From a virus: 42,301 nt of DNA. The notes beneath the pieces are model-generated. The model was given only the letters and a program-made list of their open reading frames with translations, did no database searches and was not told the DNA's origin. A program made the position numbers and the translations under genes. The stretch is taken from positions 1-42,301 of IMG/VR virus record IMGVR_UViG_3300024999_000196; one strand, given 5' to 3'. Positions 1 through 42,301 of this stretch are shown here, one piece after another (the stretch's first letter is position 1; each line of letters begins with the position of its first letter).

Positions 1-43
1 GTCGCTAGGGTGTCAGTCTGTAGCGATACTGATACCCCCACCC

Positions 44-358
44 TCACCCTCTTCCCCACGGGTGTTCAGTGTCAATCGGCAGCCCATCTATCCCAACTCC
101 AGGCGCGTATCCGATATTGTCCTTGATAGCTGCATAGCTATCGTGGCACGTCTTACAAGAACTGCGGAGATTATCCCAATTAAAAAACAACTCTTCATCT
201 CCATGATGCGGCTTGATGTGGTCAACCACAGTAGCAACCACTATGACCCCCATCTGCAAGCAATACCAGCACAGCGGGTCGACATCAAGTTTCATCCGTT
301 GTAACCCGCGCCTACCTCTCCACCTCGCTGAGCTATATAGGTGCGGGTATTGACTCAT
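44..358 (-). CDS. HNH endonuclease, packaging-associated
   Basis: This 104-residue protein is a small HNH nuclease of the kind encoded beside the small terminase in HK97-like cos phages, where such proteins assist genome cleavage at packaging. The core is visible: a CWYC pair near residues 30-33, the DHIKPHHGD stretch supplying the metal-binding histidines near 46-54, the NWDNL asparagine segment, and a closing CKTCH pair near 68-72. It starts at an ATG preceded by a GGAG Shine-Dalgarno. It lies at the left edge on the minus strand, so on a circular map the next gene downstream is the small terminase at the right edge, about 90 bases away. The family call is firm. The packaging role is inferred from that arrangement. 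Confidence 0.85.
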   Translation of the reverse strand: MSQYPHLYSSARWRGRRGLQRMKLDVDPLCWYCLQMGVIVVATVVDHIKPHHGDEELFFNWDNLRSSCKTCHDSYAAIKDNIGYAPGVGIDGLPIDTEHPWGRG

Positions 359-474
359 TGTTTACACTCCATTGCTGAATCATCAACAGAAATTAATAAT
401 AAACAATTCTGTTGTGTTAGTGATACGCTGACAGTACGCTTACCTAACACCGATATGGACAATCTTGATCGATA

Positions 475-582
475 TCATTGCATCCTCATGGCACGGTCAA
501 TCCCTTCAATCTCTACCCTTTTAGCCGATCCTATCGTTCCAATAAGTTTCTTCTTTCTCTTCCTTGGTAATCGGCTGGCCAT
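475..582 (-). CDS. Small basic protein, 35 aa, hypothetical
   Basis: This short minus-strand frame starts at ATG 582, encodes 35 residues and ends in TGA. The N-terminal third is very basic (LPRKRKKK), which would suit nucleic acid binding, but nothing identifies a family. It lies between another 35-codon frame and the HNH gene, all read the same way, in a region where both strands otherwise lack a convincing gene. No good Shine-Dalgarno sits at the right distance. It is listed as possible only. Confidence 0.28.
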   Translation of the reverse strand: MASRLPRKRKKKLIGTIGSAKRVEIEGIDRAMRMQ

Positions 583-601
583 TTTAATTATTCCATGCTT
601 C

Positions 602-709
602 TTAATTACACATGATAGCCGCCTCTGCAATCATGTCGGCAATCATGTACCTCAATCCATCAATATCGCAATCGCAATCGTCAACCACTCTGCCACCCCT
701 CAATTGCAT
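602..709 (-). CDS. Small acidic protein, 35 aa, hypothetical
   Basis: This minus-strand frame starts at ATG 709, with a GGGGAG about 14 bases upstream, and encodes 35 residues. It is rich in Asp and Cys near the N-terminus (DDCDCDID) and then forms what looks like an amphipathic helix (RYMIADMIAEAA). The pattern weakly recalls the 31-residue frame at 2590-2685. It may be one of the tiny accessory genes that phages keep in a run before the packaging genes, or a chance frame. I do not recognise it. Confidence 0.28.
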   Translation of the reverse strand: MQLRGGRVVDDCDCDIDGLRYMIADMIAEAAIMCN

Positions 710-826
710 TCAATTCGCCACATCTCCCCATATTATCGCACTTTTAGCAATAAAATGCAATGGAATGGTGGAATATTGCGGAGATAAGAAAAAATGATTG
801 TGATGAAAAATAATTGCATTTTCCCC

Positions 827-855
827 TTGCATTTAGATTACAGAGGTAATACTAT
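827..855 (+). promoter_or_regulatory. sigma70 promoter for plus-strand cassette
   Basis: TTGCAT at 827-832 and TACTAT at 850-855 are separated by exactly 17 bases, a near-consensus sigma70 arrangement pointing at the gene starting at 934. Transcription would begin near 862, giving a leader of about 70 bases that contains the Shine-Dalgarno AAGGAGA. TTGCAT or its reverse complement recurs several times just upstream (for example 706-711 and 814-819), which could mark regulator sites. This promoter is the only obvious one for the three plus-strand genes up to 2556. Confidence 0.7.
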
Positions 856-933
856 AGTAATTAAGAGGAAGGGAAAAGCCCAAACCTCGCCACCTGAGAG
901 CGACACCGGAAGGGAGTCGCCAAGGAGAATCCC

Positions 934-1866
934 ATGAACGAGCAGAAGAACATCGTCGCAAGCCGCATCATCAACCACGCCCAAGCCCTCGGAAGCACCG
1001 CCGAAACACCTAAAGGTGCCCACAAGTACATCATGTCGCACCAACTCCGCATCAGCGACAAGCCTGTTGTGGCCGATTCCTATTCTAACTGGATTGAGGC
1101 CAAAAGAGAATATCTTGAGAACGAATCAAGGCGGCGGCTCGATCGCCGGATGTCAACAATTCCCTTGGGTGGCGTCAGCAGGGATGAAATCGCAAGGGCC
1201 GAACGGATAAAAAACCGTTCTAGGAAAAATTGGAGAGATCCGGCACCGAGCCTTCGTGTCCTCGGAGAAAGTTGGACGAATTTAATCAACTGCGGACAAT
1301 ACTCAAGCCGATGCACTTACACCAAATGGGAGTATCTCCCTATAGTTACGTGTTTCGCAATAGAACGCGGCAACCTCGGACTAGAATTCCATTGGCTCGA
1401 CACCGTTACATTCCTCGCCCCCCCAGCTGGATACAGGTGGCAGAAGGATCGCAACGGCATCGCGCTGATCTCCACCGACGGCAAAAAGGATTACCACCCA
1501 GACAGCGATGATCTGCGCCATTACACCAAGTCGGCAATCAGGACCAAGGCCGTCGAAAACTACCGCCGCCGGCAGGCCGTCATGGTCGAGCAGAAGCGGC
1601 AACTTTCCGAAATCAAAAAGGCCGAGAGAGAGGGCGCCGTCATCTGTGTCGCCGACTCCAAGCGGGCCGGAAACTGTGTCGCCGGAACGCTGCGCTTTGC
1701 CGAGCGGCACGGACTCGACCCACGGAAGCACTACAGCCCGTCACAACTACTCAAAATCGCCAACGGGGATGCCCACAGGGTAGCCCTGGCCGTAGCCGTT
1801 GGGTTGCGGCGACATAGGCAGGAAATGAAACTCGGATACTGCGATATCTCTGCACATCGCGCATAA
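934..1866 (+). CDS. Conserved-looking phage protein of unknown function
   Basis: This is a 310-residue protein with a good Shine-Dalgarno (AAGGAG, 9 bases before ATG 934). I do not recognise a named family. The visible features are a basic, helix-rich N-terminal half, a central segment rich in Trp and Tyr (residues about 125-180), and a charged helical stretch (about 195-235) with many Lys, Arg and Glu. It ends in a domain carrying ADSKRAGNCVAGTLRF and an HGLDP motif, with histidine and arginine clusters. It is the first gene of a plus-strand cassette opposed to the early operon and is followed by an RHH-like and an HTH gene, so a role in regulation or in the lysogenic state is possible. That is inference only. 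Confidence 0.75.
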   Translation: MNEQKNIVASRIINHAQALGSTAETPKGAHKYIMSHQLRISDKPVVADSYSNWIEAKREYLENESRRRLDRRMSTIPLGGVSRDEIARAERIKNRSRKNWRDPAPSLRVLGESWTNLINCGQYSSRCTYTKWEYLPIVTCFAIERGNLGLEFHWLDTVTFLAPPAGYRWQKDRNGIALISTDGKKDYHPDSDDLRHYTKSAIRTKAVENYRRRQAVMVEQKRQLSEIKKAEREGAVICVADSKRAGNCVAGTLRFAERHGLDPRKHYSPSQLLKIANGDAHRVALAVAVGLRRHRQEMKLGYCDISAHRA

Positions 1867-1914
1867 TCCCACCCAACCGCCCCCGGCAGCGGGGGCAAAA
1901 CTCAAGGAGAAATC

Positions 1915-2352
1915 ATGTCAAAAAAAACTACCATCTACATTCCAGACGGGATGCAGGAAATCGTTGAGGCCTTCGGATCCGACTCGCTGTCCGGGACACT
2001 GGCGACACTGGTCGAGCGGTATGACCGGATAACCCGCGATGCTGTCCCGGAGTTATCCGAGCCGGAATGGTCGGCAATCGCCGACATCCTCAACGGCTGC
2101 GGGGTACTCATGGCGTCAGGCGGGCACGACCAGGCGCAATCGGTATGGGCAGAGGTTGCCGACTCCGAACCGGACGGGATTGATGGAAAATGGGGGATCT
2201 CGTGCCGGGGTCTCGCGGAAAAACTCCGAGCGTTGCCGCTGATAGGAAGAATTGCGACATGGGACGTAGCCGCGCGGTTCTGGGCATCTCCGAGGTTAAA
2301 CGAGGCGTCAACGCACGTTCTCTTGATCGAGGCCGGGGCAAAGATTAAATAA
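1915..2352 (+). CDS. Ribbon-helix-helix-like protein, 145 aa
   Basis: This 145-residue protein starts at ATG 1915 behind AAGGAGAAATC. The N-terminus (KKTTIYIPDGMQEIVEAF, then SLSGTLATLVERY) has the form of a short beta strand followed by two helices, as in ribbon-helix-helix DNA-binding proteins. The remaining 95 residues are an alpha-rich domain I cannot name, with an LSEPEWSAIADILNG segment. It is the second of three plus-strand genes and probably co-transcribed with 934-1866 and 2377-2556. DNA-binding regulation is a reasonable inference from the N-terminus. The target is unknown, but the TTGCAT copies near the cassette promoter are a candidate. Confidence 0.7.
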   Translation: MSKKTTIYIPDGMQEIVEAFGSDSLSGTLATLVERYDRITRDAVPELSEPEWSAIADILNGCGVLMASGGHDQAQSVWAEVADSEPDGIDGKWGISCRGLAEKLRALPLIGRIATWDVAARFWASPRLNEASTHVLLIEAGAKIK

Positions 2353-2376
2353 TAACACCTGGCGAGGAGAATTAAA

Positions 2377-2556
2377 TTGACCCCAGCCGAAATCCGCCAC
2401 CTCCGCCGGAACCTCGGACTCAACACAGCTGAGTTCGGCGCACTGGTCGGGGTAAGCGGGCGAACATGCGAAGATTGGGAGCAGGGCAGGCGTAGACCGT
2501 CTATCCCTGCCCAGAAAATCATGGCGCAGTTGGCAAAGACCGTGCCGACCAAATAA
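2377..2556 (+). CDS. XRE-type HTH protein, 59 aa (TTG start)
   Basis: This short gene is missed when only ATG or GTG starts of longer frames are considered. TTG at 2377 follows GAGGAGA by 6 bases and opens a 59-codon frame. The product is essentially one helix-turn-helix: AEIRHLRRNLGLNTAEFGAL, then VGVSGRTCEDWEQGRRRPS, with the recognition-helix pattern and the WEQGRRRPS ending typical of XRE/Cro-family and HigA-like proteins. It follows the RHH-like gene by 24 bases in the same cassette and is followed at once by a terminator-like hairpin. It is a probable autoregulator of the plus-strand cassette. Confidence 0.75.
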   Translation: MTPAEIRHLRRNLGLNTAEFGALVGVSGRTCEDWEQGRRRPSIPAQKIMAQLAKTVPTK

Positions 2557-2559
2557 CCC

Positions 2560-2586
2560 ATCCGCCGTCACCCCAGGGCGGCGGAT
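2560..2586. terminator. Hairpin between convergent transcription units
   Basis: ATCCGCCG (2560-2567) and CGGCGGAT (2579-2586) form a perfect 8-bp stem with an 11-base loop. It begins 3 bases after the stop codon of the HTH gene and 4 bases from the end of the next minus-strand frame. The T-run is weak on both sides, so a Rho-independent function is likely but not certain. Its position between convergent genes supports a two-way terminator. Confidence 0.45.
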
Positions 2587-2589
2587 ATC

Positions 2590-2685
2590 TCATTTCAACA
2601 CCTCTTCCGCTTCGGCAACAATCTCCTTCGCCATCCGCCCGCACAGGTCGGCCAGTTTTGCGTAGTCATCGCATTGATCTACCAT
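2590..2685 (-). CDS. Small protein, 31 aa, hypothetical
   Basis: This minus-strand frame has ATG at 2685 and TGA at 2592-2590. The 31 residues are mostly helix-forming and acidic (CDDYAKLADLCGRMAKEIV, then AEAEEVL), as in small phage accessory proteins. It lies downstream of the Tgt/DpdA-like gene and would be the last gene of the leftward early operon before the convergent hairpin. A G-rich stretch precedes the start but it is not a clear Shine-Dalgarno. Confidence 0.4.
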   Translation of the reverse strand: MVDQCDDYAKLADLCGRMAKEIVAEAEEVLK

Positions 2686-2708
2686 CTCTCAACCCCCTAA
2701 TTCGTCAA

Positions 2709-2722
2709 AATTTGCCACCGCC
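2709..2722. repeat. 14-bp direct repeat, left copy
   Basis: AATTTGCCACCGCC occurs here and again at 3608-3621. The two copies bracket about 900 bases holding the 42-codon gene and the Tgt/DpdA-like gene. The left copy touches the stop codon of the latter. Short identical sequences flanking a gene block are what is left by insertion or deletion through recombination between small repeats. Confidence 0.6.
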
Positions 2723-3447
2723 TAAAACAACTCGTTCTGTGTATACCTCTTCATCCATGTAGCCGCAGAATTGTGCGCCTCTATCCGCTCGGCCAATACT
2801 ATCCCTCGCGTTTCATTGTTTGGCGGATTGTAGGTTGTCCACCGCGAAGAATCTTTGCAGTTTTGGGCTACGTTTGTGCTGTCACAACTCGAAAACGGAA
2901 GCCTTGTAAACACTGCCGGATCAAGCATCCTGAGACCGTGTAGTTTGCTTATCGGTCTGCCGTCCCCATCGATAATCTTATTCATCGCCTCGGCCATTCT
3001 ATTCCACCATTTCTGTGTCCCTATTTTCGCATATTCTCCTGAGCTGCCGATTGCCACTCTGGGGTATCCTTCGCACAGGAAAACCAACCAGTGCAGCGGT
3101 TCATGAAGATGCCAAACAGGAACTCCAATATTGCGAGAGAATGGCCATCTTCCCATTAGTTCTTGATTTTGTTTTACGTCTCCAGCGATCACATCTGGAA
3201 TGAGCGCCCAATCAAAACCAGGATGCCTGCTCCACTTCTCAACGAACCCATAGTATCCATTCCAGTCCGTTTCTTTGCCAGATCTCCACAAAGAGAACGC
3301 TCCATTGTCAAGCGCGAATGTACTTGCAACCTCAGCGGCTACGCCTATTTGTTCTGGCCTGGCAAAACTCACAAAAGCGTGCCTGTTCTTCCACACCTTC
3401 GCCGCCGCCTGTTCTGGCCATATGGGGCCGCCGTGATAATGGATCAT
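2722..3447 (-). CDS. Tgt/DpdA-like protein (putative base exchange)
   Basis: This 241-residue protein belongs to a family I have seen only as hypothetical in phages. Its motifs fit a TIM barrel of the tRNA-guanine transglycosylase/DpdA group. FALDNGAFSLW (near residue 46) parallels the DSGGF active-site loop of Tgt. IPDVIAGD follows (near 82), then a VPVWHLHEP strand. SSCDSTNVAQN (near 192) could carry the second catalytic aspartate. DpdA enzymes put 7-deazaguanine bases into phage DNA to evade restriction. The four-cysteine zinc site of tRNA enzymes is absent, which suits a DNA-type member. No queuosine-precursor genes are in the window, so a host precursor would be needed. The start overlaps the preceding stop (ATGA). 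The gene is certain; the function is inferred. Confidence 0.5.
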   Translation of the reverse strand: MIHYHGGPIWPEQAAAKVWKNRHAFVSFARPEQIGVAAEVASTFALDNGAFSLWRSGKETDWNGYYGFVEKWSRHPGFDWALIPDVIAGDVKQNQELMGRWPFSRNIGVPVWHLHEPLHWLVFLCEGYPRVAIGSSGEYAKIGTQKWWNRMAEAMNKIIDGDGRPISKLHGLRMLDPAVFTRLPFSSCDSTNVAQNCKDSSRWTTYNPPNNETRGIVLAERIEAHNSAATWMKRYTQNELF

Positions 3448-3572
3448 CGTTTTTTCTCAATCCAGAAATCGAAAGATAGAATATCCCTGATCCTCTGTGC
3501 CGGGCTTGCCAGCAATCGGCGCATTAGGTCTTCAAGATCGATGCACATCGATATGCCAATAATTATTTTCAT
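3444..3572 (-). CDS. Small protein, 42 aa, coupled to DpdA-like gene
   Basis: This minus-strand gene starts at ATG 3572 with AAAGGCTGAG just upstream. Its TGA overlaps the ATG of the next gene (ATGA), so translation is probably coupled. The 42 residues begin with a hydrophobic strand (MKIIIGISM) and continue as a helical, basic segment (LEDLMRRLLASPAQRIRD). I do not recognise it. Upstream, 3574-3636 could encode a further 20-residue peptide whose start codon sits in a hairpin (3617-3625 with 3633-3641). That one is too weak to list separately. Confidence 0.5.
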   Translation of the reverse strand: MKIIIGISMCIDLEDLMRRLLASPAQRIRDILSFDFWIEKKR

Positions 3573-3607
3573 CTCAGCCTTTGTTGCGAATTACGTAAAT
3601 TTGGGAG

Positions 3608-3621
3608 AATTTGCCACCGCC
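3608..3621. repeat. 14-bp direct repeat, right copy
   Basis: This is the second exact copy of AATTTGCCACCGCC (see 2709-2722). It lies in the 82-base gap between the DUF6378 gene and the 42-codon gene, so the copies mark both edges of the two-gene block. Confidence 0.6.
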
Positions 3622-3654
3622 ACGCCAAGATTGCATGGCGGCGCGTACCTTTTA

Positions 3655-4014
3655 TCATTTGCCTCTGTAAATCGAACCTGTGCCACCCTCGCACTTTTTC
3701 CACTCAAACGTCATCGGCTCGGCAACCGGCGTCTCGTTGCTCTGCATATCGGCGTAAATCCCCAGATAACCGGCTGCGTCACGGATGTTATCCCGCTTGT
3801 GCTGGTGCGATTCGCGGGCGATCTTAAAGAGGACCATCATCATCGCAACATCCCGGCGATCAAGATCAATATCTTCATATCTCTCACTCAAGTACACGCT
3901 CCAGTAATCAGCGATAAGCCCAAAACTATCTTCTGGCGCACCGTACACGTCCTGCCTCTCACCGTTGATTACGTCCACTGCCTCTGCCAGAACTGATCCT
4001 CTTCTATCGCCCAT
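3655..4014 (-). CDS. DUF6378 family phage protein
   Basis: The 119-residue product matches the pattern I know for DUF6378: an early AEAVDVINGERQDVYG, then DSFGLIADYWSVYL, then DRRDVAMMMVLFKIAR, ending in a DNIRDAAGYLGIY helix. Proteins of this family are all-alpha, common in phage early regions and of unknown biochemical role. The gene sits between the primase-helicase gene and the Tgt/DpdA-like block, in a nucleotide and replication neighbourhood. The length is ordinary for the family. The family call is confident. I give no function. Confidence 0.8.
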   Translation of the reverse strand: MGDRRGSVLAEAVDVINGERQDVYGAPEDSFGLIADYWSVYLSERYEDIDLDRRDVAMMMVLFKIARESHQHKRDNIRDAAGYLGIYADMQSNETPVAEPMTFEWKKCEGGTGSIYRGK

Positions 4015-4029
4015 GATTTCCCCTTAAAA

Positions 4030-5796
4030 TTAAAATAAATATTGCTTAGGCGGCGAGTCTTCAAAGTCGATGAACTGGCATGAAGGCTTATGGAAGTACA
4101 GTCCGATAACCGGCTCTTCACCTGTCTCCCGTTGCTTCACCACACTCAAGACCATATCCGTCTCGGTGTTCATCAGTCCTGATTCAATAGCCTTCTCCCG
4201 CGCCTTGTTTCTCCAGACGATCATCGAATTGTCCACCATGTCGGTAATCGCCCCGGTTCCCTTGATATCGAATTTGCCCGGAACCGTGCCTTCTCCCGGC
4301 CCCTTGCGAACATGGACAACGAGATGCACATGGACGTTATGTTTACCGGCAAACTCCATCAACGTGTCAACAAAACCTTTCTGCCCGTTGTAATCGTCCT
4401 CTGAAAATCCGCACTTTGCCAGCGAATCAACGATGAACTGAGTCACCCCGTACCGTCTCCGCGCATAATCGAATATCTCAAGGATCCGCGTTGCCTTGGT
4501 CGTGCCGTATGCCTCGAACATCCACACATGATCCCCCAAGAAACGCAGTATCTGCTGTGCCTCTGCATCGTTCGGATTGTCATGCCCGCATACCTGCTGA
4601 TACATCTTTCTGCCCAGTTTGCGCGGCTTCATCTCCATGCTGGCAATACAGAACCGTTCACCCTGAGATACCCCGTCCACCGCAACATGGCTGAGTGCTA
4701 TTGATTTTCCATGGCTGTTTATCCCGGCCCATACGGATATCTCTGCTGGCCTCAACCTGATTTTCGCGTACGTCTTCGGCCACGGGAGCTTCATTCCGAT
4801 CAGCCCTGTATCACGGAACTCTTCCATGATCTCGCTATGGTACGCAGTCAGCAACTTCAGTTCTTCCGGGTCTCTCGTCTTTGCCGCAGCGATGAACTGC
4901 GTTAAAACCTCACCGTTCAGGTGGGCCTCATTCGCGTCCTTGTGCTCGCCCAGGTCAACCACATGGCACCGCTCGACCCCAAGAGCATCGATTATCGGCT
5001 TGATTGCCGACTGTCCCGGCGCGTCCATGTCCATCGAGATGTAAATCCGCTTGAACCGTTCCAACCGTTCAAAGTCGTGCTGAATCCATGCTTTCTGTTT
5101 CTCTCCATCGCCACCGCCTTGAGGGATTGATAGCGCGGGAAATCCCTGCTGATAGTAGGTCATGCAGTCAATCTCACCTTCTGTCACCACAACCTCTGTA
5201 TCGTTGTCGCCGATGGACTGCCAGCCGAACAGGTGATACTCAGGATCAGGATTTGACCAGATTTTTTTCTTGCCGGATTTCTCTTCGGCGTCGAGGTCAC
5301 GGTATTTTACCAGTTCGATTTCGCCAACTGGTGAGATAAACGGGAAGACGATGGTGTTTCCCTGCTGTCCGATCCGATATGCGTCCAGCGTACTCTGCGT
5401 GATCCCCCGACCCTCAAACCATGACTTGACAGTATCCGCAGGTTTCTTGCACTTCGGCTTCTCGACCGGCCTTTTCTTGGGTTTCGGCGAGTAGAAGACA
5501 GGTGGGGTATCGTCTATCCCGGCAAACGCCTTTGCTTCCTTGATTGCCTCAACAAACGTGATGCCCTTGGATTTCTGCCACAGGTCGAGCAGGTCGCCGC
5601 CCTTTTCGTTGCTGGAAAAATCAGTCCATACTCCGGCCTTCGCCCCCTTGAGGCATACCCGGAGACTTTGCCCTGGTTCGCCTCCTACCGATCCGGCGCA
5701 CCAATTTCCACCCTCACGCTTGCCATTCGGGAGTAGGTGCTCCACTACGGAATCGACCATGTCGGCAAGGCGCCTACTCAGTTCTCCAGGTGTCAC
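4030..5796 (-). CDS. Bifunctional primase-helicase (Toprim + DnaB-like)
   Basis: This 588-residue replication enzyme joins a primase and a hexameric helicase, like T7 gp4. Residues about 1-90 are a primase-type N-terminal region lacking a clear four-cysteine zinc finger (only Cys33 and Cys48). The Toprim domain follows, with VVVTEGEID (Glu206) and ISMDMDAPG (Asp256, Asp258). The RecA-like helicase has a Walker A GINSHGKS (358-365), a Walker B-like QFIVDSL near 450, and an HLVVHVRKG strand near 485. It primes and unwinds at the phage fork. The start overlaps the stop of the upstream loader-like gene, so the two are coupled. The domains are clear. The absence of a recognisable zinc finger suggests altered template recognition. 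Confidence 0.9.
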   Translation of the reverse strand: MTPGELSRRLADMVDSVVEHLLPNGKREGGNWCAGSVGGEPGQSLRVCLKGAKAGVWTDFSSNEKGGDLLDLWQKSKGITFVEAIKEAKAFAGIDDTPPVFYSPKPKKRPVEKPKCKKPADTVKSWFEGRGITQSTLDAYRIGQQGNTIVFPFISPVGEIELVKYRDLDAEEKSGKKKIWSNPDPEYHLFGWQSIGDNDTEVVVTEGEIDCMTYYQQGFPALSIPQGGGDGEKQKAWIQHDFERLERFKRIYISMDMDAPGQSAIKPIIDALGVERCHVVDLGEHKDANEAHLNGEVLTQFIAAAKTRDPEELKLLTAYHSEIMEEFRDTGLIGMKLPWPKTYAKIRLRPAEISVWAGINSHGKSIALSHVAVDGVSQGERFCIASMEMKPRKLGRKMYQQVCGHDNPNDAEAQQILRFLGDHVWMFEAYGTTKATRILEIFDYARRRYGVTQFIVDSLAKCGFSEDDYNGQKGFVDTLMEFAGKHNVHVHLVVHVRKGPGEGTVPGKFDIKGTGAITDMVDNSMIVWRNKAREKAIESGLMNTETDMVLSVVKQRETGEEPVIGLYFHKPSCQFIDFEDSPPKQYLF

Positions 5797-6077
5797 TGTA
5801 TTTTCCTCTGGATTCCGTCAGCGAAGACAGGCCCGGATACTGCGGTCTTTGCTTCCCAGAATGCAGCCAGCGATGGAAATCGATGGCATTTCTTGAGGAT
5901 TTCAGAGATTGCCTTTGACAAGGTCTCGTCAGTGAACCCCCACTCGGTCAACACCTTGTGATACTCCAGCGTCCGCGTGTCTGGGATTTTGTAATCGAAT
6001 GCAGTCTCAAGATTCGATATTGCTTTCAAGAAGTTTGGAAAGTCGAGCGAGTTTTTCTTCAAATTCTCTTTCTGCAT
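5793..6077 (-). CDS. Helicase-loader-like replication protein
   Basis: This is a 94-residue protein if started at ATG 6077, which has AAGGA 9 bases upstream. An ATG at 6086 would be too close to that site. It is mostly helical, with DFPNFLKAISNLETAF, then TLEYHKVLTEWG and LSKAISEILKKCHRFPSL, in the style of small phage replication proteins that recruit the helicase. It overlaps the end of the initiator gene by about 70 bases and the start of the primase-helicase gene by 4. This initiator - small protein - helicase order resembles lambda O-P style modules and supports a loader role by context only. Confidence 0.6.
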   Translation of the reverse strand: MQKENLKKNSLDFPNFLKAISNLETAFDYKIPDTRTLEYHKVLTEWGFTDETLSKAISEILKKCHRFPSLAAFWEAKTAVSGPVFADGIQRKIQ

Positions 6078-6834
6078 TTTCGTCATTCCTTTTTGCTTTT
6101 TGCTCTGTGAAGTTGCCTTCAAGAATCTTTGTCATGTTGGCCGGATTCAATATCCATCCAAGATCAGCCCTCCACCCTTTCGGGCCTTTACCCAGGAGGA
6201 ATGGGCTTTTCCCTATGCTGTCGAAGAGGTTTTCCCACCACGTTAATGTCTGCCTGTCCTTGTCCTCCACCCATCGGGCCTGAAGGTGCTTTTTCCTTGT
6301 TCCGTTCCACATGTTCGGGATTACGGCTGGAAGTTGAGGAAGTTTTTCGTTGTACAGTTTGACAATTTCCAAATGCGGGCACGGCGCGCTCGAAACACGA
6401 GAGTGTTTTACTTCTTCTTCATTCTCTTCATTCTTACATTCTTTACATTCTTGTTTGTTGTCGTTTGTTTGTCGTTTGTTTGTCGTTTGTTTGTCGTTTG
6501 TTTGTCGGTCTTCAACTTCTTCGCTCTGATATTCTTCGTATTTACAGATAGTTATTATAGTAAATTTGTTTGTCGTTTTTCGCGTTATTTCGTTTCCCTG
6601 TTCGAGTCTACTCAGACATGTCCTAAGCGTCCTTGTTGTGATTCCGGTAGCCTCGCTCAGTGAATGGAGGCCACATATAAACTGGCCCTTTTTTACCTCT
6701 GCTCCTCTCCATTCTCCGTCCTTGTGATTTGCCGATGCAATGAGATGGATAAACAGATGCACCATGTGGGAGTCCTGATACCATCCCCATTCAGTTATTT
6801 TGCGATGAAGCTTAACCCATCCACAGGCTTTCAT
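6007..6834 (-). CDS. Replication initiator, lambda O-like organisation
   Basis: This 275-residue protein has an N-terminal winged-helix region (MKACGWVKLHRKITEWGWYQ to about residue 95, including LSEATGITTRTLRTCLSRLE as the HTH). A low-complexity linker rich in Thr, Asn, Gln and Lys follows (about 108-135), then a C-terminal domain containing TRKKHLQARW and WRADLGWILNP. The last segment is typical of phage DnaD/O-like replication proteins. The linker is encoded by four 11-bp tandem repeats (6461-6504). Because 11 is not a multiple of three, the encoded repeat is 11 residues over three units. Iterons inside the initiator gene are the lambda O arrangement, so the origin is probably here. Confidence 0.75.
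   Translation of the reverse strand: MKACGWVKLHRKITEWGWYQDSHMVHLFIHLIASANHKDGEWRGAEVKKGQFICGLHSLSEATGITTRTLRTCLSRLEQGNEITRKTTNKFTIITICKYEEYQSEEVEDRQTNDKQTTNKRQTNDNKQECKECKNEENEEEVKHSRVSSAPCPHLEIVKLYNEKLPQLPAVIPNMWNGTRKKHLQARWVEDKDRQTLTWWENLFDSIGKSPFLLGKGPKGWRADLGWILNPANMTKILEGNFTEQKAKRNDENAEREFEEKLARLSKLLESNIES
6461..6507. repeat. Iteron-like 11-bp tandem repeats, candidate origin
   Basis: Four exact copies of TCGTTTGTTTG occupy 6461-6504, followed by a partial unit. A degenerate copy lies just to the left (6449-6460), and a related TTTGTTTGTCGTTT lies at 6565-6578. Between them is an AT-rich stretch (about 6536-6565). Tandem iterons beside an AT-rich segment, inside the initiator's own gene, are what lambdoid origins look like. 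Confidence 0.6.
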
Positions 6835-6968
6835 TTATCGCCTTTGGAATTGATGTGTTCCTTGATAAAAAGGCAGCAATCAACAACCTCGCTTGACCAC
6901 GGCTTATCTGATCCTGCATACGACCGCTCTATCCATCGCAACACGAAAATCCAGATGACCTTTTTCAT
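6831..6968 (-). CDS. Small protein, 45 aa, hypothetical
   Basis: I take the start as ATG 6968, with GGTGA about 7 bases before it, giving 45 residues. A longer frame reaching 7085 would run through the large terminator hairpin and has no Shine-Dalgarno. The product has a hydrophobic start (KKVIWIFVLRWIER) and an acidic, Cys-containing end. Its stop overlaps the start of the replication initiator (ATGA), so it may be translated as a leader to that gene. I do not recognise a family. Confidence 0.45.
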   Translation of the reverse strand: MKKVIWIFVLRWIERSYAGSDKPWSSEVVDCCLFIKEHINSKGDK

Positions 6969-6981
6969 CAATTCACCAAAC

Positions 6982-7062
6982 GGAAAAAGGCTCGAATCCG
7001 GGCACAAGACCGCACGGGGCATCAGGAACCCCATCTTGTGTTGGCCCCCGGATTCGAGCCTT
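6982..7062 (-). terminator. Large structured hairpin with T-run (terminator/attenuator)
   Basis: A perfect 16-bp inverted repeat pairs 6987-7002 with 7047-7062. Inside it a second stem pairs 7003-7009 with 7034-7040, and a third pairs 7016-7019 with 7029-7032. In the minus direction the stem is followed by TTTTT, as in an intrinsic terminator. It stands about 13 bases upstream of the 45-codon gene and the replication block, so it could act as an attenuator or as the 3' end of a short transcript starting near 7147. Confidence 0.7.
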
Positions 7063-7153
7063 CTATAGTTGCTTTGTGTTTTCATTTTTCTGATGAGAAT
7101 TTGCGATTATTTGAATCGAATAGCACCCGGTAGCCAGCCGGTTCGATAGCCTA

Positions 7154-7182
7154 ATTATACCAGCCATCGAAAATATTTAACA
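7154..7182 (-). promoter_or_regulatory. Extended -10 promoter upstream of hairpin
   Basis: On the minus strand the sequence reads TGGTATAAT with TATAAT at 7159-7154, a perfect extended -10 element. The -35 region about 17 bases upstream (TGTTAA) is poor, which an extended -10 can compensate for. Transcription would start near 7147 and meet the large hairpin after about 85 bases, with no convincing coding frame between. Confidence 0.55.
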
Positions 7183-7225
7183 TGAAATCGGGCCTGGAAA
7201 GGTGAATGGAATGGCGATATTTATG

Positions 7226-7711
7226 CTACTCGTAATCAAGCCCAAGTCCATGCACTCGCTTATGATGTAGCGAACAAAGAAACACGACCTCAAGCGGCTT
7301 AGAATAGTCCTCGTGGTGCATCTCTATTCTTTTGTCTATCCCGCACACCTCACATGGAGATCGTTTAATTATCCCTTTCTCTAGCGCTCTGCCCGCCCTC
7401 TCGCGTGCGATGTATTTTTCTCTGTTGTTTTCACGATATGCGCGTTGTCTAACGACATTTCTTGCAATTCTCTCTTTGCTTGATCCTCTAGCCCGGTCAT
7501 ATTCCCTTATCTTGTCAATGTTGATGATGCGGTGTTTGCGGACATCTATTTTTGTGCATTCTTTACACTTATTTAAATGTCCGTCAGCCATCATTTTATG
7601 TTTGTAAAATTTAGACAGAGGTTTCTCTTGTTTGCATTTAAAGCAAACCTTTGCTACTGTTCCGTGGTCCTTGTAATCCCTCACAGGTTTTATATCGGAC
7701 AAGGCTGTCAT
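7226..7711 (-). CDS. HNH homing endonuclease
   Basis: This is a 161-residue protein if started at ATG 7711. A TTG at 7744 would add 11 residues. An N-terminal zinc ribbon (CFKCKQ then CKECTK) is followed by a basic helical linker rich in Arg and Lys. The C-terminal HNH core carries CEVCG, EMHHEDYSKPLEVVFLC and LHHKRVHG. It is a free-standing homing-type endonuclease, a mobile gene that cuts a related phage genome and is copied in by repair. It lies directly after ssb. The favoured start codon is buried in a perfect 13-bp hairpin, which would limit translation. Confidence 0.85.
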   Translation of the reverse strand: MTALSDIKPVRDYKDHGTVAKVCFKCKQEKPLSKFYKHKMMADGHLNKCKECTKIDVRKHRIINIDKIREYDRARGSSKERIARNVVRQRAYRENNREKYIARERAGRALEKGIIKRSPCEVCGIDKRIEMHHEDYSKPLEVVFLCSLHHKRVHGLGLDYE

Positions 7712-7735
7712 GGTGCTCGCAACACCATGACAGCC
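7703..7735 (-). promoter_or_regulatory. 13-bp perfect hairpin over the HNH start codon
   Basis: GGCTGTCATGGTG (7703-7715) and its exact complement at 7723-7735 flank a 7-base loop. On the minus transcript the 3' arm contains the HNH start ATG (7711-7709). No T-run follows, so it is unlikely to be a terminator. Hairpins that hide the start of homing endonuclease genes are known in T-even phages, and this looks like the same strategy. A 9-codon mini-frame starting at 7737 runs through it. Confidence 0.55.
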
Positions 7736-7746
7736 ATCTCTCAACG

Positions 7747-8136
7747 CTAAAACGGTACTCTATCGTCCAGCATGGTCGGCGGATTAGGAATATCTTCGCC
7801 CTGCTTCCCCGCGCCGTCGAGCATCTTCATCTCCCTGGCGATTATCTCCGTGGTGTACTTCTCGTTACCGTTCTGATCGGTCCATTTTCTCGTCTGCAAC
7901 TTACCTTCGATGTAGACCTTTGAGCCTTTATGGAGGTATTCGCCGCAGATTTCCGCGAGACGGGACCAGGCGACTATCCGGTGCCATTCCGTCTGGTCCT
8001 GCTGCTGGCCGTTCTTGTCCTTAAACCTTTCCGTTGTGGCTACGTTGAATGATGCTACGGCCTGTCCTGCTTGCGTGAATTTAACATCAGGATCTTTTCC
8101 CAAGTTTCCGATCAAAATTACCTTATTAATAGACAT
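7747..8136 (-). CDS. ssb: Single-stranded DNA-binding protein
   Basis: This 129-residue SSB protects ssDNA during phage replication and recombination. The OB fold is clear: the start [18 protein letters not shown], then [46 protein letters not shown] and [13 protein letters not shown]. The C-terminal tail ends in LDDRVPF, the acidic tip that docks partner proteins. The length is shorter than bacterial SSB, as usual for phages. The start ATG 8136 follows AAGGAGAACGG and overlaps the end of the SSB-leader/HNH gene by 11 bases, so the two are translated from one message. Confidence 0.93.
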
Positions 8137-8572
8137 CTATTCCGTTCTCCTTGTTTGATTTTGGCCCTGCCCCATGAAATCCTTTTTTGCCTGGATGGAG
8201 GTTTAAATATGATTTTTTATTGTACCTTCCTCTTTTGACCATATCTCTCATGTTGTCCTTTTGAGTCCCTACCTCTAGGTGATATGGAGAAACACATTTC
8301 CTGTTATCGCATTTATGCCGAATAACCATTCCCTTTTCGATCTTGCCATGTTTGATCGCCCAAGATATACGGTGAGCCTTAAACGGAGGGTTGTTTCTTT
8401 TGCTACTCATAATTCCGTATCCTTTAGATAGCGCACCTGTCCACTCCCAACAACCATTATCGTTGATTTTCACTTTTTGCCAAAAACGATTCACGACAGA
8501 TAAAGGATCAATCCCATTTAGCAACTCAGGATCTTTGCCGAGTCGGCCTATAAAATTGCATTGGTTTAACAT
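8126..8572 (-). CDS. SSB N-terminal fragment fused to HNH endonuclease
   Basis: This 148-residue protein is a chimera. Residues 1-17 ([17 protein letters not shown]) are the first beta strand and turn of an SSB, comparable to the start of the intact ssb that follows. From about residue 28 it is an HNH_3-type homing endonuclease: [20 protein letters not shown], a KGYG turn, [29 protein letters not shown] and [11 protein letters not shown]. The rest of the SSB fold is missing. The nuclease probably invaded an ssb copy and kept its translation start, or captured an ssb leader. The two SSB starts differ in DNA sequence, so this is not a fresh duplication. Confidence 0.85.
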
Positions 8573-8603
8573 TCTGCCCTCATAAATAATTTGTTGGTTT
8601 TAA

Positions 8604-8822
8604 TCACAGCACCCGCTCCCCGGAAAACCCAGCCAGATACATCGACGTTGCGTACATCACCGCCTGGAGTTTGCCTACTTCTGCCGGACTCATCCGGGCG
8701 ATCCGGTGTTTCCGCTCTACTGCGGCCCGAACGTGTGCATCGTTCATGTCGTTTTCCGCCTCTTCGCGCCTCTTCTTGTTGTAACCTTCCAGTTCGGTGT
8801 AGCCTTTCATTTTGTGCGGCAT
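8604..8822 (-). CDS. Small helical protein, 72 aa, hypothetical
   Basis: The 72-residue product is highly charged at the start (KKRREEAENDM), apparently all helix, and ends in a segment with MSPAEVGKLQAVMYATSMYL. I recognise no domain. It lies between the YqaJ exonuclease and the SSB-leader/HNH gene in the recombination block, so it may be an accessory of the exonuclease or of SSB. It starts at ATG 8822, 9 bases from the stop of the exonuclease gene. Confidence 0.6.
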   Translation of the reverse strand: MPHKMKGYTELEGYNKKRREEAENDMNDAHVRAAVERKHRIARMSPAEVGKLQAVMYATSMYLAGFSGERVL

Positions 8823-8831
8823 ATTGGCACC

Positions 8832-9464
8832 TTAACGTGATTTGTTGAGGTTATTTATCACTGATTTTTTAGTTTCAACCAGCTTTCGAAACTCGTCCAT
8901 CCTCGTGTCAATCATGGCAAACACAGCCCAGGAATCCTTCCTGAAAATACGATACGTGTAGAGACGCTTCCCCTCAGGGAATCCGGCGCAGAACGATACG
9001 AAATCAATCCATTCCCTTCCCGTCTGCTGCAAGTTGAAGAACAGTTGCCATTTATATGATGGATCAAACGTCCCACGCTCTACGGTTGCGTAATGGACTG
9101 TAGGAATGACGCTTTTGATCTCTATAACCCCATCATCATCTACCAGTCCGTCAGGGCTTACCCCGATATCACCATCCTCGAAAAAACCTCCGTTGCTAAC
9201 CGTGCAGAAAAACTCATCTTCGTACAGCGCTCTGGCAGTCGGCTCCTGCTCATGCCCACTCTGCATGTGTTCGTTGGTGTATCCATTCTCTTGCCGCAAT
9301 CCGGTAATCTGTTCTATGGCGATCTGCACCGCCAGGTCGTGCGCCGGGTTGCCGAATGCCTTGCCATAATTCGCCATGATTTTCCCGATTGACGATCCTC
9401 CGACCTTGCCGACGCGCATGTCCATCCAAATATCCGTGTTCTGGGGGATATCGTGGAAAATCAT
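8832..9464 (-). CDS. YqaJ-family recombination exonuclease
   Basis: This 210-residue exonuclease is of the lambda Exo/YqaJ (PD-(D/E)XK) type and would resect double-strand ends for phage recombination. Visible motifs are the early GGSSIGKIMA, the SGHEQEPTARALYE helix with its metal-binding Glu, and the catalytic core GVSPDGLVDDDGVIEIKS supplying the D...EXK residues. The YKWQLFFNLQQTG segment follows. The length is normal for the family. No obvious RecT/Bet annealing partner is seen next to it; the neighbouring 170-residue protein is the likely partner by position. The start overlaps the upstream stop (ATGA). Confidence 0.88.
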   Translation of the reverse strand: MIFHDIPQNTDIWMDMRVGKVGGSSIGKIMANYGKAFGNPAHDLAVQIAIEQITGLRQENGYTNEHMQSGHEQEPTARALYEDEFFCTVSNGGFFEDGDIGVSPDGLVDDDGVIEIKSVIPTVHYATVERGTFDPSYKWQLFFNLQQTGREWIDFVSFCAGFPEGKRLYTYRIFRKDSWAVFAMIDTRMDEFRKLVETKKSVINNLNKSR

Positions 9465-9973
9465 CCTTCCACCTTTTCAGCTTCGGCCTTGATCAATTCC
9501 TTGTTCTCGTCCGAGATATCCATCTTTCTCAGGATCTCTTCGAAACCACCCGTCTTGCGATATCTTGCCACCGCTACAGCCCACCGTGGATGTGACGGGG
9601 TCAATTCTTCCCGGCGTATATTTGGCCGCTCTGTGCTGATCCGTAATCCCTCTACCGTGTCCCTGCCGAACCTCACTGAATGATCAACATAGATCATTAC
9701 CGGGATGTCGTTCCAGTCCTCGACGTATGGACTGCCTGTCAACGATTTCATGGTCCGGCTGTTAGTTGCGTTCAATACCATCGGCTTCAGCTCTTCACCT
9801 GGCCGCAGTTCTTTTTCACGGAAAAATGCTGTATTGAAAACGTCCTTCGTCTTCTTGGTTTTATCCGGTTCTTGCCGAACGTGGGATATCGTTAAAATAG
9901 TCGGCTCGACTATGTCCTGGCTGGATAGATATGGTGAGTCAAATACCGATCTGTAATGATGCTTTCCTTCCAT
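9461..9973 (-). CDS. Conserved phage protein beside YqaJ exonuclease
   Basis: The 170-residue product has an N-terminal HYRSVFDSPYLSSQDI segment, a TILTISHVRQE strand, then ELKPMVLNATNSRTM and PYVEDW. Its core ends in PVMIYVDHSVRFG and VEGLRIST. I know this pattern from phage early regions next to YqaJ nucleases, but no biochemical function is attached to it. A C-terminal helical tail is rich in Glu and Lys. The gene is coupled to the exonuclease (its stop overlaps ATG 9464), so a role in recombination, such as ssDNA binding or annealing, is plausible but unproven. Confidence 0.7.
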   Translation of the reverse strand: MEGKHHYRSVFDSPYLSSQDIVEPTILTISHVRQEPDKTKKTKDVFNTAFFREKELRPGEELKPMVLNATNSRTMKSLTGSPYVEDWNDIPVMIYVDHSVRFGRDTVEGLRISTERPNIRREELTPSHPRWAVAVARYRKTGGFEEILRKMDISDENKELIKAEAEKVEG

Positions 9974-10245
9974 TATCTCCTCCGATGTAGCCTGTCGGCC
10001 ACTTCTGCGATTGTTCGTGCGAGTAGATCAGCCTCACGCCCGTATTTCATTTCGAAGACTGATTTATTCCGATGTATCGAATCATCCTGCATGGAGTGTA
10101 ACCGTGGCGCCAAAGGGATACACAGGAAGTCAGACACCTTCCCCGCCCCGTTGTGAAAACATTTCGGATGGTGTGGCACCGCTGGCTCTCCGGTGACGAT
10201 GCAGCCAAAGCTACAGATTAGTTTTTTGTATTGTTCTCCGGTCAT
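9973..10245 (-). CDS. HNH-like small nuclease (DUF968/DUF1364-like)
   Basis: This 90-residue protein has CIVTGEPAVPHHPKCF near the start, a GAGKVSDFLCIPLAPRLH stretch, and a DDSIHRNKSVFEMKYG segment. This is the layout of the small HNH-like proteins of lambdoid ninR and recombination regions (DUF968/DUF1364/Ref-like): a Cys and His pair, a central PL-x-x-x-H and a terminal FE-x-KYG. Some act as nucleases or recombination mediators. It ends in TAATG, overlapping the next gene, and sits with the YqaJ exonuclease and RusA. The class is recognised by pattern; the exact family is not settled. Confidence 0.6.
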   Translation of the reverse strand: MTGEQYKKLICSFGCIVTGEPAVPHHPKCFHNGAGKVSDFLCIPLAPRLHSMQDDSIHRNKSVFEMKYGREADLLARTIAEVADRLHRRR

Positions 10246-10688
10246 CTCACTCCCCCGTTGTTCCGTGATTCCTGCAAAAGCACTTCCTCAGATACTCCGA
10301 TAACAGCGGCGAGAATCGGCCATGAACGGTCGAAAACTTTACATGCCTCCATGTGCTCAAGATCATCATACCCGAATGACCGATACTGAAAATGAACCCG
10401 ACCTTGCTTGTCTACCACGACCACGTCTTCTTTGATGAAATGCAGGGCAACCTTGAGCGAAAATTTAGCTTTGGCCAATGTATCCCAATTCGGATTATCG
10501 GTGTTCTCGGCAACCGTTTTAAGGCACCCATGCAACATCTTGAGTTGCAGGTATGACCGCTCTTTCTTCGCGCCGTAAACCTTGTGCCGTGTGATCTGGT
10601 TCTCTTTGAACTCAGCCCACGCAACTTCGTCTTCGATGGTCAGGGGAACGGCCATTCCACCTCGTTTCTGGAATGCTATTTCTTTCAT
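10242..10688 (-). CDS. DUF1367-like recombination-region protein
   Basis: Started at ATG 10688, which overlaps the previous stop (ATGA), this protein has 148 residues. After a basic N-terminus (KEIAFQKRGG) it has EVAWAEFKENQITRHKVYG, then YLQLKMLHGCLKTVAE, SLKVALHFIKEDVVVVD and HFQYRSFGYDDLEHMEACKV. It ends in a helix-rich SWPILAAVIGVSEEVL. This pattern recalls DUF1367/NinB-like proteins of lambdoid recombination regions, which bind DNA and assist annealing or resolution. The match is by eye and moderate. The neighbours (RusA-type resolvase, HNH-like protein, exonuclease) agree with a recombination role. Confidence 0.55.
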   Translation of the reverse strand: MKEIAFQKRGGMAVPLTIEDEVAWAEFKENQITRHKVYGAKKERSYLQLKMLHGCLKTVAENTDNPNWDTLAKAKFSLKVALHFIKEDVVVVDKQGRVHFQYRSFGYDDLEHMEACKVFDRSWPILAAVIGVSEEVLLQESRNNGGVR

Positions 10689-10912
10689 TCCTGCTCGCCT
10701 TCCGGTTCTTTGTAGTCCCACCTTTGCCTAATTTCGTAGCGTATCATAAGCCGCTCGACAATATGCTCGACCTGCGGGGAGTCGCTGTTGCACCCTTCTT
10801 TGATGAAGGATATAATTTCGTTGACTTTATCAAACTCTTCTGCTTCAGAGAGCCTTTTAAACCACCTCTCCGGGTCCGACTCGCAGAACCATACTGTTTT
10901 GCACGTTACCAT
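10685..10912 (-). CDS. Small acidic protein, 75 aa, hypothetical
   Basis: Two ATGs lie two codons apart. The one at 10912 is 6 bases from AAGGAG while 10918 touches it, so I choose 10912 (75 residues). The product starts with a short strand (MVTCKTVWFCE) and continues as helices rich in Glu (ERWFKRLSEAEEF and HIVERLMIRYEI). No family is recognised. It overlaps the next gene by an ATGA and belongs to the same leftward operon. Confidence 0.6.
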   Translation of the reverse strand: MVTCKTVWFCESDPERWFKRLSEAEEFDKVNEIISFIKEGCNSDSPQVEHIVERLMIRYEIRQRWDYKEPEGEQE

Positions 10913-10923
10913 TTTCATCTCCT

Positions 10924-10992
10924 TTATTGATTTTTGTAGCTCTTGATATCTTCAAGAATCCGCCTGATAGCGTTTGCGTCCCTGAACTCCAT
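10924..10992 (-). CDS. Very small protein, 22 aa, hypothetical
   Basis: ATG 10992 follows CAGGAAGGAC closely, and 22 codons later a TAA ends the frame a few bases before the next gene's Shine-Dalgarno. The peptide is a single amphipathic helix (FRDANAIRRILEDIKSY). Good spacing on both sides and a proper ribosome site argue for a real gene. The size leaves much doubt. Confidence 0.35.
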   Translation of the reverse strand: MEFRDANAIRRILEDIKSYKNQ

Positions 10993-11012
10993 CGTCCTTC
11001 CTGAACACTTTT

Positions 11013-11465
11013 CTACCTCGTTATCATGGTTTCTTTTTCAGGCTCCAAAGCATCTATAACCATCCGCACATGTGGTACTTCGTCAGCAAACGCCCACCTT
11101 TTTTCCGACCTGTCATGTCTCACTATCTGCCGATCGTCGAGATAGTGGATTGAGTTAAAACTGTCGGCATAGAATTTTTCCATGTTGTCCAAATCCTTCG
11201 AGACGGTGCAAAATAACGGCGCATCATCCCGCAGTATGTGGCTGTTCTTGCCGGTTCTGTAATGGTTATTTGGCCGGGGGAAGACGAACTTATACGTAAC
11301 CTCAAGCGCTCCAGTGAACGGCCCTGATGGACCTAAAATCAGTATCGCTTTCTGAATACTCGCTTCTTTCGCCTGTGCGTTTGGATCGTAGACGTGGCCT
11401 TTCTTCGTGGCGCGTGGCCGCATCTTCACGTCCGGTATTCCTGGGATATAAATCTCTTTCAGCAT
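11013..11465 (-). CDS. rusA: RusA-type Holliday junction resolvase
   Basis: This 150-residue protein has the RusA layout: an initial strand pair (IYIPGIPDVKMRPRATK), a long strand after GPFTGALEVTYKFVFPRP, and the catalytic segment SKDLDNMEKFYADSFN followed by YLDDRQIVRHD. The DLDN and DDRQI aspartates bind the metal. The enzyme resolves four-way junctions before packaging. The length is a little above E. coli RusA (120), because of a longer loop after the FPRP motif and a C-terminal tail. It overlaps the previous gene by 7 bases. Confidence 0.9.
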   Translation of the reverse strand: MLKEIYIPGIPDVKMRPRATKKGHVYDPNAQAKEASIQKAILILGPSGPFTGALEVTYKFVFPRPNNHYRTGKNSHILRDDAPLFCTVSKDLDNMEKFYADSFNSIHYLDDRQIVRHDRSEKRWAFADEVPHVRMVIDALEPEKETMITR

Positions 11466-11767
11466 TTGCTCACCACCTTGACTTTTGACCGATCAGCTGG
11501 CACCCAGATTCGTCTAATTACCGCTCCCGGATCTCCGTTTTTCTTTATTTTCGAGCCAATAATTTTCCAATCTCCATAAGTGTAATAATCCCTTATCTCG
11601 GTTATTTCATACACTCCTCCAGCTCCTAGCCATGTGATTCTATCGCCCACCTTATACGGTAAATTCATTTCAGCCAAAGCCAACACGATCCTGGTTTTCT
11701 CAATATTCAGGTCGGATATTTGGCTATCAATTTCCAGTACCCGTTTCTTCATTTTTTCCTGTTCCAT
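11459..11767 (-). CDS. Coiled-coil plus beta-barrel-like protein, 102 aa
   Basis: ATG 11767 follows AAGGAGATGAA. The first 35 residues are a coiled coil (MKKRVLEIDSQISDLNIEKT). The rest looks like a small beta barrel (YKVGDRITWLGAGGVYEIT, then YGDWKIIGSKIKKNG and IRRIWVPADRS). The design suggests an oligomeric binding protein. I do not recognise a named family. It sits between a 57-codon gene and RusA in the early operon. Confidence 0.65.
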   Translation of the reverse strand: MEQEKMKKRVLEIDSQISDLNIEKTRIVLALAEMNLPYKVGDRITWLGAGGVYEITEIRDYYTYGDWKIIGSKIKKNGDPGAVIRRIWVPADRSKVKVVSKC

Positions 11768-11783
11768 TTCATCTCCTTATTGT

Positions 11784-11957
11784 TTAAATTTCCCCGGTGT
11801 CAGCCGATGGTGATGCATCGGTGCCGCTGATTGGCCGGGTCGGACCCTCCGGGCAATTCATGTATGGGACGTACAATTTCTCTCTAGGCACATAGAGCAG
11901 GAGGAATGCCAGCATCGGCAGGGGAGCGCTGCTATGTAGATGAGTGCTGGCGCGCAT
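11784..11957 (-). CDS. Small protein, 57 aa, one hydrophobic segment
   Basis: This minus frame is open from ATG 11957 to TAA 11786-11784 and fills the gap between two clear genes. The 57 residues include a hydrophobic run (PLPMLAFLLLYVP) that could cross the membrane, then a Pro-rich, Gly-rich tail. AGGGGAGG lies about 10 bases upstream of the start. There is no family match. Confidence 0.42.
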   Translation of the reverse strand: MRASTHLHSSAPLPMLAFLLLYVPREKLYVPYMNCPEGPTRPISGTDASPSADTGEI

Positions 11958-11985
11958 TGCCCGGTAGCGCCTCCCCTGTCTTGAT

Positions 11986-12390
11986 TTATTCGATTCTCAA
12001 TCCATAATGTCTTCGCACCTTCCGCCAATACTCAGCGTCCAGTTTCCGTAATTGCTCGCGGAACGTACCGGATTCAATCCGCGCCATCTCTTCACGTTCC
12101 TGCTGCAAAATCTTGTCTGGTTTGCGGTCGGGATGATAATTGTCTGCCGACCGCTTGCAGTTTTGACCGGCCTTCCAGCCCTCACCCTTTCTGTGGTAGT
12201 ACATGCGGATTTGCAACCGAGCGGCTTGCTCCGTCTTGCAGGTCCTAGTGAAATACGTCTCGGCACACTCGTCGCAACAGAAATAGAGTGCTCGCCGCTC
12301 GCAACGATTCTCGCACCAAAACGTCTTCTTGCCGCCGCAGCCGCAGCAGGTCTTTTCCACGTCTTTCGGATACGTTCCTCCCTGGCTCAT
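11986..12390 (-). CDS. Cysteine-rich zinc-binding protein, 134 aa
   Basis: I take ATG 12390, which overlaps the preceding stop as ATGA. The first half holds several Cys pairs: CCGCG, FWCENRCER, FCCDECAE and TRTC, enough for one or two zinc sites. The second half is strongly basic and helical, with HRKGEGWKAGQNC and an EREEMARIESGTFREQLRKL helix. This combination fits a nucleic-acid-binding phage protein. I recognise no precise family. Co-transcription with the neighbouring 66-codon Cys-rich gene is likely. Confidence 0.7.
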   Translation of the reverse strand: MSQGGTYPKDVEKTCCGCGGKKTFWCENRCERRALYFCCDECAETYFTRTCKTEQAARLQIRMYYHRKGEGWKAGQNCKRSADNYHPDRKPDKILQQEREEMARIESGTFREQLRKLDAEYWRKVRRHYGLRIE

Positions 12391-12587
12391 TCCCACGGCT
12401 CCTCGAAATCAATATCCAGCCCATAATCAGGTTCCAGCGATGTCTGTCCGCTCAGGCACACAATCGCGCATTCGCCCTCGTCCACCATGTGCTCAGGGTG
12501 CGGATCGAAGGTGCAGCCATTTTCCGTGTCGAAATGGACGCAACCGCCGCAATCGTCCCATGTGTAGATTGGTGTTCCGACCCTCAT
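12387..12587 (-). CDS. Small cysteine-rich acidic protein, 66 aa
   Basis: The 66-residue product has CGGCVHFD, a further Cys in NGCTFDPHPEHM and a CAIVC pair, so a small metal site is possible. The C-terminal 20 residues are very acidic (DIDFEEPWE). The start ATG 12587 overlaps the upstream stop and the stop overlaps the downstream start, so it is embedded in a tightly coupled run of small genes. Function unknown. Confidence 0.65.
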   Translation of the reverse strand: MRVGTPIYTWDDCGGCVHFDTENGCTFDPHPEHMVDEGECAIVCLSGQTSLEPDYGLDIDFEEPWE

Positions 12588-12745
12588 CGCATCGCCCCGT
12601 ATTCAGCCATCCCCCACACGATCCCCCACACGATCAGCAGCCATACCGCTACCGTGGCACATGAGGTCAGGCGATCGAGGTTGGCTATGAACAGCTCGAA
12701 TAGCCAATCCTTGCAAAACTTGGTTATGCTTGGCGTGTGCATCAT
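12584..12745 (-). CDS. Small membrane protein, 53 aa
   Basis: This frame runs from ATG 12745 to TGA 12586-12584, with 4-base overlaps to the genes on both sides. The 53 residues include a hydrophobic helix near the end (ATVAVWLLIVWGIVWGMA), so a single membrane span is likely. Its neighbour upstream is also a small membrane protein. The pair could be involved in host membrane takeover or exclusion. I see no known family. Confidence 0.55.
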   Translation of the reverse strand: MMHTPSITKFCKDWLFELFIANLDRLTSCATVAVWLLIVWGIVWGMAEYGAMR

Positions 12746-12903
12746 TTCGGCACCTCATGTTTGTTATGGTTCAATTCGATTTCCCGAATCTGCTCCACCG
12801 TCTCGCCGTCCAGAATTTCCGGCAGCGATGTCAACCGGCAGACGAGGATCAGTAAGACGGTCAGGATTGCCGCCGTTGCCAGCACTATCAGGTCTTTGTT
12901 CAT
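12742..12903 (-). CDS. Small membrane protein, 53 aa
   Basis: ATG 12903 overlaps the preceding stop (ATGA), and the TGA at 12744-12742 overlaps the next start. The N-terminus is a hydrophobic helix (LIVLATAAILTVLLILVC) followed by a charged, mostly helical tail with EQIREIELNHNKHEV. The orientation is probably N-in with a cytoplasmic or periplasmic tail. The family is unknown. Confidence 0.55.
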   Translation of the reverse strand: MNKDLIVLATAAILTVLLILVCRLTSLPEILDGETVEQIREIELNHNKHEVPK

Positions 12904-13085
12904 CTCTTCCCCCTCCTAATTTCGTCCAGCGTCGGCATACTCGTCGCATCGCCGCGCCGTCTCTTGTCCTTTGGCAATCGCGCCGCCAAAGCCTCACGTT
13001 CCAGCAGCAGGTCGCGGATTATCCGGTCGAGACCGGCTATTGTGCGGCGGACTACCATTACATCTATTGAGGTGTCGGCGGACAT
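12900..13085 (-). CDS. Small coiled-coil protein, 61 aa
   Basis: The 61-residue product has a long basic amphipathic helix (VVRRTIAGLDRIIRDLLLE, then REALAARLPKDKRRR), predicted as a coiled coil, and a short C-terminal tail. It starts at ATG 13085, 6 bases after the stop of the Rha-type regulator, and its stop overlaps the next start. It may be a small regulator or structural partner. No family is recognised. Confidence 0.6.
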   Translation of the reverse strand: MSADTSIDVMVVRRTIAGLDRIIRDLLLEREALAARLPKDKRRRGDATSMPTLDEIRRGKR

Positions 13086-13090
13086 GATCG

Positions 13091-13834
13091 TTACGCCTCG
13101 ATCTGCTGGACGTTGCCTGCCGTCGGCAAGCGCATTGCCGGAGAAACCACCCAGGATACACCGACAACAGCGGCAAGAGCGTCAAGGCGAGATTTTGCAG
13201 CCTGGAATATGTCTTTGTAGAAAAGTCCCTGCGCCATGCCGTCACGGATGATCTCGGTGACGAGGTCTTCGGCGATGGTCAGTTTGTTGAGCTGGCGAGA
13301 GTTGAGCAGGTCGCGGAATGATCCGTTGAAATGGTCGTTGACGATGAACAGCGCCCGATAGACTGCTGACGTGTAATGCTTGAAGTACCAGTTTGCCCTG
13401 GATGACCCTTGCCCCCTGGCGTATTCGACAAAGTCAGATATTGCGTCTGTCTCTTCACGGCGAGATAGTTTGCCGTTTTTTCTGTCGTCAATCCATCGCG
13501 GCTCTGTTCTATTCCTGAGAGCTTCTTCCATTTTTGAGAAGGCGTTTATATACTTTTCTTTCCACGCCGCCACCTTCTTCCCCCTGAATCCCATTGCCAA
13601 AAAAGAAAACCCATCTTTGGTCATATTGACCATTGGCCTTCTTTGGTTCTGGTCGTCGATGTATGATCCCGGCGAAAAATTTCGCCCGGCAAATTCTGAC
13701 GAACAGTCCATATCCCTGATGGCCTTCAGGACATCCTTGTGCGGCTTGCTGAATTTCTCTGCCACATCAAGAGACGAAACTACAGCTAGCCCCCTGACTG
13801 TTTTGATATGAACCTCAGGTAGATCAGTTTTCAT
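13091..13834 (-). CDS. Rha-family phage regulatory protein
   Basis: Started at ATG 13834, behind GGAGGGAGATGAG, this protein has 247 residues. The N-terminal 110 residues match the Rha domain: VRGLAVVSSLDVAEKFSKPH, then DVLKAIRDMD, NFSPGSYID, RPMVNMTKDGFSFLAMGF and AAWKEKYINAFSKME. Rha proteins are early phage regulators that can interfere with growth when host factors are missing. The C-terminal half (ANWYFKHYTSAVYRALF and onward) is a separate helical domain seen in phage antirepressor-like proteins but not named here. It is the second gene of the leftward early operon, just after the Cro-like gene. Confidence 0.82.
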   Translation of the reverse strand: MKTDLPEVHIKTVRGLAVVSSLDVAEKFSKPHKDVLKAIRDMDCSSEFAGRNFSPGSYIDDQNQRRPMVNMTKDGFSFLAMGFRGKKVAAWKEKYINAFSKMEEALRNRTEPRWIDDRKNGKLSRREETDAISDFVEYARGQGSSRANWYFKHYTSAVYRALFIVNDHFNGSFRDLLNSRQLNKLTIAEDLVTEIIRDGMAQGLFYKDIFQAAKSRLDALAAVVGVSWVVSPAMRLPTAGNVQQIEA

Positions 13835-13835
13835 C

Positions 13836-14036
13836 TCATCTCCCTCCAAAATTCTTCCATGCTTCCCGTCGATCTGCGATACGGTCACGGTCCATCCATA
13901 CGTCACTGCTTGTCCGCAAAACCTGAGATACAAGTTTGGCCTTCTTGTATCCGAAGTCCCGTTCACCGATTAGAACGGCCCTCCACATACTGTAGGAACA
14001 TCCCAATATCTTTGTCGAAAACTCTTGTTTGGTCAT
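13836..14036 (-). CDS. Cro-like HTH protein, 66 aa
   Basis: ATG 14036 follows AAGGAGG with 8 bases spacing. A longer frame up to 14090 would run through the operator repeats and lacks a ribosome site. The 66 residues (TKQEFSTKILGCSYSMWRAV, then GERDFGYKKAKLVSQVLR) fit a small helix-turn-helix protein with the recognition helix around residues 15-25. It is the first gene leftward from the divergent control region and faces the repressor, so the Cro position is clear. Binding to the 9-bp repeats at 14060-14095 is the obvious inference. Confidence 0.7.
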   Translation of the reverse strand: MTKQEFSTKILGCSYSMWRAVLIGERDFGYKKAKLVSQVLRTSSDVWMDRDRIADRREAWKNFGGR

Positions 14037-14059
14037 CCTTAAATCCTCCTTGTTTTGAT

Positions 14060-14095
14060 ACAAGGTACACAAGGATAACAAGGAATACAAGATAT
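14060..14095. promoter_or_regulatory. Four tandem 9-bp operator repeats
   Basis: ACAAGG begins at 14060, 14069 and 14078, with ACAAGA at 14087: four units in exact 9-bp register. They lie between the Cro-like start and the repressor start, where lambdoid phages keep operators. The leftward early promoter probably overlaps them, although its -10 and -35 elements are not clear-cut. Confidence 0.6.
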
Positions 14096-14129
14096 ATTTT
14101 CACCACCTGTGTATTTTCTTCTTGTTATT

Positions 14130-14142
14130 TCACAAATTGTGA
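14130..14142. promoter_or_regulatory. Palindromic operator in the repressor promoter
   Basis: TCACAA-A-TTGTGA is a perfect 6-bp inverted repeat. It lies just before TAATAT (14143-14148), the best -10 candidate for the rightward repressor transcript. A TTGTTA lies at 14122-14127 as a short-spaced -35. An operator inside a promoter spacer is a common way to autoregulate. Confidence 0.5.
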
Positions 14143-14196
14143 TAATATAAATTGACTGGGTATCTTGATATTCTGAGATGACGATAGGAGGTAGAT

Positions 14197-14649
14197 ATGG
14201 AAGCTGGCGAAATAATGAAAATTGTCAAGACGATACGAAAGCGACTGGGTCTCACTCAAAAAGAGTTTGGGGATCGGCTTGGGGTAAAGCAACAAGCGGT
14301 CGGCCTATGGGAGACCGGACTTGAAAGAAATAGACCGAGCCAGGAGAACCTGGACCAGATTATGTCGATGTGGGATTCAATGAGAAATGATATGGTTGAC
14401 TATTCAGCGATGGATGTAGCGAACATTGAAGGGACGAAAGAGATGGTCGATGCAATCCTGATAAGCGGATCGTCGATAAATAAGGTGGCGCTGGTCGCCA
14501 GCGTCAAGGCGTTCTACAAATCTTGTCAGAACGAGGTGGAGATGGAAGGGATGAAGGATAGAATGGGGAGGCTTGAGGAGAAGATGGACCTGCTGATATC
14601 GGCTATTATCGGAAACCAAAAGGGGGCTGGTCAGTCGATTCAGGCGTGA
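14197..14649 (+). CDS. HTH repressor of lysogeny
   Basis: This 150-residue protein starts at ATG 14197 behind TAGGAGGTAGAT. Residues about 8-60 are an XRE-type helix-turn-helix: IRKRLGLTQKEFGDRLGV then KQQAVGLWETG. The middle has a helical segment and the end (EGMKDRMGRLEEKMDLLISA) is a coiled coil that would give dimers. There is no LexA/CI-type peptidase domain, so induction must work without RecA-driven self-cleavage, perhaps through an antirepressor. It is first in the plus-strand lysogeny operon and diverges from the Cro-like gene. Confidence 0.82.
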   Translation: MEAGEIMKIVKTIRKRLGLTQKEFGDRLGVKQQAVGLWETGLERNRPSQENLDQIMSMWDSMRNDMVDYSAMDVANIEGTKEMVDAILISGSSINKVALVASVKAFYKSCQNEVEMEGMKDRMGRLEEKMDLLISAIIGNQKGAGQSIQA

Positions 14650-15104
14650 CGGACCCCGCCGAACAGACGTTACTGCGTAGGTCTAAAACCTACAAGCATT
14701 TTATGGAAGGTCACGAAAGATTTTTTGTGGTAGAGGGCGGACTTAGCGCAAATGATAATCAGTCAGACAAGGTATTGATTATCAAAGATGAGGTTATCAT
14801 CCGCCAGAATGACCAATCGAGAGAATGGGGCGATATCGTCGGGAAAAAGTTTTGCGATATCTGCACTACCACAACCTGTTCAGCCGACACATGCGCCATC
14901 CTCGCTTCACGAATGGCAGATAAAAGCGCGGAAATATTTCGCTTCGTCCGTGGAGTGTTCTGTCGGGTGACTGCTACCCCAGCAAGAGTCGGTAAATCGA
15001 TCTATTATATCGTTGCTGCACGCAAAGCCTCAACTCCGTTCATATCGAAGCGATTGATGGGGGTGGGGGGGGGGTATTTTGGAACTTCAGCCAAAAATAG
15101 ATGA
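14646..15104 (+). CDS. Unknown protein in the lysogeny operon, 152 aa
   Basis: GTG 14646 overlaps the repressor stop, so translation is coupled. The product has 152 residues: a charged N-terminal region with KHFMEGHERFFVVEGGL, then KVLIIKDEVIIRQ, then a Cys-rich part (KFCDICTTTTCSADTC, which could bind zinc), and a basic C-terminal region. Near its 3' end the DNA has G5-T-G10 (15059-15074), so the last residues depend on the exact length of that run, which is prone to error or slippage. The Cys-rich part and the position beside the repressor hint at a regulatory partner. I do not recognise it. Confidence 0.6.
   Translation: MTDPAEQTLLRRSKTYKHFMEGHERFFVVEGGLSANDNQSDKVLIIKDEVIIRQNDQSREWGDIVGKKFCDICTTTTCSADTCAILASRMADKSAEIFRFVRGVFCRVTATPARVGKSIYYIVAARKASTPFISKRLMGVGGGYFGTSAKNR
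15059..15074. repeat. Poly-G tract (G5-T-G10)
   Basis: A run of five G, one T and ten G lies near the 3' end of the gene at 14646-15104. Tracts of this length slip during replication and are also common sequencing errors. A change of one G would alter the C-terminus of that protein and the distance to the next gene. Confidence 0.8.
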
Positions 15105-15114
15105 GAGGTGATAA

Positions 15115-15306
15115 ATGTTCGGATTCGATGCTCCATTAGTGCTCGCAGTGCTGGCCTTCATTGTTGCGCCATTCGTAATTAACGGCACCATGGCCCGGAG
15201 CCGTGGCAAAAGCGTTGCGCTCATGCTCTTCCTGACCTGCATCTTTTCGTGGATTGTGACGCTCGTTCTGGCCTGTCTGCCGAAGGTGCCTAAACCGCAG
15301 CCGTGA
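15115..15306 (+). CDS. Small two-helix membrane protein
   Basis: The 63-residue product starts at ATG 15115 with GAGAGGTGATAA upstream. Two membrane segments are plain (LVLAVLAFIVAPFVING, then ALMLFLTCIFSWIVTLVLAC) separated by a basic turn (ARSRGKS). It ends in a Pro-rich KVPKPQP tail, and its stop overlaps the integrase start. Small membrane proteins next to integrase or repressor genes are often expressed from the prophage and can block superinfection. That role is an inference here. Confidence 0.75.
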   Translation: MFGFDAPLVLAVLAFIVAPFVINGTMARSRGKSVALMLFLTCIFSWIVTLVLACLPKVPKPQP

Positions 15307-16412
15307 GCGTCCACCAGACCCCAGACGGGAGATGGTTCGTCCGCTTCCAGCGCGGGAAAATCCCCGAACGTCCGAACGCGACGCGGGAATACTTCGGACG
15401 CGGGCCGAACGCAGAGAATCGCGCCCGCGCCAGGAATCAGGAACTTGGTCTCGGTCGTGTCGCCGCCGTATCCGGCAAAGTGTTCCGTGATTTGGCCCTG
15501 TACTATCTGGAGAGCCGTTTGGACAAGATGGAAGAAAGGTCAGTATCAACAGCCCATTCCCACGCCACAGTCCACCTGATACCCTATTTTGCCGATACCG
15601 ATGTGTTGTCGATTGCCGAGGACATGCTAGACGGGTACGTGTCCAGGCGCAGAAAGGCGGAATGGAGAGACGGCGCCGGACAAGGCAAGGTGCATGTCGG
15701 GGTATCGAGATCGACAATCAAACGGGAATTGACCACGTTTCAGGCCATCATGAATTTCGCGGTCAAGCGCAAGGTGATTTTGTACAATCCCGCCGCGCAC
15801 TACGACATGCCGAAAGGCGACGATGCTGTCATAGCCCCGGCCACACAGGAAGAGGTCATGGCAATCTTGCGGGTCTCGCCGCCGCATCTCCAGAGGTTCA
15901 TCCTGCTGGCATGGTACACCGCCGTCCGGCCTGGTTACACTGAGTTACTGACGTTGCGATGGGATCAGGTTGATTTCGCCGGCAAGACGGTATTCATTCG
16001 GAGCGCGAAGAAAGGCGGGCTGGTGTCGAGGAAGATACCGATGCACCAGGAACTGGAGGCATCTTTGCTGGATTGGTACGAGCATGACCGGCACATGACG
16101 CCGATGCCCACCCATATCATCCATTACCATGGAGAGCCGGTCAAGAAGGTCGGCAAGGCATGGTCAGCGGCGAAGAAGAGGGCAAAGGTTTTGCGGAGGC
16201 TTCCGGCCTACTCGATCCGACATTCAGCGATTACTCAGATGTTGGAATCGGGCGCGGATTTGAAATCTGTCTCGATCCTGGCCGGTCATGCCAGCCCCGC
16301 AATGACCATGCGCCGGTATCAGCACTCATCGACTCGGCTTCAGGCATTGGCGATATCAGGGCTGGTAACAGTCGGTCACAGTTCAGGAGTTACCGATAAG
16401 CCGCAAACGTAG
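15303..16412 (+). CDS. int: Tyrosine-type site-specific integrase
   Basis: This 369-residue tyrosine recombinase inserts the phage into the host chromosome. The start GTG 15303 overlaps the preceding stop. An N-terminal arm-binding region (VHQTPDGRWFVRF) is followed by a core-binding SAM-like domain and the catalytic domain. The latter has the first Arg in YTAVRPGYTELLTLRW, box II in LPAYSIRHSAITQML (R-H present, the usual first His replaced by Tyr, as in other YSLRH-type integrases), LAGHASP and the nucleophile Tyr in RRYQHSS. It is the last gene of the plus-strand lysogeny operon. attP is expected within the following 120 bases. Confidence 0.93.
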   Translation: MSVHQTPDGRWFVRFQRGKIPERPNATREYFGRGPNAENRARARNQELGLGRVAAVSGKVFRDLALYYLESRLDKMEERSVSTAHSHATVHLIPYFADTDVLSIAEDMLDGYVSRRRKAEWRDGAGQGKVHVGVSRSTIKRELTTFQAIMNFAVKRKVILYNPAAHYDMPKGDDAVIAPATQEEVMAILRVSPPHLQRFILLAWYTAVRPGYTELLTLRWDQVDFAGKTVFIRSAKKGGLVSRKIPMHQELEASLLDWYEHDRHMTPMPTHIIHYHGEPVKKVGKAWSAAKKRAKVLRRLPAYSIRHSAITQMLESGADLKSVSILAGHASPAMTMRRYQHSSTRLQALAISGLVTVGHSSGVTDKPQT

Positions 16413-16458
16413 ACAGGGCAAGGGATACAGAGCATGACAGCCACCTTCACACGGTGAT

Positions 16459-16523
16459 TGTTACCAGTACCAACATGTTGAAAATACATTGGAAATATTT
16501 TTGATTTTGGTAACTGTTACCAG
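16459..16523. other. Repeats between integrase and RHH genes, candidate attP region
   Basis: The 114 bases between the convergent integrase and the 64-codon gene hold TGTTACCAG twice (16459-16467 and 16515-16523) and the palindrome GGTAAC-T-GTTACC (16509-16521), with an AT-rich stretch between. attP usually lies just past int and contains arm and core repeats, so this is the best candidate. The attB core cannot be identified from the phage alone. Confidence 0.4.
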
Positions 16524-16526
16524 ACG

Positions 16527-16721
16527 CTACGCTTTGCCCATGGCCCTGTCGATCGCTTCGCGCAACGAGTGTTTATCCGAGCCGGAAGAGTACACGACTC
16601 CGATATCCCGCAGCGCCTTCCCGCTGATTCTATGGAGCAACCAATCAAGGCGATGTGTATCTGTCTTTCCTTTATGCTGCTCACGCATAGCGCGGACCAC
16701 CCGTCTGAATTCCAGGCTCAT
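16527..16721 (-). CDS. Small basic helical protein, 64 aa
   Basis: The 64-residue product is basic and helical (LEFRRVVRAMREQHKGKTD, then HRLDWLLHRISGKALRDIG) and ends in HSLREAIDRAMGKA. It follows the broken RHH-like frame with an ATGA overlap. It is the last gene of the minus-strand run before the integrase. I cannot name a family. An interaction with the RHH proteins encoded just upstream is conceivable. Confidence 0.6.
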   Translation of the reverse strand: MSLEFRRVVRAMREQHKGKTDTHRLDWLLHRISGKALRDIGVVYSSGSDKHSLREAIDRAMGKA

Positions 16722-16848
16722 TTCTCCATCTCCCGCTCAATCAACCCATTGATAACCCGGCTGTAGCTCACCTTCTTAGCCTTCAGCCATTCAAGATTAT
16801 CGTCCGGCCCTTTGGAATTAACGGTGCTTTAATCAAGTTCAGTTCCAT
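16718..16848 (-). pseudogene. Frameshifted ribbon-helix-helix paralogue
   Basis: From ATG 16848 the frame reads MELNLIK and then departs to a stop after 21 codons. In the -1 frame the sequence continues as TVNSKGPDDNLEWLKAKKVS, then YSRVINGLIEREMEK and TGA 16720-16718, without a start codon of its own. This second part matches the neighbouring gene (16874-17077), which has ENLEWLRAQLESNSSILNRL. A one-base deletion, or a sequencing error, near AAAGC (about 16827-16831) would explain it. If intact it would be about 43 residues. Confidence 0.55.
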
Positions 16849-16873
16849 CGTGTCTAGGTTATACTTCTTTTTT

Positions 16874-17077
16874 TTATATTTCGGTTGTTTGGCCTTCACA
16901 CGTCTCGCCATTATTCCTCTCCATATCCATCAACCTGTTTAAAATAGAGCTATTGCTCTCAAGCTGCGCCCTAAGCCATTCCAGATTTTCCCTGGTTGGC
17001 TGGATCGTGATCCGCTCTTTCCGTCCAGTGGCGGGCCTACCTGCGCCCGCCCTGCCGCCGCCTCTGCCTGATTTCAT
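16874..17077 (-). CDS. RHH-like DNA-binding protein, 67 aa
   Basis: The 67-residue product starts with a basic, Gly-rich segment (GRGGGRAGAGRPATGRKER) of the kind preceding ribbon-helix-helix domains in phage and plasmid proteins. It then has ITIQPTRENLEWLRAQLES and SSILNRLMDMERN, a strand and two helices. This is consistent with an Arc/RHH fold. The start overlaps the previous gene by 4 bases. The frame downstream (16718-16848) is a damaged relative. It is probably a small regulator; the target is unknown. Confidence 0.62.
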   Translation of the reverse strand: MKSGRGGGRAGAGRPATGRKERITIQPTRENLEWLRAQLESNSSILNRLMDMERNNGETCEGQTTEI

Positions 17078-17259
17078 GACTCTGGTGTAAACTCAAGTCC
17101 GTCTTGATGTGTTACTATACGCCCGCGACTGTTGTCCGAGCATCGTCTCCATATGTTGTTATCTTCAGTAGCTTGATACCCATCGCGATTGGTTGTTATT
17201 GCTTCGTATCTGTTTCTCGCTACACTGAACAACCCGACTCTTATAATCTTCTCTTTCAT
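17074..17259 (-). CDS. Small protein, 61 aa, hypothetical
   Basis: The 61-residue protein starts at ATG 17259 behind GGGGGAC. It has an initial strand (KIIRVGLFSVARNRYEAITT) and a segment with WRRCSDNSRGRIVTHQDG. It looks like a compact beta-rich domain, without a known family. It overlaps the RHH-like gene and is separated from the moron cassette by a terminator. Confidence 0.6.
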   Translation of the reverse strand: MKEKIIRVGLFSVARNRYEAITTNRDGYQATEDNNIWRRCSDNSRGRIVTHQDGLEFTPES

Positions 17260-17302
17260 TGCTGTCCCCCGTTTGAGTTTTGGTTCAGGCTTTATATCTC
17301 AT

Positions 17303-17331
17303 AAAAAGCCATCCGAGTTTCCCCGGATGGC
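17303..17331 (-). terminator. Intrinsic terminator after the 73-codon gene
   Basis: GCCATCCG (17308-17315) and CGGATGGC (17324-17331) make a perfect 8-bp stem with an 8-base loop, followed in the minus direction by TTTTT (17307-17303). It starts 10 bases past the stop of the gene at 17341. Confidence 0.8.
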
Positions 17332-17340
17332 CTGACTTTC

Positions 17341-17562
17341 CTAGAACAAGCTGACCCTGTAACCGCAAGCCAGATCAGCGGACCTTGCCGCCTTTTCTCC
17401 ATGAAGGAACCGAGCGGCACGACTGATCTGGTCGTGCTCATCAGGAGTCATCCCGCCAGTCAGAGGGAAGGTCGCGCCGATTGCGTACAGGGATCCAACA
17501 CAGACCTTCTGAACTGATGAACCGGAGATGCGACCGACAAGGATAGAAGCCTGAGCTTTCAT
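17341..17562 (-). CDS. Moron gene, 73 aa, unknown function
   Basis: The 73-residue product starts at ATG 17562 with a strong AGGAGGG. It has MKAQASILVGRISGSSVQKV at the start, then VGSLYAIGATFPLTGGMTP, a helix with DEHDQISRAARFLHGEKAA, and ends in LACGYRVSLF. I do not recognise it. The gene has its own near-consensus promoter (17619-17647) and its own terminator (17303-17331), and stands isolated between the end of the late operon and the RHH genes. That is the layout of a moron, a gene expressed from the prophage for the benefit of host or phage (exclusion, defence, host change). Confidence 0.75.
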   Translation of the reverse strand: MKAQASILVGRISGSSVQKVCVGSLYAIGATFPLTGGMTPDEHDQISRAARFLHGEKAARSADLACGYRVSLF

Positions 17563-17618
17563 AATTCCCTCCTGGGAGTAGGTTTCGGATTGGCCTTATT
17601 GCCTCATCCTTTGATTAC

Positions 17619-17670
17619 ACTATATGACCCAGTTGGATATATTGCAAGCACTATTTCTATAACCTTGCAA
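17619..17670 (-). promoter_or_regulatory. Moron promoter with inverted TTGCAAG
   Basis: On the minus strand TTGCAA (17647-17642) and TATAGT (17624-17619) are 17 bases apart. A second element CTTGCAA at 17664-17670 forms an inverted pair with TTGCAAG at 17642-17648. The -35 element therefore lies within a potential operator. TTGCAA is also the -35 of the head-gene promoter near 40130. Confidence 0.7.
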
Positions 17671-17683
17671 AATTAATTCAGCA

Positions 17684-17732
17684 CAAAAAAAATGGCCACC
17701 CAGCGACACCTTGATTCGCTGCATGGCCATTT
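17684..17732 (-). terminator. Strong terminator ending the late operon
   Basis: AAATGGCCA (17690-17698) pairs with TGGCCATTT (17724-17732), extended inward by GCAGCG/CGCTG pairing. The minus-strand transcript then has an uninterrupted T-run (17691-17684). It follows the last late gene (ending at 17857) by about 125 bases that hold no gene. Confidence 0.85.
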
Positions 17733-17856
17733 CGGGGGCTGATCACCGGAACGCCCGGAGATCGGAGCAAGAGATTACATTATATCACTGCATTACCACG
17801 ATTGCAAGAAGTGGCCCTCCTGGGTGCGCTTCGTTGAGAGGCGTGGCGGGCATCTC

Positions 17857-18195
17857 TCATCTCGATTCCAGCCGGATGATCCTCGGCTTTGGACCCCAAT
17901 CCAGCAGGACATAAGCGTCAGAATGGGGAGATTCCTCGCCGCTGGCAAATACCGCCGTCAGCGTGAACGGGGTAGATCGTTTCAGCAGCAGGATGTTGCA
18001 CGTCCCGGTTCGCAGATCAGGTCCGGCGAAGTCACAGACTGCAACGCCTTCTTGATACATCCGAAAGCCGGTGAGGACCAGATCGGCTGGAGCGTCATAG
18101 CCCCATTCGGCGGTGATAGATCTTTCCCATCCAGGCGCAGCCATAGCCGCTACAGGACACAGGCACAGCATCAATGTGATCAATAATTTCTTCAT
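17857..18195 (-). CDS. Secreted protein with signal peptide, 112 aa
   Basis: ATG 18195 overlaps the preceding stop. The first 20 residues are a clear signal peptide (KKLLITLMLCLCPVAAMAA, cleavage probably after AMA). The mature part is beta-rich with two Cys separated by 11 residues (VCDFAGPDLRTGTC) and looks like a fibronectin-type or immunoglobulin-like domain (FRMYQEG, NILLLKRSTPFTLTAVF). It is the last gene of the late operon, following the tail fibre. It may modify or mask the cell surface. The function is unknown. Confidence 0.7.
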   Translation of the reverse strand: MKKLLITLMLCLCPVAAMAAPGWERSITAEWGYDAPADLVLTGFRMYQEGVAVCDFAGPDLRTGTCNILLLKRSTPFTLTAVFASGEESPHSDAYVLLDWGPKPRIIRLESR

Positions 18196-18302
18196 ATGTC
18201 TCTCCAATATGCCAAAGGTTGCAGCAATCCATAGTTCAGGGCGTAGTAGATCAGCGCCCACATTGCCAGGGTTGTCAGAATTGAAATGACTGCCGCTCTC
18301 AT
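18192..18302 (-). CDS. Small membrane protein, 36 aa
   Basis: This frame begins at ATG 18302, overlapping the tail fibre stop, and ends with a TGA overlapping the next start. The 36 residues are one hydrophobic helix (AAVISILTTLAMWALIYYAL) and a short tail. Overlaps on both sides make it a convincing gene despite its size. A holin-like or signal-arrest role is possible, but the main lysis genes lie elsewhere. Confidence 0.6.
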   Translation of the reverse strand: MRAAVISILTTLAMWALIYYALNYGLLQPLAYWRDI

Positions 18303-21300
18303 GCGTATCTCAACAGGTCGAGAATTTCCGCATCAGTTCCAACGCTCTTATTCCACAGTTGAGACTGGATTATCCCGATAGGCTTGTCTATCGTGTACCC
18401 ATAGCGCAGATGCGTTCCAGGGTTGACGCTACCATCGTAAGCCGCAGCCGTACCCCATGTTATCGCTGTCTCAGAAGATTTTTTATATCCGATCTGCTGA
18501 TTTGTCCCAGCCCCATTGATCCACCACGGAATGAATATTTGCTCCCCATTTGCCCATCCTCCTGCCACCGTCACCGTGCATGTATTGACCCCGTCTGATG
18601 CCTTCAGCACACCCCCAGCGGCCATATAAATACCGCCTGTGATGTTGTTATTCACCGCAAGGAGGTTGGAGTCGGCTGTCACTTCGGCGGATGATTCCAG
18701 CATTTTTACGAGAACAACGGCGGTAAATACCCCCCCGAGCGCAGCAGTTATTTCCGCATTGTCGGCCACAGACAGCCCAGCCCCGGCAGATGTGGCGGCT
18801 GTTGATGCAATCGCAGCAGTTTCCCCGACTCCGGTAGCGGCATACGGCATCACATACGAACTAATGGTAAGTTGCGGCTCGTAAACCGTCACGATCCCGG
18901 TTGCTACGGCACTCGCCCCGAGTCCGAAACGGAATGTAGCGGTATCGCCAGCTGCCCCGGCTGTGATCTTGATTGAAAACGTATGAATCCCAGCAGCAGG
19001 GACAGCGTTTTCATCCGCAACGACAACCCCGTCCATCGATACAACAATCGTCCCGCCAGTGAGCGAACAATACTGAATCTCATCAATCTGCAACACTCCG
19101 TCACAGACCGCCTTGAACGAGAATGTATAGACCGACAGCGCGGTCATTGCCTGATTAATGGCGAGATATCCCCTTGATGCCGTGCCGCTGAACCTCAGAG
19201 AATTGCCAACCGTCCGCGCCGTAACCGCCATCGTCGGAGAATCAACAACGGAATATGTCCAGTTATCCGGGCCGGTGCCGGGCGAACCTGCTACGGCGTT
19301 CAGGAGTTTACTGTTCTGCGCCAGTTGGGTATATGCTGGCGAAACTCTTACGCCCTCGCCAGATACATAATTCGGCCAATTGACGAGAGTTCCGTTAATG
19401 TCTGGTTGCTGAGATGCAGCACTATATGTCGATTGTGGTCCGTATGGTGCAGCAGTAGGCTCCCTTGCGCTCCACAAATGCACCAACCCAGAAGGAGAAG
19501 TATATCCGAGATACCTGTCAGCCCTTGCCGCCTCATCGTAGGATAAAGGCTGGTTGTAAATAAACATCCCTCTTGATCCTACCCTGGTATGCCTTGAGGC
19601 TATAGGATCAGAGAGATCTACCGCCGCGCCTCCGGTCCACTCTGCAATCTCCTGAAACTCCGGGCCGAGTGGGGCTGTGACGGTGATTGCTGGGTAGGTG
19701 GTGCCTGCTGTGATGGTGGCTGAGACGTTGAGGGGGCCTGGACTTGCTATCGCATATTGACTAATATCGCTGGCGCTATCAGGAGAGAAGGGAATCACTG
19801 AGTTAAACAGAAACGATTCATTTTCCGACCCCAATGCGTTAAAATGCAGACCGTCTCCGTTGTCGTATGCAGTTAGGAGATTATCTGTACCTGGGGATAG
19901 CATCCCATTGTACATTGGGGCTACGCGTATCCCATTAGCCGATCCATATGCGTTTATCAAGGCATTTAGTTCTTCTATTTTTGTCTGTATGCCTTCGGTC
20001 CATGAAGTATGTGTTCCGCACGGTGAAACTTCAGACAGGGTAACTCCTATTCCATTTGCATCTGCGATATCAACACACGCTGAAATATTCGCCATGATTC
20101 CTGCTGCGGATACCACCCCCCCTAGTATATCGTTGATTCCCACAAAAATAATGCAATGCGTCCCGCCAGTTGTGACAACATCTGCCGAGAATCTCGCTAA
20201 AACTTGGGCCGATGTGTTCCCCCCAACCCCTTTATCTAAAAAAGTCGTACGCTTATTTGTCAGTCTGATGTACTGGATATACCCAGTTGTCAAACTATCT
20301 CCAATGCATACTACGGCTCCTAAACTATTCGGATAACCTCCACGAGTTGATATAGTATAGCGGCTTCTGGCTCTTGGTGGGATCTCGTACAAACTACTCG
20401 GAGTTAATCCCTCGCACAGTTGCATTTCTTTTACAATAAACCCATCACCGACAGTTGTGGATGTGTTAAGACCTGGATACATATAGAACCTGACATCATC
20501 AGTTCCTATATCGAAAGTGGCTTTACTTATTTCTATAACCGTATCGACTGTTTCAGACAACCCAGCCACTTGCACCATTGACGGAACAGAAACAGTTCCA
20601 GGACCAGATATAACGCGGGCTGTACAACCAGTCAGTGCCCCATCGTGCAAGGAAAATTCATTATAGGCGTTTGTGCTGCCAGGTATTTTTCTGAGAGTTA
20701 AAGTAACGCTATATGTAGTGACTGCTGCTTTTATGCCCCCCCCCTTGAGCATCTGAGTGGCCATATATGGCGCGGTTGTGATCTTACTGAATGAATAATA
20801 TCCGCTGCCGAGGTCCACAAGTGCAATCCCTATTAAATTGGTGTTGATAATAGTTGCGCTGAATAAGTTTTCTCGATATGAATATCCTTTCTCGTTTACG
20901 TAATTCGTCCCAGTGCCATCCACCACCTCAGCAATCGTCGTAGTCGTCAGGTACAGGTGATGGCCATTCCCGCTCGCATCCAACTCAAATGAGCCTGCCA
21001 CATTAATTCCTGGCCAGTACGCCCACAGCACTCCTGCCCGATGAACGTAGACATCCCAACAATCCGCAGAGATGGTCAGTGTACCATTAACCGTGCAGGT
21101 AGGAACCGTGCCTTGACTCGTGATAGTGTCTGTGGTGAGCAGCCCCGTACATGCGCCTGTTCCCGCGCCGGAGAATACAGAACCTTTGACTTGTGGGGTG
21201 GTCGATCCAGTACGCGGGAGATATGCCTGAAGTTTGCCGTCTGCGATATCGCCACGATACCATGCCAGCATTTCGCCGCTGGCTATGTCGCGGAGCCACC

Positions 21301-21337
21301 TCGACCGATTGAGCAATAGCAGTTTACGTGCGCTCAT
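18299..21337 (-). CDS. Tail fibre/tailspike with SGNH (GDSL) hydrolase domain
   Basis: This 1012-residue protein is the likely receptor-binding fibre. Residues about 1-160 are an N-terminal attachment and beta-sandwich part, and 160-325 another beta-sandwich. Residues about 340-515 form an SGNH hydrolase: block I CIGDSLTTG (Ser348), block II GVGGNTS, block III VGINDI (Asn402) and block V DGLHFNALG (Asp495, His498). The rest (520-1012) is beta-rich with concanavalin-like repeats. The hydrolase would remove acetyl or other esters from the host surface polysaccharide. A G9 tract on the coding strand (20736-20744) lies at codons near 199-201. It is coupled to the membrane protein downstream. Confidence 0.85.
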   Translation of the reverse strand: MSARKLLLLNRSRWLRDIASGEMLAWYRGDIADGKLQAYLPRTGSTTPQVKGSVFSGAGTGACTGLLTTDTITSQGTVPTCTVNGTLTISADCWDVYVHRAGVLWAYWPGINVAGSFELDASGNGHHLYLTTTTIAEVVDGTGTNYVNEKGYSYRENLFSATIINTNLIGIALVDLGSGYYSFSKITTAPYMATQMLKGGGIKAAVTTYSVTLTLRKIPGSTNAYNEFSLHDGALTGCTARVISGPGTVSVPSMVQVAGLSETVDTVIEISKATFDIGTDDVRFYMYPGLNTSTTVGDGFIVKEMQLCEGLTPSSLYEIPPRARSRYTISTRGGYPNSLGAVVCIGDSLTTGYIQYIRLTNKRTTFLDKGVGGNTSAQVLARFSADVVTTGGTHCIIFVGINDILGGVVSAAGIMANISACVDIADANGIGVTLSEVSPCGTHTSWTEGIQTKIEELNALINAYGSANGIRVAPMYNGMLSPGTDNLLTAYDNGDGLHFNALGSENESFLFNSVIPFSPDSASDISQYAIASPGPLNVSATITAGTTYPAITVTAPLGPEFQEIAEWTGGAAVDLSDPIASRHTRVGSRGMFIYNQPLSYDEAARADRYLGYTSPSGLVHLWSAREPTAAPYGPQSTYSAASQQPDINGTLVNWPNYVSGEGVRVSPAYTQLAQNSKLLNAVAGSPGTGPDNWTYSVVDSPTMAVTARTVGNSLRFSGTASRGYLAINQAMTALSVYTFSFKAVCDGVLQIDEIQYCSLTGGTIVVSMDGVVVADENAVPAAGIHTFSIKITAGAAGDTATFRFGLGASAVATGIVTVYEPQLTISSYVMPYAATGVGETAAIASTAATSAGAGLSVADNAEITAALGGVFTAVVLVKMLESSAEVTADSNLLAVNNNITGGIYMAAGGVLKASDGVNTCTVTVAGGWANGEQIFIPWWINGAGTNQQIGYKKSSETAITWGTAAAYDGSVNPGTHLRYGYTIDKPIGIIQSQLWNKSVGTDAEILDLLRYA
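20736..20744. repeat. C9 (coding G9) tract in the tail fibre gene
   Basis: Nine C in a row on the plus strand encode consecutive Gly codons (KGGGIK) of the fibre. A change by one base would truncate the fibre before its hydrolase domain. Confidence 0.8.
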
Positions 21338-21338
21338 A

Positions 21339-21722
21339 TCACACCAGATAAACGATGATTTTGACCTTCGCCGAATTGGTCGTATTACCGCTCAGCGTCA
21401 CGGTCATGCCGTTGACAATCGGGATCGTCTGCGTCAGTAATCCCCGAACCTGCGTTGCAGTCAGGTTCGCCGCTGAGTAAATCACCGCCCCGTATCCGTC
21501 CGTGATCGAGATTGTCAGCGTATTCGGCGCGGTCGTGCCGTCGAAAATTACCCCGATATCATCGATGATAGCGCCGATGTCGCCGAACTGGGCAGCGGTC
21601 CCGGTTGCCGGGAAAGTCGCCGCAGCCGCGTCTGCCGTGAAATCAAACTCAAATGCCCGCTGTGCGTTGAGCGAATTATCGACGTATCCCCGTTTCAGCG
21701 TTACAACACATGTACCTGCCAT
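21339..21722 (-). CDS. Beta-rich virion-like protein, 127 aa
   Basis: The 127-residue product is beta-rich (GTCVVTLKRGYVDN, then FEFDFTADAAAATFPATG and NTLTISITDGYGAVIY), ending in VKIIVYLV. Low charge and many Thr, Ala and Gly suggest a structural protein, perhaps part of the tail tip or a fibre partner, since the fibre gene starts one base after its stop. A spacing of 18 bases separates it from the lysozyme gene. The family is not recognised. Confidence 0.6.
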   Translation of the reverse strand: MAGTCVVTLKRGYVDNSLNAQRAFEFDFTADAAAATFPATGTAAQFGDIGAIIDDIGVIFDGTTAPNTLTISITDGYGAVIYSAANLTATQVRGLLTQTIPIVNGMTVTLSGNTTNSAKVKIIVYLV

Positions 21723-21740
21723 GATTATTACCTCTCCAAA

Positions 21741-22208
21741 TTACGCCAGGTTGCCCCCAGCCTGTGTGTATGCAGCGATCAGCGCCGCCATTTCGTGCTC
21801 ATTCTGTCCGTACCCCGCCCCCGGAAAACTCGCCCACCGCGAATTACATTTGATGATCGCCCGCTCGATCCGGCCCGCCTCGATGTCCGCGATTGCCCCG
21901 CATTCGCCGATGAGCCGCAGGGCAATCTTGTCCTGGCTTGCCGGGGAAAAGTCGGGGAGCTTAAGGATTCTCTTGTATGCGTCGTAATTATGCATGATGA
22001 TCTGATACCGTCCCGCCGCAGTGGACTTCTTCCCGCGTGCATACTCCACGGTGAGCCGGGGATGGTCGGAGTATGATCCGAACAGGATCGGCATTGACGG
22101 CCTAGAACCAACGACTACGTTATAGCCATTATCGGATTTCTCTAGCAGTTCCTTGCCGATTTCGGCCCGCGCTATCATGTCTAAGAATGCTCTCAGGTTG
22201 CGTGTCAT
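21741..22208 (-). CDS. Endolysin, lambda R-like lytic transglycosylase
   Basis: This 155-residue enzyme cleaves peptidoglycan for lysis. It aligns by eye with lambda R: RAFLDMIARAE (catalytic Glu near residue 16), YNVVVG, SYSDHPRLTVEY, STAAGRYQIIMHNYDAYK, DFSPASQDKIALRLI, IERAIIKCNSRWASFPGAGYG and ALIAAYTQAGG. The family is GH104. The length is near lambda R (158). The start ATG 22208 follows GGGAGAAGA and overlaps the stop of the holin-like gene. There is no signal peptide, so a holin must let it out. Confidence 0.9.
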   Translation of the reverse strand: MTRNLRAFLDMIARAEIGKELLEKSDNGYNVVVGSRPSMPILFGSYSDHPRLTVEYARGKKSTAAGRYQIIMHNYDAYKRILKLPDFSPASQDKIALRLIGECGAIADIEAGRIERAIIKCNSRWASFPGAGYGQNEHEMAALIAAYTQAGGNLA

Positions 22209-22504
22209 TTCTTCTCCCTTGGGCAGCAGTCGGACTGACAATCCTTCATCGCCATCCATATTTTTTCATGGTCCCGCTCATCGTTCACCATGTGCTTCAT
22301 CAACTCGTCGCGCAATTCGCCGCGATTATCTTTAATGGTCCCCTTTAGGTCTACCCACATCGCCGCAATAGCCGCTGCCAACATTCCCCCAAGGATCACA
22401 AGGATCTCCCAATCTGCCGCGCCGGTCAGCGTGTACTGCTTGCTGACCATCTTCTCCAGCAGGTCCATGAGTTGCGCGAATTGATCAGGTGTCATTATTG
22501 GCAT
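22205..22504 (-). CDS. Holin-like membrane protein, 99 aa
   Basis: The 99-residue product has one clear membrane segment (WEILVILGGMLAAAIAAMWV, about residues 31-50). It is flanked by an amphipathic N-terminus and a charged C-terminal helix (KGTIKDNRGELRDELMKHM) ending in two Cys near the tail. A single-span holin or holin-associated protein upstream of, and coupled to, the transglycosylase fits the lysis cassette order. The family is not named. Start ATG 22504 follows AAAGGAC. Confidence 0.65.
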   Translation of the reverse strand: MPIMTPDQFAQLMDLLEKMVSKQYTLTGAADWEILVILGGMLAAAIAAMWVDLKGTIKDNRGELRDELMKHMVNDERDHEKIWMAMKDCQSDCCPREKK

Positions 22505-22550
22505 GTCCTTTCTCTTCTGCCCTGCCGCCCTGGCAGGTGATTAAAAACCC

Positions 22551-22628
22551 TCAACACCACTCAGCCTCGTATCCACACGCCCGACATATCCCATTTTCGA
22601 GCCGCGCCCCGCAAATTGGGCAGATCAT
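22551..22628 (-). CDS. Mini zinc ribbon protein, 25 aa
   Basis: ATG 22628 overlaps the stop of the papain-like protease (ATGA), and TGA comes 25 codons later. The peptide has two CxxC knuckles (CPIC and CRAC) separated by 10 residues, exactly as in zinc ribbons, and a last Cys at the end. It is probably an independent small zinc protein or the shed C-terminal module of a larger one. The function is unknown. Confidence 0.6.
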   Translation of the reverse strand: MICPICGARLENGICRACGYEAEWC

Positions 22629-23275
22629 GGCTTCTCGATGAAGGCAAATTCTCCGCCGTCATGAAGCGAAAACTCGAAGTCTTCCCACGTCATCCACCCG
22701 CAACCGTCAGTTCCCCAATCGTATCCCCATGTATTATTCACTTTGACTGTCCTGCGATTGATATTGATTGCCCCGACAAAAATCAGATGCCCGCCCATCA
22801 ATCTCCCGGTCGGATGGATATAGCCGTATTCATCCGGTTCGGTCATGTCTCTATACCATTTACACCCCAAGACGCCCCCTCCGTACCAGCTCAGACCGAG
22901 CAAAGCCTCGTGCAGTCCGAAAGCCCACCGGAAAGACTTGATCTTGCCCCGCCTCTTGAGTTCAAGCAATCCGGCAATGACCGATGTGCCACTCACCTCA
23001 GGCTCTTCTCCGGGAAACTGGTCATGCAGTTGTGCCTGGTGGTATACGTCGCGGGCGAAATCTTCGGTCAGCTCTTCCTTGTTTCCGGGTCGCGGCTCGG
23101 CAAGCAGCGCATGGGTCAGACCAAACCCAACACAGGCGCCCTCATGCCCTTGATCAAGTATGGTATCGAGATACCACACCCTGCTGATCAACTCGCGTTC
23201 GGGAAATTGCTCAACGACCGGGAATTGCCGGGAACGTGGATCGAATGATTCTATGCGGTCGAAGGTGCGCTCAAT
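22625..23275 (-). CDS. Papain-like cysteine protease
   Basis: Started at ATG 23275, this protein has 216 residues. The C1-type peptidase signature is visible: the catalytic Cys in DQGHEGACVGFG (Cys49, with the preceding Gln of the oxyanion hole), His164 in GRLMGGHLIFVGA, and Asn181/182 in VNNTWGYDWGTDG. The segment after it (GCGWMTWEDF) closes the fold. Such proteases are found in some phages between tail and lysis genes, and may process virion proteins or act on the host envelope. It overlaps the DUF1353 gene and the zinc ribbon gene, so these are one unit. Confidence 0.85.
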   Translation of the reverse strand: MERTFDRIESFDPRSRQFPVVEQFPERELISRVWYLDTILDQGHEGACVGFGLTHALLAEPRPGNKEELTEDFARDVYHQAQLHDQFPGEEPEVSGTSVIAGLLELKRRGKIKSFRWAFGLHEALLGLSWYGGGVLGCKWYRDMTEPDEYGYIHPTGRLMGGHLIFVGAININRRTVKVNNTWGYDWGTDGCGWMTWEDFEFSLHDGGEFAFIEKP

Positions 23276-23807
23276 CATTACGGTTTTCCTCATCAGAAGC
23301 AGCCGGGAGGCCGAGAGAATTCGCGTTGTAGGCGACTGGCCCGAGTTTTCGATACTTGTTCCAAGCAATCCAGCCGAACACCTTCAGCGCCCAATATGCG
23401 GCATGAGCTTTCCATTTCGACCCTGTCGCCTGGATGGTCACGTATCGCAAAAGCCGATCAAAAAAATCACGATTCTTGCCGATGAACACTGGAATATTAC
23501 CTCCAAACTCTTCGGGGTATTTTTTTCTGAGAGCGATGGACTCGAGGTTGTAAACTTGGTCATCGGAATATGGGGAAAGCAGATAAGCGTGCTGGTATCC
23601 GAAATCGTGGATGATACCGCCATAGCGGAGGTCTCCGAACGGGGAAAGAATTGGCCAGATCCAGCGCGGGACACTCGCAAGGTCGGTCACGAATCCGCGC
23701 GGGACAACGAGCATCAGTCCATACTCGGATTCAATCAGCCAATCCTCGACCAGCCGGACACGGGGAGAATGGGGGATTGTTTGAAATTGAGGTTCTGGGA
23801 TTATCAT
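23271..23807 (-). CDS. DUF1353 family phage protein
   Basis: This 178-residue product carries the DUF1353 core: WLIESEYGLMLVVPRGFVTD, LASVPRWIWPILSPFG, GGIIHDFGYQ and a helix around IPVFIGKNRDFFDRLLRY. Its conserved Asp and His residues (TDLASVP, IHDFGY) look catalytic. Its biochemical role is unknown. It is common in the tail-lysis region of phages. It overlaps the HNH gene by 4 bases and the protease gene by 5. Confidence 0.85.
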   Translation of the reverse strand: MIIPEPQFQTIPHSPRVRLVEDWLIESEYGLMLVVPRGFVTDLASVPRWIWPILSPFGDLRYGGIIHDFGYQHAYLLSPYSDDQVYNLESIALRKKYPEEFGGNIPVFIGKNRDFFDRLLRYVTIQATGSKWKAHAAYWALKVFGWIAWNKYRKLGPVAYNANSLGLPAASDEENRND

Positions 23808-24112
23808 GGCCGCGCCTTGATCCTGTTTTCCGTATAATGTGCATCTGAGAGCACATCATCATTCCGTGATTTCCAGTTGTCCAGATGTCCAAGCAGGATG
23901 TGGCACCGTCCGCAAAGCGTGACGAGGTTGGATAGTTCAAGCTCGCGTTCTGGTTGCATCGCAAAGGGCCGGATATGATGAACCTGTAGGTTAACTTTGC
24001 GCCCACACGCCCGGCACTTCCCGCCGTCGATCTGTATCCGCCGCGCCCGCACCTTGCGCCAACCCCATGCTCGATTCAGCGTCTTTGCCTGTTCTCGCCA
24101 CCAGCCCGCCAT
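23804..24112 (-). CDS. HNH endonuclease
   Basis: The 102-residue product starts at ATG 24112, which overlaps the previous stop (TAATG). HNH elements are clear: GGKCRACGRKV, LQVHHIRPF, LSNLVTLCGRCHILLGH. It has a basic N-terminal part (WWREQAKTLNRAWGWRKVR). It is probably a free-standing nuclease inserted between the tail and lysis genes; its cutting site would be in a relative lacking it. Confidence 0.85.
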   Translation of the reverse strand: MAGWWREQAKTLNRAWGWRKVRARRIQIDGGKCRACGRKVNLQVHHIRPFAMQPERELELSNLVTLCGRCHILLGHLDNWKSRNDDVLSDAHYTENRIKARP

Positions 24113-24300
24113 TATCGCCTTTCCCATCCGCAAAGTTTAACGCCCGTAAGCAGCCGCTTGAAATCCCGGCATTGCCCCTGCCGCCCGTTCAAATCGAACG
24201 AGAAGCAGTATTCTCCGCACTCGCACTTTTCGTCTTTCACGTAATGTCTCCCCTCGATTTTGTCCGTTACGGTCAGATCGGTCTCGACGATTACGCGCAT
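24112..24300 (-). CDS. Small cysteine-containing protein, 62 aa
   Basis: The 62-residue product begins with a beta strand (MRVIVETDLTVTDKIEGR) and has CECGEYC, then QCRDFKRLLTGVKLCGW, so up to five Cys could hold zinc. The family is unknown. It begins 3 bases after the stop of the secreted protein and overlaps the HNH gene start. Confidence 0.6.
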   Translation of the reverse strand: MRVIVETDLTVTDKIEGRHYVKDEKCECGEYCFSFDLNGRQGQCRDFKRLLTGVKLCGWERR

Positions 24301-24303
24301 GGC

Positions 24304-24987
24304 TCAGTACCTCACGGTGACGCTTGCGATGTGGACGTTACGCGGGCCAAGAACCACGGCTTTCCCGTTGCTATCCGATACGGGTTTCCAGAGCGTCCCG
24401 TCTGACCATTCCTGTCGGGCTGCGCCGGAAGTCACCGTGCGTTTCAGTCCGTTCGAAAATTCCAATGTGATGTTTTTTCCGTATACTGATCCGGTCTTTG
24501 ACAGCCGGAAGTGATCACGGTTTCCGTTCGCCCATGCCGATGTCTTCGAGGTCTCGGTATTCTTGCCAGGAGTTACCGGAAATACTGCCCCGGTCGTTGC
24601 CGTGTACACCTGTCCGCCGACCGCCGTGATGACGATTTTCAGCGGTCTTGCGTATGCCGAGCCTTCCTTCGTGTAGCGGAAAACCGGCGCCCCTTTGTAC
24701 TCGTCTTTGTAGCCGGTCTCGCCGTTCAATCCGACCGACAGGATTTTCCCGTACCATGCAGAGGGGAACAGGATCAGCGCTTTGCCCGCGTATTGGCCTG
24801 TCGCCACATCGCTCGACGCCTCGAAAATGACCTGACCGGGGAATACTTTGCTGCCGGTCGGAGTCGTGGGAGTGGTCGGCGTGGTCGGGAGTGGATCATC
24901 CAGGCACGCCCGCACACATGTCTCAATAGAGGCCAGCGCCGGGGAGGTCAGCAGCAGGGAGAGCAGGATTGTGATCAGACAGCGCAT
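24304..24987 (-). CDS. Secreted protein, 227 aa, with Thr-Pro hinge
   Basis: The first 19 residues are a signal peptide (LITILLSLLLTSPALAS). A TTPTTPTTPT linker follows (about 35-44), then a beta-rich domain of about 180 residues (GKALILFPSAWYGKI, VYTATTGAVFP, VYGKNITLEFSNG, HIASVTVRY). It has two Cys in the mature N-terminus. A secreted, hinge-linked beta domain in the tail region suggests a surface-acting protein, perhaps involved in carbohydrate binding. It starts with TAATG overlap. I do not recognise a family. Confidence 0.7.
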   Translation of the reverse strand: MRCLITILLSLLLTSPALASIETCVRACLDDPLPTTPTTPTTPTGSKVFPGQVIFEASSDVATGQYAGKALILFPSAWYGKILSVGLNGETGYKDEYKGAPVFRYTKEGSAYARPLKIVITAVGGQVYTATTGAVFPVTPGKNTETSKTSAWANGNRDHFRLSKTGSVYGKNITLEFSNGLKRTVTSGAARQEWSDGTLWKPVSDSNGKAVVLGPRNVHIASVTVRY

Positions 24988-25310
24988 TACTCCACCTCCA
25001 CCACGTTACCCTGGCCGGAATCGTCAAGCGCTTCAGGCTCGGCAAGTTCTTCCTCAACCACATCCGCGCCGTCCTTGAGCACGCCAACGATATCCGTGAC
25101 GTTCTTGTCCGCCCAGCTCTTCACCGCCTCGATCAGCCCGGAGAAATCACCGTCTGCCGTCTGCGCCGTGTCGGTGAGATTCGACGCGCCAGAAGCGTCC
25201 ACCTTCATATCCCGGCCCGCCTCGAAATTGATATCTGTGTTGCGAATATTCGCCGTGCAGCCGCCCGTTGCCATTGCCGCCAAAAGTATTACGATCAGTG
25301 CTCCGTGCAT
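24987..25310 (-). CDS. Putative lipoprotein, 107 aa
   Basis: I choose ATG 25310 (GGAGG 6 bases upstream) over an earlier frame start. The N-terminus (ALIVILLAAMATGGC) has a hydrophobic core and a Cys in a weak lipobox (TGGC rather than L-A-G-C). The remainder is acidic and helical, with SGLIEAVKSWADKNVTDIVG and an EEELAEPEALDD tail. A small lipoprotein in this place could be an outer-membrane spanin partner or an exclusion protein. No integral-membrane spanin partner is recognised next to it. Confidence 0.55.
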   Translation of the reverse strand: MHGALIVILLAAMATGGCTANIRNTDINFEAGRDMKVDASGASNLTDTAQTADGDFSGLIEAVKSWADKNVTDIVGVLKDGADVVEEELAEPEALDDSGQGNVVEVE

Positions 25311-25324
25311 GGTGTACCTCCGTG

Positions 25325-25885
25325 TTATGCCCATCCGCCCGAGTAGTCGTACAACATCGGGTCGGCAAGCAATTTCATCGCTTTAATGTGCGCCTTCCGT
25401 GTCTGGTAGTTCGCCTCTTCCCGGTCAACAAACGCGTTTCGCAGATGCTTGAGTTTTCCAATGGTCATCGCCACCGGATTCTCGTCGATGTCGTCCCAGC
25501 ACCCGTTATTGATCGGCAGGGGGTCGGTATTTGCGATATCGTCATATCGGTCCAACATCCTCTGGATCTTGTCCGATGGGTCGAAAAACGCACCAGGGAT
25601 GTCCGGGTGCTCTATTTTCCTGACATTTCGCGCATTCTCTTTGGCCTTGATCGCAATCCGCATGATTGATTGACCCAGTTCAAGCCTTACCGCCGCTGCC
25701 CGTGCCTGATAATCAGGATCATCGACCAGTGACGGGATGACCCCGCCCGCCCAGTGGATGAGGTATCGGTCAGGATCAGTCAGACAGTCTGCCAGGAACG
25801 ATGTCTCGCCCGCCCGCCATGTCGATTCATCGGTGATCACAGTCGGTTTCGTGTCGCCAACCGATTTATACCAGACCCGCATCAT
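25325..25885 (-). CDS. Tail fibre-associated protein, 186 aa
   Basis: ATG 25885 overlaps the previous stop (ATGA). The 186 residues have a mixed helical and beta make-up: RVWYKSVGDTKPTVITDEST at the start, then GETSFLADCLTDPDRYLIHW, and the helical run SIMRIAIKAKENARNVRK near the middle. A C-terminal part carries GKLKHLRNAFVDREEA. I do not recognise it. Its place after the tail-tip genes suggests a tail assembly protein. Confidence 0.55.
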   Translation of the reverse strand: MMRVWYKSVGDTKPTVITDESTWRAGETSFLADCLTDPDRYLIHWAGGVIPSLVDDPDYQARAAAVRLELGQSIMRIAIKAKENARNVRKIEHPDIPGAFFDPSDKIQRMLDRYDDIANTDPLPINNGCWDDIDENPVAMTIGKLKHLRNAFVDREEANYQTRKAHIKAMKLLADPMLYDYSGGWA

Positions 25886-26571
25886 GCGTATTTTCTCCGC
25901 TTGAAGATGCCGTCGAGGTAGACCTCGAGCCCGTTCGAGCAAGCTGCCCCGAGCCCGACCGTAGCTACCGCGTTCTGCGTGTAGTGCCGAATTTCGAGGA
26001 CCGATGGAGCCGCCAGCGTCAAGGTCGTAACGAGTGTTGCAACCCCCGCCGCTGTAGCGGTCGCGTTCAATCCCTCAGACGCCGTGATATATGCCGCCGT
26101 GGTCGTGTTGTAGAGCCTGAGTTTATGCAGCCCGACCGCCCCTCCGACCGTAGCCCGAATGTCGATGTCGTAAGTCCCCGCCGGGAGAGTGATGTCGTTG
26201 GATGCTCCGAGACTGGCCCCGGTTATCTCGTTGACTTTGACGGTCTGGACAGTCCGCGTCTGCGTCCCTGCCGATGATCCGCCGCCCGCTGTCCCGCCCG
26301 TCTTTTCATCCCTGACATGGAGCAGGTCGTGGGCGCGGCTCGCGAATGTGTGCTTCAGCCACCGTTTCGTCCCGGCATTGAGGTCTGGAGCGATGATGTT
26401 CTCGCCGTCATCCGTCCCGGAGCTGTCGGCGTCCAGCAGGTATGGGGTTATCGCGCTGCCGTCCATTACAAAAGCGAAATCGCCATCCAGCAGTCCCGTC
26501 CCGTCGATACCGTCAAGCGCCGAAACCGCGCCGCCTGTTTTTGCAGCCCGTTTATAAACTGTGATTGCCAT
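25882..26571 (-). CDS. Tail fibre/tip protein, 229 aa
   Basis: The 229-residue product begins with a short segment, then a fibre-like part (IDGTGLLDGDFAFVMDG). The C-terminal 110 residues form a jelly-roll-like beta domain (ITLPAGTYDIDIRATVGG, LRLYNTTTAAYIT, VLEIRHYTQN) similar to phage fibre heads and TNF-like folds. It may be a short tail fibre or tip adhesin. The start ATG 26571 shares TAATG with the previous gene. Confidence 0.65.
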   Translation of the reverse strand: MAITVYKRAAKTGGAVSALDGIDGTGLLDGDFAFVMDGSAITPYLLDADSSGTDDGENIIAPDLNAGTKRWLKHTFASRAHDLLHVRDEKTGGTAGGGSSAGTQTRTVQTVKVNEITGASLGASNDITLPAGTYDIDIRATVGGAVGLHKLRLYNTTTAAYITASEGLNATATAAGVATLVTTLTLAAPSVLEIRHYTQNAVATVGLGAACSNGLEVYLDGIFKRRKYA

Positions 26572-27374
26572 TAAATTTCCTCTCTCACTACAAGGTCAAT
26601 CGGAGTATATCGGTATGATTCTATCGTCCCGCGCATAGACCGTATCCGGCCCATGATCAGCCATTGCGTACCGTAATCGTCCACCAGCACCATCGGCATC
26701 GGGATACGGCGTTTGCTTCTGAGCATGTTCCACAGCGCGTCAAATATCGTCTGCTCGATGATCATCAGCGTAAACGAATATTCTCGCACCAACGACCGGG
26801 CTTTGTAGTAGATGTTGCCCGCAGCCATTTCCCGTTCAATCGAGTAATCCACCTCATTGACAGCCATTCCGTATCGTGCGTTCGAATACTCGCCCCGTAA
26901 CCCCGGGAATACCGTGCCGATTGATAATGTCAGCGGCCGTCCGGTCGTGTTTGCAACCGTGATTCGGAGCACGCAGATTCCAGTAAATTCTGGGAACTCG
27001 AACCATGCCGCCGATCTCAGCCCGGAAGCGCTGGCTACTGTTGTTCCTGCCAGTGGCTCCAGCAGGATCTCCTGCGGAGAAATTGCCCCGCTGGTCGCCC
27101 ATGCCGTCCCGGCTTCCCATTCCGTGTCTGGCTCCCATGCAATCGCGTTCGGGTCAGTGATCGAGACAGTCAGGGTATCGGCCGCAATCCCCAGAATCGC
27201 CACCGAATCCATCGTCCCTTGCATGACCACCGATACCATGGCCGACATGACCGATGAACTAGCCGCCCTCCAGGATTTCTTTACGGCAGTTTCGAGCACG
27301 TTGACCGCCGGCCATGTCGCGCTTTCGCTCGTCGCCGTGGCCGATGTCGCCGTGGATGTCGCTATCAGTTTCAT
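26571..27374 (-). CDS. Minor tail protein, 267 aa
   Basis: This 267-residue protein lies between the 439-residue tail-tip protein and the fibre-type protein. It is beta-rich: VSVVMQGTMDSVAILGIAAD, AWFEFPEFTGICVLRITV and GRPLTLSIGTVFPGLRGEY. A C-terminal helix-containing domain carries YSFTLMIIEQTIFDALW. The pattern recalls a distal tail or tip ring protein in the lambda M/L/K neighbourhood. The assignment is by order and composition only. Confidence 0.6.
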   Translation of the reverse strand: MKLIATSTATSATATSESATWPAVNVLETAVKKSWRAASSSVMSAMVSVVMQGTMDSVAILGIAADTLTVSITDPNAIAWEPDTEWEAGTAWATSGAISPQEILLEPLAGTTVASASGLRSAAWFEFPEFTGICVLRITVANTTGRPLTLSIGTVFPGLRGEYSNARYGMAVNEVDYSIEREMAAGNIYYKARSLVREYSFTLMIIEQTIFDALWNMLRSKRRIPMPMVLVDDYGTQWLIMGRIRSMRGTIESYRYTPIDLVVREEI

Positions 27375-28690
27375 ACGGTCGTTGCCGGTCCCTTATAGGT
27401 CACTGTTTCCTGATCGAAATTGTAGTCAATGTTGAGGATCTTCATTGTCGTGGCCAGCGGCACGGAAAACGTATCGTCATAAACGATCAGGTCTCGCCCA
27501 ATGTCATAGATATTGCCATCAATCGGCATCGTCACCGTTGCCCAGGCTTTTTGCCACAGAGCCAGAAGCGAGGTCAGTCGAGCAACATTCGTGTTCCGGA
27601 AATAGTTTTTTGTCCGATAATCAAGAAATGTCTCGACCTCGATATCATCGCCGTAAGCATCGCCGACCACTTTTGCGTACCAGCTTTTATCGGATAGGTG
27701 CCACGTCAGCGCAATAGGGTCTTGCTCCGGTAGCCGCGCGTTTTCCGAGCGGGTCGAGAGGTTGCGTATCAACCGTTTCCCGCCGATTGGAGCCTCGAAA
27801 AAATCGAACGAGTCAATTGATATTGGCGATGTATCCGCCGCGGCGCGGTCGTAGAATGTCAGCGTGGTGAGGTCTCCGGATAATGTGAAAACCTGCCCGT
27901 AAAACCCACAAGCCTTATCCAGAAAATCAATGGCCTTCCTATTCGTTTTTACGAATTTGACCAGTGGATACGTGGAGAATGCAGCCGGGTACGATGCCGT
28001 AACTCCGAGTTTCGTGGCAACGAAATCAGCAAGGTGCGCGAGGGTAGATATTTCCTGTGCTGCCGGTACGATATACACCGTAGCTGGAGACGTAGAGCGA
28101 TCATATCCGAGAACTCCGTATGCGTCTCCTGACGAATCGTCACACGCTGCGGTTACATCGTTGTAATCGTCGAAAACCTTGAGGCCAGTAGAAAAAAAAC
28201 CGCCCCCTTTGTAGAACGTCGCGGCAACTCCATTGGTTGAGCGCTGCGCCGGAAAAAACGGCCTCCATGCCGCCGTCGATATCGTCCCCATGGCAATTGG
28301 GATGTCAACCGGATCACCGTTTTCGTCCACCCCCAGAGAGAGCATGTTGACGTTGAACTCGTGCTCGCGGATCGAATAGACCACCTCGTCGCGGCCGATG
28401 GATTGCAAGACGAAAGTCCCGGTGAAAAGTACCGTTGCCGCCAACGTCTCGCTATCGAGCCAGTAGATCGTCCCGGCCAGTGTGTCAGCAGGTTTTGCGG
28501 TGAACAGGTCGGGAGAGAAAACCACGTTGCCGTATCGTGGTTTGATGTATCCGCCGCTGTCGCCATAGGCCAGGGAGAGCGATGGCGATGAGATGACATA
28601 TGGTTCATAGTAATATGTCGCCCCGGCCACGCCTTCCGCGCTTAATTTCCGGGTGACGCCATCGACTATGATGCTCATTACCATGCTCAT
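27371..28690 (-). CDS. Tail-tip/baseplate hub-like protein, 439 aa
   Basis: This 439-residue protein directly follows the tape measure gene (overlap ATGA). In this position siphophages encode the distal tail or tip hub. It has an N-terminal beta domain (MSIIVDGVTRKLSAEGV, PSLSLAYGDSGGYIKP), and a middle segment with SLGVDENGDPVDIPIAMGTI (as in tip proteins that define grid-like contacts). A C-terminal beta-rich part has KSWYAKVVGDAYGDDIEVETF. It is probably a tail adaptor or hub subunit. The precise family is unresolved. Confidence 0.65.
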   Translation of the reverse strand: MSMVMSIIVDGVTRKLSAEGVAGATYYYEPYVISSPSLSLAYGDSGGYIKPRYGNVVFSPDLFTAKPADTLAGTIYWLDSETLAATVLFTGTFVLQSIGRDEVVYSIREHEFNVNMLSLGVDENGDPVDIPIAMGTISTAAWRPFFPAQRSTNGVAATFYKGGGFFSTGLKVFDDYNDVTAACDDSSGDAYGVLGYDRSTSPATVYIVPAAQEISTLAHLADFVATKLGVTASYPAAFSTYPLVKFVKTNRKAIDFLDKACGFYGQVFTLSGDLTTLTFYDRAAADTSPISIDSFDFFEAPIGGKRLIRNLSTRSENARLPEQDPIALTWHLSDKSWYAKVVGDAYGDDIEVETFLDYRTKNYFRNTNVARLTSLLALWQKAWATVTMPIDGNIYDIGRDLIVYDDTFSVPLATTMKILNIDYNFDQETVTYKGPATTV

Positions 28691-31600
28691 GCGGCCAACC
28701 TCGAAAATCCGCGTGATTGCAGATCGGAGTCGAGCTGCTTGACGTAGGTAGCTATTTCCCGGCCATCGAGATAGATGTGGTTATGTATGGCCTGTCCGCC
28801 GGCCTTGACGCTATCCAATTTTTTAAACAACTTCTCGAACGTGTCAGGTCCGTATGGGAGCGGAATAAGCGCCTCAGCCCCTTTCTCGCCGATGACATGC
28901 GAACCCCATCGGGTGATTCCGGGGAATATCCCCCCGACAGCGTGCAGTTGGTCTCCACCGGCAAACGATCCGAGATCGACCCCGTTTACCCCAGACGCGG
29001 AGGCTATTGAGTTTGCTGCCACTCCGATTGATTTGGCTGTTTCCCCGACAACCCCGCCAAACCCCACAATCATTTGCGAAAACCCGAGAACTTGCCCGTC
29101 TGCCATGCTTGACGCAGAACCCAATGATCTAGTGGCAGATGTCAGCGATGATACGTCACCCGATACCGCCCCCATCGCGCCGGCTGCGCTTGCCAGATCC
29201 CCCGACATCCTTTCTGCGCCGGCGGCGGCGTAATAGGATTGGTTCCCAACCGTATACAGTTTTTTGGTATACCCCTCGGCGGCGGCGGAGGCATCCATCA
29301 TTGCTTGTTGCTGCTCGTCGATCATGGTGATCATCGTCTTCCACTTGCCAGTCGATTTGTCCAGACTGTAGTTAAACCCGACCGTAACCTTGTTGTTGCT
29401 GTCAGCGATGTTCCCAAAATCCTGCAACCCACGCTGCATCGTGAGTATTCCTGTGCTCGCATCGTATGCAGCCAACGCCGTGTATTTGAGAGCCGGAACG
29501 AGGTCTTTGATCTCGTCCGTCACGACCTGCAACTCTCGGGTCAATCCCGATGATGCTAATTGCCCCTCAGTGGTGCCGGTAGCGTTCAGCATTGTGCCTA
29601 GGGTCGGGCGGTGCTTGCCGAGCCAGGTGTTCAGCCCAGCAATAATCAATGCCCCGACCGCGAGCCAACCAGCAGCGACCCCCATCCCGGCCATCGCTCC
29701 AGTTCCAGCCCCGGCTCCTGTGGCGGTCCCGGCTCCTGCGGCGGTCCCGGCTCCTGCGGCGGTCCCGGCTCCTGCGGCGGTCCCGGCTCCTGATGAAAAA
29801 AGCGATGATTGTGCCGCGGCGATGCCAGCATGTCCGGCTCCCGACGCGCCGACAGTAGATCCTATATTAATTCCGAGTTGCGCCGCCACCGACTGGGCCA
29901 TAGCAGTTGCCGTGCCGCTCTGGATCAACCCGAGTGTTACCCCGCCCTGATAGGCACTCGCCGCACCAAGTCCTGCTTGCATGATCCCGGTCCCGGTATT
30001 GCCGCGCCCGATGTTACGCGCCCCGGAATACATCCCATAGGCCCCGCCGGCCAGCGCCACCCCGCCGCCGATCTGCCCCATGGTGGTTGTCGCCGGTCCG
30101 CCCGCGCCGCCGAACATGCTGCCGATACCGCCACCACCTCCGCCCGTGCCTGACCCGAACAGCCCTCCGAGAAACCCTCCCGATCCGCCGAACAGGTTCA
30201 TGAGGGCGTCCTTGATCCCCGACATGATGATCGCTGCGAGCATTTCCGCCAGCATTCGCTTGAAAATGTCGAGGATCGAATCCATCGAGAAATCAAACTC
30301 GTAGATCATGTCAGCGATGGACGATTGAATGCTCGACATCGCGTTACTCCACTCGTCCACGAATACGTTGGTCGTGTTTTCAGTGCTGTCTACTATCTCG
30401 TCATTTGCACGGGCTACCGCTTCTGTCTTGCCCTCTTCCATGAGCTGCCAAGAGTCCTTGATACTCTCGATTTGCGCTCGCTCTGCTATGCCGTACCGCT
30501 CGTAATAGGTGTTGCGGTTCTCGACCTCGTCCTTGGTAGCTTTGGTCTTATCCTTCTCAGCCTTGACGTGCTCTTTTTTGCTCTTGTCAGATTCTACCTT
30601 GACCGTGCCGTAATGTTTTTTTACGACAGGAGTGGTCGTTTCTACCGATTTTTTCGCCGTCTGCCATGTATCGACGTATTTGTCTTTCGTGGATTCGAGC
30701 GTGTTTTTCTCGATCTCAAGCGCATTAATGGAATCATCTATCGCTTTGAGTTCGTCCTCTTTGGCCTTGCGTGCTGCCGGGGTAAACGCCCATGATTCGG
30801 CAACGTCTTTGCGCTTTGACGCCAGCTTATCGAGTTCGGTGTCAACCTCTTTCATGCCCGGAACGATGTCGGCAAGAGCCTGTTTCAGTTCGTTGGCATC
30901 AGAAGTCGCATATTCCAGAAACGACAATTCCCCAGCAGCTACAGCCCGCGCGCCCTGAATCGATTGCCCGATGTTCCCAAACGCGCCGACGACCTGACCG
31001 GCAAGATTGATCATCTCGGTTAATAACGAGAGGATCCCTTCACGGTTTTGGTCTATCGTATCGGCCAAACTAAGGATAGACCGAGATATCCCCTCAGTCG
31101 CTCCTGATCCTTCGTTGGCGTCGGCTATGATGTCCTTGTAAACATTGTCGAGCACAGTTAGGGCCTGAGTGACCGTGACCGTCATCTCTGAAAATTCAGC
31201 CTGCACCCCCGCGCCGCCCCGCTCGAATGCGTCGAGGAAATCTTTCGCCGTCAGTTTTCCATCCAGCATCTTCTGTCGGAGTTGACCGAGAGTAATACTC
31301 CCCTCTTTCCACCCTGCCGCCACCGCCTCCAGAATCCGAGGCGTGTTGTCGATCATCGAATTGTACTCTTCAGCACGAACTATCCCGCCCTGGAGAGCTT
31401 GGGTCATCTGCTGGAGACCAGCTTTCGCGCTCTCTTGGGATGTCCCCGAGACAATAAGAGCCTGATTTACTCTCTCGGTGATGGCCAGCCGTTCGTTTTC
31501 CGATAGCCCCAGTTCCCTGGTTGCCCTTGAGAGTTTGGTATACAAATTGGCGGTGCTCTCGTAGGTTTGGCGGGTCCTGTTGGACATATCGAAGAGAGCT

Positions 31601-32235
31601 TCCTCGACAGATATTAGCTCCTGCTGCGATGAGGTTACGAGTTTTAGGCGTGAATGGAGGTTGGTGTAGTTGTCGGCAATGGCAATGACTTGCTTTCCCC
31701 AGGAAACGAGCGCCCCTGCCGACAAAAACGCAAGCGCGGTTTTTGCAGCATTGCCGAACGACAAGAAGGACTGACCGGCCTTGTCTGTGCCTTTGGTGAC
31801 TTCGGCAATCTGTGTTTTCGATAGCCCGAACTGCCGACCGAGAGACTTGATTTCTGTCGTTGAGAGACCAGCAGCGCGGGAAATACTACGGAGAGAATCG
31901 ACCTGCGCTTTTGCAGCGGAGGTCTGCATCATTTTTGACTGTAACTGCTGGAACTGCGTGCCGGTTACGCCGGTGATTTTCTGGAGACTACCGAGGTCAA
32001 CCCCGATCTGCTTGAAGGTCTGCCCAGCCGTCTGGGATGATCTTGACAGCGTGCCGAGGCTGGCAATAAGGGTATTCGTGCCCTTGGAGATTGATCTTGA
32101 ATCAATGGCGTTGTTTAGGGCATTCGACATGCCCTTGGCAGACTCGGTAACAATCTGCCGAGCCGCCGCCATATCCTTTCTGAGTTGGGTCGAGTCGCCT
32201 GAAATCTCGACGTATATTCCGGGTATCTTCGCCAC
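28687..32235 (-). CDS. Tape measure protein
   Basis: This 1182-residue protein sets tail length and is ejected during infection. It starts at GTG 32235 with GGGAG. The N-terminal part (residues about 185-330) has the classical tape-measure domain: YTNLHSRLKLVTSS, EALFDMSNRTRQTYESTA, RATRELGLSENE and QGGIVRAEEYNSMIDN. Coiled-coil and charged repeats follow (about 500-600). A hydrophobic, Gly-rich part (700-900) includes candidate membrane helices (GWLAVGALIIAGLNTWL) and four 18-bp repeats giving GTAAGA units (29713-29792). The length implies a tail of roughly 180 nm by the usual 0.15 nm per residue rule. It follows the frameshifted chaperone at once. Confidence 0.93.
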   Translation of the reverse strand: MAKIPGIYVEISGDSTQLRKDMAAARQIVTESAKGMSNALNNAIDSRSISKGTNTLIASLGTLSRSSQTAGQTFKQIGVDLGSLQKITGVTGTQFQQLQSKMMQTSAAKAQVDSLRSISRAAGLSTTEIKSLGRQFGLSKTQIAEVTKGTDKAGQSFLSFGNAAKTALAFLSAGALVSWGKQVIAIADNYTNLHSRLKLVTSSQQELISVEEALFDMSNRTRQTYESTANLYTKLSRATRELGLSENERLAITERVNQALIVSGTSQESAKAGLQQMTQALQGGIVRAEEYNSMIDNTPRILEAVAAGWKEGSITLGQLRQKMLDGKLTAKDFLDAFERGGAGVQAEFSEMTVTVTQALTVLDNVYKDIIADANEGSGATEGISRSILSLADTIDQNREGILSLLTEMINLAGQVVGAFGNIGQSIQGARAVAAGELSFLEYATSDANELKQALADIVPGMKEVDTELDKLASKRKDVAESWAFTPAARKAKEDELKAIDDSINALEIEKNTLESTKDKYVDTWQTAKKSVETTTPVVKKHYGTVKVESDKSKKEHVKAEKDKTKATKDEVENRNTYYERYGIAERAQIESIKDSWQLMEEGKTEAVARANDEIVDSTENTTNVFVDEWSNAMSSIQSSIADMIYEFDFSMDSILDIFKRMLAEMLAAIIMSGIKDALMNLFGGSGGFLGGLFGSGTGGGGGGIGSMFGGAGGPATTTMGQIGGGVALAGGAYGMYSGARNIGRGNTGTGIMQAGLGAASAYQGGVTLGLIQSGTATAMAQSVAAQLGINIGSTVGASGAGHAGIAAAQSSLFSSGAGTAAGAGTAAGAGTAAGAGTATGAGAGTGAMAGMGVAAGWLAVGALIIAGLNTWLGKHRPTLGTMLNATGTTEGQLASSGLTRELQVVTDEIKDLVPALKYTALAAYDASTGILTMQRGLQDFGNIADSNNKVTVGFNYSLDKSTGKWKTMITMIDEQQQAMMDASAAAEGYTKKLYTVGNQSYYAAAGAERMSGDLASAAGAMGAVSGDVSSLTSATRSLGSASSMADGQVLGFSQMIVGFGGVVGETAKSIGVAANSIASASGVNGVDLGSFAGGDQLHAVGGIFPGITRWGSHVIGEKGAEALIPLPYGPDTFEKLFKKLDSVKAGGQAIHNHIYLDGREIATYVKQLDSDLQSRGFSRLAA
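29713..29792. repeat. 18-bp tandem repeats in the tape measure gene
   Basis: Four 18-bp units, of which three are identical and the first has one change, cover 29713-29784. A partial fifth unit reaches 29792. Each unit encodes six residues (GTAAGA), so copy-number change keeps the frame and only lengthens or shortens the tape measure. Confidence 0.85.
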
Positions 32236-32876
32236 TTATCGCTCCCGCATTGCTTTGAGTGCTGACCGCTCCATGACCTTGATCCCCTCTAAAACGTCTT
32301 CTTCGTCTTCCGGCGCGATCTTCCTAACTCTCATCCACATCGGAAGAACATTGTGATCTAGCCCGATGGCTCCAACTGGCCCCATTCTCCACTGTGTCAT
32401 CACATCAGTGAAGAGGTTGACTATCTGCCAGTTGTCGGGAAAGATGCCCCCGTCGTTGCCTCTGAAGTTTTCTGCTTGCCGGACTATCTCGACAGGTAAT
32501 CCAAACTTACTAGCTGATTCGTTGGGATTACCGCCGCCGCCGATCAGCTCGACGGCAGCGGCTTCTAGTTTTTTACCCGACTCTCGATCAACTCAGTCCG
32601 GTAGACCGAGAAAATTTCCTGTCCGGCGGCTTGATAATTGTTCGTCAACGCGGTAATCGACTCTTGATTGCATTCGGCGTCTATTCCGTCCCACGCGGCT
32701 ATGATCTCTGCCAGCGCTTCGTCCATCGGTCGGTCTTTGAGCCGTTCGACGTAGTCGATGAGTTCTTTACGGTTCTTGTATCGGAACGTGATGGATATCG
32801 TCGCCGGCTTCTTCTCGCCGGGAACGGTAATCGGGACATCTGCCTTGAATGTCGGCTCGGGGTTGAGTTTCAGCAT
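32236..32876 (-). CDS. Tail assembly chaperone, gpGT-like frameshift product
   Basis: A -1 shift at A AAA AAC (32574-32568) lets ribosomes bypass the stop of the 103-residue product and read on to TAA 32238-32236, giving 213 residues. The extension (LEAAAVELIGGGG, then FGLPVEIVRQAENF, FPDNWQIVNLFTDVMTQW, GPVGAIGLDHNVLPMWMRV) has no start codon of its own in frame. It has the DUF1799-type pattern found in tail chaperone partners. The tape measure gene starts one base later. Lambda G/GT is the model: both products bind the tape measure protein during tail assembly. Confidence 0.8.
32565..32876 (-). CDS. Tail assembly chaperone, gpG-like
   Basis: The 103-residue upstream product of the frameshift pair starts at ATG 32876. 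It has KLNPEPTFKADVPITVPG near the start (beta strands as in other phage chaperones), a basic segment around TFRYKNRKELIDYVERL and a helix with DEALAEIIAAWDGI. It ends with ELIESRVKN directly before the stop, whose last codons form the slippery site. It chaperones the tape measure protein. The family assignment rests on the gene order (after the tail tube, before the tape measure) and on the frameshift. Confidence 0.82.
   Translation of the reverse strand: MLKLNPEPTFKADVPITVPGEKKPATISITFRYKNRKELIDYVERLKDRPMDEALAEIIAAWDGIDAECNQESITALTNNYQAAGQEIFSVYRTELIESRVKN
32568..32574 (-). promoter_or_regulatory. Programmed -1 frameshift site A AAA AAC
   Basis: The last sense codons of the gpG-like gene are GTA AAA AAC followed by TAG. 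This gives the heptamer A AAA AAC in the correct phase (X XXY YYZ). After a -1 slip the frame runs 110 codons into a DUF1799-like domain. A slippery heptamer immediately before the stop matches lambda-type tail chaperone genes. Confidence 0.85.
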
Positions 32877-32888
32877 TTATGTCACCTA

Positions 32889-33533
32889 TCAGGACGCGTA
32901 ATAGGTGGGAGTGCCGTTCATCGTGATAACTGCGCTTGTGGTAACAAGCCCCTGCGCCTGTCCGCCAGGGAGCATGGTACAGCCGACATAGCCGACAAAG
33001 TAAAGGATCTGCCCGCCGCTACCGAACTGAAACTTGAAAGCCCGTTTCGCCTGGATGTCGGAAGCGGCTTTCATCGCCAGGAGACCGGCATCGTCGGCGT
33101 CCCAAATATGATCCATGCTGAATGAAATGGCACTCGGTAGGCCAGGAATCTGGCTCTTTTGCGGGTCGTGAATGGTGGTCGTGTCAATAAACTCGAAGTC
33201 GCCACCAGAGGCAGAGATATTGGTCGCGGTGCTGATGGTCGTTCCCATTGTCAGTTTTGCCGCCGTGCCGGAAGTGAAGGTATCGAACAGGGTCGAGTCG
33301 ATCCCCTCACATTCGAAAGTATCGGCGGCGACATTGGCCACCCTGACAACCTTTTGATCCAATTGCCTCATTCCCTGGACTTCAAGGAAGACGAGATCGC
33401 CGTTGCTGTATCCGTGCGATGTGCTTGATGCTACTGCCGGGGATGCCTTGGTGATTCCGGTGATGGTCTTGGTTGCGGCGATTGCGGATTGCATCGAAAC
33501 CGCAACGTTTTTCCACACGATTGCTGTTGCCAT
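32889..33533 (-). CDS. Major tail tube protein
   Basis: This 214-residue protein precedes the chaperone pair, where the tail tube gene belongs. It starts TAIVWKNVAVSMQSAIAATK (the start of a phage tail tube fold), and has SAISFSMDHIWDADDAGL and RAFKFQFGSGG in the C-terminal part, ending with AVITMNGTPTYYAS. Between residues about 27 and 95 an inserted module (ITKASPAVASSTSHGYSNGD, VFLEVQGM, VVRVANVAADTFECEGID) looks like the E1-FCCH-type beta barrel known in phage tail proteins. That could decorate the tail. The start ATG 33533 follows AGGCAAGCAA. Confidence 0.82.
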   Translation of the reverse strand: MATAIVWKNVAVSMQSAIAATKTITGITKASPAVASSTSHGYSNGDLVFLEVQGMRQLDQKVVRVANVAADTFECEGIDSTLFDTFTSGTAAKLTMGTTISTATNISASGGDFEFIDTTTIHDPQKSQIPGLPSAISFSMDHIWDADDAGLLAMKAASDIQAKRAFKFQFGSGGQILYFVGYVGCTMLPGGQAQGLVTTSAVITMNGTPTYYAS

Positions 33534-33625
33534 TTGCTTGCCTCATAGGTTGCGGTTGCTCCATGAGGCCGTATGGCGTGATGGTGATAGTCCTGCCGTG
33601 TCCGTGCGGAGAGGGCTAGAACGAT

Positions 33626-33718
33626 TTATTTCTTTTCTTTCAACAGTTGCTCTGCCAGGCCGATAAAGTGCTTTGCCGTCCTGATCAGAATTTTCAAAAT
33701 TGCTTCGGCTGTTATCAT
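33626..33718 (-). CDS. Small helical protein, 30 aa
   Basis: ATG 33718 overlaps the stop of the DUF3168-like gene (ATGA), and TAA comes 30 codons later. The peptide is one basic amphipathic helix (AILKILIRTAKHFIGLAEQLL). Coupling supports a real gene. The 92 bases from here to the tail tube gene hold no other frame. Function unknown. Confidence 0.5.
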   Translation of the reverse strand: MITAEAILKILIRTAKHFIGLAEQLLKEKK

Positions 33719-34101
33719 GTCTTCTTCAGCATCAAACGGTATTCGATTATGTAGCGGTAGATCCCATCCTCGATCATCGGCTGTCCGTTCTCCCGATCCA
33801 TCGGCCCGACCTGCTCATACCCTGAAAGCCCGGTCAGCGTCGAATTGTCGAACAGCGCATAGACCAGTTCCGCGACAGTGTGCATCGACGTGACGTCATC
33901 GGCAACGACGCTGATCTCTATAAGCAGGTCAACGAACGTCAATTGCATTCCGTGGTCGTTCAGGGCAGAGATTATCGAGACAACACACAGCGGGACCGTC
34001 GACCCGACTGGAGCCTCTATCGGATACCACCTGCCGCCGATAGCGGCTGTCAGCGCCGATCCTGATATTTTGCTGTATAGTGCCTCGAATACTGTTTTCA
34101 T
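33715..34101 (-). CDS. Tail terminator/completion protein (DUF3168-like)
   Basis: The 128-residue product fits DUF3168-type tail completion proteins: an N-terminal VFEALYSKISGSALTAAIGG, RWYPIEAPVGSTVPLCVVSI, a long strand with LTFVDLLIEISVVAD, SMHTVAELVYALFD, and EDGIYRYIIEYRLML at the end. It caps the tail and joins it to the head. It follows the gp10-like gene with a 4-base overlap and precedes the tail tube gene, as in HK97-type phages. Confidence 0.78.
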   Translation of the reverse strand: MKTVFEALYSKISGSALTAAIGGRWYPIEAPVGSTVPLCVVSIISALNDHGMQLTFVDLLIEISVVADDVTSMHTVAELVYALFDNSTLTGLSGYEQVGPMDRENGQPMIEDGIYRYIIEYRLMLKKT

Positions 34102-34469
34102 CTCGCCTTGAACAACTCAATGGCTTTGCGGATGCCTTTCTCTTTCGCCGGTCGCATAAAAGGTCGAGCCGACACTCGCCTCCCGGTTACGCGTCCCCAT
34201 GCTATCAGCACGTGGCCATACTCGATCAGGTGTGCGTGTGGCCCGGTTGCGGCAACGATATACCCACCATCTTTGTATTTCGATTTCTTCAGGTTGATGG
34301 ATCGCCGCAGTCTTCCTGATCGATCACGAAAAGAGGTGGTCGTTTTCGCCTCTCGGTGAATGGTATCGGCAACCACTTCAAGATTCTGATCAACCGCGTC
34401 AAGGATGTCTCCGAGCGCGATGTCAAATTCTTTTTGCAGGTTGCCGACACTGACATTAGCCTTGATCAT
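34098..34469 (-). CDS. HK97 gp10-like head-tail joining protein
   Basis: The 123-residue product matches the HK97 gp10/phage minor tail pattern: FDIALGDILDAVDQNLEVVAD, TIHREAKTTTSFRDRSGRLRRSI and YIVAATGPHAHLIEYGH, followed by RPFMRPAKEKGIRKA. It forms part of the head-tail interface. The preceding gene overlaps by 4 bases and the following one by 4, as in a translationally coupled module. Confidence 0.88.
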   Translation of the reverse strand: MIKANVSVGNLQKEFDIALGDILDAVDQNLEVVADTIHREAKTTTSFRDRSGRLRRSINLKKSKYKDGGYIVAATGPHAHLIEYGHVLIAWGRVTGRRVSARPFMRPAKEKGIRKAIELFKAR

Positions 34470-34798
34470 ATCGTTTCCACCGCCGTGACTTCCAGAAACC
34501 TGTTGCGCTCTTCGAGGTTGGCAATCGACACGATATCAAAGTACCTGCCGCCCATGTTCAGCCGCATTTTCAATGTCAGCCCGGAGAAATACCTGAACCA
34601 GAACTTCGTTTCGAGCTTGCCTGTTTCCCGCCTGGCTATCGCCGCCTCTTGCCCCCGAATCGGGAGAACCTTGCTCCAAATTCGTTTATACGCGGTCCAT
34701 GAGTCGATTTTCTCGCCCATCGTCCCGCGTGTCGTGCTTCGTTGCTCGACAATTACCTGCCGGTTGAGTTCCCCCGGCTGGATGCGAAACGTAATCAC
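34466..34798 (-). CDS. Head-tail adaptor (SPP1 gp16/HK97 gp7-like)
   Basis: The 110-residue product is the phage head-tail joining protein type: IQPGELNRQVIVEQRSTTR, WTAYKRIWSKVLPIRGQE, and LKMRLNMGGRYFDIVSIANL near the C-terminus. It binds below the connector ring. It overlaps the connector gene by 4 bases and the gp10-like gene by 4. The family is clear from the RQV...W...A.I.P..G.E pattern. Confidence 0.88.
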   Translation of the reverse strand: MITFRIQPGELNRQVIVEQRSTTRGTMGEKIDSWTAYKRIWSKVLPIRGQEAAIARRETGKLETKFWFRYFSGLTLKMRLNMGGRYFDIVSIANLEERNRFLEVTAVETI

Positions 34799-35637
34799 CA
34801 GGGCACCCTGACCGAATCCATCGAAAAGTGATGTGATGCAGCCCTTGGGAGTTGTGCCGGCGCCAACCCTTGCCGCGTGAATACCGTATCGCCGCGCTCT
34901 TCGTACAAGTCAGTGATAACCAGTTTCATGCCGATGATCGTTGTCGGCGGGATTTCTCCCAGGAAAAACTGTCCTGTACCTGCAGACGAGATATCAACCG
35001 CCGCGCCGCCAAGGGTCGCCGACAGTTTCAACGTGCTCGCGGCAGCATCTCGGACGTAATAGTCGGTGTTGACGTTCAGCCCGACCGGGAGCGCCCCGCC
35101 CGATACCGACAGCCTGACCACGTCACCGTCTGAAAATGGATGGTTCAGCGCAGTGATCACATCGGAGGTATAATTGACCGTGAACGGCACGACATACCCG
35201 GCCCGATATCTGATCCTGACCGGGTTGGTTGTGTTCAATTCGTCGGTCGGCCATTCTTTGTCGTATCCGAGCGCCAGCCGACCAGGATGTGATACTGTGT
35301 CGAGCACATACTCGGTACTGGCCACCGTATGCTCGACCCCGTCGCTCGTCGTGTAAGTGATAGAGTCTACGGCCCGCAATGGCGGCATCGGTAAGTCAAT
35401 ATCACTGCATGGCCACTCGTCGAGGTAGAGGTCGTACGTCCGCAAGACGAGCGCCTTCCATGTCTCGATTTCGGCCACCATCCGAGCCGCAGCGATATGC
35501 GCCGACAATACAGAATCCTCGTCGGTGTAGAGCGCCGCGTCCGCCGCCGTAGTAGCCAGTCTGAGATGCAATTTGGCATCTGTCAGGTGGATAGGCTCCA
35601 CGGTCGGCGGAGTATGCACGGACAATCTCAGCGGCAT
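34795..35637 (-). CDS. Head-tail connector (HK97 gp6-like) with insertion
   Basis: This 280-residue protein begins PTVEPIHLTDAKLHLRLATT, DEDSVLSAHIAAARMVAEIE and RAVDSITYTTSDG, as in gp6/gp15-type connector proteins, which are usually nearer 190 residues. The excess comes from a module around residues 160-228 (ITALNHPFSDGDVVRLSVSG, VNTDYYVRDAAASTLKLSA, SSAGTGQFFLG) like the FCCH-type barrel in the tail tube protein. After it the connector helix resumes (GMKLVITDLYEERGD). It forms the ring between portal and tail adaptor. Confidence 0.82.
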   Translation of the reverse strand: MPLRLSVHTPPTVEPIHLTDAKLHLRLATTAADAALYTDEDSVLSAHIAAARMVAEIETWKALVLRTYDLYLDEWPCSDIDLPMPPLRAVDSITYTTSDGVEHTVASTEYVLDTVSHPGRLALGYDKEWPTDELNTTNPVRIRYRAGYVVPFTVNYTSDVITALNHPFSDGDVVRLSVSGGALPVGLNVNTDYYVRDAAASTLKLSATLGGAAVDISSAGTGQFFLGEIPPTTIIGMKLVITDLYEERGDTVFTRQGLAPAQLPRAASHHFSMDSVRVPW

Positions 35638-35638
35638 A

Positions 35639-36130
35639 TTACGCGGCCTCGATCACGTAGGAGAGAATGACATCAATGTGGGTTGCCGTGGCCAGGTTCG
35701 ACCCGGCATTCTGCTTCGACACCGATACGGCTGTGTTGGCGTCGTTAGCAATAAAAGACGCCCCATCGGCCAGCACCGTAGCATTGGCGCTATTTGGTTT
35801 AACCACCGCGCTCTGGGATAGAGCGGCAACCGCCACTACAAGAGGCCGCACAACACTTGCGCCTTGAGTGGTCAGGATATCGACAGAGGTTGCGGTCTGT
35901 GCAGCCCCGCCGATGGCAATCATCGTTACGTCTACCAGCCGGTACTTGTACCCAGCCAATGCCGGGAGAAGTTCATGGCCAGCATTCACTTCCGCGGTGG
36001 TTGCTCGGTGGCGAGTGTTCAGCAGCACTCCAACCGGGATTGAGCCGGATTGGAAATCGGCCACCGCCCCGGAGGCGAATATCTGCCGGTCGCCGCCTTC
36101 ATCTTTATAAATCGCTGTTTGATAGGTCAT
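35639..36130 (-). CDS. Head accessory protein, 163 aa
   Basis: The 163-residue product is beta-rich and low in charge (TAIYKDEGGDRQIFASGAV, VGVLLNTRHRATT, YKYRLVDVTMIAIGGAA, ATVLADGASFIANDAN). It lies between the capsid accessory gene and the connector. Composition and place suggest a capsid decoration or minor head protein. It starts ATG 36130, 12 bases after the preceding stop. I do not recognise a family. Confidence 0.6.
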   Translation of the reverse strand: MTYQTAIYKDEGGDRQIFASGAVADFQSGSIPVGVLLNTRHRATTAEVNAGHELLPALAGYKYRLVDVTMIAIGGAAQTATSVDILTTQGASVVRPLVVAVAALSQSAVVKPNSANATVLADGASFIANDANTAVSVSKQNAGSNLATATHIDVILSYVIEAA

Positions 36131-36141
36131 TACATCACCCC

Positions 36142-36585
36142 TCAGTTAGCGGAGGTCGGGCCGTCAAGCGGATGGCCCTTGATCACAGATACCGACATCG
36201 GCATGGATACGGTCCCTGTCTCAGTCCATGTCAGCTTGATAAACCGTTTTCCTCCGACATAGCCGATTCGGTACAGAGTGTTGTCCTCGTCTGTGCTGTC
36301 GATGGTCAGGACAACCCCGCTTGACGGAGTAACCCCAAGGACATCGGCGGCGGCTACGTTGGCATACGATCCGGCAGCGCCAGCGCCGTTATCATCGGCA
36401 TGGGTAAGGGTAAAGACCAGATTGTGGCTGGCCCCGAGTCCGGTCCCGGCGTCAATCCCTGCGTCTACGATGATTTCGCAAGAATTGAACCCGGAGAGAT
36501 CGATATCCCCGCTGTTCCCGGTAGCCGACACGACAACCGGATGGATTATCGAAACCGGCTTGATATTGCTGTGGAGATCCTTCAT
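36142..36585 (-). CDS. Capsid decoration-like protein, 147 aa
   Basis: This 147-residue beta-rich protein (VSIIHPVVVSATGNSGDID, CEIIVDAGIDAG, HNLVFTLTHADDNGAG, KRFIKLTWTETGTVSM) follows the major capsid gene by about 50 bases. Small beta-rich proteins with this layout bind the outside of capsids in many phages. The position fits, but no sequence family is recognised. The product ends in VSVIKGHPLDGPTS. Confidence 0.62.
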   Translation of the reverse strand: MKDLHSNIKPVSIIHPVVVSATGNSGDIDLSGFNSCEIIVDAGIDAGTGLGASHNLVFTLTHADDNGAGAAGSYANVAAADVLGVTPSSGVVLTIDSTDEDNTLYRIGYVGGKRFIKLTWTETGTVSMPMSVSVIKGHPLDGPTSAN

Positions 36586-36634
36586 TTTGTCACCTCGTAT
36601 CGTTGAGGGCCGGTGTTACCCGGCCCGTGAATCA

Positions 36635-37846
36635 TCAGGATGCAGCGATCTTGAGAAATTTTATGGCCTCGTACATCACCACTCCACCGCCGACTCTCTT
36701 GGTGGTGTAATAGAGGATGTACGGCTTGGACGTGAACGGATCACGCAGAACCCGAATACCGACCCTGTCAATGATCAGATAGGCTCTGCGGAAATCGGCA
36801 AAGGCTATCGGGTAGGTATTCGCGCCGATGGCTGGCATGTTGTCATCCGTCTCTACCCGCTTTCCGAGCAGGGTCGAAGGTGCGCCTGGTTCAAGGCCGG
36901 GCCGCCACAGATAATTCCCGTTGCCGTCCTTGAACTTACGCACATGCTCAAGGGTAGCGTCGCTCATCAGCCAAGCTCCGTTGTTGCGGTAGGTGCTCTT
37001 CAGTGCGTGCTGGAGAGACATCAACTTATCGGCATCGGGGAAGGTTGCAGCCGCTCCGGATGCGATGTAGCCGATTGATCCCCAAGCGTATGATGCATTG
37101 GCAATGGTGGTATAGGCTGTGATGCCCTTCGGTTGCTCGACCCCGTTTCCAAGGATGAAGCTCTCACCCTCTTCCTCAGCAAACTCAACCGCTACCTCGT
37201 TTGCCAGCCATGCAGCGATGTCCACCGCCGAATCATCAAGGAGCATCTGCGTTGCTGCTGGCATCGCGTACAGCTCTTTGGTGTTGATGGCGATTTCTTT
37301 CAGCGTCGGAGTGGTGGTCTCTGCCCTTGCTCCGGTCTCGCCGACCCACCCTGAAGTGGCGCCGCCCTGGCTCACCAGCTTCTTGTAAGTATCGGTGCTG
37401 ATCGACATTACCGTGGCCAGTCGACGCATGGCCGATACCGTGCCCACGACCCTGTCAATGGTCGATTCCATGTGTTCAGGTACGGTGTATCCGCCGTCAG
37501 GATCAGAACCTGACTTCAGGGATGCCTTGACCTGGAGTTCTGCCAGTCCAGCGTCAACACCCTTGCGGAAAAAATGTTCAAAGGCTTTGGCGTGCTCGAC
37601 TTTGGCTTTGTCGAGTTCGCTGGTTCCGCCGCCAGCCAGTTCACTCCTGGCGATCAGAATTTCCAGCTCCTTCACCAGTCGTTTATTCTCGGTGATATCG
37701 GCGTTGATTTTGTTGACCTTTTCCTCAAGCAGAGGATCGGCGTTCCCTTTGACCTCGATTTCCTTCAGTCGTGCGTCGTTTTCTGCCTTGAACTGGTCAA
37801 ATGCCCTGCCAAGATCAAGCAATGTGTTTTTTATTTCGGCGTCCAT
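36635..37846 (-). CDS. Major capsid protein, HK97 fold
   Basis: The 403-residue precursor has an N-terminal coiled-coil delta (scaffold) domain (residues about 1-95: TLLDLGRAFDQFKAENDARL to the LVKELEILIARS helix). The HK97-type shell domain follows, with DGGYTVPEHMESTIDRVV, RRLATVMSISTDTYKKLV, GWVGETGARAETTTPTLK, LYAMPAATQMLLDDSAVD and WRPGLEPGAPSTLLGKRV near the C-terminus. The adjacent ClpP-like protease is expected to remove the delta domain. It starts 2 bases after the protease stop. Confidence 0.93.
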   Translation of the reverse strand: MDAEIKNTLLDLGRAFDQFKAENDARLKEIEVKGNADPLLEEKVNKINADITENKRLVKELEILIARSELAGGGTSELDKAKVEHAKAFEHFFRKGVDAGLAELQVKASLKSGSDPDGGYTVPEHMESTIDRVVGTVSAMRRLATVMSISTDTYKKLVSQGGATSGWVGETGARAETTTPTLKEIAINTKELYAMPAATQMLLDDSAVDIAAWLANEVAVEFAEEEGESFILGNGVEQPKGITAYTTIANASYAWGSIGYIASGAAATFPDADKLMSLQHALKSTYRNNGAWLMSDATLEHVRKFKDGNGNYLWRPGLEPGAPSTLLGKRVETDDNMPAIGANTYPIAFADFRRAYLIIDRVGIRVLRDPFTSKPYILYYTTKRVGGGVVMYEAIKFLKIAAS

Positions 37847-37848
37847 GG

Positions 37849-38697
37849 TTATCGTCTCCTTGTTACCATTTTTGCGGCTAATACTTGTATTCCTGCTATC
37901 GTTTCTAGGGCAGCGCCAGACGTGCCCTGGTGGGCAGCGCCAGACGTGCCCTTTATCCCCTGGATCATTTTCCTACGTTCAACTTTCGGCACTCCCTGCT
38001 GTGCAAGGATTGTTTCCACCTTCCTAATGGCAGCATTCTGGCCATTAAACCCATCGCCACCACCCTCGACCACCTCGTCAGCCGATAACAGACCGGATGC
38101 AAAGCCATGGTCAACCGCGTCTTGCCCTGACATCCACGTCTCTGCGTCCATCATCGTGCTGATCTTCTTGGCCTCGATCCCTGTAGCCGTAGCGTACAGG
38201 TCGGCCATGGCCTTGTCGAACCCGTCGAGGATGTCAGCCGCGCCCCACATATCTTCCTTGTTGCCGACAACAAATGCCCAGGCGTTGTGGATCATCAGGA
38301 ACCCGCTCTTGGCTACCTGTATCTCGTCGCCAGCCATGGCAATGACTGAAGCCGCTGAAGCCGCAAGTCCAACAACCTTCACCGTGACTTTGTGGGGATG
38401 CTCCCGCAACAGGTTATAGATAGCCAATCCTTCAAAGAAATCGCCGCCCGGAGAGTTGATCGAGACCGTTACTTCTCGCTCTCCAATCGATCGCAGAGCA
38501 GCAGATATCCGTTTCGCCGTAACCCCGCTGTCAGACCACCCATCAGATCCGATGGCGTCATAGATGGTTATGGTCGTATCGTCTGACCTCGCTGAAATGC
38601 TCGCGTCCCATCTGGTCATGGCATCAGCCGGGGTATCCCACCTGATCGAATCGACAGGAGCTTTGCATTGGATTTTAGGCAACGGTTTTAGGCTCAT
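37849..38697 (-). CDS. Prohead protease, ClpP-like (S14)
   Basis: The 282-residue protein has the ClpP/S14 fold used by some phages for capsid maturation: EVTVSINSPGGDFFEGLAIY, then GLAASAASVIAMAG (catalytic Ser114) and SGFLMIHNAW (His137); the third residue is probably an Asp near 165-185. The C-terminal part (residues 200-282) holds the octapeptide GTSGAAHQ/GTSGAALE, encoded by a 20-bp direct repeat 24 bases apart (about 37908-37951). It cleaves the delta domain of the capsid protein. The 5' end overlaps the portal gene by 23 bases. Confidence 0.9.
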   Translation of the reverse strand: MSLKPLPKIQCKAPVDSIRWDTPADAMTRWDASISARSDDTTITIYDAIGSDGWSDSGVTAKRISAALRSIGEREVTVSINSPGGDFFEGLAIYNLLREHPHKVTVKVVGLAASAASVIAMAGDEIQVAKSGFLMIHNAWAFVVGNKEDMWGAADILDGFDKAMADLYATATGIEAKKISTMMDAETWMSGQDAVDHGFASGLLSADEVVEGGGDGFNGQNAAIRKVETILAQQGVPKVERRKMIQGIKGTSGAAHQGTSGAALETIAGIQVLAAKMVTRRR

Positions 38698-39889
38698 TTT
38701 TCCCCTCGGCTGGTTCAGTATTCAGCGGTCTACGGTATTCATCGCCTCCATCGTAAGGATCGAGGTCTTCCCATTCCCTGACCTCGTTCGGAGATAACCA
38801 CCCGTCAAGGATGCCCTTGCCGTATGCCTCGTATCGGCTTTTGATATCGCCCCGCAACATCCCGGCAGCGTTGAACTTGAAATAGATGTTCTGTTTCTCG
38901 TCATCGGTGAGCAGGTCTTTCCGCAGTGTCTTTTCAATCCCTACCGCATACGGCATCAGGGAGTGTTTCACGAAGGCAAGGTCGAGATGTTCGACGTTCG
39001 AGAATGTCGCTTTCTCAAGGTCGTTGATCATGTGCGATGGCACCCTGAACAGGCCGGCAATCTCTGAGCGTTGATATTTCCGCGTCTCAAGGAATTGCGA
39101 GTCCTCGGCAGTCATTGAGATGCCTTTCCAGTCCATCCCCTCTTCGAGTATTGCCGTCTTGTGGGCATTCTCAACCCCGGCATATGCAGCGTTGAACGAC
39201 TCTTCGAGATATTTAGCCGCTGTCGGAGAGAGTTTCTTTGGGTGTATCAGTATTCCGCCCAATCTCGCCCCACTGGAGAACAGCTTCCCGCCGTGCTTCT
39301 CGGTAGCTATGGCCAGCCCAATCATTTCCCGAGCTTGAGCGATAGGATTGAGGCCGGAAAATCCGTCTGTCGATAAACCTCGAAAATGGATTAACTTGTT
39401 GCCAGGAATGACATCGACTGTCCCGCCGTCTGGTCGTTTGATTTTGTAAAACAGGCGATATCTCTCATCCTGAACAATCTCCTGCACGCGGTCAGGATGG
39501 ATCGGTATCAACTCTGCTATCCTGCCACCTGCTCCACGCGCCTTGAGCCATACAGAGTTACCACGCAGACAGAGATGAACCATGATCAACTGCTTCATCT
39601 CGTAGTCGGTCATCCATTCATTCGGTTGGTCGTGAATAAGGGAATAGAGCGGATGGTCGGTTGCAATCTCTTTGCGTTTTCCGTTTTTCCGATAAATGTG
39701 GATCGGGAGTTGTGCGATTGACTGAGAGAGGACGAGGACACATGCGTAAACCGCCCCGACCCTCATGGCGTTTTCAGAATTGACTGCAATGCCTGTCGAG
39801 GTCGAGCCACCGCCGTACACAGACCGGATAAGCCGCTCAATATCCCGACTCGCCGCCTGTGGACGCGACATCAGTCCGATGAGACTCAC
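38675..39889 (-). CDS. Portal protein, HK97 family
   Basis: This 404-residue protein forms the dodecameric DNA channel. Characteristic segments: VGAVYACVLVLSQSIAQLPI, DHPLYSLIHDQPNEWMTDYE, LCLRGNSVWLKARGAGGRIAE, IHFRGLSTDGFSGLNPIAQA, SQFLETRKYQRSEIAGLFRV and KHSLMPYAVGIEKTLRKDL. The start GTG 39889 overlaps the stop of the small membrane protein gene. The length is normal for the family. Confidence 0.93.
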   Translation of the reverse strand: MSLIGLMSRPQAASRDIERLIRSVYGGGSTSTGIAVNSENAMRVGAVYACVLVLSQSIAQLPIHIYRKNGKRKEIATDHPLYSLIHDQPNEWMTDYEMKQLIMVHLCLRGNSVWLKARGAGGRIAELIPIHPDRVQEIVQDERYRLFYKIKRPDGGTVDVIPGNKLIHFRGLSTDGFSGLNPIAQAREMIGLAIATEKHGGKLFSSGARLGGILIHPKKLSPTAAKYLEESFNAAYAGVENAHKTAILEEGMDWKGISMTAEDSQFLETRKYQRSEIAGLFRVPSHMINDLEKATFSNVEHLDLAFVKHSLMPYAVGIEKTLRKDLLTDDEKQNIYFKFNAAGMLRGDIKSRYEAYGKGILDGWLSPNEVREWEDLDPYDGGDEYRRPLNTEPAEGKNEPKTVA

Positions 39890-40050
39890 TGCTGCTCACC
39901 ACTGGGAAATTCAGCCCGACCGAGTAACGTCCCGCCGATTAAGACCAGAAATCCGACTACCGTGTACGAAACCCACGGTTTAAAGAGGTACAGGCCGTAT
40001 CCAAGACAGAAGAGGCCCGTAAATGTGAGTAGATCAGGAAGGATTTTCAA
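39886..40050 (-). CDS. Small two-segment membrane protein, 54 aa (TTG start)
   Basis: A TTG at 40050 (or 40053) opens a frame of 54 codons after CAGG, ending in TGA overlapping the portal start. It has two hydrophobic stretches (LPDLLTFTGLFCLGYGLYLF, then YTVVGFLVLIGGTLLG) and a polar tail. Small membrane proteins between terminase and portal are known in some siphophages. The role is unknown. Missing it would leave a 300-base gap between TerL and portal. Confidence 0.6.
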   Translation of the reverse strand: MKILPDLLTFTGLFCLGYGLYLFKPWVSYTVVGFLVLIGGTLLGRAEFPSGEQQ

Positions 40051-40103
40051 CAATTACCTGCATTGAAAAGGTTACTGTGCACAAGCAAACGCTTTTCTAT
40101 GTG

Positions 40104-40184
40104 GTAATTATACAATTACGGAAGTGAAATTGCAATACCTTTGGTGTAATTCGATGTCTTTTTTGTAATTCGAGTTCGTAATTC
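40104..40184 (-). promoter_or_regulatory. Head-operon promoter with GTAATT operator array
   Basis: On the minus strand TTGCAA (40135-40130) and TATAAT (40112-40107) are 17 bases apart, a nearly perfect sigma70 promoter aimed at the membrane protein and portal genes. The inverted pair GTAATT/AATTAC at 40104-40119 overlaps its -10. Upstream, GTAATTC recurs at 40146-40152, 40165-40171 and 40178-40184. A repressor or activator bound to these would control the internal start. Confidence 0.68.
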
Positions 40185-40190
40185 AGGAAA

Positions 40191-41816
40191 CTATATTGTC
40201 AATATCCCACGCGTCTCGTAAATCGACTCCTCATCTTCCGGCTCTTCGGTCCTACTGGCAATACCGATGGCCATTGCCATGGCAACAAGGCCGTCAATCC
40301 TGCCTGTGCTTTTCTGCTTCTCAAACTTCCGAGCCTTGGTCGGATCATAAACAACCAGGGCATTACTGGCGCACATCGTCAACACCGGATGCATTCCGTG
40401 AGCTATTCTGGCATTCAGCAACTCAGCTTCAAGCGCCTCAATTGACGGCGACATATCTTTGAAACCCTGCCCATGAGGAACAAGGATCAGCCGCTCGTCT
40501 TCATGTGTGTCGTCCTCAATCTTTGACAATTCCTTCTTGAAATCGTCTATTCTCCATCGGTCAAACGCAATTCCATGGACCATCATCCCTTTAGTTATTT
40601 CCACTACCTCGGCGGCGACATGACTATAGTCAACAGTTGCGCCTGGAGTGGTCCTGATATGTCCTGATTTCACCCATAATTCATACGGAGATCGGTCTTT
40701 CTTTGCCCGATCACGCAACCCGACTTCAGGAGTCCAGAAATACACCCATACGTGCCATATCTTAGATTGTTTCTGCGCCAACACCAAAGCGGTTAAATCT
40801 GTCCTTTGCGACAGGTCAAGTCCACCCCATACCGGCAAATCATAGTCTATTTCTGCCGGTTCTGCCCCGCACATTACCCAAACAGTCTTTGAGACGAATG
40901 GCGATGTAACCTCAACACGCTGGTTCAGATACAGGTTGCGGAATGTATTCTCGTAACTCGGCATCCGCTTTGCTTTCTCTGCCGATTTCCTGAACTCAAC
41001 CTCAGACCTGAAGTTGCCAAGAGCAGGATTAGCAAATTTCCATTGTCTCTCATCCATGATGTCGCAGTCATCATCAGCGGAGTAAACATGTGCGACAATG
41101 TGTGGATCATTACTGGCCTTTGCATCGTCAATGATCACAGAAAACAGGTCTGCGTCATTCGGCGCCTGTGTGCTTATTCCGATCCTGAGAGCATCGTCAT
41201 AAGCGCCCTGACTGGTTATGATTGCATCAACATAATCGTCTTGCGGCCCCCTGACCTGCCCCAGCTCGTCAAGGATCGCCACTACCGGAGACCCGCCATG
41301 TGCGGTTTTGGCCTCTGCCGATGATGCTGCATATTCCACGTTGAGCGGGATACCGATTAGTTTCTTGCCGGAAGGGATTAATCGAACATATTTCGACAGA
41401 TCATCAGAGGCCATTACCATTTTCGACGCATAACGATACACCTGCCCGGCCTGTGTCCGTGATCTGGCTCCAGACATTATTTCCGAATTGCGAAACGCTT
41501 CAGGCCCGACAAGGTGGACAAGCGTAAGCATGGCAATCGTGGCGGTCTTGGCATTCTTCCTGCCAATAGACAGGTATGCCTCAGATGTACCGTGGGGATT
41601 GTCGTATACCGAGTAAAAGAAAGCCTCTTGAAAGATGTCGAGGACAACCGGCTTTCCCTGCAATTTACCTTCTGGTGCCACGCAGTAGCGCTCTATGAAC
41701 CGCATATTGCGCTCCGCCCTGGTCAATTTGGCCGATGGCATCTTGCGCCATTTCCGTATAACCGGAATTGGCCCACAGATTATGGCGCGGCTTACGTGCT
41801 CTGGAAGAGTGATCAC
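40191..41816 (-). CDS. Terminase large subunit
   Basis: This 541-residue ATPase-nuclease packages DNA. The Walker A-like IGRKNAKT lies at 84-91, with Walker B VVAILDEL at 178-185. The nuclease domain begins at GGLDLSQRTDL (331-341), supplying the first acidic residue, and continues through HGIAFDRWRIDDF and MCASNALVVYDPT. The pattern is the HK97-type (Terminase_1/DUF4626-like) family. The start GTG 41816 overlaps the small-subunit stop (GTGA). Cos-type packaging is likely because of the adjacent HNH protein on the circular map. Confidence 0.93.
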   Translation of the reverse strand: MITLPEHVSRAIICGPIPVIRKWRKMPSAKLTRAERNMRFIERYCVAPEGKLQGKPVVLDIFQEAFFYSVYDNPHGTSEAYLSIGRKNAKTATIAMLTLVHLVGPEAFRNSEIMSGARSRTQAGQVYRYASKMVMASDDLSKYVRLIPSGKKLIGIPLNVEYAASSAEAKTAHGGSPVVAILDELGQVRGPQDDYVDAIITSQGAYDDALRIGISTQAPNDADLFSVIIDDAKASNDPHIVAHVYSADDDCDIMDERQWKFANPALGNFRSEVEFRKSAEKAKRMPSYENTFRNLYLNQRVEVTSPFVSKTVWVMCGAEPAEIDYDLPVWGGLDLSQRTDLTALVLAQKQSKIWHVWVYFWTPEVGLRDRAKKDRSPYELWVKSGHIRTTPGATVDYSHVAAEVVEITKGMMVHGIAFDRWRIDDFKKELSKIEDDTHEDERLILVPHGQGFKDMSPSIEALEAELLNARIAHGMHPVLTMCASNALVVYDPTKARKFEKQKSTGRIDGLVAMAMAIGIASRTEEPEDEESIYETRGILTI

Positions 41817-42253
41817 TGGATTAATCCGGGGATGAGACTGTCATTGTCATAGGACTGCCGGTCTTCGATGACCTCTTTCTGTTTCTGGTTGCGTTTTTTC
41901 ATGTGCCTCGATTCTCCCACCGTTGCCATGGCATGTACCTGGATTGACCTGGAGAGAGCGAGTGAGCGCTTGACAAGGGTGTCAAGCATGTCGTGTTTCG
42001 GGTTCTTTTTGCCATCGACAATCAACCCCTCTTTACGAATATCACTTTGAAGTGATCGGATATCGGCCAACGTTTGCGCGAGATTGGCGGCGTGTTCAAG
42101 GTCTATTGCTGTCCACGAGGTGAAGTCCCTGGCCGACACAATCTTGTCCCAAAACTGGAGATCACATTCTTGCAAGTGTGATGGAGGGATAGGTTTTTTT
42201 GCTCTAAATATCTCTCCCTCTCCGGTATGGCTGTCAATCCGTTTTTTCTTCAT
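41813..42253 (-). CDS. Terminase small subunit (P27-like)
   Basis: This 146-residue protein recognises the packaging site. It has a P27-type layout: a basic N-terminus, PPSHLQECDLQFWDKIVS, TSWTAIDLEHAANLAQTLAD, LQSDIRKEGLIVDGKKNP and a helix with MLDTLVKRSLALSRSIQVH. The start ATG 42253 has AGGAAATCTT upstream. It is the first gene from the right end. The upstream 48 bases plus the first 43 bases of the window would carry the cos or pac site. Confidence 0.85.
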   Translation of the reverse strand: MKKKRIDSHTGEGEIFRAKKPIPPSHLQECDLQFWDKIVSARDFTSWTAIDLEHAANLAQTLADIRSLQSDIRKEGLIVDGKKNPKHDMLDTLVKRSLALSRSIQVHAMATVGESRHMKKRNQKQKEVIEDRQSYDNDSLIPGLIQ

Positions 42254-42301
42254 AAGATTTCCTATTTTCCGGAAAAATCCGAGTTAGCGTTATCGTTATC
42301 G
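42254..42301. other. Right end, candidate packaging-site half
   Basis: The last 48 bases lie upstream of the small terminase gene. They contain the perfect palindrome TTTTCCGGAAAA (42265-42276) and end in a repeated TTATCG. When joined to the first bases of the window (GTCGCTAGG), the arms TAGCG (42285-42289) and CGCTA (3-7) form an inverted pair across the junction, a dyad like that of cos nicking sites. There is no terminal direct repeat visible. Confidence 0.4.

Follow-up and report, generated by a model that had tools for sequence, protein, structure and literature searches.

The stretch of DNA analysed here, referred to as the window, is a 42,301-base virus record of IMG/VR and belongs to a temperate tailed phage, in which an integrase gene is accompanied by genes for a Rha protein, an HK97-type capsid, a portal, a terminase and a tape measure protein. 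The dpdA-like gene was found exactly as given in the preliminary description, and it closes a replication block that runs in the order helicase loader, primase-helicase, DUF6378 protein, 42-aa ORF and dpdA (Table 1). The 42-aa ORF is unrelated to the QueD, QueF-L or YhhQ partners of other loci.

The preliminary description had also stated that no preQ0 synthesis gene lies in the window, and this holds, as HMMs of PTPS/QueD, QueC, QueF, Vut_1/YhhQ and GTP cyclohydrolase I gave 0 matches there while the positive controls worked. The small QueF-L-like protein discussed below is absent from the window phage, the operon of the window itself carries no 7-deazaguanine partner, and no tRNA gene is present in the window. 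As the window lacks FolE, QueD, QueC, QueF and YhhQ, any precursor must be derived from the host; all 15 sequenced genomes with related prophages encode QueF.

Other features of the window are recorded in passing. The abiF RNA (Rfam RF03085, 43.1 bits) is usually found with an abortive-infection gene, whereas the window record has no Abi_2 protein gene, leaving this copy an orphan. A GDSL lipase/acylhydrolase domain is present in the 1012-aa protein of the tail region, and this protein may be a tail-borne esterase for surface polysaccharides. In contig L002, whose DNA around dpdA is 97.7% identical to the window and which was compared with window 692-2470, window position ~2470 is joined directly to ~783, so that the plus-strand genes at 934-2352 resemble a block of inserted cargo; the DUF6378 protein of L002 is only 74% identical to that of the window, a sign of recombination.

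Table 1. Positions of the genes, motifs and other features in the window and, where a contig is named, in related loci
Feature	Position	Strand	Remarks
dpdA-like gene, short singleton DpdA (phrog_887)	2722..3447	-	241 aa, ATG start
SCDSTN, residues 187-192	2872..2889	-	D189 pairs with SCDSS of CAjan and 9g
KLHGLRML, residues 168-175	2923..2946	-	H170 corresponds to His196 of 9g DpdA
VAIGSSGE, residues 131-138	3034..3057	-	G134 and S135 in 53/53 relatives; pairs with ITIGG/ITLGG of DpdA
PVWHLHE, residues 110-116	3100..3120	-	H113 and E116 in 53/53 relatives; pairs with PCFHFGE (CAjan) and PCFHAGE (9g)
IPDVIAGD, residues 83-90	3178..3201	-	D85 in 53/53 relatives
LDNGAFS, residues 46-52	3292..3312	-	aligned to LDSGAFS in the DpdA proteins of CAjan and 9g
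42-aa ORF	3444..3572	-	ATGA overlap with the dpdA start; no family match
DUF6378 protein	3655..4014	-	next gene upstream, replication operon
Toprim/AAA primase-helicase	4030..5796	-	upstream of dpdA, same strand
Helicase loader	6007-6834		replication block
Integrase	15303-16412		
abiF RNA	17814-17850	-	Rfam RF03085
GDSL-domain protein	18299-21337	-	1012 aa, tail region
~81-aa partner (PHROG 37496)	L127:5759-6001, L086:5756-5998		also in 68 other contigs (L245-L311, L091, L092, L105)
216-aa protein	L307:2743 and L311:2743		AFDNGAW and APDIV motifs

The motifs LDNGAFS, IPDVIAGD and SCDSTN, from which a Tgt/DpdA-like protein had first been suggested, were all located in the translation. Conservation was judged on 53 relatives that are pairwise <80% identical, and D47, N48, G49, P84, D85, H113, G134, S135, H170, D189 and S190 are kept in every one of them, so that all presumed active-site residues are invariant. 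D47 of LDNGAFS lies at the C-terminal end of a barrel strand in the predicted model, at the position of the general acid/base Asp of TGT (DSGGFQ). By inference IPDVIAGD is the counterpart of the DECT loop of TGT, VAIGSSGE resembles its IxIGG loop, and D189 is the presumed nucleophile, the likely counterpart of Asp280. In BLASTP alignments KLHG pairs with the KLHA/KVHG of the CAjan and 9g DpdA proteins, and the His of KVHG is His196 of 9g; this hallmark His of DpdA is hence present in the window protein and in 53/53 of the family. DpdA2 of Vibrio phage nt-1 is also a phage protein of the TGT superfamily linked to preQ0 genes, but it lacks the hallmark His (PMC6884629), a lack that the window protein does not share.

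The zinc site of the tRNA enzyme is missing, as had been claimed: the motif CxCxxC occurs in 0/53 family members as against 25/25 of the bacterial TGTs compared, and the only cysteines of the window protein are C125, C188 and C197. Between the window gene and that of contig L003 dN is 0.22 with synonymous sites saturated, so that dN/dS is not computable; a dN of this size at saturated synonymous sites points to purifying selection.

The family is large, and its motifs are not a product of chance. The PHROG family phrog_887 ('queuine tRNA-ribosyltransferase') matches residues 1-228 (E 9.8e-75), tblastn with the window protein matched 127 phage records, including the temperate phages SfI, BTP1, SPN3UB and SEN1 as well as Vibrio, Pseudomonas and Acinetobacter phages, and a first scan of IMG/VR gave 302 confirmed matching stretches, with hundreds of viral contigs overall. 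A single family allele occurs in 100 complete E. coli genomes out of 5,426. The nearest distinct relative is 75% identical and most others fetched are about 50-59% identical; megablast of the left 25 kb of the window found no related phage record. One 1,719-base record, OR850331.1, is named Staphylococcus phage and holds an enteric-type dpdA whose range and identity are those of the Salmonella phages listed beside it, and it is probably mislabelled or contaminated.

By BLASTP the window protein is 38% identical to the singleton DpdA of Salmonella phage 7-11 (E 2e-35), 27% to the DpdA of phage CAjan (E 7e-12) and 27% to that of Enterobacteria phage 9g (E 2e-11), the E-values being those of single comparisons. 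The SEN1 homologue, which belongs to the branch of the phage MED16 DpdA, shows 37.6% identity over 97%. In a maximum-likelihood tree 7-11 and SEN1 are nested within the family and CAjan/9g form a distant pair, although the long 7-11 branch makes its exact placement unsure. The window protein thus shares a family with the singleton DpdA proteins (7-11 and the MED16/SEN1 branch; group 3 of Hutinet et al. 2019; PMC6884629, PMC8306585), a kind of phage DpdA already described in 2019 and 2021. The 7-11 protein is likewise short (234 aa) and, like the window gene, is encoded without a preQ0 pathway; the described group comes from gamma-proteobacterial phages. The DpdA of 9g and of Escherichia phage CAjan (DpdA1) aligns through its LDxGAFS, HxxE, xxIG, KxH and SCDS motifs, yet the window protein lacks about 65 C-terminal residues of these proteins and, unlike theirs, its gene has no adjacent folE-queD-queE-queC cluster.

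Kinship with TGT is less easily seen in the sequence. Scans of the window protein against Pfam, NCBIfam and PADLOC gave no match, and PDB sequences queried with the protein or its profile gave spurious matches only. CAjan DpdA likewise had no match in the PDB, so that no DpdA structure was found by sequence. The best E-value of a TGT HMM against the family was 0.21, and hhalign gave no significant link to bacterial TGT, for which the shallowness of the alignments (Neff about 3) is the probable reason. With TGT (PF01702) the window protein shares the TIM barrel predicted for it, the presumed Asp residues where strands end, and LDNGAFS as against DSGGFQ; it differs by having no zinc motif, no Pfam match and no significant profile match.

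The preliminary description would have been contradicted by a predicted fold other than a TIM barrel. The AlphaFold2 model, built from a 21-row alignment (pLDDT 84.3, pTM 0.84), shows the alternating strand-helix order of such a barrel, with D47, H113, G134, H170 and D189 at or near strand ends. In a VIA-align run on the top 1000 structures, Cap10 of type IV CBASS (9ntn_A) ranked first with a Z of 16.0 over 228 aligned residues, followed by archaeal TGT (1j2b, Z 15.0) and, in many entries, Zymomonas mobilis TGT (3bl3 and others, Z 14.4), as against 13.8 for FBP aldolase. The first PDB matches of Foldseek were other, generic TIM barrels, so that the fold by itself is no proof of TGT kinship; in a viral structure library phage models labelled 'queuine tRNA-ribosyltransferase' matched with E about 1e-8, and the fold comparison also brought up R9TGF0 (Vibrio phage nt-1, annotated as uncharacterized), with E 4.9e-3. 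We consider the TGT superfamily to be the best fit for the modelled barrel, though only narrowly. As TGT profiles were not reached and the lead over other barrels is small, the DpdA assignment rests on similarity to DpdA sequences.

Cap10 is a remodelled TGT-family protein (PMC11996544), and its place at the head of the structural matches raises the thought that the window protein binds a 7-deazaguanine, or attaches one to protein, for attack or counter-defence and not for genome modification. QueC, moreover, adjoins dpdA in two relatives, and the CBASS partner Cap9 is QueC-like (PMC11996544). The Z of Cap10 is nevertheless only 1 above that of archaeal TGT, the likeness in sequence is to DpdA, no PADLOC model matches, and the partners in relatives are mostly QueD, YhhQ or QueF-L-like; neither a CBASS nucleotidyltransferase nor any other CBASS context was noticed in the window. 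A role of the Cap10 kind is accordingly very improbable in our view.

Of 176 loci examined in the relatives, 147 have an ORF directly upstream that abuts the start of dpdA or overlaps it. Clustering revealed among these neighbours QueD-like proteins, QueC and transporters of the YhhQ type, as well as a small protein whose motifs are CP, HE and HHHG; Pfam confirms the first three (PTPS 3.1e-23, QueC 4.8e-41, Vut_1 1.3e-11), and YhhQ is a preQ0 transporter (PMC6884629). When the full records of 48 non-redundant relatives were searched with HMMs, 13 of them gave matches above cut-off, 8 to PTPS, 4 to Vut_1 and 2 to QueC. Counting the small protein, 26 of the 53 non-redundant relatives have a QueD, QueC, YhhQ or ~81-aa QueF-L-like gene at most 323 bp from dpdA, always on the same strand, and two kinds of partner occur together in only 1 locus of the 53. 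The labels are scattered over the tree, with 13 changes when counted with the labels then known, the tree having been labelled before the wider partner search and so lacking some QueF-L-like and YhhQ labels. This scatter suggests repeated recruitment and not one inherited block, and the repeated recruitment of different single pathway steps beside the same exchanger points to a deazaguanine as its substrate.

Other DNA modifiers are also found at these loci. In eight of them (L022, L029, L031, L032, L034, L040, L124 and L167) the start of dpdA is overlapped by a gene for an MT-A70 adenine methyltransferase, and in Pseudomonas phage Epa33 (L086) a C5-cytosine methylase lies downstream of dpdA; DpdA seems to gather with such enzymes.

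The reading of the window gene as Tgt/DpdA-like is therefore backed by its similarity to two DpdA proteins of known DNA function (CAjan and 9g), by the hallmark His, by a TIM-barrel model whose best matches belong to the TGT superfamily and by the 7-deazaguanine genes that adjoin it in relatives. Its identity as a short zinc-free DpdA-type protein is supported.

The small partner of ~81 residues is PHROG 37496, annotated as 'unknown function'. When it was searched for alone, with a pattern from its HHHG region, 70 contigs with 54 distinct sequences were recovered, and in 68 of them a dpdA of the family lies 0-515 bp downstream. The remaining two (L307 and L311) have a divergent DpdA relative in that place, detected by the family HMM at E 4e-5 and 5e-5, so that a DpdA-type gene follows within about 0.5 kb in 70/70 contigs. 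The 216-aa protein of these two contigs, which adjoins the QueF-L-like gene, is a very divergent DpdA relative and possibly represents a further DpdA subfamily. A second small group (L095, L008, L102 and L106) looks like a remote relative of the ~81-aa protein.

The model of the ~81-aa protein is a T-fold (pLDDT 97.1) whose best PDB match is the archaeosine synthase QueF-L (5jyx; Z 12.9, rmsd 1.5 over 81/81 residues), ahead of GTP cyclohydrolase I (Z 10.9) and bacterial QueF (Z 9.8); Foldseek agrees on QueF-L (E 6.7e-4). Cys12 and Glu49 never vary, and at least 90% of the sequences keep His48. The protein has no Pfam match, none to PF14489 (QueF) above cut-off, and hhalign to QueF gave a probability of 2.9; as the QueF model of Pfam is blind to it, the assignment rests on structure and motifs, from which we read it as a putative minimal QueF-L-like enzyme. 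Since the QueF-L homologue of phage Dp-1 made preQ1 rather than archaeosine (PMC6884629), the product of the ~81-aa protein may likewise differ from archaeosine.

A partner that occurs only beside the DpdA family is difficult to reconcile with the thought that the window protein is a relic or regulator, which binds deazaguanine or DNA and lost base exchange together with the pathway. Such a protein would explain why the modification measured in relatives, described below, is a trace, and the window does lack a precursor gene. We nonetheless hold a relic to be highly unlikely, because all 53 relatives keep every presumed active-site residue unchanged and the dN to L003 at saturated synonymous sites indicates purifying selection.

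Based on these data we propose that the gene encodes a short, zinc-free DpdA of the TGT superfamily, which in our judgement probably replaces guanine in phage DNA by a host-derived 7-deazaguanine, with preQ0 the probable base; modification of DNA by the window phage is likely. In steps modelled on established TGT chemistry, the short DpdA would be made from the phage replication operon, and D189, as presumed nucleophile, would attack C1' of a deoxyguanosine to form a covalent aspartate intermediate. Guanine would leave with help from D47, the presumed acid/base, and its place would be taken by a 7-deazaguanine. This base is most likely preQ0 supplied by the queuosine pathway of the host, and hydrolysis may afterwards convert it to the amide ADG. 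For the window protein we infer the DNA substrate, the inserted base and the residue roles, as well as host supply and any protection from restriction.

Deleting dpdA of CAjan abolished dPreQ0 and made the DNA restrictable (PMC6884629). Very little modification was measured in two relatives of the window protein: the DNA of phage 7-11 holds 50 dADG per 1e6 nt, ~0.02% of G (PMC6884629), and in MED16 dADG amounts to ~0.13% of G, with the DNA still cut by enzymes that have G in their sites (PMC8306585). Such a trace is too little for broad DNA protection and, as MED16 DNA is still cut, bulk protection is unproven. The modification may be confined to certain sites or conditions, or else DNA is no more than a minor substrate, and it is here that the model is weakest.

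The trace base could indeed be a side reaction, and it is conceivable that the phage enzyme acts on RNA, altering queuosine in host or phage tRNA. To the low DNA modification of the measured relatives (PMC6884629, PMC8306585) may be added the TGT-like fold, the database label 'queuine tRNA-ribosyltransferase', and neighbouring QueD, QueC, YhhQ and QueF-L-like genes that fit RNA modification equally well. An RNA substrate is all the same unlikely, since the zinc motif of the tRNA enzyme is missing in 53/53, the likeness in sequence is to the DNA enzymes of CAjan and 9g with TGT undetected, the window has no tRNA gene, and dpdA stands at the end of a replication operon.

Keeping DNA as the preferred substrate, we further suggest, with moderate confidence, that a split system of DNA modification in phages is built around the short DpdA, in which the exchanger would be joined as a rule by at most one host-complementing step (QueD, QueC, the preQ0 importer YhhQ or the ~81-aa QueF-L-like protein). 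Phages without a partner, the window phage among them, would borrow everything from the host, and PHROG 37496 would be a dedicated DNA-archaeosine or preQ1 synthase. In the literature covered, which includes few subscription papers, neither the repeated pairing of the family with individual steps of the 7-deazaguanine pathway nor the QueF-L-like identity of PHROG 37496 was found reported.

A survey in 2019 asked whether singleton DpdA proteins had functionally diverged (PMC6884629), and the linkage to partners bears on whether they still handle 7-deazaguanines. In addition, a testable function is now proposed for the uncharacterised PHROG 37496. If modification proves heavy under the right host conditions, temperate phages would evade restriction for the price of one 240-aa gene.
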